From: Bolinopsis microptera
Lineage: Eukaryota; Ctenophora; Tentaculata; Lobata; Bolinopsidae
Direction: 5' to 3'
NCBI RefSeq assembly: GCF_026151205.1
Contig: NC_087078.1
Coordinates: 17,811,118 to 17,875,117 of the forward strand
DNA: 64,000 nucleotides
A model generated the notes under the pieces. That model saw only the letters and a list, made by a program, of their open reading frames with translations, was not told where the DNA came from and did no database searches. Shown here piece by piece: positions 1-64,000 of this stretch (its first letter is position 1; every line of letters begins with the position of its first letter). Position numbers and translations under genes: made by a program.

Positions 1-720
1 AACTTACCATGCCCTCCCACCTAGGGACCCACTTTATAGCCTCTGTGAGAGCTCCTAACTTACCATGCCCTCCCACCTAGGGACCCACTTTATAGCCTCT
101 GTGAGAGCTCCTAACTTACCATGCCCTCCCACCTAGGGACCCACTTTATAGCCTCTGTGAGAGCTATAACTTACCATGCCCTCCCACCTAGGAACCCACT
201 TTAAAGCCTCTGTGAGAGCTATAACTTACCATGCCCTCCCACCTAGGGACCCACTTTATAGCCTCTGTGAGAGCTCCTAACTTACCATGCCCTCCCACCT
301 AGGGACCCACTTTATAGCCTCTGTGAGAGCTCCTAACTTACCATGCCCTCCCACCTAGGGACCCACTTTATAGCCTCTGTGAGAGCTATAACTTATCATG
401 CCCTCCCACCTAGGGACCCACTTTATAGCCTCTGTGAGAGCTCCTAACTTACCATGCCCTCCCACCTAGGGACCCACTTTATAGCCTCTGTGAGAGCTAT
501 AACTTACCATGCCCTCCCACCTAGGGACCCACTTTATAGCCTCTGTGAGAGCTATAACTTATCATGCCCTCCCACCTAGGGACCCACTTTATAGCCTCTG
601 TGAGAGCTATAACTTATCATGCCCTCCCACCTAGGGACCCACTTTATAGCCTCTGTGAGAGCTATAACTTACCATGCCCTCCCACCTAGGGACCCACTTT
701 ATAGCCTCTGTGAGAGCGCC
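1..720 (-). repeat. 55/56-bp minisatellite made of an exon end plus its 5' splice site
   Basis: Thirteen head-to-tail units begin at 1, 57, 113, 168, 223, 279, 335, 390, 446, 501, 556, 611 and 666. They differ mainly by CCT versus AT at the unit junction. Read on the minus strand, each unit is the last ~40 coding bases of the MFS transporter exon at 673-857 (coding EAIKWVPRWEGM) followed by the donor GTAAGTT. The unit at 666 is continuous with the real exon. The units at 390, 556 and 611 have GT changed to AT at the donor; the other ten keep GTAAGT. The array continues past the left edge, so its full size is unknown. Confidence 0.95.
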
Positions 721-1511
721 AATAGTAGCTAGTGTCACCCCTACTGCCATCAGAACCGCAACTCCGTAGTAGATGTAGAAGTTGTACTTCACAGCTATGA
801 ATCCCAACACGAAGGAGCTCGTGTATATGAATGAACCCAATGCTGCTGATTCCCAACCTGATATGTGATTATGGGTGTTAATTTTGTACGGCACTATTAT
901 AAAAAATTGAATATCGTTTTATTTATGATGACTTCGATGCTCGATTCTCTGGCACACAATAAATAATAAAACAGCAACGTTTTAAATAATAAAAACAGTT
1001 TGAGGTTTAGATTAGTATTAGATTTAATTGCCGTTACCTCCAATTTTCTGAGCAAGAAGACCGCACGGAACACTTGCAAATCCCGTGACCAACATTCCGA
1101 AGAACACCAGGATGGACATGTCAGTGTACCGTAAGTTGGGTTGCTTGGCCCCTCTTTCCCTCGCATACGACACTAGGTATATGACCTGATTTCCTGTGTT
1201 GATGCACGTTAAAATGTGTACTCATTCCTTTATACTATTCGTTGATAATGTTGTATCTCAATGAGTATTGATATTGATTTTTGATATAAATGAGTATTTC
1301 AGTATCTGTTATTTACATTGGTTTAGATTGGTTGACTGGTGCAGATGTAACTTTGTAAATAAGACTAACCTAACGAGGTGACAGTGCCGACACTGAACTG
1401 GATCAGAGCAGATCCTATCAGTGCAACAGTCTGTCTGCATTTCAAGTTCTGGCATTTTCGTCCGTGCCTTCTGAGACTTTTCCAAGCTCGGTCCAGGCCA
1501 GTCCTCGCCAT
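673..1511 (-). CDS. MFS transporter, oxalate/formate-antiporter-like (5' exons; 3' part off the window)
   Basis: Three exons in transcript order: 1511-1370 (ATG at 1511, donor GTTAGT), 1193-1038 (acceptor ACACAG, donor GTAACG) and 857-673 (acceptor TATCAG, donor GTAAGT). Phases agree at both joints (1 and 1; exon 3 ends in phase 0). The ~160-residue product starts with a basic cytosolic tail, then a helix (TVALIGSALIQFSVGTV), then GNQVIYLVSYARERG. That matches the GN-x-PYI-x-SY-R signature after helix 1 in the OFA/monocarboxylate-like MFS family. Next come helix 2 ending in GLLAQKIGG and two further helices ending at EAIKWVPRWEGM, the usual KW-P--G loop between helices 4 and 5. These proteins move small carboxylates across membranes; the substrate here is unknown. 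The remaining exons lie left of the window, beyond the satellite. Family call is from remembered motifs. Confidence 0.8.
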
Positions 1512-3209
1512 TGCAGTTTTCAGTTAAGCTTGAGTTGAACGGTATTGCAAGTGTTGGAGTTTATCTATACTGTTAGGTGCTCTGGCTCTTCAGGAAAAGT
1601 TTTTTTAAATGAGAAGCAATCTTGTGAAGGTAATCACGCGTCACTTCAATTTTACATGTTGAAGTTCAATTTAACACAATACAACTACGCTATACTAAGT
1701 ACATATACAAGTACAACTACAAATACAATTGGTAAAGTGCACCGGCCAATTTATTCAAACAGTCTCCAGCATAACATTAATAATAATAGTGTTACCATGG
1801 TAACAACATTAATATGATCTCCAGATACAGTTAGTTCAATGATCGAGGTTTTACAGCTATAAATGCAGCTAGCAATATAAGGCTAGCTGTAGCCTCGGAT
1901 GCAAAAAGGGGCCAGTAGGCTAGCAAGTTGCGGACCAATAATAGTATCTATCTGTTAATGTTAAGCTGGTCTCGAAGAAAATTTCTGAGTTAGAATATAC
2001 CTTATCCTAATTTATAACAGATTTTAAGCCAACAGCCCACCTTAGGTCGCTTGGCCTAACTGGACTGAGTGATGTGACCCGTGCGTGATGTGACCCGTAC
2101 GTGCAATGTATTACTCACAACATGAGCTGACAGAGCATACTATCCGAGCCCGACGACGTGGACCAAATTAACGGGCTGATCGGCGATGGCTTGACTGTAA
2201 TTGCAGCAGTCAAGTACTTTTATATATTTATTTATTTAGAATTAGATAGTGATACAACAAGTTTATTAAAATATGATTAATTTAGATAATCAAATCAATA
2301 ACATATTTCACAATTGCAACACAATAACGTTTCTTGAACAAGAAGTACGTCCAGGAATGATGGTGACTGTGGAGGTCATGTTGCTCGATTGTCGATGCTC
2401 CGGTAGTCATATATGGCCCAAGCATATGAACTTGTTATCCCAATCAGAGATTGCGTGTGATAGGATCACCTGCTGACTCACTGACTCAGTGGATCACTTC
2501 GACATACTTGTCGTGAACCGACCCGACGAATCACTTAATGGTCCATTAGAAGGATAGGAACCGACCTGAGCTTGGAAATATGACAGGATCTGGTGTCGCA
2601 CTACAGTACGCTACCTGGACTGTAGTGCGACACGAACTCTAGTGCGAAAGAGGGAGGTCTTTTCGAACTTCAGGTTTCGTACTACGTGTCGCATGACAGT
2701 ACGTTTAGTTTTACCCCGACAGCCTTAGTTTCCCATCAACATGGGTAGTGGGTACGGGGGTAAAACTAAAATTGAATGGGTTTTCTATAAGTATGTCTTA
2801 TTCATTATTAGTACTTAATACTATTACTGTCTGTAAAAGTAATAATAAGATAAAGAAAATTGTTCAGGATTAACTTACCGACTAGTTACGAATTAGATAC
2901 TAATGAAAATTTAACATAGATATCTTGGAAAAATCACCAAAGCAATCTGCCACAATTGAGGTTCAATTTCTAATCTCTTTTACAAAAACAGACTGTTTAT
3001 TTCGTTAGAATAAAAATGACAGTTGTCATGTTATAACAAATTATATTTTAAACAAAAAAGCTGAAGAATATTGTGATTAGTTTCATGAAATAAACTGTAA
3101 AACATTCGCCAGCGAAAACAGAACCGATGGTCGTCCATCCGTTTGCGGCGATCGTTATTTGAAATTTAATAGCATTTGAAGTTTATCTAAAAGTTTAACA
3201 TGATAATGC
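1512..3209. other. Intergenic spacer between the two transporter genes
   Basis: AT-rich spacer upstream of the MFS start codon at 1511 and downstream of the P-protein stop codon. Short open frames here have no splice support or family resemblance. Two inverted repeats occur in the middle (listed separately). No promoter element can be assigned with confidence. Confidence 0.6.
2592..2632. repeat. Perfect hairpin, 14-bp arms
   Basis: The arm gtgtcgcactacag is followed by a 13-base loop and its exact reverse complement. A second inverted repeat with 12-bp arms (tagttttacccc) encloses ~40 bases at about 2705-2768. Both lie in the transporter intergenic spacer and may be ends of a decayed small element. 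Confidence 0.75.
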
Positions 3210-6200
3210 TCATCCATTACCCCACCCAAACCAGCAATGACAAACAAGCAGGTATATATGGGCAACAGTAACCGTCACAAACATAACGGGCAATCCTAAC
3301 TTCATAAAATCGAAAAACGATATTTTGTACCCCTTCTCCTCCGCTATGCCCACAGCTACAATATTAGCAGAAGCTCCAATGAGTGTTCCATTTCCCCCGA
3401 GACATGCCCCAAACGCTAAAGCATAAACCAGCGGCTCTAAAGGTAAACCAGTCTCTGTAACGATTTGTGAGATTACGGGGATTATAGCGGCGGTAAAGGG
3501 GATGTTATCGATGAAAGCTGAGATGATGGCTGCCATCCAGAGGATGATTGAGATAGCAGCAGCTAGTTGGTAGTCAGGTGAGATTGATTTTATGGTCGTC
3601 GCTGCAAACTCTCCGAGGGTACCTGGAAGGACGTCACGATGACTATTCGACTCTCCATGAAGGTTTGTTATCATTTTGATATTTAAAGCATTTTAGAATG
3701 TGATATAGTTTGAATATGAAGCAAGCTTGGTATTTGTCAATCTCGTCGATTTTGAGAATATCAATAATTGATTAAACAAATTACAATTGATTGAAAAAAT
3801 AATTAATTAATCAAATAAGGTATTTACCTATGAGCCCAAGTTTCTCAAGACACTCCACTAAAATGAAAAGTCCAGCAAAGAACATAAGAGTAGTCCATTC
3901 TACTTTGTGTAGCAGACCTTCCATGTCGTGGTGATCTGTGGTTGATACATTAGTTAAAAAAGTTCAAAATTCACAACTTTAGAATGTGAGTAGCAAAACA
4001 TTTCAGTTGATTTTGACCCCTCGTTAGTCGTTTTAAAAGAAGGATAAAATACTTAAGCAATACTTCCTATAGATACCTTATCGGACTTTATTTGAACGGA
4101 GTCGGACATTAATTGGACGCTGGAGGCCCTAGCGATCATTCTAATGTCCGTTCAATTAAAGTCCGACAAGGTAGTTAAATTAAATATATTAAATGAATGC
4201 CTATGATGTCCGTTCAAAATTATGTCTGTCCACAAAATGTCCGGTCAAATAACGTCCGATAAGGTATATCCAGAAACATGTATTCCAAATAGGCTACAAA
4301 CGTATGACGATGATATTGATAAGGTAAACCCAGAAACATGTAATGAGCTACAAACGTATGACAATGATAAGAAACATGTATTCCAAATGAGCTACAAACC
4401 TATGACAATGATAAGAAACATGTATTCCAAATTAGCTACAAACCTATGACAATGATAAGAAACATGTATTCCAAATTAGCTACAAACCTATGACAATGAT
4501 AAGAAACATGTATTCCAAATGAGCTACAAACGTATGACAATGATAAGAAACATGTATTCCAAATGAGCTACAAACGTATGACAATGATAAGAAACATGTA
4601 TTCCAAATTAGCTACAAACCTATGACAATGATAAGAAACATGTATTCCAAATGAGCTACAAACCTATGACAATGATAAGAAACATGTATTCCAAATGAGC
4701 TACAAACGTATGACGATGATAAGGTATATCCAGAAACATGTAATGAGCTACAAACGTATGACAATGATAAGAAACATGTATTCCAAATGAGCTACAAACC
4801 TATGACAATGATAAGAAACATGTATTCCAAATTAGCTACAAACCTATGACAATGATAAGAAACATGTATTCCAAATTAGCTACAAACCTATGACAATGAT
4901 AAGAAACATGTATTCCAAATGAGCTACAAACCTATGACAATGATAAGAAACATGTATTCCAAATGAGCTACAAACCTATGAAAATGATAAGAAACATGTA
5001 TTCCAAATGAGCTACAAACCTATGACAATGATAAGAAACATGTATTCCAAATGAGCTACAAACGTATGACAATGATAAGAAACATGTATTCCAAATGAGC
5101 TACAAACGTATGACAATGATAAGAAACATGTATTCCAAATTAGCTACAAACCTATGACAATGATAAGAAACATGTATTCCAAATGAGCTACAAACCTATG
5201 ACAATGATAAGAAACATGTATTCCAAATTAGCTACAAACCTATGACAATGATAAGAAACATGTATTCCAAATTAGCTACAAACCTATGACAATGATAAGA
5301 AACATGTATTCCAAATGAGCTACAAACGTATGACAATGATAAGAAACATGTATTCCAAATGAGCTACAAACGTATGACAATGATAAGAAACATGTATTCC
5401 AAATTAGCTACAAACCTATGACAATGATAAGAAACATGTATTCCAAATGAGCTACAAACCTATGACAATGATAAGAAACATGTATTCCAAATTAGCTACA
5501 AACCTATGACAATGATAAGAAACATGTATTCCAAATGAGCTACAAACCTATGACAATGATAAGAAACATGTATTCCAAATTAGCTACAAACCTATGACAA
5601 TGATAAGAAACATGTATTCCAAATTAGCTACAAACCTATGACAATGATAAGAAACATGTATTCCAAATTAGCTACAAACCTATGACAATGATAAGAAACA
5701 TGTATTCCAAATGAGCTACAAACGTATGACGATGATAAGAAACATGTATTCCAAATGAGCTACAAACGTATGACGATGATAAGGTATATCCAGAAACATG
5801 TATTCCAAATGAGCTACAAACGTATGACAATGATAAGGTATACCCAGAAACATGTAATGAGCTACAAACCTATGACGATGATGAGCGCAATGGCACCAGC
5901 CATAGCGACCTCTCCGGGCGTAGTATGTATTATAGGCAGGGAGTACACGAAGAACAGCAAGATGCACACTATCAGTACAGTTGCTGTTTTGACAAGTTTC
6001 CCCTTATCTCTGATACCGTATCTGGTGTGGAGTGTTGGGTAAGTGGGTTGGTTAGTAACTGTTGGTAACCGTTGGTAACCGTTGGTAACCATGGTTACTG
6101 CAAGCCCTTCTAAGAATGCAGCTCACAAAAAGCAGTTGGAGGGTTTAATTTGTATGGTTAACCAAACATCGAGGCAATGTTATCAGATTGGGAAGCAGCA

Positions 6201-9200
6201 AGTTCGATCATTAATATCAAAATGCTTTCTTAGAAATACAAGTTGGTATTTCTTCGAACTCGGGAGAGCTACGCAGGAAAAAGGTTGCGGAAATAGGAAG
6301 TGTTATTCAGGAAATGGGCAGGTTGGTTTTATGTATCATGATTAGCTAATACATATCGTTTAACCAGTGGACTCTGCTATCGTTGCTATTGTTGCTAAGA
6401 GATAATGCTATCGTTGCTAAAAGATAATGAGATAAGAATTTAAGGAAATAAGCACAAGGATAGATTTTCTACTCATCCTAATAACTCAACGTGTTCAAGC
6501 TGAAGTTCGAATCATTAATTTGATCTAAGAATTACTGGTTTCCTCAACCAAGGTTAACTTATTGGAAACATGAGCACAAGTGATGAAAATTGAAACTGAA
6601 AAGGGTAACAAGACCAAAATTGAAGTTTATTCAATCAGTTCCCCAGGATAAAATTTTACGATTACTCTTTAGAAGCGTTTGCTTCCTTACCCACAAGCAA
6701 AATCAACCTGCCAAGTCAATCAATAACCAAAAGAATATCTTACAGTAAAAAGACATCCGTTTCAACAATCTTGTTACGCACAAAATATATTTAACTCTGA
6801 GCAATCCTTTAAATACTTTTTTATTCTTTATCTTTAAATAATTTAAAGACTCACTGAGCTCTAAGTTTAGGCAGGTTAACGTTGTAAGTCTTGGTCACCT
6901 CTTGTGGTGTCATGACTCTCTCCTCCGCAAGACGTGTCACCTGTGCAGCTTTACCCGCTAACATTTCCTTCACAGCCACTTCATCCGTCGTTCCTGGTAA
7001 TGATGAAAACTAGGTAAAGGTGGGTTAAAACAATATCAGTATTAGAGATGCCAGATACAGTATTAGAGATGGTTGATACTGTATCTGATACTATTAAAAC
7101 AATTACTAGGATGATTTCCCAAATAGGGTACAGTTAGTGTCCCTTTATGGGTCCCTTTATGGGTGAAAATTCGTGCTTTAACAGTGTATGTGTGCAATGT
7201 ACAAGGGGAGCGATATGTGTCATCAGTTTTCTTTTATACCATAGTTGGTCAGTTCGTACAAAATTTGTAAAAAATTCGTACAGTTCGGCACCTTTTAAAA
7301 GTTCGGGATTAGTTCGGGAAAAATTCGCCTCATAAATTGAGGGAAACGATGGCGTGTCGACGTGTTAATATTTTAAATCTGAAGTGTAAAATTTTCTCTA
7401 AAACAAAATTTTTTCATAAAATTCGGTAAAAATTCCTCGACAGCTTTTTAAAATTCGTACAGTTCGGCACCTTCTAAAAGTTCGTACAGTGCGTACTGAC
7501 CAACTATGTTTTATACAGCTTAATAATATAACGGTTAAGGTTATATATAAACACTATAGTCTATATTGTATAACGCGCACGTATCACATTACACATCTTC
7601 CAATCGGAACCGAAAAAAATTATAACAAATAATACCTTGGCTTCTTTTCGGGCCACGCGTTCCCTCCAGCAAGCTGTCGGGAATTATCGCGTGTAGCCCT
7701 CAAAAGCCAAGGTATTATTGTATTATAACAAACCGATGTAACTCCGGTCCGCTATTCTCTGCCAAAGTTTAGCCTCCCTCAGAAGTTCCTGAACATCATT
7801 ATCTTGCACGATTAGACTCTTAGCGGTCCTTTTCAACATCAACCTGTAACAAATGGGTAAATAGTTCAACATCAACCTGTAACAAATGGGTAAATAGTTC
7901 AACATCAACCTGTAACAAATGGGTAAATAGTTCAACATCAACCTGTAACAAATGGGTAAATAGTTCAACATCAACCTGTAACAAATGGGTAAATAGTTCA
8001 ACATCAACCTGTAACAAATGGGTAAATAGTTCAACATCAACCTGTAACAAATGGGTAAATAGTTCAACATCAACCTGTAACAAATGGGTAAATAGTTCAA
8101 CATCAACCTGTAACAAATGGGTAAATAGTTCAACATCAACCTGTAACAAATGGGTAAATATAATTCCCGTCATATTATTCATGTACATTATCATGAGATT
8201 TCTTTCTTAACAAGTAATAACAGTCAGTTTAACTTACTGTTATTTATTTGCGATTAGGCAGGGGAAATATCCACGCAGCAATTAAACTATATTTCTGCCA
8301 TGAAAGGCTTTAGACATCCGAGCTTAAAATGTAGTATATATCTAAGTAATTGGAGGCAAGCAAAAACGTGATAACAGTCAGAAAGGTAATCACTACTTAC
8401 CAAAAGTAAATGTAAGCAGCCACTGAACAGAGAATAGAACCAACCATCATGTGGCCAGTAAACTTCCCGAATGTTATCTTCTGTAATAATAGCGAGGGTT
8501 AGCTTATAGTTATAGCTTCCAAATGATTTCCATGACCCGAAATACCAGAATAATTGTATTTTGTGTGTTTTCTTGTCACAATTACTGACTATGAGTAGTG
8601 AGAGCACGAGCCTCAATTAAAATAAATCCCGTAAACAAAACAACAAAACAACGAGTTAACCTACACTATTAAGGAGTGGAGAGTTGATGATAAGAACGTT
8701 GGGAGGATCACCTATACCGGTAGAAGCTCCTCCGAGATTTGAAAACATCACCATCGCTAGAATCACCTTCTTGACATCAAGATGCATCACCTGACACAAC
8801 CTGTATGGAAACTAGTTGAAATTTTATAGAGTTATTACCCGGCAAGCTATGTATTTACAACTTAACTTTCTAAGATCCATTAAATAAATTAATTCGGATA
8901 AATCATGTTTCTAATCGAACATAGGTGTTTTACTGACAAAACTTCTGCGGAGATAAAAACATAATTCTTTTAAAAAAAATTATTTTAAAACAAAATTTTG
9001 TTTATTTTTTATTTTTATAATTAGTTGTTAATGGTTGCAAAGTTGAAACTCACGTGATAGTTATGGGTGTTATCAAAAGGATGGTGGTTACGTTATCCTG
9101 AAACATATTCACATTAGCACAAACTAGCGAACTAAATACTGATGGTCAAGTGTTTTAAGCATTGAGGCTAAATTTGAATAATAGGAGTGGGTCTCTAAAC

Positions 9201-11138
9201 AAAGCTGCTACTCACTAAGAATCCGGACATGACAGCAGTGCACACATTTAGAAGGGTAAGTAACACCCAGATCCTTCCTTTGGACAGCTCGTACATTTTC
9301 ACCGCTGTCCAGTCGAAGAATCCCGAGTCTGCCAGCAGTGCCACCATTAACATCTGAAAGTAATTTGGTAATTATATTGATTAACTACATGAACTAATTT
9401 GAAATATAAGCCTATTGGTGTCGTTTCAAAAGTGAAAGAAGGGCAGGTATGACGTATGCTGCTGAAGTTTTCCGAAGAACTTCTGTATGGAATATATAAT
9501 AATTTTCATAATACAGAACTCAATTGTTATTTGTCATTGCTACCTCATCTTTAATGGAATCATCCAAATTGTGTAATTTCCACTTACCAAAAAGACAACA
9601 TTATTAGATACAATTTCAAAATCCCTTTTAATAATTAGGGGGTCAAAAGCATAAGTTCAAAAATCAAACTCAATACCGAAAATATACCTGCTTCAATGTA
9701 TGAAGCAAGTATATAAACCTAGGACTGGAACGTAAATTAATTAAAATTTTTTATTCTAAAAATTTTGCCAGCATTGTATCCATCTTGAAACGGCATGACG
9801 TGACTTATATTAAGCCGATTGAAGTGACAACGTACCGTTTTTTCTACAGAAATTGTTGCTGCATATGCAGGAGTTTTGTGTCCCTCTGGACTGATTTACT
9901 GTATCTTGGTGCTATTACTGTGGACCGAGTCCCCATGACCATTGACCAAGAAGGCCGTGCGCGACAAATTCTTGTTTTGCAAAAACCATCGCTCCTAGCC
10001 ATTCTTGTTGATAAATGCCTGTTCTGGCTAATCCTACCTTATACATCTACATCTACGTAGCTGTAGTAAAACTACTACTTCTTACCACCGATCATGAGTG
10101 ACTTGTGATGAAATATGAAAAAGTGTTACTCTTATTCCATGTTACTGAGTAACACTGCTTCCAACATGCTCCAATCTCTGTATCATATGTTAGAAACTTG
10201 CATCGACTATATTGAGTCATAACTCCAAGGCTTATTTTACAAATCACGTAGTTTACGACTCATGCACATTACTATGGAATTTTAAATTTATAATTTTAAA
10301 ATTTATATTAGATGCATTTTCAGAAGTAATAAATTCGAAAATTTCTGGAAATCTTTTAAAGGAATAGGACCCTAATTTTGCGATGGAAGACCATGCAAGC
10401 TTGTAACTACTTATATAAAGATTTCGATTCTCTGAAATTATCATGATAAGAGATATTGCTTTTGATAAATTGTGTAGTTTTGGGTTTTTGAATTCCCGGT
10501 GCAATTTCGTGTGAAATGTTTTGTTGGAAAATTGTCATTTGCTCTCTTTTCATGAAAACTTTCTCCAAATTTACTACAAAAATTTATTTTGGAGGGGTGT
10601 TAAAATTTCTTTGTCGCAACACTTGGTCAATAGTTTTTGTCTGTGAACCGATAAATAATATTTCCTCGACGTCACTTACCAACCCATGAGTAGAAAGCCA
10701 ATTCTCCAGTCTATCCAACTTATAATTATTCCATATTGGGTCCTCTGTAAAAATAAAGGTGAAGATTATTTAATTAAATAGTGAATTAGTAATTAAATAA
10801 AGTGAAGATTATTTAATTAATTAGTGAAATAGTAATTAAAATAATAGTGAAGATTTAGTAGACAAGTAGGCCTCATGTAATATACAACGGATCAATCATA
10901 ACGAGTCATAAGTCTCATCTCGCGTACACAAATTAAACACGAAATGAAGCTCAAACAAAAGTTTTTACCATAGTTGATAGTTTAACCAAATCTCACAATT
11001 AACATACCATATTTAAGAGCTGAAGCAGTTCCCAGCCCCAAACTCCGCCACCAAGCAGAGCAGCACTTTGTTTCTGTGGATTATCTCTGTCATTATCAGC
11101 GCGTAAACCACTACTAACAGTATTACCGCCACTATCAC
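3210..11138 (-). CDS. P protein-like anion transporter (OCA2 homologue), C-terminal ~480 residues
   Basis: Eleven exons: 11138-11008, 10744-10680, 9353-9216, 9097-9054, 8800-8665, 8480-8401, 7843-7734, 6993-6855, 6021-5870, 3935-3828 and 3622-3210 (stop). All have AG/GT borders, and phases agree at every joint from 9353 to the stop. The product has the two-fold ArsB/NhaD layout. The first half has HR, SWIDW, SGFLDNVTT and GIGDPPN. A hydrophilic loop of ~86 residues follows, the same length I recall for human OCA2. The second half has [25 protein letters not shown] and [12 protein letters not shown]. In vertebrates this family moves chloride in melanosomes; in an invertebrate the role is open. 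Two joints near the 5' end are each one base short (see findings): inside exon 11138-11008 and between 10680 and 9353. N-terminal exons are not identified. The family call is very secure; an intact reading frame is not. Confidence 0.92.
4073..4267. mobile_element. MITE-like element, ~195 bp, TA-flanked inverted termini
   Basis: The left end ataccttatcggac and right end gtccgataaggtat are reverse complements. Similarity extends to about 27 bases with three mismatches. If the outer TA is taken as target duplication, the core is 4076-4264, a mariner-like arrangement. Internal copies of the same end motif (near 4145-4175 and 4207) make it multiply palindromic. A related fragment with the tgtccg/aattatgtccg motifs lies near 18596-18655. 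The right end abuts the 44-bp satellite. Confidence 0.65.
4265..5881 (-). repeat. 44-bp minisatellite made from a P-gene exon end and 5' splice site
   Basis: About 36 units of 44 bp fill the intron between P exons 6021-5870 and 3935-3828. On the minus strand each unit contains the exon tail atcatYgtcata(g/c), the donor GTTTGT and the next ~25 intron bases. The real exon end at 5870 is the right-hand member. Two unit classes alternate: CCTATGAC (keeps G before GT) and CGTATGAC (C before GT). Some junctions have the longer variant containing ggtatatccag. Extension through any intron copy meets TAG at once (GTTTGTAG), so only the first donor preserves the protein. Confidence 0.93.
5882..6854. 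other. P-gene exon and intron; short 10-bp direct repeats
   Basis: Beyond the exon ending at 6021 this is intron. Three to four copies of gttggtaacc lie at about 6059-6092. A plus-strand open frame at 6082-6345 lies wholly inside the intron and resembles nothing I know. Confidence 0.5.
7240..7508. mobile_element. hAT-like MITE, 269 bp, with perfect 8-bp target duplication
   Basis: The element begins catagttggtcagt and ends with its inverted match actgaccaactatg. It is flanked on both sides by ttttatac (7232-7239 and 7509-7516). The interior repeats gttcgtacagttcggcacctt twice in slightly different form. Eight-base target duplications are typical of hAT elements. It is non-coding and lies in the P-gene intron between exons 7843-7734 and 6993-6855. 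Confidence 0.9.
7832..8160 (-). repeat. 33-bp minisatellite made from a P-gene 3' splice site
   Basis: Ten near-identical 33-bp units. On the minus strand each holds intron end ctatttacccatttgttacag followed by exon start GTTGATGTTGAA in permuted form. The last unit is continuous with the real exon starting at 7843. Because 33 is a multiple of three and no stop occurs in the exon frame, use of any upstream acceptor copy would add whole blocks of 11 codons ([11 protein letters not shown]) to the protein without changing frame. Confidence 0.95.
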
Positions 11139-13373
11139 CTGAAAATCTTATTAAGAAATAAGTCTATTATATATTTAATAAAAGTTAATCTTATGGATTA
11201 TTATTCTCATATAATGAAAATACCTTTATCGTTAATCAGTTTCCAATTTATATCAGTTATTATTTCTATTAACTTTTTTGACAACTCTCTTTTAAAGTAT
11301 CATTAATTTTACTTTGTATTGTTTCCCATGGATTCCGGACAACAGGCAGCTATGTTTCAACCAAACCATCGTGAACCAGTTTTGATTAACTGTATATTAT
11401 GTCCCTAGTTAATAAGTGGGAGGCGGTTTATCGTTGTGAAGTTACTGAGACTGTGAATGAACTGTGAACGTACCATTACACGATTTTCAAAATCCACTAA
11501 TCAATAAGCAAAGGTCGACTCCAAACCGGTTCATTAGTTGGGGGTAGGGCAAAATAAGGTAATAATGATTGTATCGATCATGTGTATTGTGTACGAGCAG
11601 GTATTGATTAAGTTAGATATCGTGCGCGTAATTTTAATTTTGCTGACAACCTCTTTCTATGGTCATAGTGTAAGTTAATATTTACTACTTCTGATATAAG
11701 AGATTTCATTGACGACCAGATCCCAGCGTAGCTATCAATAAGTTACATATGCTATCATTTATATACCCAACAGTTCTTAATACTTTCATTCCGCGTGTAA
11801 CAAAAATAAGGTCTAGCAGAAAAACCCTTAAGCAATATCAGCATAAAATGAGTATGATAAAATGGAACTACTATGACGAAAATTACTTTCTGAGGGCAAA
11901 ACGTTTACGTTAAATGAAACGAAGTAAACGTAACCTGGAAACATCTTCTGGAATTAGACATTGACGTCTCCAACTTATCAAGTGAAACTGACTCAGTGAG
12001 CGTTACAGAAACCAAAAGTGAATGATTGAGTCCCTCTGATAGAATTAATTGTTTTTCTCTCCATCCACTTTTTAGTTTTAACAACCGGTTTTAGAAACTG
12101 AATTGCCTGATCTTCAGAGGTAACCTCGGATTTTACACACTTTCGATTTCAGGTCAAAAGTTGTAGAAGCAACACGTAGTAACGTGTTAACCACTTAACT
12201 TCTATATGAAATACTGCTATATATAAATAGTAATATATTTCCCGATTTATATAACGATGGTACGACACAGAGAGGCTATTCAAAAAACGGGCGCCCCATC
12301 AAACTCTCAGTTCGGGTTTGTGCCTTTGTAAAAACAAGTAATCTTTTAAAACTTTTGATTGTTTTAACTAGCGAACATAAAACAAAAACAATTCCCCCCC
12401 CCCAAAAAATGGGGACGTGACACAATTAGCTAATACTGAAGAAAAGGTCACTGCATTATAAATATTTATATTGCAGATGGTGGATTTTAAACGTTCTGTT
12501 ACGAAACTATCCTCGGAAATTCCACCCAGAAGAATTCCAATTCCCTCCAATACAAACTTCTCTCGTAAAACACAACCATCCAAGTCCTTCAACCTCCGAC
12601 ATCTAAATCTTGCCCCGGATGCAACAGTCAGAGAAGACGCCATTGGTGCCACTACCACCCTCCACCTCAGTTCCCTATGGCTACTTTGAGGGTTGTATAG
12701 TATATCTCGGTGACCATTCTAGAACCGTTGGAGGTTCAGTTGGGAAGTCAGCGGACAAATGCAAGTGAAGATTTCCTGTTAATAACATTAAATCTAAGAC
12801 AAAACTTCACCAGAACTGTGAAATGCTTGTGAATGGCGTAAGAGAATCAAAAAATCCCGTCACTGCAACTATCGAATAAACTGAAGAATTCCCTCATCAA
12901 GGAAAGGCTTGTCGACGGTACAGAAAGAACGTGAATCAGCTCAGAAACCCACACGAAAATAAAGATGAAATGTTGGTCGGATGTGGTACGTGGAGGCCCT
13001 CTGGAGTGACAGTGCAAGCAATGTATGGATACACATACGGTCCCACCCCCTCGCACTGACCAGAGGCGTGATCTGATCGACTGTGGAGAAAATCTCACCT
13101 GATCGAACTAACCAAACGGAATGACAAAAAATAGAGTGGGATTGCAAAGAGGAGCACTCCGTCCTACACAGTACACATAAACCGAAACAGTTTTGGGCTG
13201 AAAAGAGACGCGTCCCTGCCTCTGAGGCTGGGAACAGGAGACACTGTACCTGCGACAAGGAGAACACTTGCGTGCAGTGTGGAAAACAGATCCAGCTGAA
13301 CCAGGAGTAGGGTACCAACGTGTGGGTGTCCACCTCCGCAAAGCAACCTCCTCGTGGGGTATAAACACATGTG
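11139..13373. other. Upstream of the identified P-gene exons; no secure gene
   Basis: The N-terminal P-protein exons should lie here or further right, but none could be fixed by phase and homology. Open frames at 12368-12658 (minus) and 12471-12689 (plus) overlap each other and lack family motifs. A C-rich homopolymer lies near 12396. A plus-strand stretch at about 13230-13297 spells a cysteine-rich peptide (CTCDKENTCVQCG) just upstream of the transmembrane exon described next. Confidence 0.4.
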
Positions 13374-13591
13374 CAGATAACAAGAGAAGACAGAGTGATC
13401 ACACTCTTATCGTGGCAGTGGGCTCTGGTGGGCTGGGTGGTGGGGTTGTGGTGGTGATGGTGACGGTGTGGCTGCTATTTTGGAATTCAGAGAGGCAGAA
13501 AAGGTTTGGAGTGAGATTGAGAGTCTTACAAGAGAATTTGGAGAGGTATGAAGCGTGCGACATTGTCATACTCCCACATACCAATAGTGAG
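13374..13591 (+). CDS. Candidate exon of a single-pass membrane protein
   Basis: A plus-strand open stretch encodes a glycine/valine-rich transmembrane helix (LIVAVGSGGLGGGVVVVMVT, then WLLFW), a basic stop-transfer segment (NSERQKRF) and ~30 cytosolic residues. It ends NSE at a good donor, gtatgt, at 13592, in phase 0. Possible acceptors are TGTGCAG (exon from about 13374) or AGACAG. A cysteine-rich peptide in another frame just upstream suggests a small cysteine-rich receptor, but the frames do not join simply. Neighbouring exons were not found. It lies on the opposite strand to the P gene, upstream of it. Confidence 0.3.
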
Positions 13592-15128
13592 GTATGTAAA
13601 ACCTATTGATGCGTTCGGTGTTGACACGGCACGATGGAGAAATTTGACCTAATCAATATTGGTATGCCCTATACAGAAATGATTTATTTAAAACATACAT
13701 TGCACATTTTTTGATTCATAGTTCATACGCCGTTTAACAATGAGCCCTATTTTAATGATTTTATTTGAAAGTATTTAATGTTATTTGTTTTATTCATCAA
13801 AACGTCGAACTGGGTGATTATTATAACTACAAATTATTTGTTAATATTACTTGCGCTCCAATAAATTATCGATAGCTTTTTCCAAATGATATTTCTGATT
13901 TGATTAAATATCGAAAGTTTTGAACATTGTTAAAATAGCTTTGTCTTTCAATGACTGGCCACATTTATCTTGTTTTGTAGCAATATTGCTTACGAGTAGT
14001 CGTTGTGCAGTGATCTACACTGTAGAGAGGTTCACAGAAGCACATGCGACGCGTCACTCGGTTCTGCTATTAGAGGACCAACGGGTTCGCAGCCTCTAGA
14101 AATTGGCGATTAGCCAAAATGTAACAATCCAGATTTTCGGAAATATCTGGAAAGATTTCCAAAAAATTTGAACTGGAAAAGTTTTTTTCTAAGGAAAAAC
14201 TTTGGAATTTGGTAATCCGAATGCATCTTTCAGTTGATATTACTCTAATCACTACTAGGGAAATTGCAGGCCACTGAATAATTCAGGTGAAAATTTTTCA
14301 CGCAGAAATTGGAGCAGTCTGTAAAGAAGAGAATTCTCAGCGTAATTACGAATTGTCAAACCCGATAACTTTCAAGGGACACAACTTAAGATTTGTAAAT
14401 TCGAATCTTGAGTAATTCATGAACCTTGATTTCACATTCCATTTACACTGCTCATCTTTCAAAAATAATTATCAAAGCAATCTTTGCGGTGGAGTAAAAG
14501 GAACAAGTGTTAGAAATTTATCAATGCTATAGCCCTGTAACTATAACAAAATTAAGAAAGATTAAGCGTTTATAAGTTTGCTTGCAATAAAACACAACAA
14601 ACTCTTCAAAAATTGGCGCTTCACTTAGGGAATCTATATAAACAAATGTTCAATCTTTGTCATGTCTTTAATCTTAGTGGTCACGGCATCAGTAGGTTTT
14701 ATTACACTGGATCAACCTGATATTATAATGTTCAAAACTTTAACGACAAAAAATGTTACAATCATATTTTAATTGGAGACCAAAAAATGGACTACCTGAA
14801 AATTTGAGAGTATTTCGGACCAAGTCTACACTTTTAATAAAGTTACTCACTATTATACAGTCCCCCTGTTTGCCAATTTTTTCTTCAGTAAGTTTGAGCC
14901 AGACCTTTGTTTCCATTTTGGGATCGGTACACCACGTGAGATATGATACGTGAATAAGATCATGTAAAATAATCACGGCATAATGTTAATTGTCATATAC
15001 AGAATTCAATTGATTTTGGTAGCTACTCATTAATAAAGTTATTTTCACCGAACTATAATTTTGTTTCTAAATAGCAGTTATTTGTTTTTTTAGGAGTTTA
15101 AAACGAAACAATTCTGGGAAAGTCTTAC
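13592..15128. other. AT-rich spacer
   Basis: No confident gene. A minus-strand open stretch at about 14838-14976, ending at a donor-like GTGAGT, could be an exon, but a stop codon and no acceptor precede it. Confidence 0.4.
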
Positions 15129-15208
15129 TCGGATCGAGATTTCCGACAATCTCTAAGCAATTCTTTGCAGTAGAAACATCGTCAATTTCTATGCTATTCA
15201 TTGCGCTC
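15129..15208 (-). CDS. Candidate short exon, unidentified minus-strand gene
   Basis: Eighty bases bounded by acceptor CCTGCAG and donor GTAAGA, open in one frame (26 whole codons, SAMNSIEIDDVSTAKNCLEI and on). There is no family resemblance. It might belong to the same minus-strand gene as the exon at 17877-18029, but this is only proximity and strand. Confidence 0.25.
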
Positions 15209-17100
15209 CTGCAGGACGTCATCAATAGGAATCCTTGCTTTCTCAACGTAAAACAAGAAGTTACCTGCAATGATATCGTACACATATCTGGAGTTGTCCG
15301 TGTGTTTAATGATTGTCCGAGATTGGTGCTTTTCAGCTTGCCTAAATTGCTAATACTAATTGCTAATTACTATGATCGATTAAATCAGACTAATTTGAGT
15401 ACTTTTTCATGGTAGTTTTATATCTAGTTTAAGCCTTGTCCTTCCTTATCTTATGTAATTATCACGATATCCTCGACACCAATAATTCTCAGTTTAATGA
15501 TGTTTTCAAGAGAGTAGTCAGGCGTTTTGCTTCTTACCGATATGAACGATTCATCATTTTGAAAAACAAGATCCAAAACCCTAATGACCTTAGCAAAATA
15601 TTTAGAATATAATTATAGATTAATGTTGGCTTACGATGAAAATACCAATAATGTAACTGCATCTACCAAGTACTTGTTAATTTAGTATTTTCCTGATAAA
15701 GCAGAAAATGCTGATAAGAAAAGTTACCATTACGTCCAACGTATACCATAAGCATTCTTTGTTTTAACCCGCCGTGAAAACTTCCACGATACATCTACGA
15801 TCCTCTTGTATACATTTATATTCCATACGTTTTAATACTGATTTAAGTCATCATGATTGGTTGAACACATTAATTTACGTGCGAAAACACATTGTATTTT
15901 GTTAAACAAATATTGCACTCGGCTGCGCATCGTGAAATAACTGGGGGGCCCCCCCCAAAAAAATAATCGAACTTGGGCTTCGCCTCGTGCGATTATTGTA
16001 TCAATTTCCCACTCGGCTTGCGCCTCGGCAATTTAATAATGTAATCGCATTATCCCAGTTTGATTAGCGAATTAATAGATTTTTTTTAGTCAATGATCTT
16101 AAAATCTAAAGGAATAAATTTGCTCTATCCGGAAACCAATTAGCAGATGTCTAAACTTAGTGAGGTCAACGACTTGAACCTTGCCGTAATTTGTTTACAA
16201 ACTTTAATCTTCAATCTGTAAGTAAAGAAACTTAAGAACTGCTAAAAGAAATGTTAACAACAGAATGTAAAAGCACGTACATGAACTAATTTTTCATATT
16301 CAGGACACTTTCATAGACAGCTGCCAAAGGAGAGTCCAAACGAAGATGAAATAGACTCTGTTAATGTAAGATTTAGAGGCCTAACACAGTAAGAATCACG
16401 ATACGCGAATAAAGTTTTCCCAAAAATTGTTATGCCCCGTTTTAATCCATTATCCCTCGTGTCAACACAATACCGTAACGATTTGTGAGTTTTCAATGTT
16501 CTTGTGACAATATTTTCAGAACACAGTATGTTCCACCTTTGGAACAATAATCAGAAACATCAGTATGTTTCAACCCCATATTTCGAGTCAAGCAGACTCC
16601 CCGACCCAATTCCTAAAGTTAGAATCAGTTAACTAAATGTTAATCGAACACAGAACGAGGAGCTACAGTTTGTATTTCTTTCTCATATCTATATACTTAA
16701 AAGATTCACCCCAACAATTGTAAAGCCATATTCTTTTCAGAGCAAGTGAACGAGACAATGTTAACTACGATGCTCCTTAGTCCAACCGTTATACGATTAC
16801 AAAGCAACCTACAGCTTACAATAACTTCGAATACAGTTCTCTTAACAACTGGATTTCCAACTTTCAACCAAATACAAGGTCATTAGGTAAAAATAGTAAA
16901 ATCAATAAATGCTAACAAAATGTACTATAAGATCATTTATTTCGGGGGAGGATATTAAATACAACAGTGAACACCCCCACTATAAGTATACCAGTTTTCA
17001 GGAATGAGTAGAGGTATTCAAATCAATGCCCGATACCTCCTCTTATCTACTCTGACCTGGGACAGTCTCAATAACACTCTACCACAGGTAGCTCTATTCT
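15209..17100. other. Spacer with small palindromic GC-rich patch
   Basis: AT-rich, no supported gene. At about 15905-16045 a patch contrasts with its surroundings: repeated ctcggctgcgc/cttcgcctcg motifs, both orientations of gcgattat/aataatcg, and the run ggggggcccccccc. It is probably the remains of a small inverted-repeat element. Confidence 0.4.
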
Positions 17101-17121
17101 CCTTTAGTTGTCGAAACAAGC

Positions 17122-17500
17122 TCTATCACTTTTCTCATTCTCTTTCTCATTCTCTTTCTCATTCTCATTCTCTTTCTCTTTCCTTTTCTCTTTCACTTTC
17201 TCTTTCTCTTTCTCCTTTCCTCTTTTCTCTTGTCTCTCTTTCTCTTTCCTCTTTCTCTTCTCTTTTCTCATTCTCTCTTTCTCTTTCTCTTCCTTCCCTC
17301 TGCCCTCTTTTCTCTTTCCCCTCTTTCTCTTTTTCTTTACTTTCACTTTCCTCCTCTTTCTCTTTCCCTCTTTCTTCTTTCTCTTTCTCTTTCCCTTCCC
17401 TCTTTCTCTTTCCTCTTTCTCTGTTCTCTTTCTCTTTCTCTTTTTCCTCTTCTCTTTTCTCTTTCTCTTTCTCTTTCTCTTTCTCTTTCTCTTTTTCTCA
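17122..17500. repeat. CT-rich microsatellite, (TTTCTC)n
   Basis: About 380 bases of imperfect hexamer TTTCTC with interspersed CCT and CATTCTC variants. All three frames are open on each strand, giving long artificial S/F/L or K/R/E frames that should not be annotated as proteins. Confidence 0.95.
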
Positions 17501-17876
17501 GTAACCCATAATGAAGTAGAATCAGTGCCAGGTTTTACAACTTTACAAGGTAGCAAATATTGAGATAACTAAAAAGTAGCTCTCATTCAGGAAGCACAGT
17601 GGCCAAGCAGCGGTCACGGTGAGATGTGCTGACAAACCTCCGTTAACAAAAACCAAGGGAACCAACCCCCACAAGACTCCAGGGTACAATCCTAGTGCCA
17701 GATATCGTGGGGGTTTCCCTTGCTGTGGTGTGGTGGTAGTCTACAGAACGAAAGTCAAGCAACTCATCAGGTAGTTTAAAGTGAGTGTTAAATAAGGTTA
17801 AAGCGAGGGTTTGCTGCTGAAGCTGGAGGCCACCTATAAGTTTTGTTGCAGTTTCAATCATGTACTTTAAACTTAC

Positions 17877-18029
17877 ATCAACAAAATGTTCTTTATCACA
17901 CTCTGATAACGTGACTCCCCAGTACAGATCAGAGTGCAATTCCATACCCCGGAGTACCAAATACCGCACTCCATGGTAACCTCTCATGGTAACAGCATGG
18001 ACAGCTGTTAACGATGAAAAAAATAGCGC
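17877..18029 (-). CDS. Internal exon, unidentified minus-strand gene
   Basis: 153 bases, exactly 51 codons, phase 0 at both ends. Acceptor ACCTGCAG and donor GTAAGT are both strong. The peptide reads like globular protein (TMRGYHGVRYLVLRGMELHS, then DLYWGVTLSECDKEHFVD) and stays open past the donor only by chance. I do not recognise the family. The nearest other good minus-strand exon upstream, 29094-29192, is also phase 0 at both ends, so the two could join directly across the 8.7-kb TIR element. Confidence 0.55.
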
Positions 18030-19965
18030 CTGCAGGTATGAACTTTTATAACTTTGCAATTATTTCCCTAGTTCGCTGTCATACAAAGCTTTTATTTCAA
18101 CACGTTTTGATCTCTAGGGAGATAATGGATGTACTCTTTCCTTTTTAGTTTTCCCCAGAGCTACTGTACCATATAGGACTTGATTTTCCAACATGTATGA
18201 GCATTGAGCGAGTCACTGTAATTTTTCTGATTAGACTGGATGATATTCTTAGAAGACACAACACATCCAATACAGAAGTCCCTCTAAAGAGTTAGATGAG
18301 TATAATGAGTTTGCTGAAGGAGCACTAACAGAACCCACTCCAGAGCCCTGATCCTCTCTCCCAATCCCATGCACATACGGTAACACTCAACAGGAGAGAA
18401 ACAAACGCCGATGAACCTTCACACCGAGACTGGAAAACATGCCAAAAGTTAGTTCAAGATTATGTGATTTTTGTGAGCGCCGTGACCAATCCTGCCAGCT
18501 TTTCTTGTTTATTGGCTGAAAACATTTGTATATTGATCGTTGCGAAATACCGATATCGTGAACTGCATTAAATGAAACGCTGGCGCATTTCCTTTTAATG
18601 TCCGATCAAAATTATGTCCGTATCACGCAATATCAAATGAGGTCCGGGTAACACAGCTTTAATCTATATTTCTCCCTCGAAAAGCAGGAGAGTGTCCCTG
18701 AAACAGACGGTATAACACACCCACAGTAACTGTTTTGGGTCAAACATGCGTTAGGACTAACTTGAGACCTTATACTACTATCAGGTGAGAAGAATGAGCC
18801 ATGAAGAAACAGGCTCGACCGGGGACAGGTATTTTGGGAATTTCAATTATATAACATATTCCATTTAATGACCGAATAATCCTGACATTACACTCCGAAA
18901 ATAATATAAGATTCTAATTTTGGTAAATCCTTTAGAATCTTGTATTGTAGACCTTTCCTCGAATTGCCACCCCTCCATTTGAACGTGTCCTTGTATTCCT
19001 TTTTTTAGGCCCCTCCTGTTCATGAGTTAGAATTTACTTTTAGATTAGACAGTGGTTTCGTGAACGCACGTAGAAGAAATGGCTAAGAGGGGAGCGAGAC
19101 CAATCAAAACTACCCGAAAGAAATCTGAATTTATGTTTAACCAAAATTGTGAAATATTCAACAGTGTAAATGCTATGCACATTGTAAATAAAGAAAATAG
19201 TTGTTTAAACTAATTGAACTTATTTTGATAAATAATTAACCTTTTTGAATAAATAAACTTATAATTAACACGGATTCGCAATCTTTCGAATTCATCAATA
19301 AAAAGAGTTAGCTTATATTTTCGAATGATTTATTCATGACTGTACAATCAAGAATAACACATTATTTACCAAACTGAATGTAAATTATTTATGTTAATAT
19401 ATTCTAGTTATCTAATCACTGCTTGACAGTGGATAGGTTTTTTTACAATGATGATTTGAATTAGTTTTACGAAGCAGTATTTTTTATAACCTATTGCTTG
19501 TATAACAAACATTTTTTTAATCAATTTGAATACGTTTTAAACTATACATTTTCATTCAACCCCGAATATAAACGATTATTAAAGCATCATTGCACTCAGA
19601 AACCTTAATAAGCAGTGATTGAATTTAAAACGAAGCAAGAGAAACCAGCATATAGACATAGGGCAGCCGACTTTAGCCATACGATCTGAAATGGATGAAC
19701 AAAGAACATGAGAATCGACGAATAAGATTTTGAAAACGTTTTTAAAAAAACTAAAAACTGAATTTGAAATCTCGAACGCTTGTTTGAGAAATAAAATACA
19801 TGTAAGATCGGTTAAATGAAGCACACGATATCAATGCAAAGTTTGAATCAGTTTTGCAAGTTGGCCCTCAGTATATAATAATTAAAAAATAATTTTAAAA
19901 AAATACCAATATAACACTGAAAACAACACCCCCGCCCACACGTATTATAACTTATAATTTACTTG
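18030..19965. other. AT-rich spacer or intron left of the large TIR element
   Basis: No supported gene. A fragment related to the 4.1-kb MITE lies near 18596-18655. Confidence 0.45.
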
Positions 19966-21699
19966 CACCTCGGGGCAATTCGGTAGTGTGTGGCAAAGCA
20001 GACGGTTAACGGCACGGCTAAGGCACGGTAAAGCACAGTTAAAAGGCACGGTAAAAGAAGGCACGTTAAATGCACGGTTAAGGCACAAGGTAGTTTACAT
20101 AAGCACAGTAACTTAAGGCATGGTTAACGGCACTGTTAACGCACGGATTAACGCACGGTTTAAGGCACAAACGCCCAAAAGCAACCATTACGGTCGCATA
20201 AAAGGCAACGGATAAACACACGGTTAACGCACGGTTTGGAAATATAACCTAATAAACATACAAGTTGGTTAACTAAGGCACATGATCCTGAAGGAAACGA
20301 TCAGAAAATACAGTGCGATTCCGCTTATGAGTAAATTATCTAATTCTAAACAACACGCCCTGCTTTCGTTTTGACCCGTCCAAATTTGAAATCCCTATCT
20401 CGATTAACTAATCTCTATCAAGTAACTTAGTAACCAGGCTCTTTCAAATTAAGTTAACATCTCCGAGATCTCACACCTGTTTATTGAGCGAGGTGACTAC
20501 ACATCCTACTTCGCAGTCATGAATTAAACAGGAATAAACAGGATTAAAACATGAAAATTAACCAGAGAGAACACTAACGGACACGACTTGGGCTGATACA
20601 AGATAATATATCAATAAATAAAAATATTAAAACTGAATCAATTAAAAAATATTAAAATTTAACCCTTTAACCAATGTCACGAAAATAAAAGAAGATCGTC
20701 TATAATAATTAAGTAATACAGTAAATAAAGTTCGAGTAACGAGGATTAGGACTTAATTTTAGGATTTCGAAGGTTTGAAGTGTCTGTTCGGTATTTCCGA
20801 ATTCTTTTGTGTGACAAGAGTTCATATGGTCCTATACTCTTTTAGCATTACAAGGCTTTTTTCAGGTTATCAGAAATCTTTGAGCGAGGAGTGGTAATCC
20901 AGGGAATTCAGTTATGACATGATCCTCAGTTTCTAGGATAGAGTTTCAAAGAAAGGTAGCTCTTCGAAAACGCGAATGACCGTCAGTGACTGAGAGCAGC
21001 AAAAACACACGTTTTTCAATGCTGTGTATGTATCGACACTTAGTAATCGACCTTTCACTACCTCATTCGTGACTTGCAAGAGCGAAGATTTAGCAATGTT
21101 AGCTCTCTTAAGCCCTGCACGGAATCTTAAGTACTGTTCTTCACCAAACTCAGGTTTGACCGCGGTGTAAATGACATCTTCGGCTGTTGTGAAGATCCTT
21201 TGTTCCAGTGGTTCACAAAGGTTTCCGTTATGTACACCCGTTGCTGCAAGAGCGGGGTGAATTTTTGGTTAAGCGGAGGTGCTCATCTGATGAAAGTGAC
21301 CACGTGTCATACATGTAAGGTTTCAGATTTTCTTGCTCCTGAAATGTATGGTTCAGAAGTGTGATCACGTTACCTAACTAACCGCATTGATGCTCTATAG
21401 AAAGTAGGCAAATACATTGAGGGAGGACGGTCACGTCCAGGGGGTTCTTTTCCTGTGTCGCCGTAACCAGAAGTTGTTATTTGCCTTTTTGTGGACCCCA
21501 ATATCCATTAAAGAATATTTTAGGTGAGTAGATTCGAGAGCATCCTTTTGCTGCTGCTTTTGGAGACTCACTTCTTGTTTTTTTTGAAGAGAATGGGCTT
21601 TCGCGATGTTTGGTCGATGGGCAGCCAAACAGGGCATCCGATGTTAAGCAGCTGGCATGACTAAGCCAAACGATGAGTTTTTTAGCATCGTGCAATGAG

Positions 21700-23976
21700 A
21701 GTGCTCACGTGTCAATAATTCCGTCCTCATAGAGAAGAACGAGCGAGATCTTTTTTTTTTCCTAAGCTCGTCGATTGCTTGTTTTGAAGAACCGTTCAGA
21801 GAGAATTGGATTCCAAGGTAGCAGGATTTTTTCCTATCTGGAGGCGATGTCCAAGTTTCCCCTATTTTTTAAATCCTTAAAGCACATTTGAGTATTCGTG
21901 AGCTATTGTGTTAAATACCATCACAACTGGTTTTTTTGATGTTCACAGACAAACTCCCCACTTTACGGCACTCTAGTCATGCAAGCATTCAGCATGTTTT
22001 CTGTAATCTGTCCGCATCCAGCGCTAAGAGACCAGGTCATCTGCCCAAAGGAGGTGGGCTTACTTTAACCACCACCGTTTTAGAGAGGTACATTCCAATT
22101 CCTCAATTATGTTCCAGCCTGAAGGAGAGCGCGTGATATAAAGTTATAAGAGCTTCAGGGGAACAATGGATGCCCTTGTTCTGTACCGATCGAGACGTCA
22201 GTGGCTGCGGAGAGCTTTGGAATCAGCTTGACTCGGTTGAAGAGTGTTGTACATGTGACTGATGCATTCGAAGAATTAGCCTGCTATTCCCATGTTGCTC
22301 AACCTTGAACAGAAGTGCTTCCCCCTACATACACTAATCGAAAGCCTTGGCGATAGTCAACAAAGCATGCGAATAGTCCTTCTTCTCTTTCTTGCTATTT
22401 CTCAATGATTTGTTATCTAGGGGTGAGTATGTGGTCATTAACATTGGCTCCACTCCTGGAATCAAGTTGCTAGGGTCGGGCAGGACAGGCTCTTTCTTCT
22501 GAATACGATTCACCGTTTGAGAGTAATTCGAAAAGAGTTTACCGAGAACAGCTCCCCAATTGTGAGGCCCGATAGTTATCAGGTTTTTGCCGGTCGACCC
22601 TTACTTATTGAGGTGAGTTTGATGGAGTTGTTCAGGGTAAGTTCCCATGCTGGAGGCAGGAGATTGAAGAGTTTACACGACGAGTGAGTTTTTTCTCGTT
22701 GGAGTTTTTCAACATTTTCGTTGGATTATCAATCATCGGAACACAACTCTTATAGGGTTGTTTTATTTTTTTAGTTGCATCTTTTGATTTCCTGTAACGT
22801 GAAGTCGCGATTCAGTACATCGACAATTTCCTTGTGAGCTGCGAATTGTTGGACAATGAGTAATGTGACATCGTCCCTGAGTGATCGTTCACTACCACAC
22901 TTCCGTTGTTAAGATAATCATTAAAGAATTTGTGGAAGATGATTTATCCGTAAATTTTCGAAATGGTTCTTCATCTTTGTACTGGTCAAGAAGATAGCCT
23001 TGGTGCTGCCCCGTTTACATTCTCCACTTTTCGTTATCTTCTGTTCATCTCATACAGGAATTCCCCCTTTTTCCATCCTCGTTATTTCCTTTTTCTGAGG
23101 AAGTGCTGGTCACGAAAGGAAGTTGCCTGAGAGGTACTGTTTTGCATTTCTGTCGGCTCGTGTGGCCTCTCCTTTAAGCATTCCTACAGCTTTGGTCAAA
23201 CCACATTTTCTTACTGGTGCTTTTTTTTGCCACTTTTTGGTCGAGTAAACAAAATTCGCAAGAGTGTGGTATTTTGCAACCACGTCTTAATTAAGCTGAG
23301 CACCGTCGTTTTGCGGTTCACTTGTTGATCAAGGAGGCAGTCCCATTTTGTCTTTGAATTACTTGATCTTTCTGTGCCAGCCGGAACGTAGTTGCTGTTT
23401 CTGGCAGAAGTTCTCTGAATAAGTTCCATTTGAAAGCTTTAAGGTGCATCTTGATATCTGGCGAATCAAGACTGTAAAGTCCTTCTTCAAGGTTTGTCGA
23501 TATTGACATTGACAGCGCTCTGTGATCGAAATTTGAGAGGATGCTCTCAATTTTTCAAGGTTGCGGAACTCTGTCATGAAGACCTTCGTCCGAACGCAAA
23601 ATGTAATCAACTGTGCTGACACCCATGCCGCTAATTACAGGTGGTTTCACCGAATATGTCGCCGAGGAGTTCTGCCCATTTAGGATGACTAGCCTGTCCA
23701 TCTGAATGAGATCGATGAAGGTCGCCATTCGTGGTTTAGCTTTGGGTCTGGGTTCTTGCGTTTAGCCAGCCTTGATTAGAGGAAATGAGCGTCGAGCTCT
23801 GTATCTTCATTAACTATGGCTGATAACATGTTCGTCCAGAGTGCCAGTTCAGCATTGAAATCCCCGAGAAAATAAATCCTCGTTCAGAGAACTCCAGCCA
23901 AGAGTTCCTTGAAGTTCCCTAGAGTATGAAATAACGTCTTCAGTTTCCAGACCTTTTATTTTTTTTTTTTTATTTA

Positions 23977-24008
<32 letters not shown>

Positions 24009-24430
24009 CCCCCCCCCCCCCCCCTTTCTTCGGCTTCTGTAGGATCCATATTTTGTGAGTTCATGAGACAATTGAAAATAAAGGTGTTTCGGTCTAGGGT
24101 CCGAGTAGTTAGCTTTAAGCTTAACTACAACGATATCTCCGTGAATTCATACGAACCGTTGGTTACGACAGCTTTAAAGCTTTTGTGAACTCCGATGCAT
24201 ACTCCACCTTGAATTTGATCCCTTCCTGTATAGAAGGTTAAAGCACCAGTAGTTACTTAAGTTGAATCTCCCTTTTGTTTCTTGCAGAGCAAACATATCC
24301 GTGGTTGTCAGGTAGTTTTCACGAATTAGGGTATATCAACCTTGGCTCCTTCAATTTTGTCCCGAATTGGTTGAATTTCCAGCACAGAAACTTAAGGGAA
24401 GTGGGCGGGACCTCGTTGATGTGGGTTTTA
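21700..24430 (-). pseudogene. Decayed non-LTR-type polyprotein: AP endonuclease (EEP) plus reverse transcriptase
   Basis: Pieces lie in order on the minus strand but in changing frames with stops. The EEP domain (about 24330-23580) shows LQETKGD-like, GGVCIGVHKSFKAVV, FLGDFNAEL, LVILNG and SGMGVSTVDYIL. Reverse transcriptase (about 23000-21700) shows VDRQKPDNYRA, LGKLFSNY, a YRKAFD-like motif, EQGHP, HLLWADDLV and then YLGIQFSLNGSSKQ. The EEP-RT order is that of LINE-type retrotransposons. A long T run followed by a C run (23958-24022) interrupts the EEP region. The segment 24430-28200 upstream may hold a decayed ORF1. No polyadenylated 3' end of the expected orientation is visible at the low-coordinate side. 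Clade not assigned. Confidence 0.75.
23956..24023. repeat. Poly-T then poly-C homopolymer tracts
   Basis: Roughly 45 mostly T bases, then about 17 C, inside the EEP coding region of the decayed retroelement. These are also likely to be assembly-length-uncertain. Other homopolymers: A-rich 27738-27769 and poly-A 28242-28271. Confidence 0.9.
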
Positions 24431-27400
24431 GTTCCATTGCTAAACATGTTGGCCTGCGTCTTGTTTTTAATCATTGTCGAGGAAGCTATTCGGGGGAGAG
24501 GTCGCAATGGTCTTCCTCAGACCCTCCCGGAGGGCTAAGCCAAAGCATCTATTGACCGTCTCTGCCATAGCTCGAATCCAGTGTTGAAACGAATAAGAAT
24601 TTTTGATCGCCATTTTATTCGTTTGAAAAAGGTGAAAGAACCTATCTTTTGACAACCGGCCTGTGTTTTTTTGTGAGCCAGCTAACATGGTTTTCTGGTC
24701 TCCTCATTGACGACTTGTGTTCTTTCCATGAGCTAAGAGTTGTTGGAGGAGGGTATCAGTCGCTGAAAACTATTTTGGAGCCTATGTGAGTTCGTAAAAT
24801 GTTCGTAGAGTTCCTTCACATTGCTTACAAGACTTGATTTCTTTTAAGGAAATCATTGCCCCTGTGTGTATGTAAATGCAACACAGGTACTTAGTCTTTT
24901 TAAGTGTTGTTGAGCTTCTTTGATTTTTTCAGCATACCGTAGTAACTATACTGCTTAAAAACAGTGGAAACAGTAAACATGACTGTAAAATCGCCTCGGG
25001 TCAAACTCGTCCAACTCTCAATCATGGATGAGAAGAAACTGTGTGACCCTGTAAGCAGCTAACCTGACTTCCAGCGGCAGAGTTTTGTAATCACGGAACC
25101 CCGATCGGGGGGGTTAGTATTTTTCTATTCTGTTTTCCGAGTCATATGCGGCCTTCCTATGTGTTGAGGTTCTCCCGACATCTCGCCTCATTTTCGCTTA
25201 GAGGGTCGATCGCCTCTAGAAGCCCCTTTCAAGTGGTTTTTCATGTTCTGCTTGTTTTGCCACCGTGAATGCGGTCTTGTCTTTGATCAACCCTCTCTTC
25301 CCCAGGACAACTCATCTGCTTGCCTTGAGCTCGCTTTCCACCAGAACTCCTGTGCATCGCTGGAAGCTGTTTACGGTGTACTCTGAATTTCTTGCGTTTG
25401 AGATGTGTTGGCTGAGTTCCCTGTGGAAGGACTATTGAGTGCCGCTGTATATTAATTCACTTCGGGTGTTCAGCAGCGTTTAGAGCTTTATCGTGTCCCT
25501 CTAAGTTGATCTCCAGGTTTCAATTCTGAAACTGTTCGATGCGCTTGTGGTTTCAATTGCCTCTACGATGGGGCGAAGCACATGTTTAAGTTCTTGGTTG
25601 AGGCTGGTGATTGATTGAGTGCAGACCTGGCAATTCCCTTTCGTGCTTTCCGTCAAGTTTTCTTGGCCGCACTCGAGGGTCTCGCTCCCTTTTGTTAGTC
25701 GGAATTGGCAGATGACAAAATTTCAGAGTCCGTAACTTTGTAGTATCGTTTTTAGTTCGTCCGAAACTGAGCTTTGAAGTTGAATCATCTCTCGAGAATT
25801 AAGTTTTCGCTCGTCTACTGCTATCTAAGTTGGTCGAGATCAGCCCGAATTCCATTAAGCTTGGTTCTCTATTGGCCAACTTTCTTTTAAAGATGGATGA
25901 CACCATACATTTTTCAGATGTGTTGGGGATGATAAGGATGAGGTCAGAGAAATGCCTTTTGTTGAAGCAATCTCTTTCCATTGAGTTCGAGAAAGACGTC
26001 CCTTGAAGTACAGACTTCGAATGTTTCTGGTCTGAGCATTAATGCACCGTTTCATGGACAAGGTGATCCTTCAGGGTTATCATCACGAGTTGGTTTGGTT
26101 TCCATCGCTGCTTCCGTAGTAAGCTCATTGGTGATAATCCTAGCATCATTTGTAAACCGAGCATCAGAGGTTTTTCGGTGAGATTTGCCTGAGTGTCAAC
26201 CTGAGTTGGATAAGCTTTGATCATCGGTGCGTTTCCCTCTCGATTTTCTTTTTGTTGCTCTGTCCCTTTTCTTTACGATTTAGGGCAATTGTTGTGCAGG
26301 GTGTTACTAAATCAATTTTGTGTCGAGCTGCCGGATAACGTCCACCAGGTTTATGTAATCGCCCGTGTCGAAAAACTTGGCTCGCTATCAAAATTTCCGT
26401 ATTCTGCGACTGTATGACGTACTACAAATCGGTTTCCAGTCCCTTCCTCCATTTGACTATCGAACATAGCCTAGTAATTTCGCTGCATACGTGTCGGTGT
26501 TGTGCAAGAACGAAACCAGGTCAGTTTACCTTCCCTGGCCTGAAATTGCTCAGTGGGAGGCTGTAAGCTACACGTAGCTCAAATTTGATCACGGTAGTTC
26601 CTCGCAGTTTGTAATATTAGGTGTGTGGACTAGTTTTGGCGGTTTCTAAGACCCAGTGGTCTCACAGGTTTCGAGCAGGCCAGAGCTTCTTTTTGTTGGT
26701 GGAGACATTGTTAGCCTTTCAATCGATAGACGATGCCTAATGACACGAGTGCGCTCTTTTTTGTATGTGTTTTGCTGCGTTTTTTAAAGGAGATCGAGTG
26801 TGAATGTATCTAAACACGAATGGAGCGCCATATGTCCAGATTAGTACGCCCGAGAACCTTCTCTTACCCGATGTAATGTCTAGCAGGCTTTTCGCAGATG
26901 TTGGACTGCTCGTTCAAATTGCTTCTTGGTCGAAGACTGCAAACTGGGAGTTGGTTTGACACTTGTTTGGTCCTCACTGTGTTTGATGAAACATGGACAG
27001 AGGAGGTGAACACTGTTTTGAGATATTGGAGAATGATTTCAATTGTAAACGCAGGTAGACTGACGGGCTGTTTTTTCTTACTGATGCCTGGTTGTGGTTA
27101 TGACGGCAGCAGGAGGCTCAGTTTTTCGTCGGTGCCGATTCCGTTGCTTGAAAGTTTTTCTGGATCATCAATATCTTCTACTACGTTTTTCGACATACGG
27201 GATAGATCGAGGACTAGTATCGTCACCGCCCTCATTTTTCCTTTAGCATCAGGAGAGAAATAGCAGTGAAGATGTTTAATGGAATCCTGGTAAAGAGTAA
27301 CGAGGCTTAAAGTTACCTAACTGACATCACAGACTTCGGTGTCTTCTACGGCTGGTTAAACCTGAGAGGGGATACTGAGGTCTCTAGTTTTCCTATATTA

Positions 27401-28242
27401 GAATAACAAGAGGCATATTGTCCATCTTATGATGTTCTTCAGAGGCCATTCTGGAGGTCCCTGTCCAAATGAATATATAAATTCTGAGCCGTGAACAAGG
27501 TAATTTTTGTTTTTAGACTCCAACAAACGGTTGTTTAGGTTGCGAGCAAGTTGTAAGGATTTTTTGTCCTCAGGTGGCCAGGACTGGGAGTATTTGGCGG
27601 AACCTAAGTAAGATCATTGCACAATGCTTTCACAACACTGGGGTCCTCAGAACAAATCGGTGCAGCTTGATTTGGGCTTGGGCCCCGGCTGATTTCTGGG
27701 AAACTTCACGAAGGGCAACTTGATTTCTGACTGCACGGGGAAAAAAAAAAGAAAAAAAAAAAAAAAAATTCCCAATTGAGATTTCGGAACCATCAAAAAA
27801 TATTCGATCACGCAGTTTCCAAAGGAATGACCGACCCACATTTAATGAGGCCCTTGGCCCTGGTCTGATACCTACCTTGATCGTATCAGAATCACAACAA
27901 CCTAACCTTGCTGCCGTGCTTGACACCACCCTACCCGCACACTTATCAATACATGCAAACTTATGATCTCGTTGATCAGCTGAACATGGATCATTATGAT
28001 ATGTTATTATCGTTAACAGTTTCTATGTACTTAAGATTTTGAATTTGTATTCCATGTATTTCCTTTGAATTCCTTGTATTCCTTGTATCCCGAAATAAAC
28101 AAGCTCTGTCCACTCTATTACAGTTTTGTATAAAAACGCAGCTTTATCAACACAATCATCCCATCTTACATTGTCTACACGTTAAAAAAAAGCCTGTTAC
28201 TTGAAAAAGATCGTGTAAATCGACTAGGGAATTTCAAATTAG

Positions 28243-28275
<33 letters not shown>

Positions 28276-28645
28276 TGTTTTATAAAAAAAGAAAATTTAC
28301 TCAAGCGGAATCGCACTGTAAAAATTTACAGATCGTCCACATTCAGATCATGTGCACTTATATAACCCACTTGTATGTTTTATAGTTATATTCCCACCGG
28401 TGCTTTAACCGGTGTGGTTAACCGTGCATAAGCGACCAAAATGGTTCTTTGGCATTTGTGCCTTAACCGTGCGTGTAACCCGTGCGTTTAACCGTGCTTA
28501 AGAACCGTCCTTAATGTAAACCATTGTGCCCTTAACCTTCCTGAACCGTGCCTTTAACCGGTGCCTAACCGTGCCTTAAACTGTGGCTTTTAACCGTGGC
28601 CTTAACGTGCGTTAACCCGTGCTTATGCCACACTACCGAATTGCC

Positions 28646-29093
28646 CACCTTTGCTAGTTTATAACATCCTGACGACTTTCAAGGGCCAACATGAAACGAC
28701 AAATGATCCGAAAGCATCTTAAGTTATAAACCATGAAAACACCAGCAGTACTGATGGTATCAACGGAGGATGAGTGCCTCGGTCAGTGCAATGGTTGTCC
28801 CCGATTGAGTCCGTCGTGGTCCGTTCTAGATAGTTGGATCTTACGTCATCTGCACATAGCGTAATTTTTTGAGATGTAACTCCGACACCTGCACACAATC
28901 CCCCCCGGGGGGTAATGGACACTGTGAGCAAAATAAGAAATTTACCTAGACACCATATTTTAAAAAGTCTAAAGTAATCTCAATCTCCGTAACTGCTACA
29001 ATTACATAGCATTATCATTGAAAAGGCCCCTACGAAGAACCTTTTCGTACGGATAAAACTGCTCGGGTGAAAAAGAAAACTGGCAAGTCTAAC
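28646..29093. other. Short spacer between TIR element and candidate exon
   Basis: Nothing recognisable apart from the intron sequence downstream of the donor at 29093. Confidence 0.4.
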
Positions 29094-29192
29094 CTGCTCG
29101 TAGGTCATCCAGCCATCTCGGGAAGCTGCACTGACCAGTCCCCGCATCTCCACTGGCAGTCTCATTCTCATCAGCACTGTACTTCCTGCCTC
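29094..29192 (-). CDS. Internal exon, unidentified minus-strand gene
   Basis: 99 bases, 33 codons, phase 0 at both ends, with acceptor TTCCAG and donor GTTAGA. The peptide EAGSTVLMRMRLPVEMRGLV followed by SAASRDGWMTYEQ has the look of conserved protein, but I cannot name the family. It may splice directly to 18029-17877, which would place the 8.7-kb TIR element in an intron. Confidence 0.5.
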
Positions 29193-32100
29193 CTGGAAAA
29201 TCCATCAGACGAGAGTTCTCATTCAGTCGGTCTGCCCATGTGAAACCTTAGTGTGAAGATATGTAGTTTTCTAGCTAGAGTTGAAGTTTGTTGGCGTGAG
29301 TTTCCGCGTGGAGCTTTAAACCGCGTTGTGGAACGCACGAGATAGAGCTATAAGATGGTGTAACTCATTGGAAGAAACCGGTGTTATCCTGATGATCCAG
29401 TCCTGACAAGTCCTGATATACTGGTTTAGGTATTGGGTTTGAAGCCCATCCGGTTTGTTGTTGTTTTGATAGAGTATTTGACGGAACCGTTTGAATTGGA
29501 ACAGAACGATGGGCAGTGAGAAACTGCCGAGTAATCTGCCTTGAAGTAAGGTAGTGTTAAGCTGCCCACGAATTTTCTTTGAACTTAGGGGATACTGTCT
29601 TCAATTGTGAACAGTTAACAGAACTGGTTTTCATATTTTGAACGGTTTTAAGGCTAACAAGCACAGAAATTAACAAAGTGACGAACATAATAAATCAATA
29701 ATGGATAACACATATTGCCCGATTTCCGTAGCAAGCAAAGAAAGAACAAAATAAAAAGATTAGCAGGTGAAGGTGGCCGATTTCTCCAAATTAAATCAAC
29801 GTGTAGCTATTCCCTTTACTCTACTAACTATTTGGCACATTTTCTGGGAATTGGCAATTTTAACATCCCTATTTTCAGTGAATGTAAAAGGACTCTTAAA
29901 TAGTCGGAAACTCAAATATCATGGTTGTTTTTTAATGTGTCATGACCATGTCACGTGAGGTTATGTGACAGCTAATCATTGATAATGAAAATTGTATAAA
30001 CCATTGGTTCAATAGGGCCCAATTTGACAAGTATCATTTGTTATAAATATAACGTCACACAATGAAATAAAAGATTTTAACTCATATTTAACAGCAAGAA
30101 ATACTAGGCATCACGTATAACTAATTTAGTAAGACCGTCAAATCGAAGAAAATACTGACGACCCTATACGAAGATTCTGGTCCATTAAACACATACCATT
30201 CATATAACATGCAGAAACGCTGGACTCAAGTGTGACAATAGTCCAGGTGTCATGCATAATTGGACAGGTGACCAGATTAGACAGGAAGTAAACACAATTG
30301 GTTGGGTGCATGAAATTTGCTTGTATCAAGGTTCCATTAACATGCAGCTCAGTAAATCTTCATTTCATGTCCATCTAGATGAACGGACGAAACAGTTTGC
30401 CTATATATATCATAAGGAACTCTCGGTCCTTACAATTAGTTCGGTGAACTCGACAGATTATCCAGAATTGCAGAACAGCGTATATGACCATACGTATAAA
30501 GCAGACTAACAAACAACCGCATCTACAATAATGAAAAAACTACCAGAAAAAAATCGAGCATAAGCGTAAAACATTAAAAAGCTATTAAGTAAAATTTAGC
30601 AACACATTTTATTCGATCGTTTTACAGCAAACTAAAAAGGGAGTGTGAAAAGTACTCACTTTCACGGACACTTTGACAAACTGTAGTGAACGTCCACCAA
30701 CTAAACTACAGAAACTTACTACTCAAAAGCAACTTAGCGCAAGTTTGCTCAATATCAAGCTTTTCTACACCATATCAAACAATGAAGCACACACACACAA
30801 AATACAATCTGATAAAAGCAGTCCCTATCAGCAAAAGCAGACTAAAAAAGTAGTCTTTACAAACCCACGTGGCACGTCCACTTAACAAACGTGCAATATG
30901 AGCATTTTGCTGATAGTAATACAGAGAAACCACGGCGAAGCTTTGTATAGTGAGCTGCTATAGAGAGCTGTCAGTCACGGACACCATTGTCCATAGTAAT
31001 GAAACTGTGTTGTATTGAGTAGCGGGGGTCAATCAATCATGTGTAGTAAACTCATAATAACAATAATACATGTAGTGTAGGCAGGAAGGGTCCGGGCGCT
31101 GTGGTATTGAGTTCCGAGCAAGGGAGATTAATATGGTGAACTTGTGGTGACGTCGTCTCAGGAGATTTCTTATTGCGAAAAATGGATTCTACGTAAATCA
31201 GGGAGATTTGACGTAAATTATCATCAAATAACGTGAGTATTTCCGTAAATTTCCGATTTTTGGTGGCATTTTATATTCCGCAAGACATATAGACCTGGAT
31301 ATTAAAGGAAGCGCAAACCATAATATTTTGTTTAGCAATAGACAGTAATGGATTAGAAATCGGAAGTATTTTCAAACACCACCAGCCAACCATTTACCTT
31401 GGAGCTAGGTGTATTAATAATTGGTGATTTGTAACACTAAATATAATATCATCCAACATGAATGAATTCTCATAATCTAAAGGGGTCGTTCAACATATTA
31501 AGGTGGTTCATCAAATAATGTGGAGAATCGGACTGGCGATTAATGATAGAAGTCAACCAGATTCAAGCAGAAGAACATCCGACAAGTACTGAAATCGTCA
31601 TAATCGTATTTTTCCCTTCCCCACAATCCCTAATTAGAAATCACATCGTCTTTTATCTTCCCTGAACGCTAAGGACCCTGTTTGATTAACTTCATTCCAC
31701 GGTTGAGACACGTATGATAACTAATTCCCACAAAAAGAGGTTCAAATTCTCACCATTACGTATCTTATCACTCACGACTAGCTGCGAATTTCTTAGAGAA
31801 GTTTTAATCTGATTTTTAACCGATGTTTGTGTGTACCTGTTACTTGTCCTGGGGGGTCAGAGTGAAGCTACATCAGACGTTGCCGAGGGATCCCCTCCTG
31901 ACTCCCAGATACCTGCCGCCCTGAACCAAGCAGCACAACAGATCAGAAGATAGGGGTCCACTGCTATAGACAAAGCAACTCTAATCATGAAGCTAGGCAT
32001 ATCGGCTTAAAAATTGAAGCAATGAGGTTTAGAGAGGAGCGCAATGGAGGCAAAGTCCAGCACTTGAGACGACTCTGTGAGACGAGTAGCTTTGGTTCGG

Positions 32101-33410
32101 AGTCAGAGCACTCTGTAACTAACCTGTATATTCCAGGAGATTGCGGAGTACACTGAGTGAACTTAAGAGATATGGAGGATATGGAGATAAAATGGAGGAA
32201 ATGGAGGAGAAAATAGAAGAGAAGATGACAGAATGGAGGCGAGAATGGAAGAGCAGGACAAAAAGGAAGAAGATAGATTTGCAGCTCCTGACGAACACTC
32301 CAAACGATTTGAGAGGAAGATATCAGAACACCGCAGTCTCAAGCACCATTTCAAGCCATGTGTTTCTGAAACCCTTACCACACACTCACACCGCAAGAAC
32401 GACAAAAGGCTCAGATGTCAGAGGTACGGGATTATCTCCTTATACAAGATAGCCGAACAAATAAACACCCATCCAGTGGAAAGTTCGACGCGGACTTTGC
32501 AAGTGGAAGGAATGGTTGCACGTTTGATAGACCACATTGGGCGGACATGGCATGCCTATACTCACACAACGAAACTCCCCAGGCAGCAAAATTTTGATAG
32601 AGCTTGTGAGACTTTTCCAAATATATAAAATTAAGGTTGGAATCTAACCCTGCTGCCAAAGCAACTCATTGGAGCACATATCTACGCAGATGACAGACTC
32701 GTTGGCACTGTGATTCGTGCGCAAGGAACGACGATTTACGATCGAGATGAGATCCAGTTTATGCGAAGGAGGTTTACTCTACAACAAACCCTGTGACAAC
32801 AGCTTCACATTCTAGCGCTGCAAAACTGGGGCACTGACCTTCATAGCAGACGGGAACAAAATTTGAATAAAGAGTTTGTGAAGATTTTCTATAAAAAAAT
32901 TAAGTTTACGACTGTATTATTAACGGGAGATACCGTACAATATTATTTAATTTGAAATAATCAGAATATAATATTGTAAACAATTTAAATCCTTTATCTC
33001 CGAAAAAATGACAGTTATTAGGACTACAATCATACTAAGGTGTCGTTCACATATTACTTAATCATTAATCGTAAATTTTATAATGGAAAAAAATAAACAA
33101 GTTTCCAGTAAATGAAATCCATAATGAATAATTTTCAAATTCAGTACAACTACAAAGTAAATGGATTCATTAACCACATTTAACACATTATTTATGAGAA
33201 TAAAGTCAGTGACCGTAAAGAGAATAAGTTAAACACATCAAAGTAGTACAATAAAATCACTTCGTAAACAGCCACAGCAAATAATATAGTGTTAACAAAA
33301 CATCTGTAAGTAAATGCTTTGTTTTTATAGAGTTTTATAGTCCGATTATCCGTTTTAACAGTCTAAAATAGTGACTCAATAGTAATAAACTTCAGTATTT
33401 AGTGGACTGA
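29193..33410. other. Spacer with scattered decayed repeats
   Basis: No secure gene. Around 32030-32640 a plus-strand charged, coiled-coil-like stretch (KMEEMEEKIEEKMTEWRRE) continues through frameshifts and looks like transposon debris. A fragment resembling the terminus of the 54.5-kb MITE (gtgtcgttcacatattac) lies near 33041-33058, and a weaker one near 31484. An ATG-led 85-codon plus frame at 30252-30509 has no support beyond being open. Confidence 0.4.
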
Positions 33411-33459
33411 TTGGTTCTGGAGAGATACTTGTCTAGAGAGGCGTCCACCAAGGGACTTG

Positions 33460-34990
33460 TGGTGCTCATCTTTCTACTTCTTCTTCTTCTTACCAAAACA
33501 ACCCACTGTCACAGTACTCCTTACCACAGCACTCTCCCAGCACAAGAGCACACGTACCCAAGTGCAGCACCCGACCGGACAGCACCCGTCCGGACAGCCA
33601 CCCGGCAAAACAGTCGCACGCACAGCATTCATTTACTTGCAGCACTTGCAAAAGCACCGCAAGTGCCCCCACAACAAAAACCATCGCAGCAGGAGCAGGA
33701 GCAGCAGTCCAGTCTTACAGCACCCACAACAAGTCACCACAACTACAACCTTTACAGCAATCCCCACATTTACCGCATCCGCAACAGTCTCCACATTTCA
33801 AAACGAAAAAAAAAAAACAAAAAAAATGCAATTAACGCAGGCTTCACTGCATTACCACCTACATTCACCTGCACTGAGCACAACGATAGTATCCCACAAC
33901 CATCTTTGGAGGGAACCACAGCATTTTTCCACAAGGAATCACAGCATTTCCACAACCATCACAACACAACTTGCCGCAACTCCCTTCAAAGCACCGGTGC
34001 ACTTCTCACAGGGTGCACATCCTCCCAGGTGCAACAGATCTTGCACTTCTTACCACAACAACTGAGAGACAACTCCCCACAATCTACCAAAACTGCAAGC
34101 AAGTTAGCGTCACAGCACTCAGCTTACAGCAGTAAGGTTTACAACAGTTTCCCACAAGTGCAGCACACCATCTGGGCAGCAGCCTTTGAAGCAGTCAAAC
34201 TAGGCAGCACCCTTATCTATGCAGCACATACAAGCACCACAAGACCCTCCACAGCAGGACCCGTCACCAGCAGAGCACGCACAACAATAACCCTTACAGC
34301 ACCCACACGTCGCCACAGCTGAAACCAGCGCAACATGAATTCCGCATTTGCACAACACACAAAAACCTTTAGCACAGCTGTCCCATCAGCAGCATCACAG
34401 CAATCCGCACAGCACTGCAGTCCACCACATTTCTTACAGCAATCACCGCTTTAGCACAAACAACCCTCGCAGCAATCTCCACATTGTCCGCCATCCGCAT
34501 TTCCACAGCAGCCTCACAGCTCTTGCCGCACGCTGTACAACCACACTAGCTTACACAACAGCACTCTCCGCAGCCTTTACAAAACAGTCATCACAAAGCG
34601 TGCAGCACTTGCAGTCACCCCCACCTCCCTCCACAGCAACCCACCAATCACAACAACTACAACACACGACCACGCCTTACAAACATCCACAGCACTCCAC
34701 AAGAACAGTGCACTGCACTTACGCAGCCCGACAACTTGGCCAGCAGTCACCACAAACCCCATGCAGCAGGAGCTGCACTCTGCAGCATATACAATCATCA
34801 CAGGGCCCGTCGCAGCAAGCCCCATCACAGCAACCACAACCGCACGTGACCCCATACAGCAGCCACAACAATCCCCACAAAGAGCCGGTCCCCACACTTA
34901 CAACAACCTGGGCAAGGAAGGACCACAGCAACCACAGCACGTGACTAACAACAGCACCACATGTACCACTCAGCCTGCCCCTCATCACAG
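33460..34990 (-). pseudogene. Cysteine-rich repeat-coding region, frames broken
   Basis: About 1.5 kb built of CAGCA/CCACAACA-like short motifs on the plus strand. On the minus strand several stretches spell dense cysteine peptides: TCGCGCCDGACCDGPCDDC near 34800-34860, CGCCKGYCCACSAGDGSCC near 34225-34300 (frame ends at stop 34200-34202), and DCCSCSCCDGFCCGGTCG near 33635-33710. They share CCDGxCCxGxC or close variants. Stops and frame changes lie between them, so this is either several small exons, tandem small genes or a decayed repeat gene. The long plus-strand frame (33411-34322) has no ATG start and a low-complexity H/S/T/Q composition; I regard it as a shadow. Function unknown; a metal-binding or disulphide-rich secreted peptide would fit the composition. 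Confidence 0.4.
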
Positions 34991-35082
34991 CAACCACGTT
35001 TAGCATCACTCTTTTCCAGAGTGGGGTGATTCAAAGTGGTAAATCCTCCCTTAGCAAGCACATCACGAGGTCCCCGATGACT

Positions 35083-35118
35083 TCTTTTTTCTTCTTCTTC
35101 TTTTTCTTCTTCTTGTCA
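35083..35118. repeat. (TTC)n microsatellite
   Basis: TTCTTCTTT-type tract that reads as polylysine on the minus strand. A similar tract at 33473-33491 sits at the other side of the cysteine-rich region. Confidence 0.85.
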
Positions 35119-35119
35119 C

Positions 35120-38100
35120 CATCACTAATGTTAACTGCTAACATCCCCAACTTTACTGCTGCTTCCATCACCGACACCACCCGAGCCGGACAAACCACAA
35201 GGCCACAACAGGCAGGGTCTCCAGCTCCATTACCACAAGACAACGGACACAAACAAAGCTGGTTCCTCCTATGAGGATCACTCCACCCGACCACCCGACA
35301 TAGGTCCACTCTCCCATGGTGGAGTGCTTGGTCCACAAGGGTTGGGTCCAGCGGGGGTTGATGCACAAGGGTGGCTCTACTCTTGGGCTGCTGGACCTGT
35401 TGCTCTTGCTGACAAAATCATAGACTGGGGCTTGTGGTTTCTTCATCCGTTCGTAGTAGAACGAATAAGCACTGAGGTTCCGTCATCCTCTGATCACCGC
35501 ACCGAATCTCCGGATTTCAAAATCAATTTTAGGAGCAAAATACTATGTGCTAAACCAATATTGAACCGAACAGGTAAATGATCTCAGTTTAAATCATATA
35601 CATCGATGCAATTAAAGATGAACAAATGAACTTGTGGTGAAACTAAACAGCAATTATATTAATCTAAGGCAATCACGTCAAAATTATGTTATTTATAAAG
35701 TCCCTAAATTACAAACACTTGTTAATTGGCTTACATATTTTTATTAATATAACCTAACATCCAATAACAATTCTATAGGTTTTATCAAGACTGGGGAAGG
35801 AATAATTTAGATTGAATACTTCAAATCCCAAATTAAAAGTACATGACGTCGAATATCTTATTTTTTGTGACACTGACCATTGAATTCATAAAAATCCCAA
35901 AGAAATTGAAAGGCGCAACAATGGTAACACCGAATGTTTTTCTGATCTCTGTTTGCTTAAACAGTTTATTTCTGCAGAATATCACAATAACCTAACGACA
36001 TTGTCCCCTAAACTTGACCAAATGACTTAGGTTTTTGATAACCCAAAGAAAACAGCTTTTTTTGAGTTTTGACGCTGAACCAACCACACGTTTTGGCGGA
36101 TCCCACCCCTGGTAGGTATCAGGTTTTTAAGAGTACAGTACATATTGTTTCATTGCAGGAACCAGAGCGAATTGGAACACACTGCACGCGTCAGAGCACC
36201 ATGCACGTGCAGTGTTTCACCTTACACATGCACAACCTCCTTTCTGAAATGTAGGTATTCAAGTTATTCAGGTCCTGATCCACTGCAGTCACAATGAGGA
36301 TGGCATAGGCCGGAACAGACTCTCCCACCCCGGTCCACATGAGCAGAAACGGATATTATCTCCATAGATCACACTGCCCACACATGTGTAATGTTGTGTG
36401 GAGATGTTGAAATGTGGGTGTTGAATCGAACGTATGAACAGTAACAGACTGAGTGCAGAGCTTGAACACAAGTGGCATTCGGTGGTCGCAATTTATCAGA
36501 CTATTTTGCAGTCTCCCCCCCAAAAGAGGGTCCTGCAAATGGGAATTGTAAAGTATATCAGACATTCGAATTTATTGCAAGGGTTCGAGTACTGCTTGTT
36601 GGTTCATGTTCCGTGGAGAGTCCATTAATTTCACTTGAGTAGTTCATGATCTATAACCTTGCTATTTACTGGATTGGAAACAATGGGTACGTTTCGTCTT
36701 TAAATACTAATTTTAGGATTACCACATATTAGGAGGAAAATCTGGATTCCAGACATTTCAAATATAAATTCGAGCACAGACGTTCAGATGTACGGGAGGA
36801 TAAACAGGAGAATAAAAATTGGGGTGGGTTCCGATCAGTAACCTCAATCGGGAAACTTTTGGTACTGGCACCTCTGGTAACAGATTGAAACCTCAGTGAT
36901 ACATTTGCGATGCAACATGCACAGTAGTCACTTTCCCGGGTAATTGTTAGGAAATTCTGTTTCCTCAACGGCACAACCGTATTTGATATGCCTCACTTAG
37001 AGCTTGATGGGGCAAAAAAAGACCAGATTTAATAACTTCATGACTTGGTCCACCAAGTCAACTTGAATAAGTTATTGGGTAATTTTTGACCGAAATTATG
37101 CATGAATGGAGTCGCCTGAGAAGGATCGCAGACTTTTTTGAGATTCAACAGAAGTTGAATTTAGAATCACCTGACGTAGATAAATCATGCTGAGATTCAT
37201 TTAGTGGTTCACCCTACGCGGGTGTGTCCAGCATAGATGATGATGTGAGCGAATCCGTGACCCTAGGGGATATCGTGGTGAGCTCGAACTTGAAGTCCTC
37301 ATCCCTCCGAACAAACTTTGACTTAGTGCAGGAAGTATATGGATGCACTGGTCGAAGTACTGACAGATCTTGAATCCACATGAAGTTGATGAGGCTGTGT
37401 TCTTGCAGCAGAGTCTTCCACTTCAGTGCTCACTGAAGAGAATCTGAACTCGACTTTCCTCGCATCCTTTGAGAAATTTCAGTGGCAATTTCGACTCCAA
37501 TTTATCATCTGATGATAGAACTATGAACCAACAGACTTATTTCTGGACTTATAGAGGAGTTGGTAGAGGAAGGAGGGTAGTCAATGATTCCTTCACATTC
37601 ACAGCATAGAAGCTAATAATTCAGATGGGGCATCTCAGTCGCATTAATCATATTTGGTATGTCGCTTATTTCGATGTTATTTGTTAAAATAATCTTGTAC
37701 ATCATTCTTCATTTCATCGAAGATCACGTTTTCAACGCAATACTTTATCTATCCCCCAATATTTGTTTGGACACTGTTTAGATTTTCTCATTAGCAGTCT
37801 CCTCCCACTGTCACCATCACCTTCAGTGTACTCTTGCGATTGAAAAATCGACATTCACAAGCATCTTATAATGCTGCGACCTGCACAGATGACCTTGCTG
37901 CTCTAGAAGCAGACATCCCTTCCCAGTAATAGATTCCCGTCGAGAGCCCTTACTGAGTTCATCCTCACATACCTGGTCTAAAGGGAGATTCTGGTATTTG
38001 GTTTTCTTCATCAACAGCTTGCTGATTGATATTTCTTTATAAGATATGACGCTGTCTTTTTTCTGTGGAAATTCTGTATCTTTTACCCTTGTTATCAATC

Positions 38101-39380
38101 AAGATAGGGTTTTATTGCAGATAAATACCTTTTCTGTCATTTTTCAGATGACCTCTTCTATCATGAGCCCTGGAAGATCTCGGCAGTCCTCATAACTTTC
38201 CTTGACATAACCAGTATCTGTAATTGCAGGTTCAGGTGACAATGAACTACTATATCTTTCACATCGGTCTCTGTCTCTTTTCAGGTTTCAGGGCAGGTGA
38301 AACCACGATAGCTTTCACATCCGTCCTCTTTTCATTTCACAAGAGCAGCTGACAGAGGATCACAGTGACATATATTCCTCTCTGTCCACAGACACAATCT
38401 CGCGGGTCAGAAACACACTGCTTTCCCCTTGAAGGAGAATGGTAAAACAGCTTTACCACCTCCTCGCTGTAAAGCTAGATCATGTTGACAAGTGCACACA
38501 GACCAGGACAAGGCTGAACACCTGCAATCTTCCTGGCAAACACCAAGGCTGCTCCATGGCTGACAGTACGGATATTTGGATATTGTGTTGCATTGGAGAG
38601 GGATAAAACAGCTAACTGGTACGATCTCAATGTGACCTTTTGTGCACGTGCAAAATTGGGCGCGCAACAAGCACTGCCCGTGATCGACTTCCGATTAGAA
38701 ACAGCATCACTTCAGAAGAGGTGGCAGCTATATCCAATCCATTAGTAACTGAGCAAGCATATCCTGGATGACTATAGCAAAATCACACTTTGCCGCACCT
38801 GCAACGCTTGGTGGGTCACAGGAACATGAACTTGTTCCATTGATTTCAACTCTACCCACTCAGGTCCTCCGTCTTGATGGCTGTGTGGGCGACATGTGAA
38901 GAAGAATGCAGCTGCAAGGTGTCCTGACCAACAATCCTCTTTTAGTTTTTACAATTGCATATTACTTGGTAAAACAATTACAGCATGCCATTGTCAGCCC
39001 AACAGTTGCTTTTTCATCATATTTTGTGCCTGCATTTATTTATTTTTAGCGTCAAACTCATCTGCTCGATCAGCGGGATTCTGTTGCACAGGAAATCTCT
39101 AAAGAATGCTCCTCCGCGCTATCCGTCGGAGAAATACACCTACTACAAGTGTTGGGAAGCAATGCTTTACGTTGCATCAGATACACCTCCAAAGGCTTCA
39201 GCCTGTTCTCTACAACAACTGACCACGGATTATATGAATTAGGAATGCTGTAGAGAAGTGAAAGTGTTGGTCCTGGCAGTCTTTCCAATGAAACCTGGTG
39301 CTTGACCATTCTGAAGGGAGATTAAGCCGCTAATATTGGTGAGAACAGCATTCTGCTGTTTGGTTTAAAAGGAGCGAGGT
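35120..39380. other. No secure gene
   Basis: A mosaic of moderate-GC and AT-rich sequence with many short overlapping open frames on both strands. Minus-strand frames at 35168-35446, 37823-38098 and 38407-38670 are open, but lack motifs or convincing splice borders. Confidence 0.4.
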
Positions 39381-39384
39381 TGTT

Positions 39385-39510
39385 GCGGTGTTTGTTTGCG
39401 ATGGTGTGTTGCGAGTGTTTGTTGCGAGTGTTTTTGTTTGCGAGTGTAGTTGCGATGTTTTTGCGAGTGTTGTTGCGAAGTGTTGTGCGAGTGTGTGCGA
39501 GTGTTGGAGG
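39385..39510. repeat. Degenerate ~12-bp repeat, gttgcgagtgtt
   Basis: Around nine imperfect copies of (g)ttgcgagtgtt with length variation. It creates open frames on both strands. Confidence 0.8.
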
Positions 39511-41999
39511 CGAGCAATCGAGTCAGAAACCATTTTGATAAGGTTTAGACCTGAACATGTTTTGTTTGAGTTAGGAGGCTAACGTGTTGAACTTTGTGAA
39601 CAATTTTGGACTCAAATGACTAAGTTGTTGTCTTGCTTATCTGCACTTCTTAGGAAGTAAATTCCTTAACCATTTGTAATGGTTTGTTGATTGGACGGTG
39701 CCGGTTGTTTTCTTTATGGTCAGACTGATAGGGTTTTGCAGTAGAGTTGAGTAGTCCTGACGAATTTACATGAACCTTGGATACCCACGTTAGGTCGTTG
39801 TTTTGGGTCCTTTGAACATTCAGAGAGGTGCGTGATTGCCTGCTTGAACTTAAGTATTTTACGTTTAAATCAACTATAGAACTCGTGACACCTAATTGGC
39901 CTGGATTGGTAACTTAAGGATCTAGATTGGTAGGAATTGAATGTTGAAGTTGAAATTAAAATAGATGTGTCCTTGATACTGAGGGACAAATTGTTGTTAA
40001 GTGGCAGTGTAACAACTTGTTGTGGACCACTTTCTGGTCAGCTCCAAGTTTTTTGATGGGTATTTGTCTGGTTATGGTTGAAGTCATTTCCTGTCTGTGA
40101 TGTAGTTAAGGGTGTGAAGCAGCAGTCACATTATGTTCCGTATACCCCGATCATAATCAGCTTACTTGCATGAGACCCAAGCTGCCTACGAGAGATCATA
40201 TGATGATTCAATACGCATGAGATTTTTACAAATATTTACTTCAAATACAATTGCTTTTGGCGAAAAAGGCGTCATGAAATAATTTCATAAAAACATATTA
40301 TTTAGGATCAATAGTATAACAAATACTACGAAACGGAATTCCGGCACTATGTAATATCAACAGAACACCTTTCCGACGATAAAACCATTGGCAAGTGCAT
40401 CTTCGACAAATCAGGTCACGACAAAAATAGTTTACAAAGAAAAAATGAAGAAAGTTTAACAACCAATTATGTATTAGCCCTAGAATACGGAAATTGTAGC
40501 GTATTGGCTTACATGTTGACTAAAAGGATCTATATTATTCAAAATTTTTTGAAATATAAATACAGCATGAATAGGAGTCGAAAACTTTAAATTTCACAGA
40601 CTTTATACTTATAGTTATAGTTTCAGAATCATGCCGGTTTCTTTGGTCAAGTCAATATAATAAAATATGGTAAATCGCTTTTTTCAGTGTTAATACTAAA
40701 TCACAATCTTTTTTAAGTATAAAGTACCATAAAACCGGGGAAATTATAATAACTCTGATCACATTGATCATTTGAGGCCCGAGTCCTGACACACTATTAA
40801 CTTTAGCATCAAAAAACTTAGATAATTTTTTAAAGAACGTTTGATTTTATAAATCATAATTTTATTTCAATCCCTTATTTTCGGTCATCAATTGTACCAA
40901 GAATTTAGTTTATCAGACTTTCAATTTTCGAGGTTTAACACAATAAAACAACTAAAAAAGAACGAAAACAAAGTTAATAAAGAAACCTTGAGCTCGATAA
41001 ATTCCTAAAAACCCTGCGAAAACGTAATAATAAAATTTAGAAATTACAAATGAAATAACATTTTGAACCATGCCTTGTTTTGCAAAGCAGCTTTGTCATG
41101 TTCAGCAAAGCTAATTTCAACTTCATTAATAATATTATCCGTTGGTTTTATAATTTGACACTTGAATTCCAGAGATTCAGGAATCCTCTTGAATTGAAGT
41201 GTTGTGATTCGAAGTGTTTGAGAAGAGTCTGAAGGCGAATTGACGTGTGTTTCCAAGTTGACGTTTACTCAGAAAACAGTAATACTTCCGGTACAATTTA
41301 CAGAATCATAAATTTACTAATAATAACCTAATAATCAAAGAAAACTACTACTCTATGCCGTCGTGCAGCTGTTATGTTTAAGTCATGTATTAATAGGAGT
41401 GGATCCCAGCAGATGCGCGGACGCCCCAGTGACGATGCCTACTTCCTAAACCTCTCTAATATTTAATAGGTAAGTTTAAAACTGGTTACCCTGTCATAAT
41501 TGTAGCAGACTTCCAGCTAAAGGCTAGTGGAACTACAACTGGGACGTCAGTGACAATCTGGCGCCAAGTTTATTGAACTGCCATGAAATGCATCCAATAG
41601 CTTAGGCGAGTTCATTATATTGTTCTGTAAATATTTCCACAAAACGATCAAGAAGTTAATATTATAACATTAATATCATAAAAGAGGAATTTTATAATGA
41701 AAACCAGGATCAATTTTTTCTTTCTTTTGAGATTCCCTTGTTCAGCTAAAATTTTATTTTCGATTAAAATTAAGAATGACTTTTAAGATTTAAAGACTTT
41801 AAACCTCGAGAAAACAAATAAAGGACCAAAACATATTTTTTAAGTTGAATCGTCTGCCCTTTAAGTTACCACGGTGGATCGTGACCTGCCTAGACCTGAT
41901 ATAAGGTTAATGGCACAAAAATAATTTCCTGGTGAATTCTAAAATAAATTAGACTTAATGAAATTTCAAATAAATCATGTATAAGATAATTGAAGGTTC
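39511..41999. other. AT-rich spacer
   Basis: Nothing recognisable. A minus-strand open stretch at 41044-41256 reads like protein but lacks an ATG and a clear acceptor. Confidence 0.45.
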
Positions 42000-42233
42000 T
42001 TAAGCCTTGTTATGATAAAAAATTAAAGCTCCTGCAGCTGCATAGTGCAGAATGACAATCAAGGATTGTGATATAACGGAAGCTGCACATGGCAATTTAT
42101 AAAACTGATACCGTGAACCATGAAGTCTTTGGGAGTTTAAGAAACCAAGGGAACCGCCCAAGACCTCTGCTAAGAATCCGCCGACTGATGCTGGCTGTAA
42201 ACAGCGAACAGTCTCATGTTTCTCGTTGTCCAT
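42000..42233 (-). CDS. Small hypothetical protein with one hydrophobic segment
   Basis: 77 codons from ATG at 42233 to TAA at 42000, unspliced. The N-terminal part is polar, followed by GGFLAEVLGGSLGFLNSQ and a C-terminal hydrophobic stretch (ASVISQSLIVILHYAAAGAL) that could be a membrane helix. I do not recognise it. Length is near what chance can give in this region, so it may be spurious. Confidence 0.3.
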   Translation of the reverse strand: MDNEKHETVRCLQPASVGGFLAEVLGGSLGFLNSQRLHGSRYQFYKLPCAASVISQSLIVILHYAAAGALIFYHNKA

Positions 42234-45200
42234 CCCCTATACGCCTATACAGCTTGTAGCCAACTACCCGCAAACAAACGAATTTAGATATCCAGCACTG
42301 TTTATCTTCCGCCAATTCGCACCAACGACCAGAAAGCTACGGTTGATCAGCCAATACTATTACTAATCACGGTAACTTAGGACGGAGACACCGTGTGGTG
42401 GAGACGCATGAGTCTTGGCCTGCAGGCGTGCTAGCCCGAACGGAACCAAGGTACCCAAATGTAAGGTATGTGTTGTAGGTTTAATTACATACAAACGCGC
42501 GCCGACTTGGACCGCAAATTTTACGAGTATCACACGTTTTTAGTAACTGTGGTCAGCGAATACTAACACTGTAATCAATTGTGTATCTTCCCAATGAATT
42601 GTCTCTTTTTGAAACGAAGTGTCTAATTCCATTAAAGTTAAACTAGGAAGATTCACATTATACTTTATGCTGAATCACCATCCCCCGCGGCTTCTTATAA
42701 ATAATTCCCTCAGACTCTATAATCTGTTCGTTCAGCCCATATCTATCATTCCTATCTTATGAAATGGTCATGGAACAAACGTTTGTTTAAGTACGAACTC
42801 CAGGATATTGTATTCGTGCAACTTTCCCACAACTCCGGTGGGAGACAAACCGTACCAAAATTCGATTCATATTTTTCGAGGACCATCTATTAATAATGCG
42901 ACACATTCATAAAAACAAATTCTCACCGTAAGGCCCCTTGTTTTGGGGGGGAAAATAGTTTTTCCCCCCCCTCAAGCCGGGAAGTCACCAAAGTCCATCA
43001 CGATAGATACGAATGTTCACAGATCAACTAAAGTTTAACTACTTCAAACGAGAAATACTCTGTTGAGATTAATGAGCCCTCAAAAAGCTGGATTGTCACA
43101 TCATCCTCCTGAAGTCAGTTCTGATTCACGACCCAAGGAACAACCGTCACCCAATCGAAGTAGCCGTCCCACCACATCATTGAGGTGTGATGATGACCAG
43201 AAGACGGGAGTTCCTAATGACAACATCTCGGAATTACCCATCGCCTGATGTCAGGCAATAAATTGGTGTAACCATAGTCAGGCGCAACTGCGTTACTGAG
43301 ATCAGTAGTTTTTCCCAGCGTGCCTCGCAATAATCGTCCAGTGAAGCTCAAGCCGGAAACCGCCAGCCGCAATCAGGGTCATGAAGCTGTGGCAAGTAGT
43401 TTGCCATGAAACGAAGTGTGATGAATGGGTACCTCTCACCTGCAGATGGAGCATTTACACACATAGAAGCCGGGTTTCCTGCTGCTAAATTAATAACCTC
43501 CCTGTTATACGCAATGAAACATTTAGCAGTATTCCTTCCATGTTTTGTACGAACTTCACAGACGAATTGTTCACCTACCGTTAACTTGGTGACAAGCAAT
43601 GAGGACGGGTTCGCATACAAAACAAAAAAAACAAACCCCCCCCAAAAAAAAAATTTCCCCCCCCAGAAGCAGCTTTGTCACGAATCCTCACAAATAGATT
43701 GACTGATTAACAAGAGGCGATGACTACTCCACTCAAAGCAGCCAAACCACGGACACACTTTACGGGCTGGCGTTTTCGGACTTAAATCGTTTTTTTTTTT
43801 TTTTTGTTAAGTTTTTTTTATTTATTATTTTATCTTCCGGGCAACAATATTTGATTTGTTACTCACATGGGGTTCATAAGGTGCTCAGTAATGTATTTAT
43901 TGTGCACGTAACAACATTAAATACAAACTCATGTCATAACCGAGATGCCAAGGTTATCCACGTACAATTTCAGAGTCAGGTTACTCTCAGACACCCTACC
44001 TCCCAGCCTGAGGAAGGAATCAACCCAATCTGTATTCATATCATTACAGCTACAGTCACGACGGCGCCGCCATAGACAAGTCAGAATCGCAAATATTTGT
44101 ATTAGAAAAACAAGGTATAGTTTTATTTTCTCACAAAAAATTATATCATATCCGATAAAGTAAAGTGTTCCTACATTTTTGTTCGACACCAAAACCCTTG
44201 CTAAATACGGACCTTCACAAAAGTCTTGCAGGACTGATCAATGTACCATATCAACGGCGAAATTTAGAGTAATACGTGGGAACAGGACACATCCTTGCAT
44301 GGCAAGAGGGTAGCAACACAATGTACAGCTTGAAAAGAGTCCTTCCTGATTTAAAATTATGAAAAGCTGTCCTCGAACAGTGTCGATTAGACAGTGATGT
44401 CAATCGATACCATGGGTATCAGAGATAAACAAAGGATCAACCAACCAGTGAATTCATAGCAAGATCGCTCCGACCGAAACACTGGTCTCAACATCTTCAG
44501 AAACGGACATTTATCAGAATGTTTATCTCACGTGGCTTCCACGTGAGGTTTCTCGAGCGGAACTCTGGGAAATAATTCGGCTCTAGACAATCACAGAACT
44601 ACCACAATGGCAAATCACAGAAGTTTTTATTCTAAGTGACTCCAACGTTTTCCCACGACGGTCGCATATTTACAGTCGAAAGAACATTGTTTAAACCTCC
44701 AGATACCCGCTATTGCTGTTTATTCAATACATCAATGTATAATGATAATATTTTATCTATTTAAAGCCTTGTATTACGTCATAATACAAGGCTAACTAAA
44801 AATAATTAGAAGTTGTCGAACAAAGTTTGAAAGAGAGCAAGGGCAAAAGATATATGTTCAGGCGTATTTCATTATAAACCATGCATCCTGGTTGACGGGT
44901 AGAATATACAATTGAATGTATAGTATGTAACACGACCATTGAAAAAAAGTTGAGAGATAGAACTTTTAGACCTATCAGAATTGATCAGACTAGAACTTGT
45001 AAACAAAACAAGCATTGCCCCATTTTAAGTTAATTAACAAAATATTAATTGCCCAACTAGAAAAATAAGTTACAAATAGTATTAAGTTTGATAATTTTAC
45101 AAGTATGGTATTATGTAGAATTTAATGAGAGATGATTTCTACCCGATTATATGACACATTGGAACACCTCTACTACTAATGCTTAACTTCGAAAAATTGG

Positions 45201-45326
45201 CGCGATACATTTTCTTTTGATTAAACTAACGTGTGAAATACAGCGTTCAGCATAAAAGTGATCACCCCAGCTGATAATACAAAGTGGACAACATTTAGGA
45301 AAAGCATATTAAACTAATCACCTGTG
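42234..45326. other. Spacer with homopolymer-rich patches
   Basis: No secure gene. Runs such as ttttttggggggg near 42940-42970, alternating C and A runs at 43635-43665 and poly-T at 43790-43805 are places where base counts are least reliable. The minus-strand stretch 43348-43620 is open and protein-like but has no ATG. Confidence 0.4.
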
Positions 45327-45710
45327 TTATCGACAATACATGCATGGAAGATCGTGTCCGACAATATGGCATGAGCATCCGAGGGGTCGCAGGACGCGGA
45401 CCCGGACCAGCTCATTTTCTAGCGACAGCTCAAGATCCCAGTCCCAGGTCCGAGCCCACGTCAACAATGCCTCCAACATGGTTACTGCATTACCCCTTAA
45501 AATAGACATGCGATAACAACCCATACAAAATAAGATTAATTGAGTTTTTTAATCTGTTACAAGACAGAATAAAGAATGAACATACCAAGGGCAACCAAAT
45601 GGAGCTTGATTCACGATCGCAAGGGCGAGCTGTTGAGCGCCGGTCAGGCCAGCCTCCGGTTCTGCTTCCACCTCGTCCACCATTTCAAATTCCAATTGAT
45701 CAGCAACCAT
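45327..45710 (-). CDS. Small two-exon hypothetical protein
   Basis: ATG at 45710. Exon 1 is 45710-45586 (41 codons plus 2 bases, donor GTATGT) and begins MVADQLEFEMVDEVEAEPEA. The intron is 90 bases. Exon 2 is 45495-45327, where the acceptor TTTTAAG completes a TGG codon; it then reads GNAVTMLEALLTWARTWDWD and on to a stop. About 97 residues, acidic N-terminus, cysteines near the C-terminus. Family unknown. It is transcribed divergently from the F-box-like gene, with 186 bases between the start codons. Confidence 0.35.
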
Positions 45711-45896
45711 TTTAGTGTAGTTTTAACAGAACGAAATTAAATAAATAGTAAATACTTCAGTGCAAGTCCCAGATCATCGAAGCAACTGATGTCACGTGGC
45801 CTATAATCGGCCACAAATTAAGGAAGTGCAGTACTACGAAGCAATTGACACATAAGTTGGTTTTGTAATTTCCTTTTGAGAGACACTTATACTCTG

Positions 45897-46592
45897 ATGG
45901 ATCTTCCAATGGAACTTGTGCTGCAGATATTCTGTTTCCTGCCGTTTACAGATGTAATGACCATATCGAACAGTAACAGCCCAGTCCTTCGATACCTCAT
46001 AAGCACCAATTTCCTCAAAAGATGGTTAAATTACCATAATGGCTCCTCCATATTCTTTCATTACAACCAGCGGAACCCTTGCAGACAGATTCATATCCCC
46101 TTGATAAACAAACTAATCAACATCCACAAATCCATAGAGACCGCCAAAGAATCATGCAGATCAATAGACGGTAGCTTCATACTCGTAAAGTATTTAACAC
46201 TAAAAATCCCATCAGAACCGTTCATAACAGTAAATAATATAAAAGCTGCTATAATAGTAAACTTAGTTAAATATCTACGAGACCACCATACAAATTTGTA
46301 TCTACTCATATTAGAAGATGCAATATTGCATAAAACGATCCCAAAGAGGAAAAATGCCACACTTCCTCAATTAACTCTAGTACACAAAATATTAATGAAG
46401 TTCATACATTACGTGCAGCTTTATGACGTTGACTTCCTACTATCAGAACTGGTCACAATTTTAAATATCGCGGAACATATTTCAAAATTTTTAAAACTAT
46501 TACGCCAACAGGAGAGGGGTTCCAAAGTAATCGAAGTACATAAACAGTGTAGTAACAGTGATATTTTAAATGTTATTATTATAATTTTTTAA
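45897..46592 (+). CDS. F-box-like protein, intronless
   Basis: 231 codons from ATG at 45897 to TAA at 46592; the frame is open a little further upstream without an ATG. The N-terminus MDLPMELVLQIFCFLPFTDV followed by NSPVLRYLISTNFLKRWL is the F-box pattern (LP-E---IF-FLP--D, then a hydrophobic helix and W). F-box proteins use this segment to bind Skp1 in SCF ubiquitin ligases, and the remainder selects the target. The remainder here has no LRR, WD or Kelch repeat; it is an alpha-helical, lysine-rich AT-rich sequence. A decayed relative lies directly downstream. Intronless structure among intron-bearing neighbours suggests retroposition or acquisition from a mobile or viral source, which cannot be settled here. 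Confidence 0.65.
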   Translation: MDLPMELVLQIFCFLPFTDVMTISNSNSPVLRYLISTNFLKRWLNYHNGSSIFFHYNQRNPCRQIHIPLINKLINIHKSIETAKESCRSIDGSFILVKYLTLKIPSEPFITVNNIKAAIIVNLVKYLRDHHTNLYLLILEDAILHKTIPKRKNATLPQLTLVHKILMKFIHYVQLYDVDFLLSELVTILNIAEHISKFLKLLRQQERGSKVIEVHKQCSNSDILNVIIIIF

Positions 46593-46719
46593 AGAAAGAA
46601 AGTTGTTGATAATTCGGTTTAAAAAAAAGAAGAAAATATATGTCTGTAATCATCATTGTCTAAAATGATTCATGTACAGCATAATTTGTTACATAAATGT
46701 TTAATATTGTACTAGTATC

Positions 46720-47365
46720 AGTGAACATTTTCTGCTTCCTGCCTTTTATAGACGTACTCACCATTTCAACCAGTAATAGTCCGGTTCTACTGCTTCCTGC
46801 CTTTTATAGACGTACTCACCATTTCAACCAGTAATAGTCCGGTTCTACGATCCCTGATCACCACAACCTTCCTCAAACAGTGGCTAAAATACCATAATGG
46901 TAAATGGCTCGGCAACAACCTTTCATCATAACCAACGAAACTCAGAAAGACAGATTCACGTACCTTAAATGGAAAAACTCAAGAACATTCATAAATCCAT
47001 AGTGACTGCCCGAGATGTAAGCCAAATAGACGGTAGTTACATATTAGTAAATTACCTAAAACTCAAAATCGAATCAGGACCATTCACGAGGGTAAACTAC
47101 AGAAAAACAGCTTTAATACTAAATTTGGTTCGATATCTACGGGATCACCATAGACAATTTTATATACTCATTTTAGAAGACGCGATAATGCATAGGACAG
47201 CCCCAAAAAGGAAGAAGGCCACACTTCCGCAATTAAATTTAGTACACAATATTCTCATGAGGTTCATAAATTATGTACAAGTTTATGATTTTGATTTTCT
47301 TCCTATCAGAAATTGTTACCATGTTAGATGTTTCGGAACACATTTCAAAAATTTTTAAAACTGCA
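46720..47365 (+). pseudogene. Second, broken copy of the F-box-like gene
   Basis: Parallels the preceding gene: FCFLPFIDVLTIS, NSPVL, FLKQWLKYHNG, then a long in-frame stretch from 46969 (KLKNIHKSIVTA, LVRYLRDHHRQFYILILEDA, KRKKATLPQLNLVHNILMRF) ending at 47358. The N-terminal part contains a 58-bp direct duplication (about 46730-46787 repeated at 46788-46845) and frame breaks, so it is a pseudogene. Confidence 0.7.
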
Positions 47366-47604
47366 TCGACAGGAGAGGGGTTCCAACATAATTGAAGTAT
47401 ATAAGATTGAATAATAAGAGTGATATTTTAAATGTTAATATTTTTTGAAAAGGAAGACAGTTGTTATTATTTCTGTAAATAGCTAATAAAAAATGTATGT
47501 CTGAAGTAAACAGTATTTAAAGTAATTCATGTACAGCATAATGTCATATAAATGTTCAAATATTATAGGTGTGAAAATATTTCGTTAAAAGTAGTATAAG
47601 TTAA

Positions 47605-47665
47605 ATTATTATACTATATAATAATATAGTATAATATTATTATTATACTATATAATATTATATAC
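47605..47665. repeat. AT-palindromic tract
   Basis: Overlapping ttatactatataata/tattatatagtataa motifs give several self-complementary arms. Intergenic between F-box-like fragments. Confidence 0.7.
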
Positions 47666-48098
47666 ATACAAAAATGTGTGTAAGTGTGAAATGTTACATG
47701 AAAATTATTTTACTATTCAAGGAGTACCAACAATTAATGGGACTATAAAACCGCCCTTTACCCTCAGAAAACTGTCTTTTGTTCGAATCGTAAAAGTTAT
47801 CTCTGAATAGTTAACCAACACTTATAGTTTTCGTTGTAACATTGTTTCCTAAAGTTCCCGAGTTTCATTTCCGAGTCTACAATCAATCAAAATTACACAA
47901 TGCAAATTGAAGTCCTACCTTTGAAGTACTAACTACCAGAGACGATCAACTCACTTACTCGCAGTTACAATATTTTATATAAATGTATGACCTTATAGTA
48001 TTGCGAGAATATCTCATTAAATGTAGTGTAATTTAAATTATTATACTACAACAACAAAAAAAAGATATTTTTGTGAAACTTTAATAAAAATTAATTAA

Positions 48099-48407
48099 TG
48101 TCTAGCAGAATAGACTTCCATTTCTTGTCCCGTGCCGAATTAGCTCCCCGGGAACCTTTATGGCTATGCAGAGGGTAACTCTTCGACTATAGGAGATCCA
48201 CACTCCTTGAACTTGAAGCAACAGTTCATGATCTCAAATGGGAAGTGAACGAATTAGGAAATGGATCAATTTCTGCCATTTCCCAACATAAATGGGTAAA
48301 GAGTAACAACTCAGATGTCGCAAACCATTACGCTGAATTTGATGCTACACGAAAAACGTACGGTTCTCCGACCTTTCTCCGCTTGATAAAACTATAAAAC
48401 GAACTCA
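48099..48407 (+). pseudogene. 103-codon frame with one internal stop, family unknown
   Basis: From ATG at 48099 the frame runs to TAA at 48405 with a single in-frame TAA after 27 codons (about 48180). The downstream part (RSTLLELEATVHDLKWEVNE, then SISAISQHKWVKSNN) reads like ordinary protein. One stop in an otherwise open frame suggests a recent pseudogene or a base error. Part of the same intronless island as the F-box-like genes. Confidence 0.4.
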
Positions 48408-48921
48408 CCATTGCAGATAACACAAAATAACATAGCCCTCATATCACAGGTTCTAGGTTGCAGCAACTCTCTCCAAAATATTTCATAATACAGGCTTTAA
48501 TAACTGTTATTACCGCATGAAACTATTCTTTAAAAGATTTTTACACAATGGCTTTATTTGTAAGACATTTCCAAAAAAGAAGAAGTTCCACTTACTTAAA
48601 GAACTAACAATTATTTTCGAAATACACATTGATCTGTCAAATCTTCATAATCTTCACAGTTATACTTATCTTCCCTGTGAACTTATGGCTTTCATAGACT
48701 TTAAATTTATATTTCACAGAGACAATGCGTAAAATAGGCTAAAAATGTTTTTTTTAACGGTTATCCAATCAACATTCTACGTCAATCGTTTAAAGTTATA
48801 AAAATAAAGATTGCAAAAATATTACAAAGAAAAAAAATATATTTTGATATTATCTTATGTTGTGTATTTATAATGTTTTACATACGTAAGCCTAAGGGGA
48901 AAGACAGTGGGAAGAAATCTG

Positions 48922-50644
48922 GGTTCTTTTGCGATAGTCAAAACGCGACAACTAGCGCTGGATGGCGACAACTAGCGCTATCCAGCGCTAGTTGTCGCCA
49001 TCCAGCGCTAGTTGTCGCTATCCAGCGCTGGATAACGCTGGCCAGCGCAAAATATATATGTTCGATAATTGTCGCTATCCAGCGCTAGTTGTCGCCATCC
49101 AGCGCTAGTTGTCGCCATCCAGCGCTAGTTGTCGCTGGCTATGCGACACTGTCGCACGCGATAGTTTGCGATGGCCAGCGCAACTGGCCATCGCAGAAAA
49201 CAGTTCGATAACTAGCGCTGGATAGCGACAACTAGCGCTGGATAGCGACAACTAGCGCTGGCCAGCGCTGGCCAGCGCTAAGCGATAGCCAGCGCTGGCC
49301 AGCGCTGGCAATCGATATCCAGCGCAAAATTTTTGCGCTATTACTCGTCAGCTAGCGCTGGCCAGCGCTAGTTGTCGCTATCCAGCGCTAACCAGCGCTA
49401 ACCAGCGCTAACCAGCGCTAGTTGTCGCTAACCAGCGCTAACCAGCGCTAGCCAGCGCTAACCAGCGCTAACCAGCGCTAGCCAGCGCTAGCCAGCGCTA
49501 GCCAGCGCTGGCCAGCGCTAGCTGACGAGTAATATCGCAACTATATTGAATTGTGCTGGCTGACAAGTAATACTAATATCGAGCGTGCTAAATCACTCTA
49601 CAGTCGATCTTCGAGATTGTTCTAAAAGGGCCCCCGATGGTTGTAAGTTGTAACCAACTTCAATCGATGTATTTTCGGACGCTAATTCCGAATCAACCCC
49701 CATGGGCCCATGACATAGGGTTAAAATGCTCTCCTGACGAGATATTGGCGAAAAACTGTACATGTATCGATCACGTGATATGACCGTATAAGGAAGTTAG
49801 TCTAATTTCTCGTTATTGTTAGGGTTTCAGCATATGTTTTTGTTAAGAATTGGGTTAGGGTTAGGGTTGGGATCAGATTAGAGGGTTAGGGTTTCGAAAA
49901 GTCGTTCAGAACCAGCTAGATCAGAGTCAGAGAATGGGTTAAAAAAGTCACGTGACAGTCGAGTGTAAAGTGATTAATCATCATCCAAGTAATATCGCAA
50001 GTATATGATTTTGATACATATTATATTGCGCTGGCTAGCGCTGGCTACCGCTGGCTAACGCTGGCTAGCGCTGGATAGCGACAACTTGCGCTGGATAGCG
50101 ACAACTAGCGCTGGCTAGCGCTGGATAGCGACAACTAGCGCTGGATAGCGACAACTAGCGCTGTCTAGCGCTGGCCAGCGCTGGCCAGCGCTAGCTGACG
50201 AGTAATAGCGCAAAAATTTTGCGCTGGATATCGATGGCCAGCGCTGGCCAGCGCTGGCTATCGCTTAGCGCTGGCCAGCGCTGGCCAGCGCTAGTTGTCG
50301 CTATCCAGCGCTAGTTGTCGCTATCCAGCGCTAGTTATCGAACTGTTTTCTGCGATGGCCAGTTGCGCTGGCCATCGCAAACTATCGCGTGCGACAGTGT
50401 CGCATAGCCAGCGACAACTAGCGCTGGATGGCGACAACTAGCGCTGGATGGCGACAACTAGCGCTGGATGGCGACAACTAGCGCTGGATAGCGACAATTA
50501 TCGAACATATATATTTTGCGCTGGCCAGCGTTATCCAGCGCTGGATAGCGACAACTAGCGCTGGATGGCGACAACTAGCGCTGGATAGCGCTAGTTGTCG
50601 CCATCCAGCGCTAGTTGTCGCGTTTTGACTATCGCAAAAGAACC
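48922..50644. mobile_element. Foldback element, 1723 bp, ~600-bp inverted arms of GCGCTGG repeats, 8-bp target duplication
   Basis: The left end ggttcttttgcgatagtc is exactly mirrored at the right end. Both arms (about 48922-49548 and 50018-50644) are built from short modules agcgctgg, gcgacaact and ccagcgct, many of them self-palindromic (agcgct). Flanks are gaaatctg at 48914-48921 and 50645-50652. A paralogous uninterrupted site, agtaggaagaaatctgttca, occurs at 51566-51585 and confirms the borders. The arms are non-coding. The ~470-bp centre has no ORF but contains interspersed TTAGGG units. Confidence 0.93.
49853..49895 (+). repeat. Short TTAGGG-type repeats in the centre of the foldback element
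   Basis: gggttagggttagggttggg, a spacer, then agggttagggttt. This is the canonical animal telomere hexamer in about five imperfect copies inside a mobile element, not a chromosome end. Confidence 0.7.
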
Positions 50645-50652
50645 GAAATCTG

Positions 50653-50803
50653 TTCATTGACAAGAACATAAAGATAGTACACGAGCCGGAAAGCCTAACC
50701 ATTAAGGCAGAACCACTGATAAATTGGAGCCACAATTTCGAACAGCTGTCGGTCATAGATAGATTAGAAAAGGTTGAACCGTATCAAGACAAAAAGTTTT
50801 GAA
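50653..50803 (+). pseudogene. Coding fragment interrupted by the foldback element
   Basis: If the foldback element is removed, the frame reads across the site as GKTVGRNLFIDKNIKIVHEP and on to DKKF and a stop at about 50801-50803. A paralogous fragment at 51556-51655 reads PETVGRNLFIDSQPALKYPH. The shared TVGRNLFID shows that both come from one protein-coding family, which I do not recognise. Confidence 0.45.
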
Positions 50804-50929
50804 AGTAGTGTTATCGTTATATTCTCGTAGGGAATTTAATACTGATATTGAGTTGAAGTGTAAGTAGTAATGATATTGAGATATGTGTACATATTGATTA
50901 TTAACGGAAAACGATATCCAATAAAAAGT

Positions 50930-51496
50930 ATGCTACGATTGAGCACTTCCTCCGCGAGAGGTTCGCCGTTCGTTCGGAAGGAACGAGACATCGAGAACTG
51001 GACAATGGACAGTGCGGATGGAGACAGAGGAAACCTCGGGGATACAGGGTTCCACGACGAGACAAATCTGTCACGAGCAAGTGATTCAGTGGCGTTCACA
51101 CGGGAAGTCATGAAGAGAAAACAACGTGGACACCCAGATCATCGTCCGGAGATGATAAATGAAGAGGATGAGGAGCAAGAGGAGCTGTCTTCGACGTCGG
51201 GTGAGGAAAGTGAAGACTCAGAAGAAACCCCTGAAGACCTAGATCCGATTCCAGAATTCGCATATTCATCGTCAGACTCGGAGCGTGAGGAGTTTGAGCC
51301 AGTGCGACATCGAATGCCAACTTCCACACTAGCTGTCCGTTCACAGCTAATCATCGTAGTAACCAATTGTTATCACGTTTTAATATTTCTTTTTAATAAT
51401 TCTTTTCATTTCTTTCATTCTTTTCTTTACAAAATTTCGTTTTGTCACGTCATTTTATCATTTTTTATCATCACTTTTCTTTTTTCTGCATTATAA
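50930..51496 (+). CDS. Acidic, serine/glutamate-rich hypothetical protein
   Basis: Open frame from 50870 (first ATG); a more protein-like start is ATG at 50930. After a basic N-terminus come ~60 residues of E/D/S tract (NEEDEEQEELSSTSGEESED), then RHRMPTSTLAVRS, then a hydrophobic AT-rich tail that coincides with the repeated sequence at 51346-51500. The tail is probably read-through into non-coding repeat, so the true 3' end may be a donor near 51343. No family recognised. Confidence 0.4.
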   Translation: MLRLSTSSARGSPFVRKERDIENWTMDSADGDRGNLGDTGFHDETNLSRASDSVAFTREVMKRKQRGHPDHRPEMINEEDEEQEELSSTSGEESEDSEETPEDLDPIPEFAYSSSDSEREEFEPVRHRMPTSTLAVRSQLIIVVTNCYHVLIFLFNNSFHFFHSFLYKISFCHVILSFFIITFLFSAL

Positions 51497-51836
51497 TTTC
51501 ATGTTTTCATTTTTTTTCACAAACAATTTTAACTGGTGACTAAGTTATTTTATACCCCGGAGACAGTAGGAAGAAATCTGTTCATTGACAGCCAACCAGC
51601 TCTAAAATATCCGCACCATGTCCCCTCGAGACTAATTACTCTATCAGGTAATTGAATACATATTTTATAAAATAATAAAATAGCTAATCATCGTAGTATC
51701 CAATTTTTATCATGTTTTAATATCCCAATTCTTTTCATTTCTTTCATTCTTTTCTTTACAAAATTTCGTTTTGTCACGTCATTTTATCATTTTTTATCAT
51801 CACTTTTCTTTTATCTGCATTGTAATTTCATTTTTT
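51346..51836. repeat. Direct repeat pair, ~150 bp, spaced ~340 bp
   Basis: 51346-51500 and 51684-51836 are near identical (agctaatcatcgtagta, ttcatttctttcattctttt, cgttttgtcacgtcatttta). The first copy forms the tail of the acidic ORF. The stretch between holds the TVGRNLFID fragment with the empty foldback target. Confidence 0.85.
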
Positions 51837-51889
51837 AATTATTTCCCTGTATTGTAATAAAAAAGTTCCACAGTAAAAAAGTTGAAGAC

Positions 51890-52680
51890 TTAGGGCTTTA
51901 GGGCAAATATTACGGATAATCTTATCGAGCTCCCTGAAAGTTGAATATTTAATGAATCCAATAAACTAGACCCATCTGATATAATTTGGGATTTTTTAGA
52001 TAAGCGATCACTTGATGAATTAAATAAAGTGATTATGACCAGTTGGCAGGATTATTAGTACTCGGTTTTCTCGGTCTCTCATTTGAACATAATATCATCT
52101 AGATGGCATAATAACTAACATTTTTAGAGTATTTGCATTTCTAGGTATGTTAGCTTTATTTAAACAATGAGCATAATATAGCATAATCAGAGCTGTTAAT
52201 TAAAGGTGATCAATGCATCGACCCAGACCTCCAACAAAGACGAAGAATTTGAGGGGTACTATATTGCAAAACATGTGCATACACAACTGCTCACCACACC
52301 AATTCTAAACACTTTAGGATATTTATTCAGATATGTAAATTTATTAGTTCTAATAGATATTTTAACGCTATCAGAAGTTAATTAATGAAAAGTCGCATGG
52401 GATGAAGCTGTTGAAAAAATTTCAACTAGAAAGATAGAAAAGGCACAATATTTAACTAGATTAAGTGTTAGTATAGACCCTTTTGTCGACAGATTGAACA
52501 ATTATGAGGCTTATCTTGCGTCAAACAGTTTAATGAGTTCTGTACTCTTGAAGACAAAATTAAGTTGCCAGGTATTATGAATTTATACATCAAAAAAGTA
52601 CATCCTTATTATAGAATGTTAGAAATTAATATTGATCTAATCAATCAAAATCTCATAATGCGAAATGATCATAACTAAAA
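51890..52680 (+). pseudogene. Decayed intronless ORF, F-box-island type
   Basis: Protein-like pieces in shifting frames: NLIELPES, SDIIWDFLDKRSLDELNKVI, YYIAKHVHTQLLTTPILNTL, KIEKAQYLTRLSVSIDPFVD, KLPGIMNLYIKKVHPYYRML. The first piece may be an F-box-like N-terminus. Composition matches the following ORF. Several stops and frameshifts, so not functional as read. Confidence 0.4.
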
Positions 52681-52764
52681 AATTGTCCCAAAAATGTTGC
52701 CAATCGTATATTAATTCTACAGGGTCGACAACGAAGTGTCATTCAGTGACTCATCGAGGCTGCG

Positions 52765-53320
52765 AACTGCACAAATTTTTTTGATCTACCCGAGGAAATA
52801 ATATTTGATTTGATGATACATATATTATATACGTCCAAAAGATCTCCTTGAATTTCGAAAAGTAAATAAGTACTGTTTCAACTTATCAGAGGACTCGGTC
52901 TTTCTAGAAAAGAATCGTTCAAAACTTAATGATTTGACTGTACCAGAAATACAATTAAAAGTAGATCAGTATTTGCCTAACCTTAATTTGCAAGTTAAAG
53001 AAGCATTAGAATGTGATTATAGAAACACTTTACCTTTAGAGTATTTCACTTTTAAAGTCTCATTATGGATAAGCTTTATCAAGCCACGCTCCACTAAATT
53101 TATGGTTTTTATGTCAAAAAACCCACATTTAAGTTCTGCAGAAAATTATTTTCAAAGGCACGCAGAATACAAGGAATATTTTCTAGCTTTAACAAAATTT
53201 GAAAGAAAAGTGTTAAAATGGGAAGTTAAATTGACGCTTTTATTAAATAAGAAGAGATGTGGAATAAAACTTACAGAAGTATTGAACGATGCTCTAGCTT
53301 TAAACTCAAGAGTTAGTTAA
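52765..53320 (+). pseudogene. F-box-like protein with one frameshift
   Basis: The N-terminal piece FFDLPEEIIFDLMIHI is followed, after a one-base shift near 52826-52830 (atattatatac), by RPKDLLEFRKVNKYCFNLSE, which together give a good F-box. The frame then stays open to TAA at 53318-53320, including the segment from ATG 52934. The C-terminal part (FKVSLWISFIKPRSTKF, YFQRHAEYKEYFLALTKFER) has no recognised repeat. It differs from the 45.9-kb F-box gene apart from the F-box. The shift lies in an AT microsatellite, so a base error is possible. Confidence 0.5.
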
Positions 53321-53547
53321 TATATAAATCAAATTTTCCTTAAAAATAGCCTAATTTTTTATGGCATGAATTCAAGACGCATCTTTTTTCAGATAACGTC
53401 TCTTACCTGGTAATGATATCGATACGTTATATGAGCCTACAACAGGCAAACAGCTCAAAGTTTAAGCCTGTGAAGCTCTATATTAATCAAGGCATAGCTC
53501 TTGAGATGATTCTTCTTGGTAGCTTAATCAATCTTATCTTTGTAGAA

Positions 53548-53647
53548 NNNNNNNNNNNNNNNNNNNNNNNNNNNNNNNNNNNNNNNNNNNNNNNNNNNNN
53601 NNNNNNNNNNNNNNNNNNNNNNNNNNNNNNNNNNNNNNNNNNNNNNN
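53548..53647. other. Assembly gap (100 N)
   Basis: Exactly 100 Ns, a conventional unknown-length gap. Sequence immediately right of it is a partial copy of the tandem unit described below, so the gap probably replaces collapsed or unresolved repeat units. Confidence 1.
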
Positions 53648-54003
53648 GCTCAATCGATATCTCGTGACTGTCACGTGACAGCTATCCAAGGAAATTATCT
53701 ATATGGCGCCTCCGGTGTAAACTAGGAAAGAGCTAGTTTGAGCTTTAAATAGGCAGGACACCGCTAATTCTGCAGCTGAAATTTACAACTTCTACCATCA
53801 CTCAAGCAGGTGGCGGTGAAGTTGAAAGTCAGCCTGTGTGAGCGTGTTAAATCACTCCTTATGCTACATTGTCCCGGTCACTAAGTACTCCCTGTACTAG
53901 ACGTAATAATAATAATAAACTATAATAACAATAATAAACTATGATATAAGTTATTATAATAACTATGGTAACAATCTTTTGCCGTCCAGTTCATCTATTC
54001 CAA
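53648..54003. repeat. Partial copy of the 3.5-kb tandem unit
   Basis: Near identical to 58883-59238 and to the equivalent part of unit 2 (from gctcaatcgatatctcgtga to ttcatctattccaaa). Similarity stops abruptly after attccaaa. It includes (taa)n-type aataataataaac tracts that differ in length among copies. Confidence 0.9.
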
Positions 54004-54498
54004 ATAGGCTTCAAAATAAAATGTATGGATAACAATGCACCAAATTAAAACTTAAACCATGGTATTGGCTCCTAATTGGTTAGTTCTATTTTACCGTCAA
54101 ACAAAATTCCCAAAACCGTTCAAAATAATATTAGTAAACCAGTAATCAGCGCAGGAGCAAATATATCGCAAAAAATCATGATTGCCACGGACCACCGTTG
54201 AAATAATATAATAAGTATACATAATACCACTCTCAAAGGCCAATTCTTATGTCTTAATTGCTGATCTAAATGTTTGACTGTCATGGTCAAATAATGAGAT
54301 GTTGAAAAAATGCAAGCTAAAAAATCAAACTCCTATTTTCACACTTTCAATAACCCTGAGGCTAGGATATAGGAGTGGTAAAAAAGTCCAAAAATCATGA
54401 TAATTATAAAAAGTAAAAACAATGCCAATAGTTCGTCCTTATTTTATGCCACCATTTTCCTATTTTGCCATACTCACAGGTCCTTTCACTGGTCATGA

Positions 54499-54656
54499 GG
54501 GGTCGTTCACATATTACGTAATCACTTTTTTGGTGATTCCCCCCTCTGTAATCAGTTTTACACGTCATAGCAATTGTGTTAACTTTAAGATTACACCAGC
54601 GCAATCACTTGGAACCCCCTCAGTGATTACTGATTACGAAATATGTAAACGACCCC
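54499..54656. mobile_element. MITE-like element, 158 bp
   Basis: ggggtcgttcacatattacg at the left and its inverse (cgaaatatgtaaacgacccc) at the right form ~26-bp termini with about three mismatches. Flanks atga/atca give no clear target duplication. Related end fragments occur near 33041 and 31484, so it is a dispersed family. Confidence 0.7.
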
Positions 54657-54685
54657 ATCAAATAATGTTTACTATAAAAAGTAAG

Positions 54686-55530
54686 TTATGCAATATCTTG
54701 GTCGACATAAATATCCTCCTCGTCTACACAGCAAGCTGGTGGTTGTGGAGGGGGTCCAGTCGGGAGATCTCGATCTTGCAGTCCTCCCATCATCATCCTC
54801 CCGGGTTCCTTTGTCTTTCTCCAGGATGTCCGGATCACAATTGCAACGAGGCAACCCAGAACTGCTACCAGAATCACAATCAGTAGTGCTGTCGTCACGG
54901 GATGAGGATTTCCAAGTTTGGTCTTTTTGTCCGATATTTGCGGAGCTGGTGTCTGCTTGTTGTTTTGGGTGATATCATTCTTTGTGGTTGATGGTTGAGC
55001 GGTGTTGTTCGATGGCACTGTGGTAGTCATGTTGGTTGAAGGTTCCTCTGAGTGGTGTTTCTCTGTCTCAGTGCAGTTGTTGCCGGCTGGGTTCCAGAGA
55101 TAGTTGCCCAGACACTCACAAGCAGAGTGGTCGAGAGAAGCGGTGCTGTTTTCAGGACAATTTGTACAAGATGTGCTGTTTCGAACACTGAAAGTGTTCC
55201 TACCACATTCCGTACACTCTGTGCCTTCCTTGAGTAGCCCTGGAAAGCAGAAACAGTTACTTGAACCAGGGGTGGAGGTAGCTCCGTTAGGACACTGGGT
55301 GCAGTTCACTGAGTTAGCAGCACTGTACGCTGGACAAGGTATACACACTATACAGTGACCCACCGACCAGTACAGGCCAGCTTCGCAGGAACATCTACCC
55401 ACAGTACCAGTTGCGTTTACACTGTTTGTTGGGCAGGGGATGCAGCCGTCAGCTGTTGCATAGAAGTTTCCAGAGCATCCGCAAGAGATCTTGGTGTAAT
55501 GAGTTGTGCCAGAACAAGCAGTTAGATGAA
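54686..55530 (-). CDS. Cysteine-rich type I membrane receptor, 3'-terminal exon
   Basis: Open from acceptor TTACAG at 55531 to stop at 54686, phase needing an upstream exon. About 280 residues. The first ~150 form repeated cysteine modules of the ephrin-receptor-like/GCC2-GCC3 or TNFR type: CGCSGNFYATADGCIPCP, CEAGLYWSVGHCIVCIPCP, CTQCPNGATSTPGSSNC, CTECGRNTFS, CTNCPENSTASLDHSACEC. A Ser/Thr/Asn-rich stalk with several N-x-S/T sites follows, then one transmembrane helix (TTALLIVILVAVLGCLVAIV) and a ~50-residue cytosolic tail with GPPPQPPACC and acidic end. No kinase or death domain is present. Upstream exons, including the signal peptide, are not found before the tandem unit starts at 55804; they may have been displaced or lie beyond the array. 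Confidence 0.75.
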
Positions 55531-55704
55531 CTGTAACTACTCATAATTTGTATCCTTGGACCTTGCTTATTTGAAATATCCCCATTCATTATCAATTAAC
55601 TTCTCATTAATCCGTTCGCATCGTCGGACTTTATCTCGCTGTAACAGTGTTATCTACAAGGTGTTCTACTAAAATTGTAAGAATTTCGCCCTAATGTCAC
55701 CTCC

Positions 55705-55730
55705 AGAAGGGGGGGGGGGGGGGGGGGCCC
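55705..55730. repeat. Poly-G tract
   Basis: About 19 consecutive G between agaa and ccctcc, close to the left border of the tandem array. Base count likely uncertain. Confidence 0.9.
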
Positions 55731-56316
55731 TCCAGAAATATCATTAAAGACACTTCTGACTTCATCTGTAATATCGGATCCAAATAACAATGTACCTTAC
55801 GAAACATATATAAATGGTACGAAAGTCGGCGGTTTTTCGAAAAAAAAATTAGTTCACCATCATTGCATTATTTTCCCTAAATTATTTTTCACGCATTTTC
55901 CTTAATTATGAATTTATCGATTTACTATCAACTAATCAATATAGTAAGTTATTGATATGAATCATAAAACAATTAATGAACACTAGTATTCGATTATGAA
56001 TCGCTTTAAAAATGATTTTTGACACGTTCCATTAAAAATAAGCAAGCTCTGTCACTACTTTAATGGCCACGGCGGTGAAATTTCGGGAGTAGTGGAAGAT
56101 AACAAACACTACCGGTGTCCTATACCCTCTGGAGGATTATAAGTTAAGTTGAGGCTAACTTTCAAAGGCTCCGGAGAAATTTAAAAAAAGATGAAACAGC
56201 TGATCAGAGAAGATCTTTGTATTTAATTTTGTCAAATATTGGGTTGGTTGTAAGGATGCTGTATTCCCAAACTTTTCAGATTAGTTTTTTTGTCTTTAAC
56301 GAGTTTATAATTTCAG

Positions 56317-59408
<3,092 letters not shown>

Positions 59409-59928
59409 ACATATATAAATGGTACGAAAGTCGGCGGTTTTTCGAAAAAAAATTAGGTCACCATCATTACATTATTTTCCCCAAATTATTTTTCACGCAT
59501 TTTCCTTATATATTAATTATGAATTTATCGATTTACTATCAACTAATCAATATAGTAAGTTATTAATATGAATCATAAAACAATTAATGAACACTAGTAT
59601 TCGATTATGAATCGCTTCAAAAATGATTTTTGACACGTTCCATTAAAAATAAGCAAGCTCTGTCACTACTTTATTGGCCACGGCGGTGAAATTTCGGGAG
59701 TAGTGGAAGATAACAAACACTACCGGTGTCCTATACCCTCTGGAGGATTATAAGTTAAATTGAGGCTAACTTTCAAAGGCTCCGGAGAAATTTAAAAAAA
59801 GATGAAACAGCTGATCAGAGAAGATCTTTGTATTTAATTTTCTCAAATATTGGGTTGGTTGTAAGGATGCTGTATTCACAAACTTTTCAGATTAGTTTTT
59901 TTTGTCTTTAATGAGTTTATAATTTCAG

Positions 59929-62936
<3,008 letters not shown>

Positions 62937-63456
62937 ACATATATAAATGGTACGAAAGTCGGCGGTTTTTCGAAAAAAAATTAGGTCACCATCATTACAT
63001 TATTTTCCCCAAATTATTTTTCACGCATTTTCCTTATATATTAATTATGAATTTATCGATTTACTATCAACTAATCAATATAGTAAGTTATTAATATGAA
63101 TCATAAAACAATTAATGAACACTAGTATTCGATTATGAATCGCTTCAAAAATGATTTTTGACACGTTCCATTAAAAATAAGCAAGCTCTGTCACTACTTT
63201 ATTGGCCACGGCGGTGAAATTTCGGGAGTAGTGGAAGATAACAAACACTACCGGTGTCCTATACCCTCTGGAGGATTATAAGTTAAATTGAGGCTAACTT
63301 TCAAAGGCTCCGGAGAAATTTAAAAAAAGATGAAACAGCTGATCAGAGAAGATCTTTGTATTTAATTTTCTCAAATATTGGGTTGGTTGTAAGGATGCTG
63401 TATTCACAAACTTTTCAGATTAGTTTTTTTTGTCTTTAATGAGTTTATAATTTCAG

Positions 63457-64000
63457 AGATAGATTTTAACGAGGAGGAGCGATCTGAGGTAAGTTTTAAA
63501 ATTTCTTTTAATTGGTTGATTGTTCCAACCATTTTAGTATGAAATTTCAAAGCTTTTGGCATGCAGTAAAATGTAGTCACTGCACCATGTATTTATGTAT
63601 TTGCAGCTGTCAAAATTAATTCTAGCTAATCCCAGTGAGGGTAGTGTTTACACATGAACGCCTATCACAGCTTTTTTACAACTTCCTTAAACCTGCATTT
63701 GTTTCAGTGTAAAGATGGTAAGAACAGCAAATCCCTGACCAGAAGTGACCTGGATAAGATGAACCTGAGAGATCCCAAAACTTTGGCCGAAATTGCCAAG
63801 AAATTGTAAGTTTTACATGTAGTTTCTCTTTTGATGTACGGCTGCTCTATTAAGGAGGTTATCTTCAGGTTTTTAATTATCACACGTTACCACAGTAAAA
63901 ACCTACAAGGCATGAGCTGTGTCACACAATTACCACCAAAAGTTGACATTTTAATTAATTCCTAATAACTCTGTTCCTCAGCACGAGAAAGAAGGTCAAC
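63457..64000 (+). CDS. YY1-like zinc-finger exons, unit 3 (cut by window end)
   Basis: Exon A 63457-63488, exon B 63708-63805 and exon C from 63982 to beyond 64000. Sequence is identical to unit 2 as far as it goes, including absence of the 69-bp insertion. Exon D and anything downstream lie outside the window; the missing finger 3-4 exons, if the gene is functional, must be there. Confidence 0.8.

Follow-up and report, generated by a model that had tools for sequence, protein, structure and literature searches.

Tandem repeats spanning exon-intron junctions in the ctenophore Bolinopsis microptera resemble the mirages of amphioxus

Three minisatellites in two neighbouring genes of the ctenophore Bolinopsis microptera each overlap a splice junction, such that the repeat unit at one edge of the array carries the junction itself. 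Arrays with the same anatomy recur in unrelated genes of this genome, and in our main sample they lie on junctions moderately more often than random placement predicts. We consider it probable that these elements are mirages, which is to say tandem duplications that straddle a junction and then expand as repeats, with the edge copy acting as the working splice site, and that they are somewhat commoner at 5ˊ splice sites.

Three junction arrays in two neighbouring genes

The window is the whole 64,000-nucleotide stretch of B. microptera DNA that was analysed, and the features discussed here are located near its start (Table 1). For an ionotropic glutamate receptor from this genome, the closest solved structure is that of ML032222a iGluR (Mnemiopsis leidyi), and for a TRPM-like protein the best match, though a distant one, is 6co7 (Nematostella TRPM2). 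The initial annotation described three arrays whose terminal units carry a splice junction, and TRF, the sequence and the reading frame bear this out at the same places. Both genes are on the minus strand, and the P-gene junctions were placed by reading frame.

Table 1. Features of the window locus (locus A), with positions in the window; a slash marks the exon-intron border.
Feature	Position	Strand	Basis
55/56-bp minisatellite spanning MFS-gene donor	1-717	-	TRF (55 bp); units counted
MFS-like transporter exon, end WEGM/gtaagt	673-857	-	Sequence read and exon search
P-gene acceptor without array in locus A	3935-3936	-	Sequence, comparison with second locus copy
TA-flanked palindromic MITE-like element	4076-4264	.	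Inverted repeats
44-bp minisatellite spanning P-gene donor	4270-5882	-	TRF and unit count
P-gene exon ending VI-G/gtttgt	5870-6021	-	Frame check across intron, CitMHS match
P-gene exon starting ttacag/GTTGATGTTGAA	7741-7843	-	Sequence; exon 3ˊ end approximate
33-bp minisatellite spanning P-gene acceptor, 10 units	7832-8160	-	TRF

The window edge truncates the 55/56-bp array, which extends leftward to C7:17809401 (L001:8284), 1.7 kb past the window. It has 44 units in total, which are separated by spacers of TA (21), GGA (18), ATA (1) or CAA (1), or by no spacer (2). The donor falls between positions 673 and 672, and 45 exonic bases (673-717) are included in the array. The join to the next exon, VNGINYG (read in L001), keeps the frame (ATG/gtaagt ... 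cag/GTG AAC). The match of this MFS-like gene to MFS_1 is weak (1.5e-06) and under the curated cut-off. By eye, a 16-20 bp stretch with acag at its end is present in three near copies at the acceptor of the next exon, both at this locus and in a second copy of the locus described below.

The other two arrays are located in the P gene, which we take to be OCA2-like. Its joined exons score as CitMHS (Pfam, 1.8e-73), with the donor between 5870 and 5869 and an in-frame join (...GTC ATA G/gtttgt + ccacag/AT CAC CAC) that yields V-I-D-H-H-D. TRF reports the array at this donor as a 44-bp row at 4342-5837 and a 54-bp row at 5738-5882; there are about 34 copies, and 36 donor-like units were counted. 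The first unit holds 13 exonic bases (5870-5882). By eye, the end units on both sides are longer (about 54-57 bp) and finish in ...ATACCTTATC, the last bases of which are the end of the palindromic MITE-like element at 4076-4264. On the minus strand this element end reads CCTTATC, and the longer units terminate there on their intronic side. Because these units end in the terminal bases of the element, the founding unit probably stretched between the exon end and the element end, having formed after the element inserted, and the core of the array probably lost about 11 bp later. Of 1556 first-look candidates for the MITE-like element in the genome, 40 were scored; these yielded 77 match rows, many of which pair up as both strands of a single copy.

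The 33-bp array spans a P-gene acceptor, ttacag/G TTG ATG TTG AAA, that begins the peptide LMLKRTAKS. TRF gives 10.0 copies with 100% matches, and 12 exonic bases (7832-7843) lie within the array. Every unit is in frame, free of stop codons and equivalent to 11 amino acids, within an open frame that covers positions 7723-8169.

A second copy of the locus (locus B) is found ~345 kb away on C7 in the opposite orientation, with 98% identity over 382 query bases; the larger alignment blocks between the first 10 kb of the window and locus B are about 89-97% identical. All three arrays are present in locus B and hence predate the split between the two copies, be locus B a paralogue or a misplaced haplotype. 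Within this one individual, in which locus B may be either, copy numbers in locus A versus locus B are 44 versus 26-27 for the 55/56-bp array, about 34 versus 5 for the 44-bp array, and 10 versus 9 for the 33-bp array. Locus B also carries a 38-bp array of 2.5 copies (L002 7812-7908) at a fourth junction, the acceptor ccacag/ATCACC, and this array is missing from locus A.

Junction arrays in motor-protein genes and comparison with random placement

Further junction arrays are found in genes for motor proteins, where the flanking exon motifs were read by eye. A myosin gene (L011) carries 22 copies of a 40-bp unit at HYYAQ/gtagga. In kinesin genes, the arrays comprise two 38-bp copies at SSRSHA/gtaagt (L016), 52 33-bp copies at TSLSEL-G/gtaagt (L018), 25 35-bp copies at PLVDWVFQ-G/gtaag accompanied by 5.8 copies of a 41-bp unit (L030), and two 53-bp copies at SKLT-AG/gtaaga (L031). 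Dynein genes carry 12 copies of a 65-bp unit at NLKSLFRPVAMTLPDFGLIIE/gttagt (L037) and two copies of a 55-bp unit at NLKMLFRTVAMMVPDRQIII-AG/gt, and the L027 junction array has 2.6 copies of a 49-bp unit. Together with those of the window, the donor arrays are the 55-bp and 44-bp arrays and those of L011, L016, L018, L030, L031 and L037, and the acceptor arrays are the 33-bp array, L027 and the second arrays of L016 and L030. In two diverged dynein paralogues, L037 and L044, the same intron position carries a junction array; each of the two arrays has 53 exonic bases, and their starts agree to within one base. As judged by eye, use of the next downstream donor would add a stop codon in the kinesin 33-bp array and in the donor arrays of the MFS and P genes.

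The main sample consists of 41 loci (191,041 bp) that were located in the genome through exons for myosin head, kinesin and dynein AAA_6. Their junctions were called from Pfam matches to exons combined with a hand-made score for splice sites, rather than from RNA. Under the null model, one unit per array was placed randomly outside full exons in array-collapsed sequence. Junctions are very dense, and consequently about 9% of the units placed in this manner span one. Our first junction calls, applied to all arrays with a period of at least 10, put 14 of 133 arrays on a junction when 7.61 were expected (P=0.0175). By gene set, these comprised 10 of 59 for kinesin (4.69 expected, P=0.014), 2 of 49 for myosin (1.18 expected) and 2 of 25 for dynein (1.61 expected), the excess being not significant for the myosin or dynein set alone. 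Restriction of these calls to periods of 20-120 and scores of at least 60 gave 12 of 54 versus 4.65 (P=0.0015).

The looser calling also produced apparent junction overlaps in two follow-up loci, L058 and L059, that proved false, the donor having been put about 45 bases past the exon match. For this reason, all four gene sets were redone with strict junction windows. In the strict set, 11 of 54 arrays in the main sample span a junction compared to an expectation of 4.65 (P=0.005). Donors account for 7 of the 54 (2.21 expected, P=0.005), and the acceptor count of 4 of 54 is not significantly above its expectation of 2.47 (P=0.24). One of the 11 arrays, L021, is weak, with 44% identity between copies, and a few array rows are non-independent because L014/L015 and L058/L059 are 95-99.9% alike. 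The strict count leaves out the 26-bp array of L011, L029 (beyond the 120-bp period limit) and L044 (missed by the caller). The excess is moderate, at about twofold and mostly at 5ˊ splice sites, and about half of the junction arrays are expected by chance.

In the main sets, unit overlap at donors per 1000 positions is 37.2 at the junction, 38.3 at +5 to +25, and 8.9 at 60-240 bases into introns, and the values at acceptors for the same three zones are 15.2, 24.4 and 6.6. Long arrays (at least five copies) lie on junctions in 5 of 18 cases versus 1.78 expected (P=0.023). Young duplications alone do so in 6 of 40 cases versus 3.57 expected, which is not significant (P=0.13), and better survival could therefore account for some of the excess.

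An enrichment of donors over deep intron was predicted for chaperonin genes before the data were seen, and ABC genes were added afterwards; the resulting follow-up set has 12 loci and 85 junctions (51 chaperonin, 34 ABC). The prediction was not confirmed, as 0 of 7 arrays in the chaperonin and ABC genes lie on a junction versus 0.7 expected, with no unit on any of the 40 donors or 45 acceptors. Follow-up values per 1000 positions are 0 at the junction, 20 at +5 to +25 (one array each in L058 and its near-identical counterpart L059) and 7.5 at 60-240 for donors, and 0, 40 and 0 at the junction, near it and at 60-240 for acceptors. In other words, arrays again occur near exon ends and none spans one. 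This set is too small to refute donor enrichment. When the main and follow-up sets are pooled, 11 of 61 arrays are on a junction versus 5.45 expected (P=0.014); the pooled donors remain in excess (7 of 61 versus 2.62, P=0.016) and the pooled acceptors do not (4 of 61 versus 2.79, P=0.31).

Accordingly, the proposal in the initial annotation that arrays sit on junctions above random expectation holds for the main sample and was not reproduced in the follow-up set. Its argument that three such arrays within 8 kb are unlikely by chance gains some support from the moderate excess and is weakened by the share of random units that span a junction. For the window locus alone, 3 of 5 arrays with a period of at least 20 span one of 20 hand-set junctions versus 0.61 expected, and the associated P value of 0.012 carries the selection of this locus for its junction arrays.

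Relation to amphioxus mirages and other repeats

These arrays represent a known kind of repeat that is new in this remote clade as far as the open-licence literature searched shows. In excerpts of two reports on amphioxus (PMC3087553, PMC3902484), mirages are tandem repeats spanning exon-intron borders in Adh3, the globins BflGb6 and BflGb9, troponin C, and PGBD5. The three arrays and the further ones in motor genes share with them a minisatellite-like tandem duplication that contains the exon-intron boundary. As in amphioxus, both 5ˊ and 3ˊ splice sites are affected, and the AG/GT signal is kept in many but not all copies (for example, in the 55-bp array of locus A, 41 of the 44 units retain GT). 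Mirages are also characterised by array lengths that vary among haplotypes or cells and by mRNA that is spliced normally in spite of the repeats; with regard to length, the observation here is the difference in copy number between locus A and locus B, which may be paralogues. Unlike the amphioxus examples, those described here are from a ctenophore rather than a cephalochordate, reach up to 52 units, come from 53 loci tested against random placement, and are known from genome sequence alone. We found no ctenophore case of mirage-type repeats in the open-licence literature, and among the titles and abstract openings listed we recognised no junction-spanning repeats outside cephalochordates.

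Intron gain by internal tandem duplication, in which an AG/GT proto-splice site is duplicated, is cited in an excerpt of PMC3087553 and likewise involves a short in-gene duplication that copies splice signals. In contrast to that process, it is existing introns that lengthen here. No new intron made from duplicated coding sequence was seen at the three arrays, each of which sits at one existing intron flanked by exons that join in frame. Ordinary intronic minisatellites are comparable in period, purity, and expansion, but differ in that the terminal unit of a junction array holds coding sequence and a predicted working splice site.

The same structure in a ctenophore means that mirages are no longer a lancelet peculiarity. 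Ctenophores may be the sister group of all other animals. A row of 44 or 52 near-identical donors within one gene also offers a natural test of how the spliceosome picks one site among equals. Moreover, junction arrays are a route for intron growth and could alter exon ends.

Origin and fate of the junction arrays

The founding event was probably a single short tandem duplication (about 20-65 bp) straddling an exon-intron border, which looks to have been made by joining of a staggered break that needed almost no microhomology. Among the clean two-copy duplications on a junction, microhomology amounts to 1 base in L011 (26 bp), L016 and L031 and to none in L029 and L044, the last of which was judged a junction case by hand. 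Among the other junction cases, microhomology is 1 base in L035, 5 in the weak L021 and 15 in L027, where the high value results from the presence of 2.6 copies. The low values are what end joining at a staggered break would leave, and they do not fit priming by splice motifs that recur. Ordinary repeat instability would then expand the array. At the exon edge, one copy, either the first donor or the last acceptor, would remain the working splice site, and the other copies would be carried in the intron and drift.

A sceptical reading of the data is that duplications arise anywhere, that exons are dense, that the junction arrays are simply those that selection tolerates, and that this locus was noticed for having three. 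The frequency with which random units span a junction (4.65 of 54 expected), the empty follow-up set, and the myosin and dynein counts are all compatible with it. However, the kinesin set, the three sets combined, the strict count, and the overlap of donors relative to deep intron in the main sets argue against the absence of any preference, which we regard as unlikely. A somewhat different possibility, to which we give limited credence, is that birth is even and that exon-anchored arrays are kept and re-seeded through an edge unit under purifying selection, whereas intronic arrays decay. The stronger enrichment of long arrays relative to young ones favours such differential survival, but near-perfect two-copy junction duplications in several genes (L011, L016, L031, L044) point to repeated birth at junctions. 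A further reading, which we hold as doubtful, is that in this lineage short tandem duplications are born preferentially at 5ˊ splice sites, which would thus be mutational hotspots, whereby exon-end breaks (e.g. transcription-linked or associated with R-loops) joined without microhomology repeatedly found minisatellites at one and the same place. The matching arrays of the dynein paralogues L037 and L044 are in line with this reading. Should the donor excess hold genome-wide, it would indicate that breakage or repair is linked to exon ends.

Two causes raised in the initial annotation fare poorly. One is selection for redundant sites, by which extra donors or acceptors would improve splicing accuracy or give useful variants, such as the 11 amino acids added per unit used in the 33-bp array. 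The open frame through ten units of that array, with its perfect matches, favours this idea, but the internal sites decay elsewhere: in the 55-bp array, GT is absent from 3 of 44 units in locus A and from 0 of 26 in locus B, the -1 G is absent from 13 of 36 units of the 44-bp array, and in locus B the 33-bp array has one internal acceptor with CCGG in place of CAGG. We consider such selection very improbable, and this decay leads us to read the extra internal splice sites as likely passengers. The other cause is slippage primed by splice-site-like sequence flanking the founding unit on both sides. By eye, the founding joint of the 44-bp array may share ATC between the exon and the MITE-like end, which is no splice motif, and the 0-1 base of microhomology in the clean two-copy duplications speaks against priming; we give this cause almost no weight.

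Finally, it had been remarked that the unit lengths 33, 44 and 55 are all multiples of 11. These lengths are no property of the founding units, given the longer end units of the 44-bp array. The pattern is a coincidence, with 7 of 58 periods of at least 20 being such multiples and 5.3 expected.

Junction arrays in motor-protein genes

The same intron position bears junction arrays, minisatellites whose terminal unit spans an exon-intron border, in two diverged dynein paralogues (L037 and L044, stretches fetched from the Bolinopsis microptera assembly). Each array contains 53 exonic bases, and the two start points differ by no more than one base (LK/SLFRP versus LK/MLFRT). In two further dyneins (L036 and L040), an acceptor seems to lie close to this start point. 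A 26-bp repeat in a kinesin gene reaches just 3 bases into the exon, and is an acceptor array whose exonic part is almost nil.

Several genomic matches to dynein and kinesin consist of single very long open frames. These copies apparently lack introns, whereas their paralogues have many, and it is possible that they are retrocopies.

Coordinates of arrays, repeats and long-frame genes
Feature	Location	Strand	Details
Dynein junction array	L037 1239-2006	sense	
Dynein junction array	L044 3671-3780	sense	
Kinesin array	L018 2205-5115	sense	26-bp unit, 112 copies
P-gene acceptor array	window 7832-8160		33-bp unit
MITE-like palindromic element	window 4076-4264		TA-flanked; ends CCTTATCGGAC
10-20 bp repeats	window 48976-50590		units around AGCGCTGG
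CACACTC satellite	L002 1192-2423		7-bp unit, 176 copies, 100% match
Dynein/kinesin long frame	C3:8954112		3357 aa
Dynein/kinesin long frame	C1:6100405		3703 aa
Dynein/kinesin long frame	C11:9238253		1015 aa
Dynein/kinesin long frame	C1:18694886		984 aa

The P-gene array and a second copy of the locus

The reading frame is open across all ten units of the P-gene acceptor array, and use of an upstream acceptor would add 11 amino acids per unit. A second copy of the locus lies in inverted orientation approximately 345 kb away on contig C7 (17.80-17.82 versus 18.15-18.17 Mb; L001, L002 and L003), with approximately 89-97% identity between the copies in the larger alignment blocks. This second copy is either a paralogue or a misplaced haplotype. 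Its P-gene region carries the CACACTC satellite.

Other repeats

One 21-bp family (AGTTGTCATGGTAACC) occupies two introns of near-identical ABC genes on different chromosomes (L058 and L059), with one repeat near a called acceptor and the other separated from a called donor by 7 bases. A genome search with the MITE-like element gave 1556 first-look candidates; the 40 that were scored yielded 77 match rows, many of which represent the two strands of one copy. Elsewhere in the window, the 10-20 bp units form dense arrays in both orientations.
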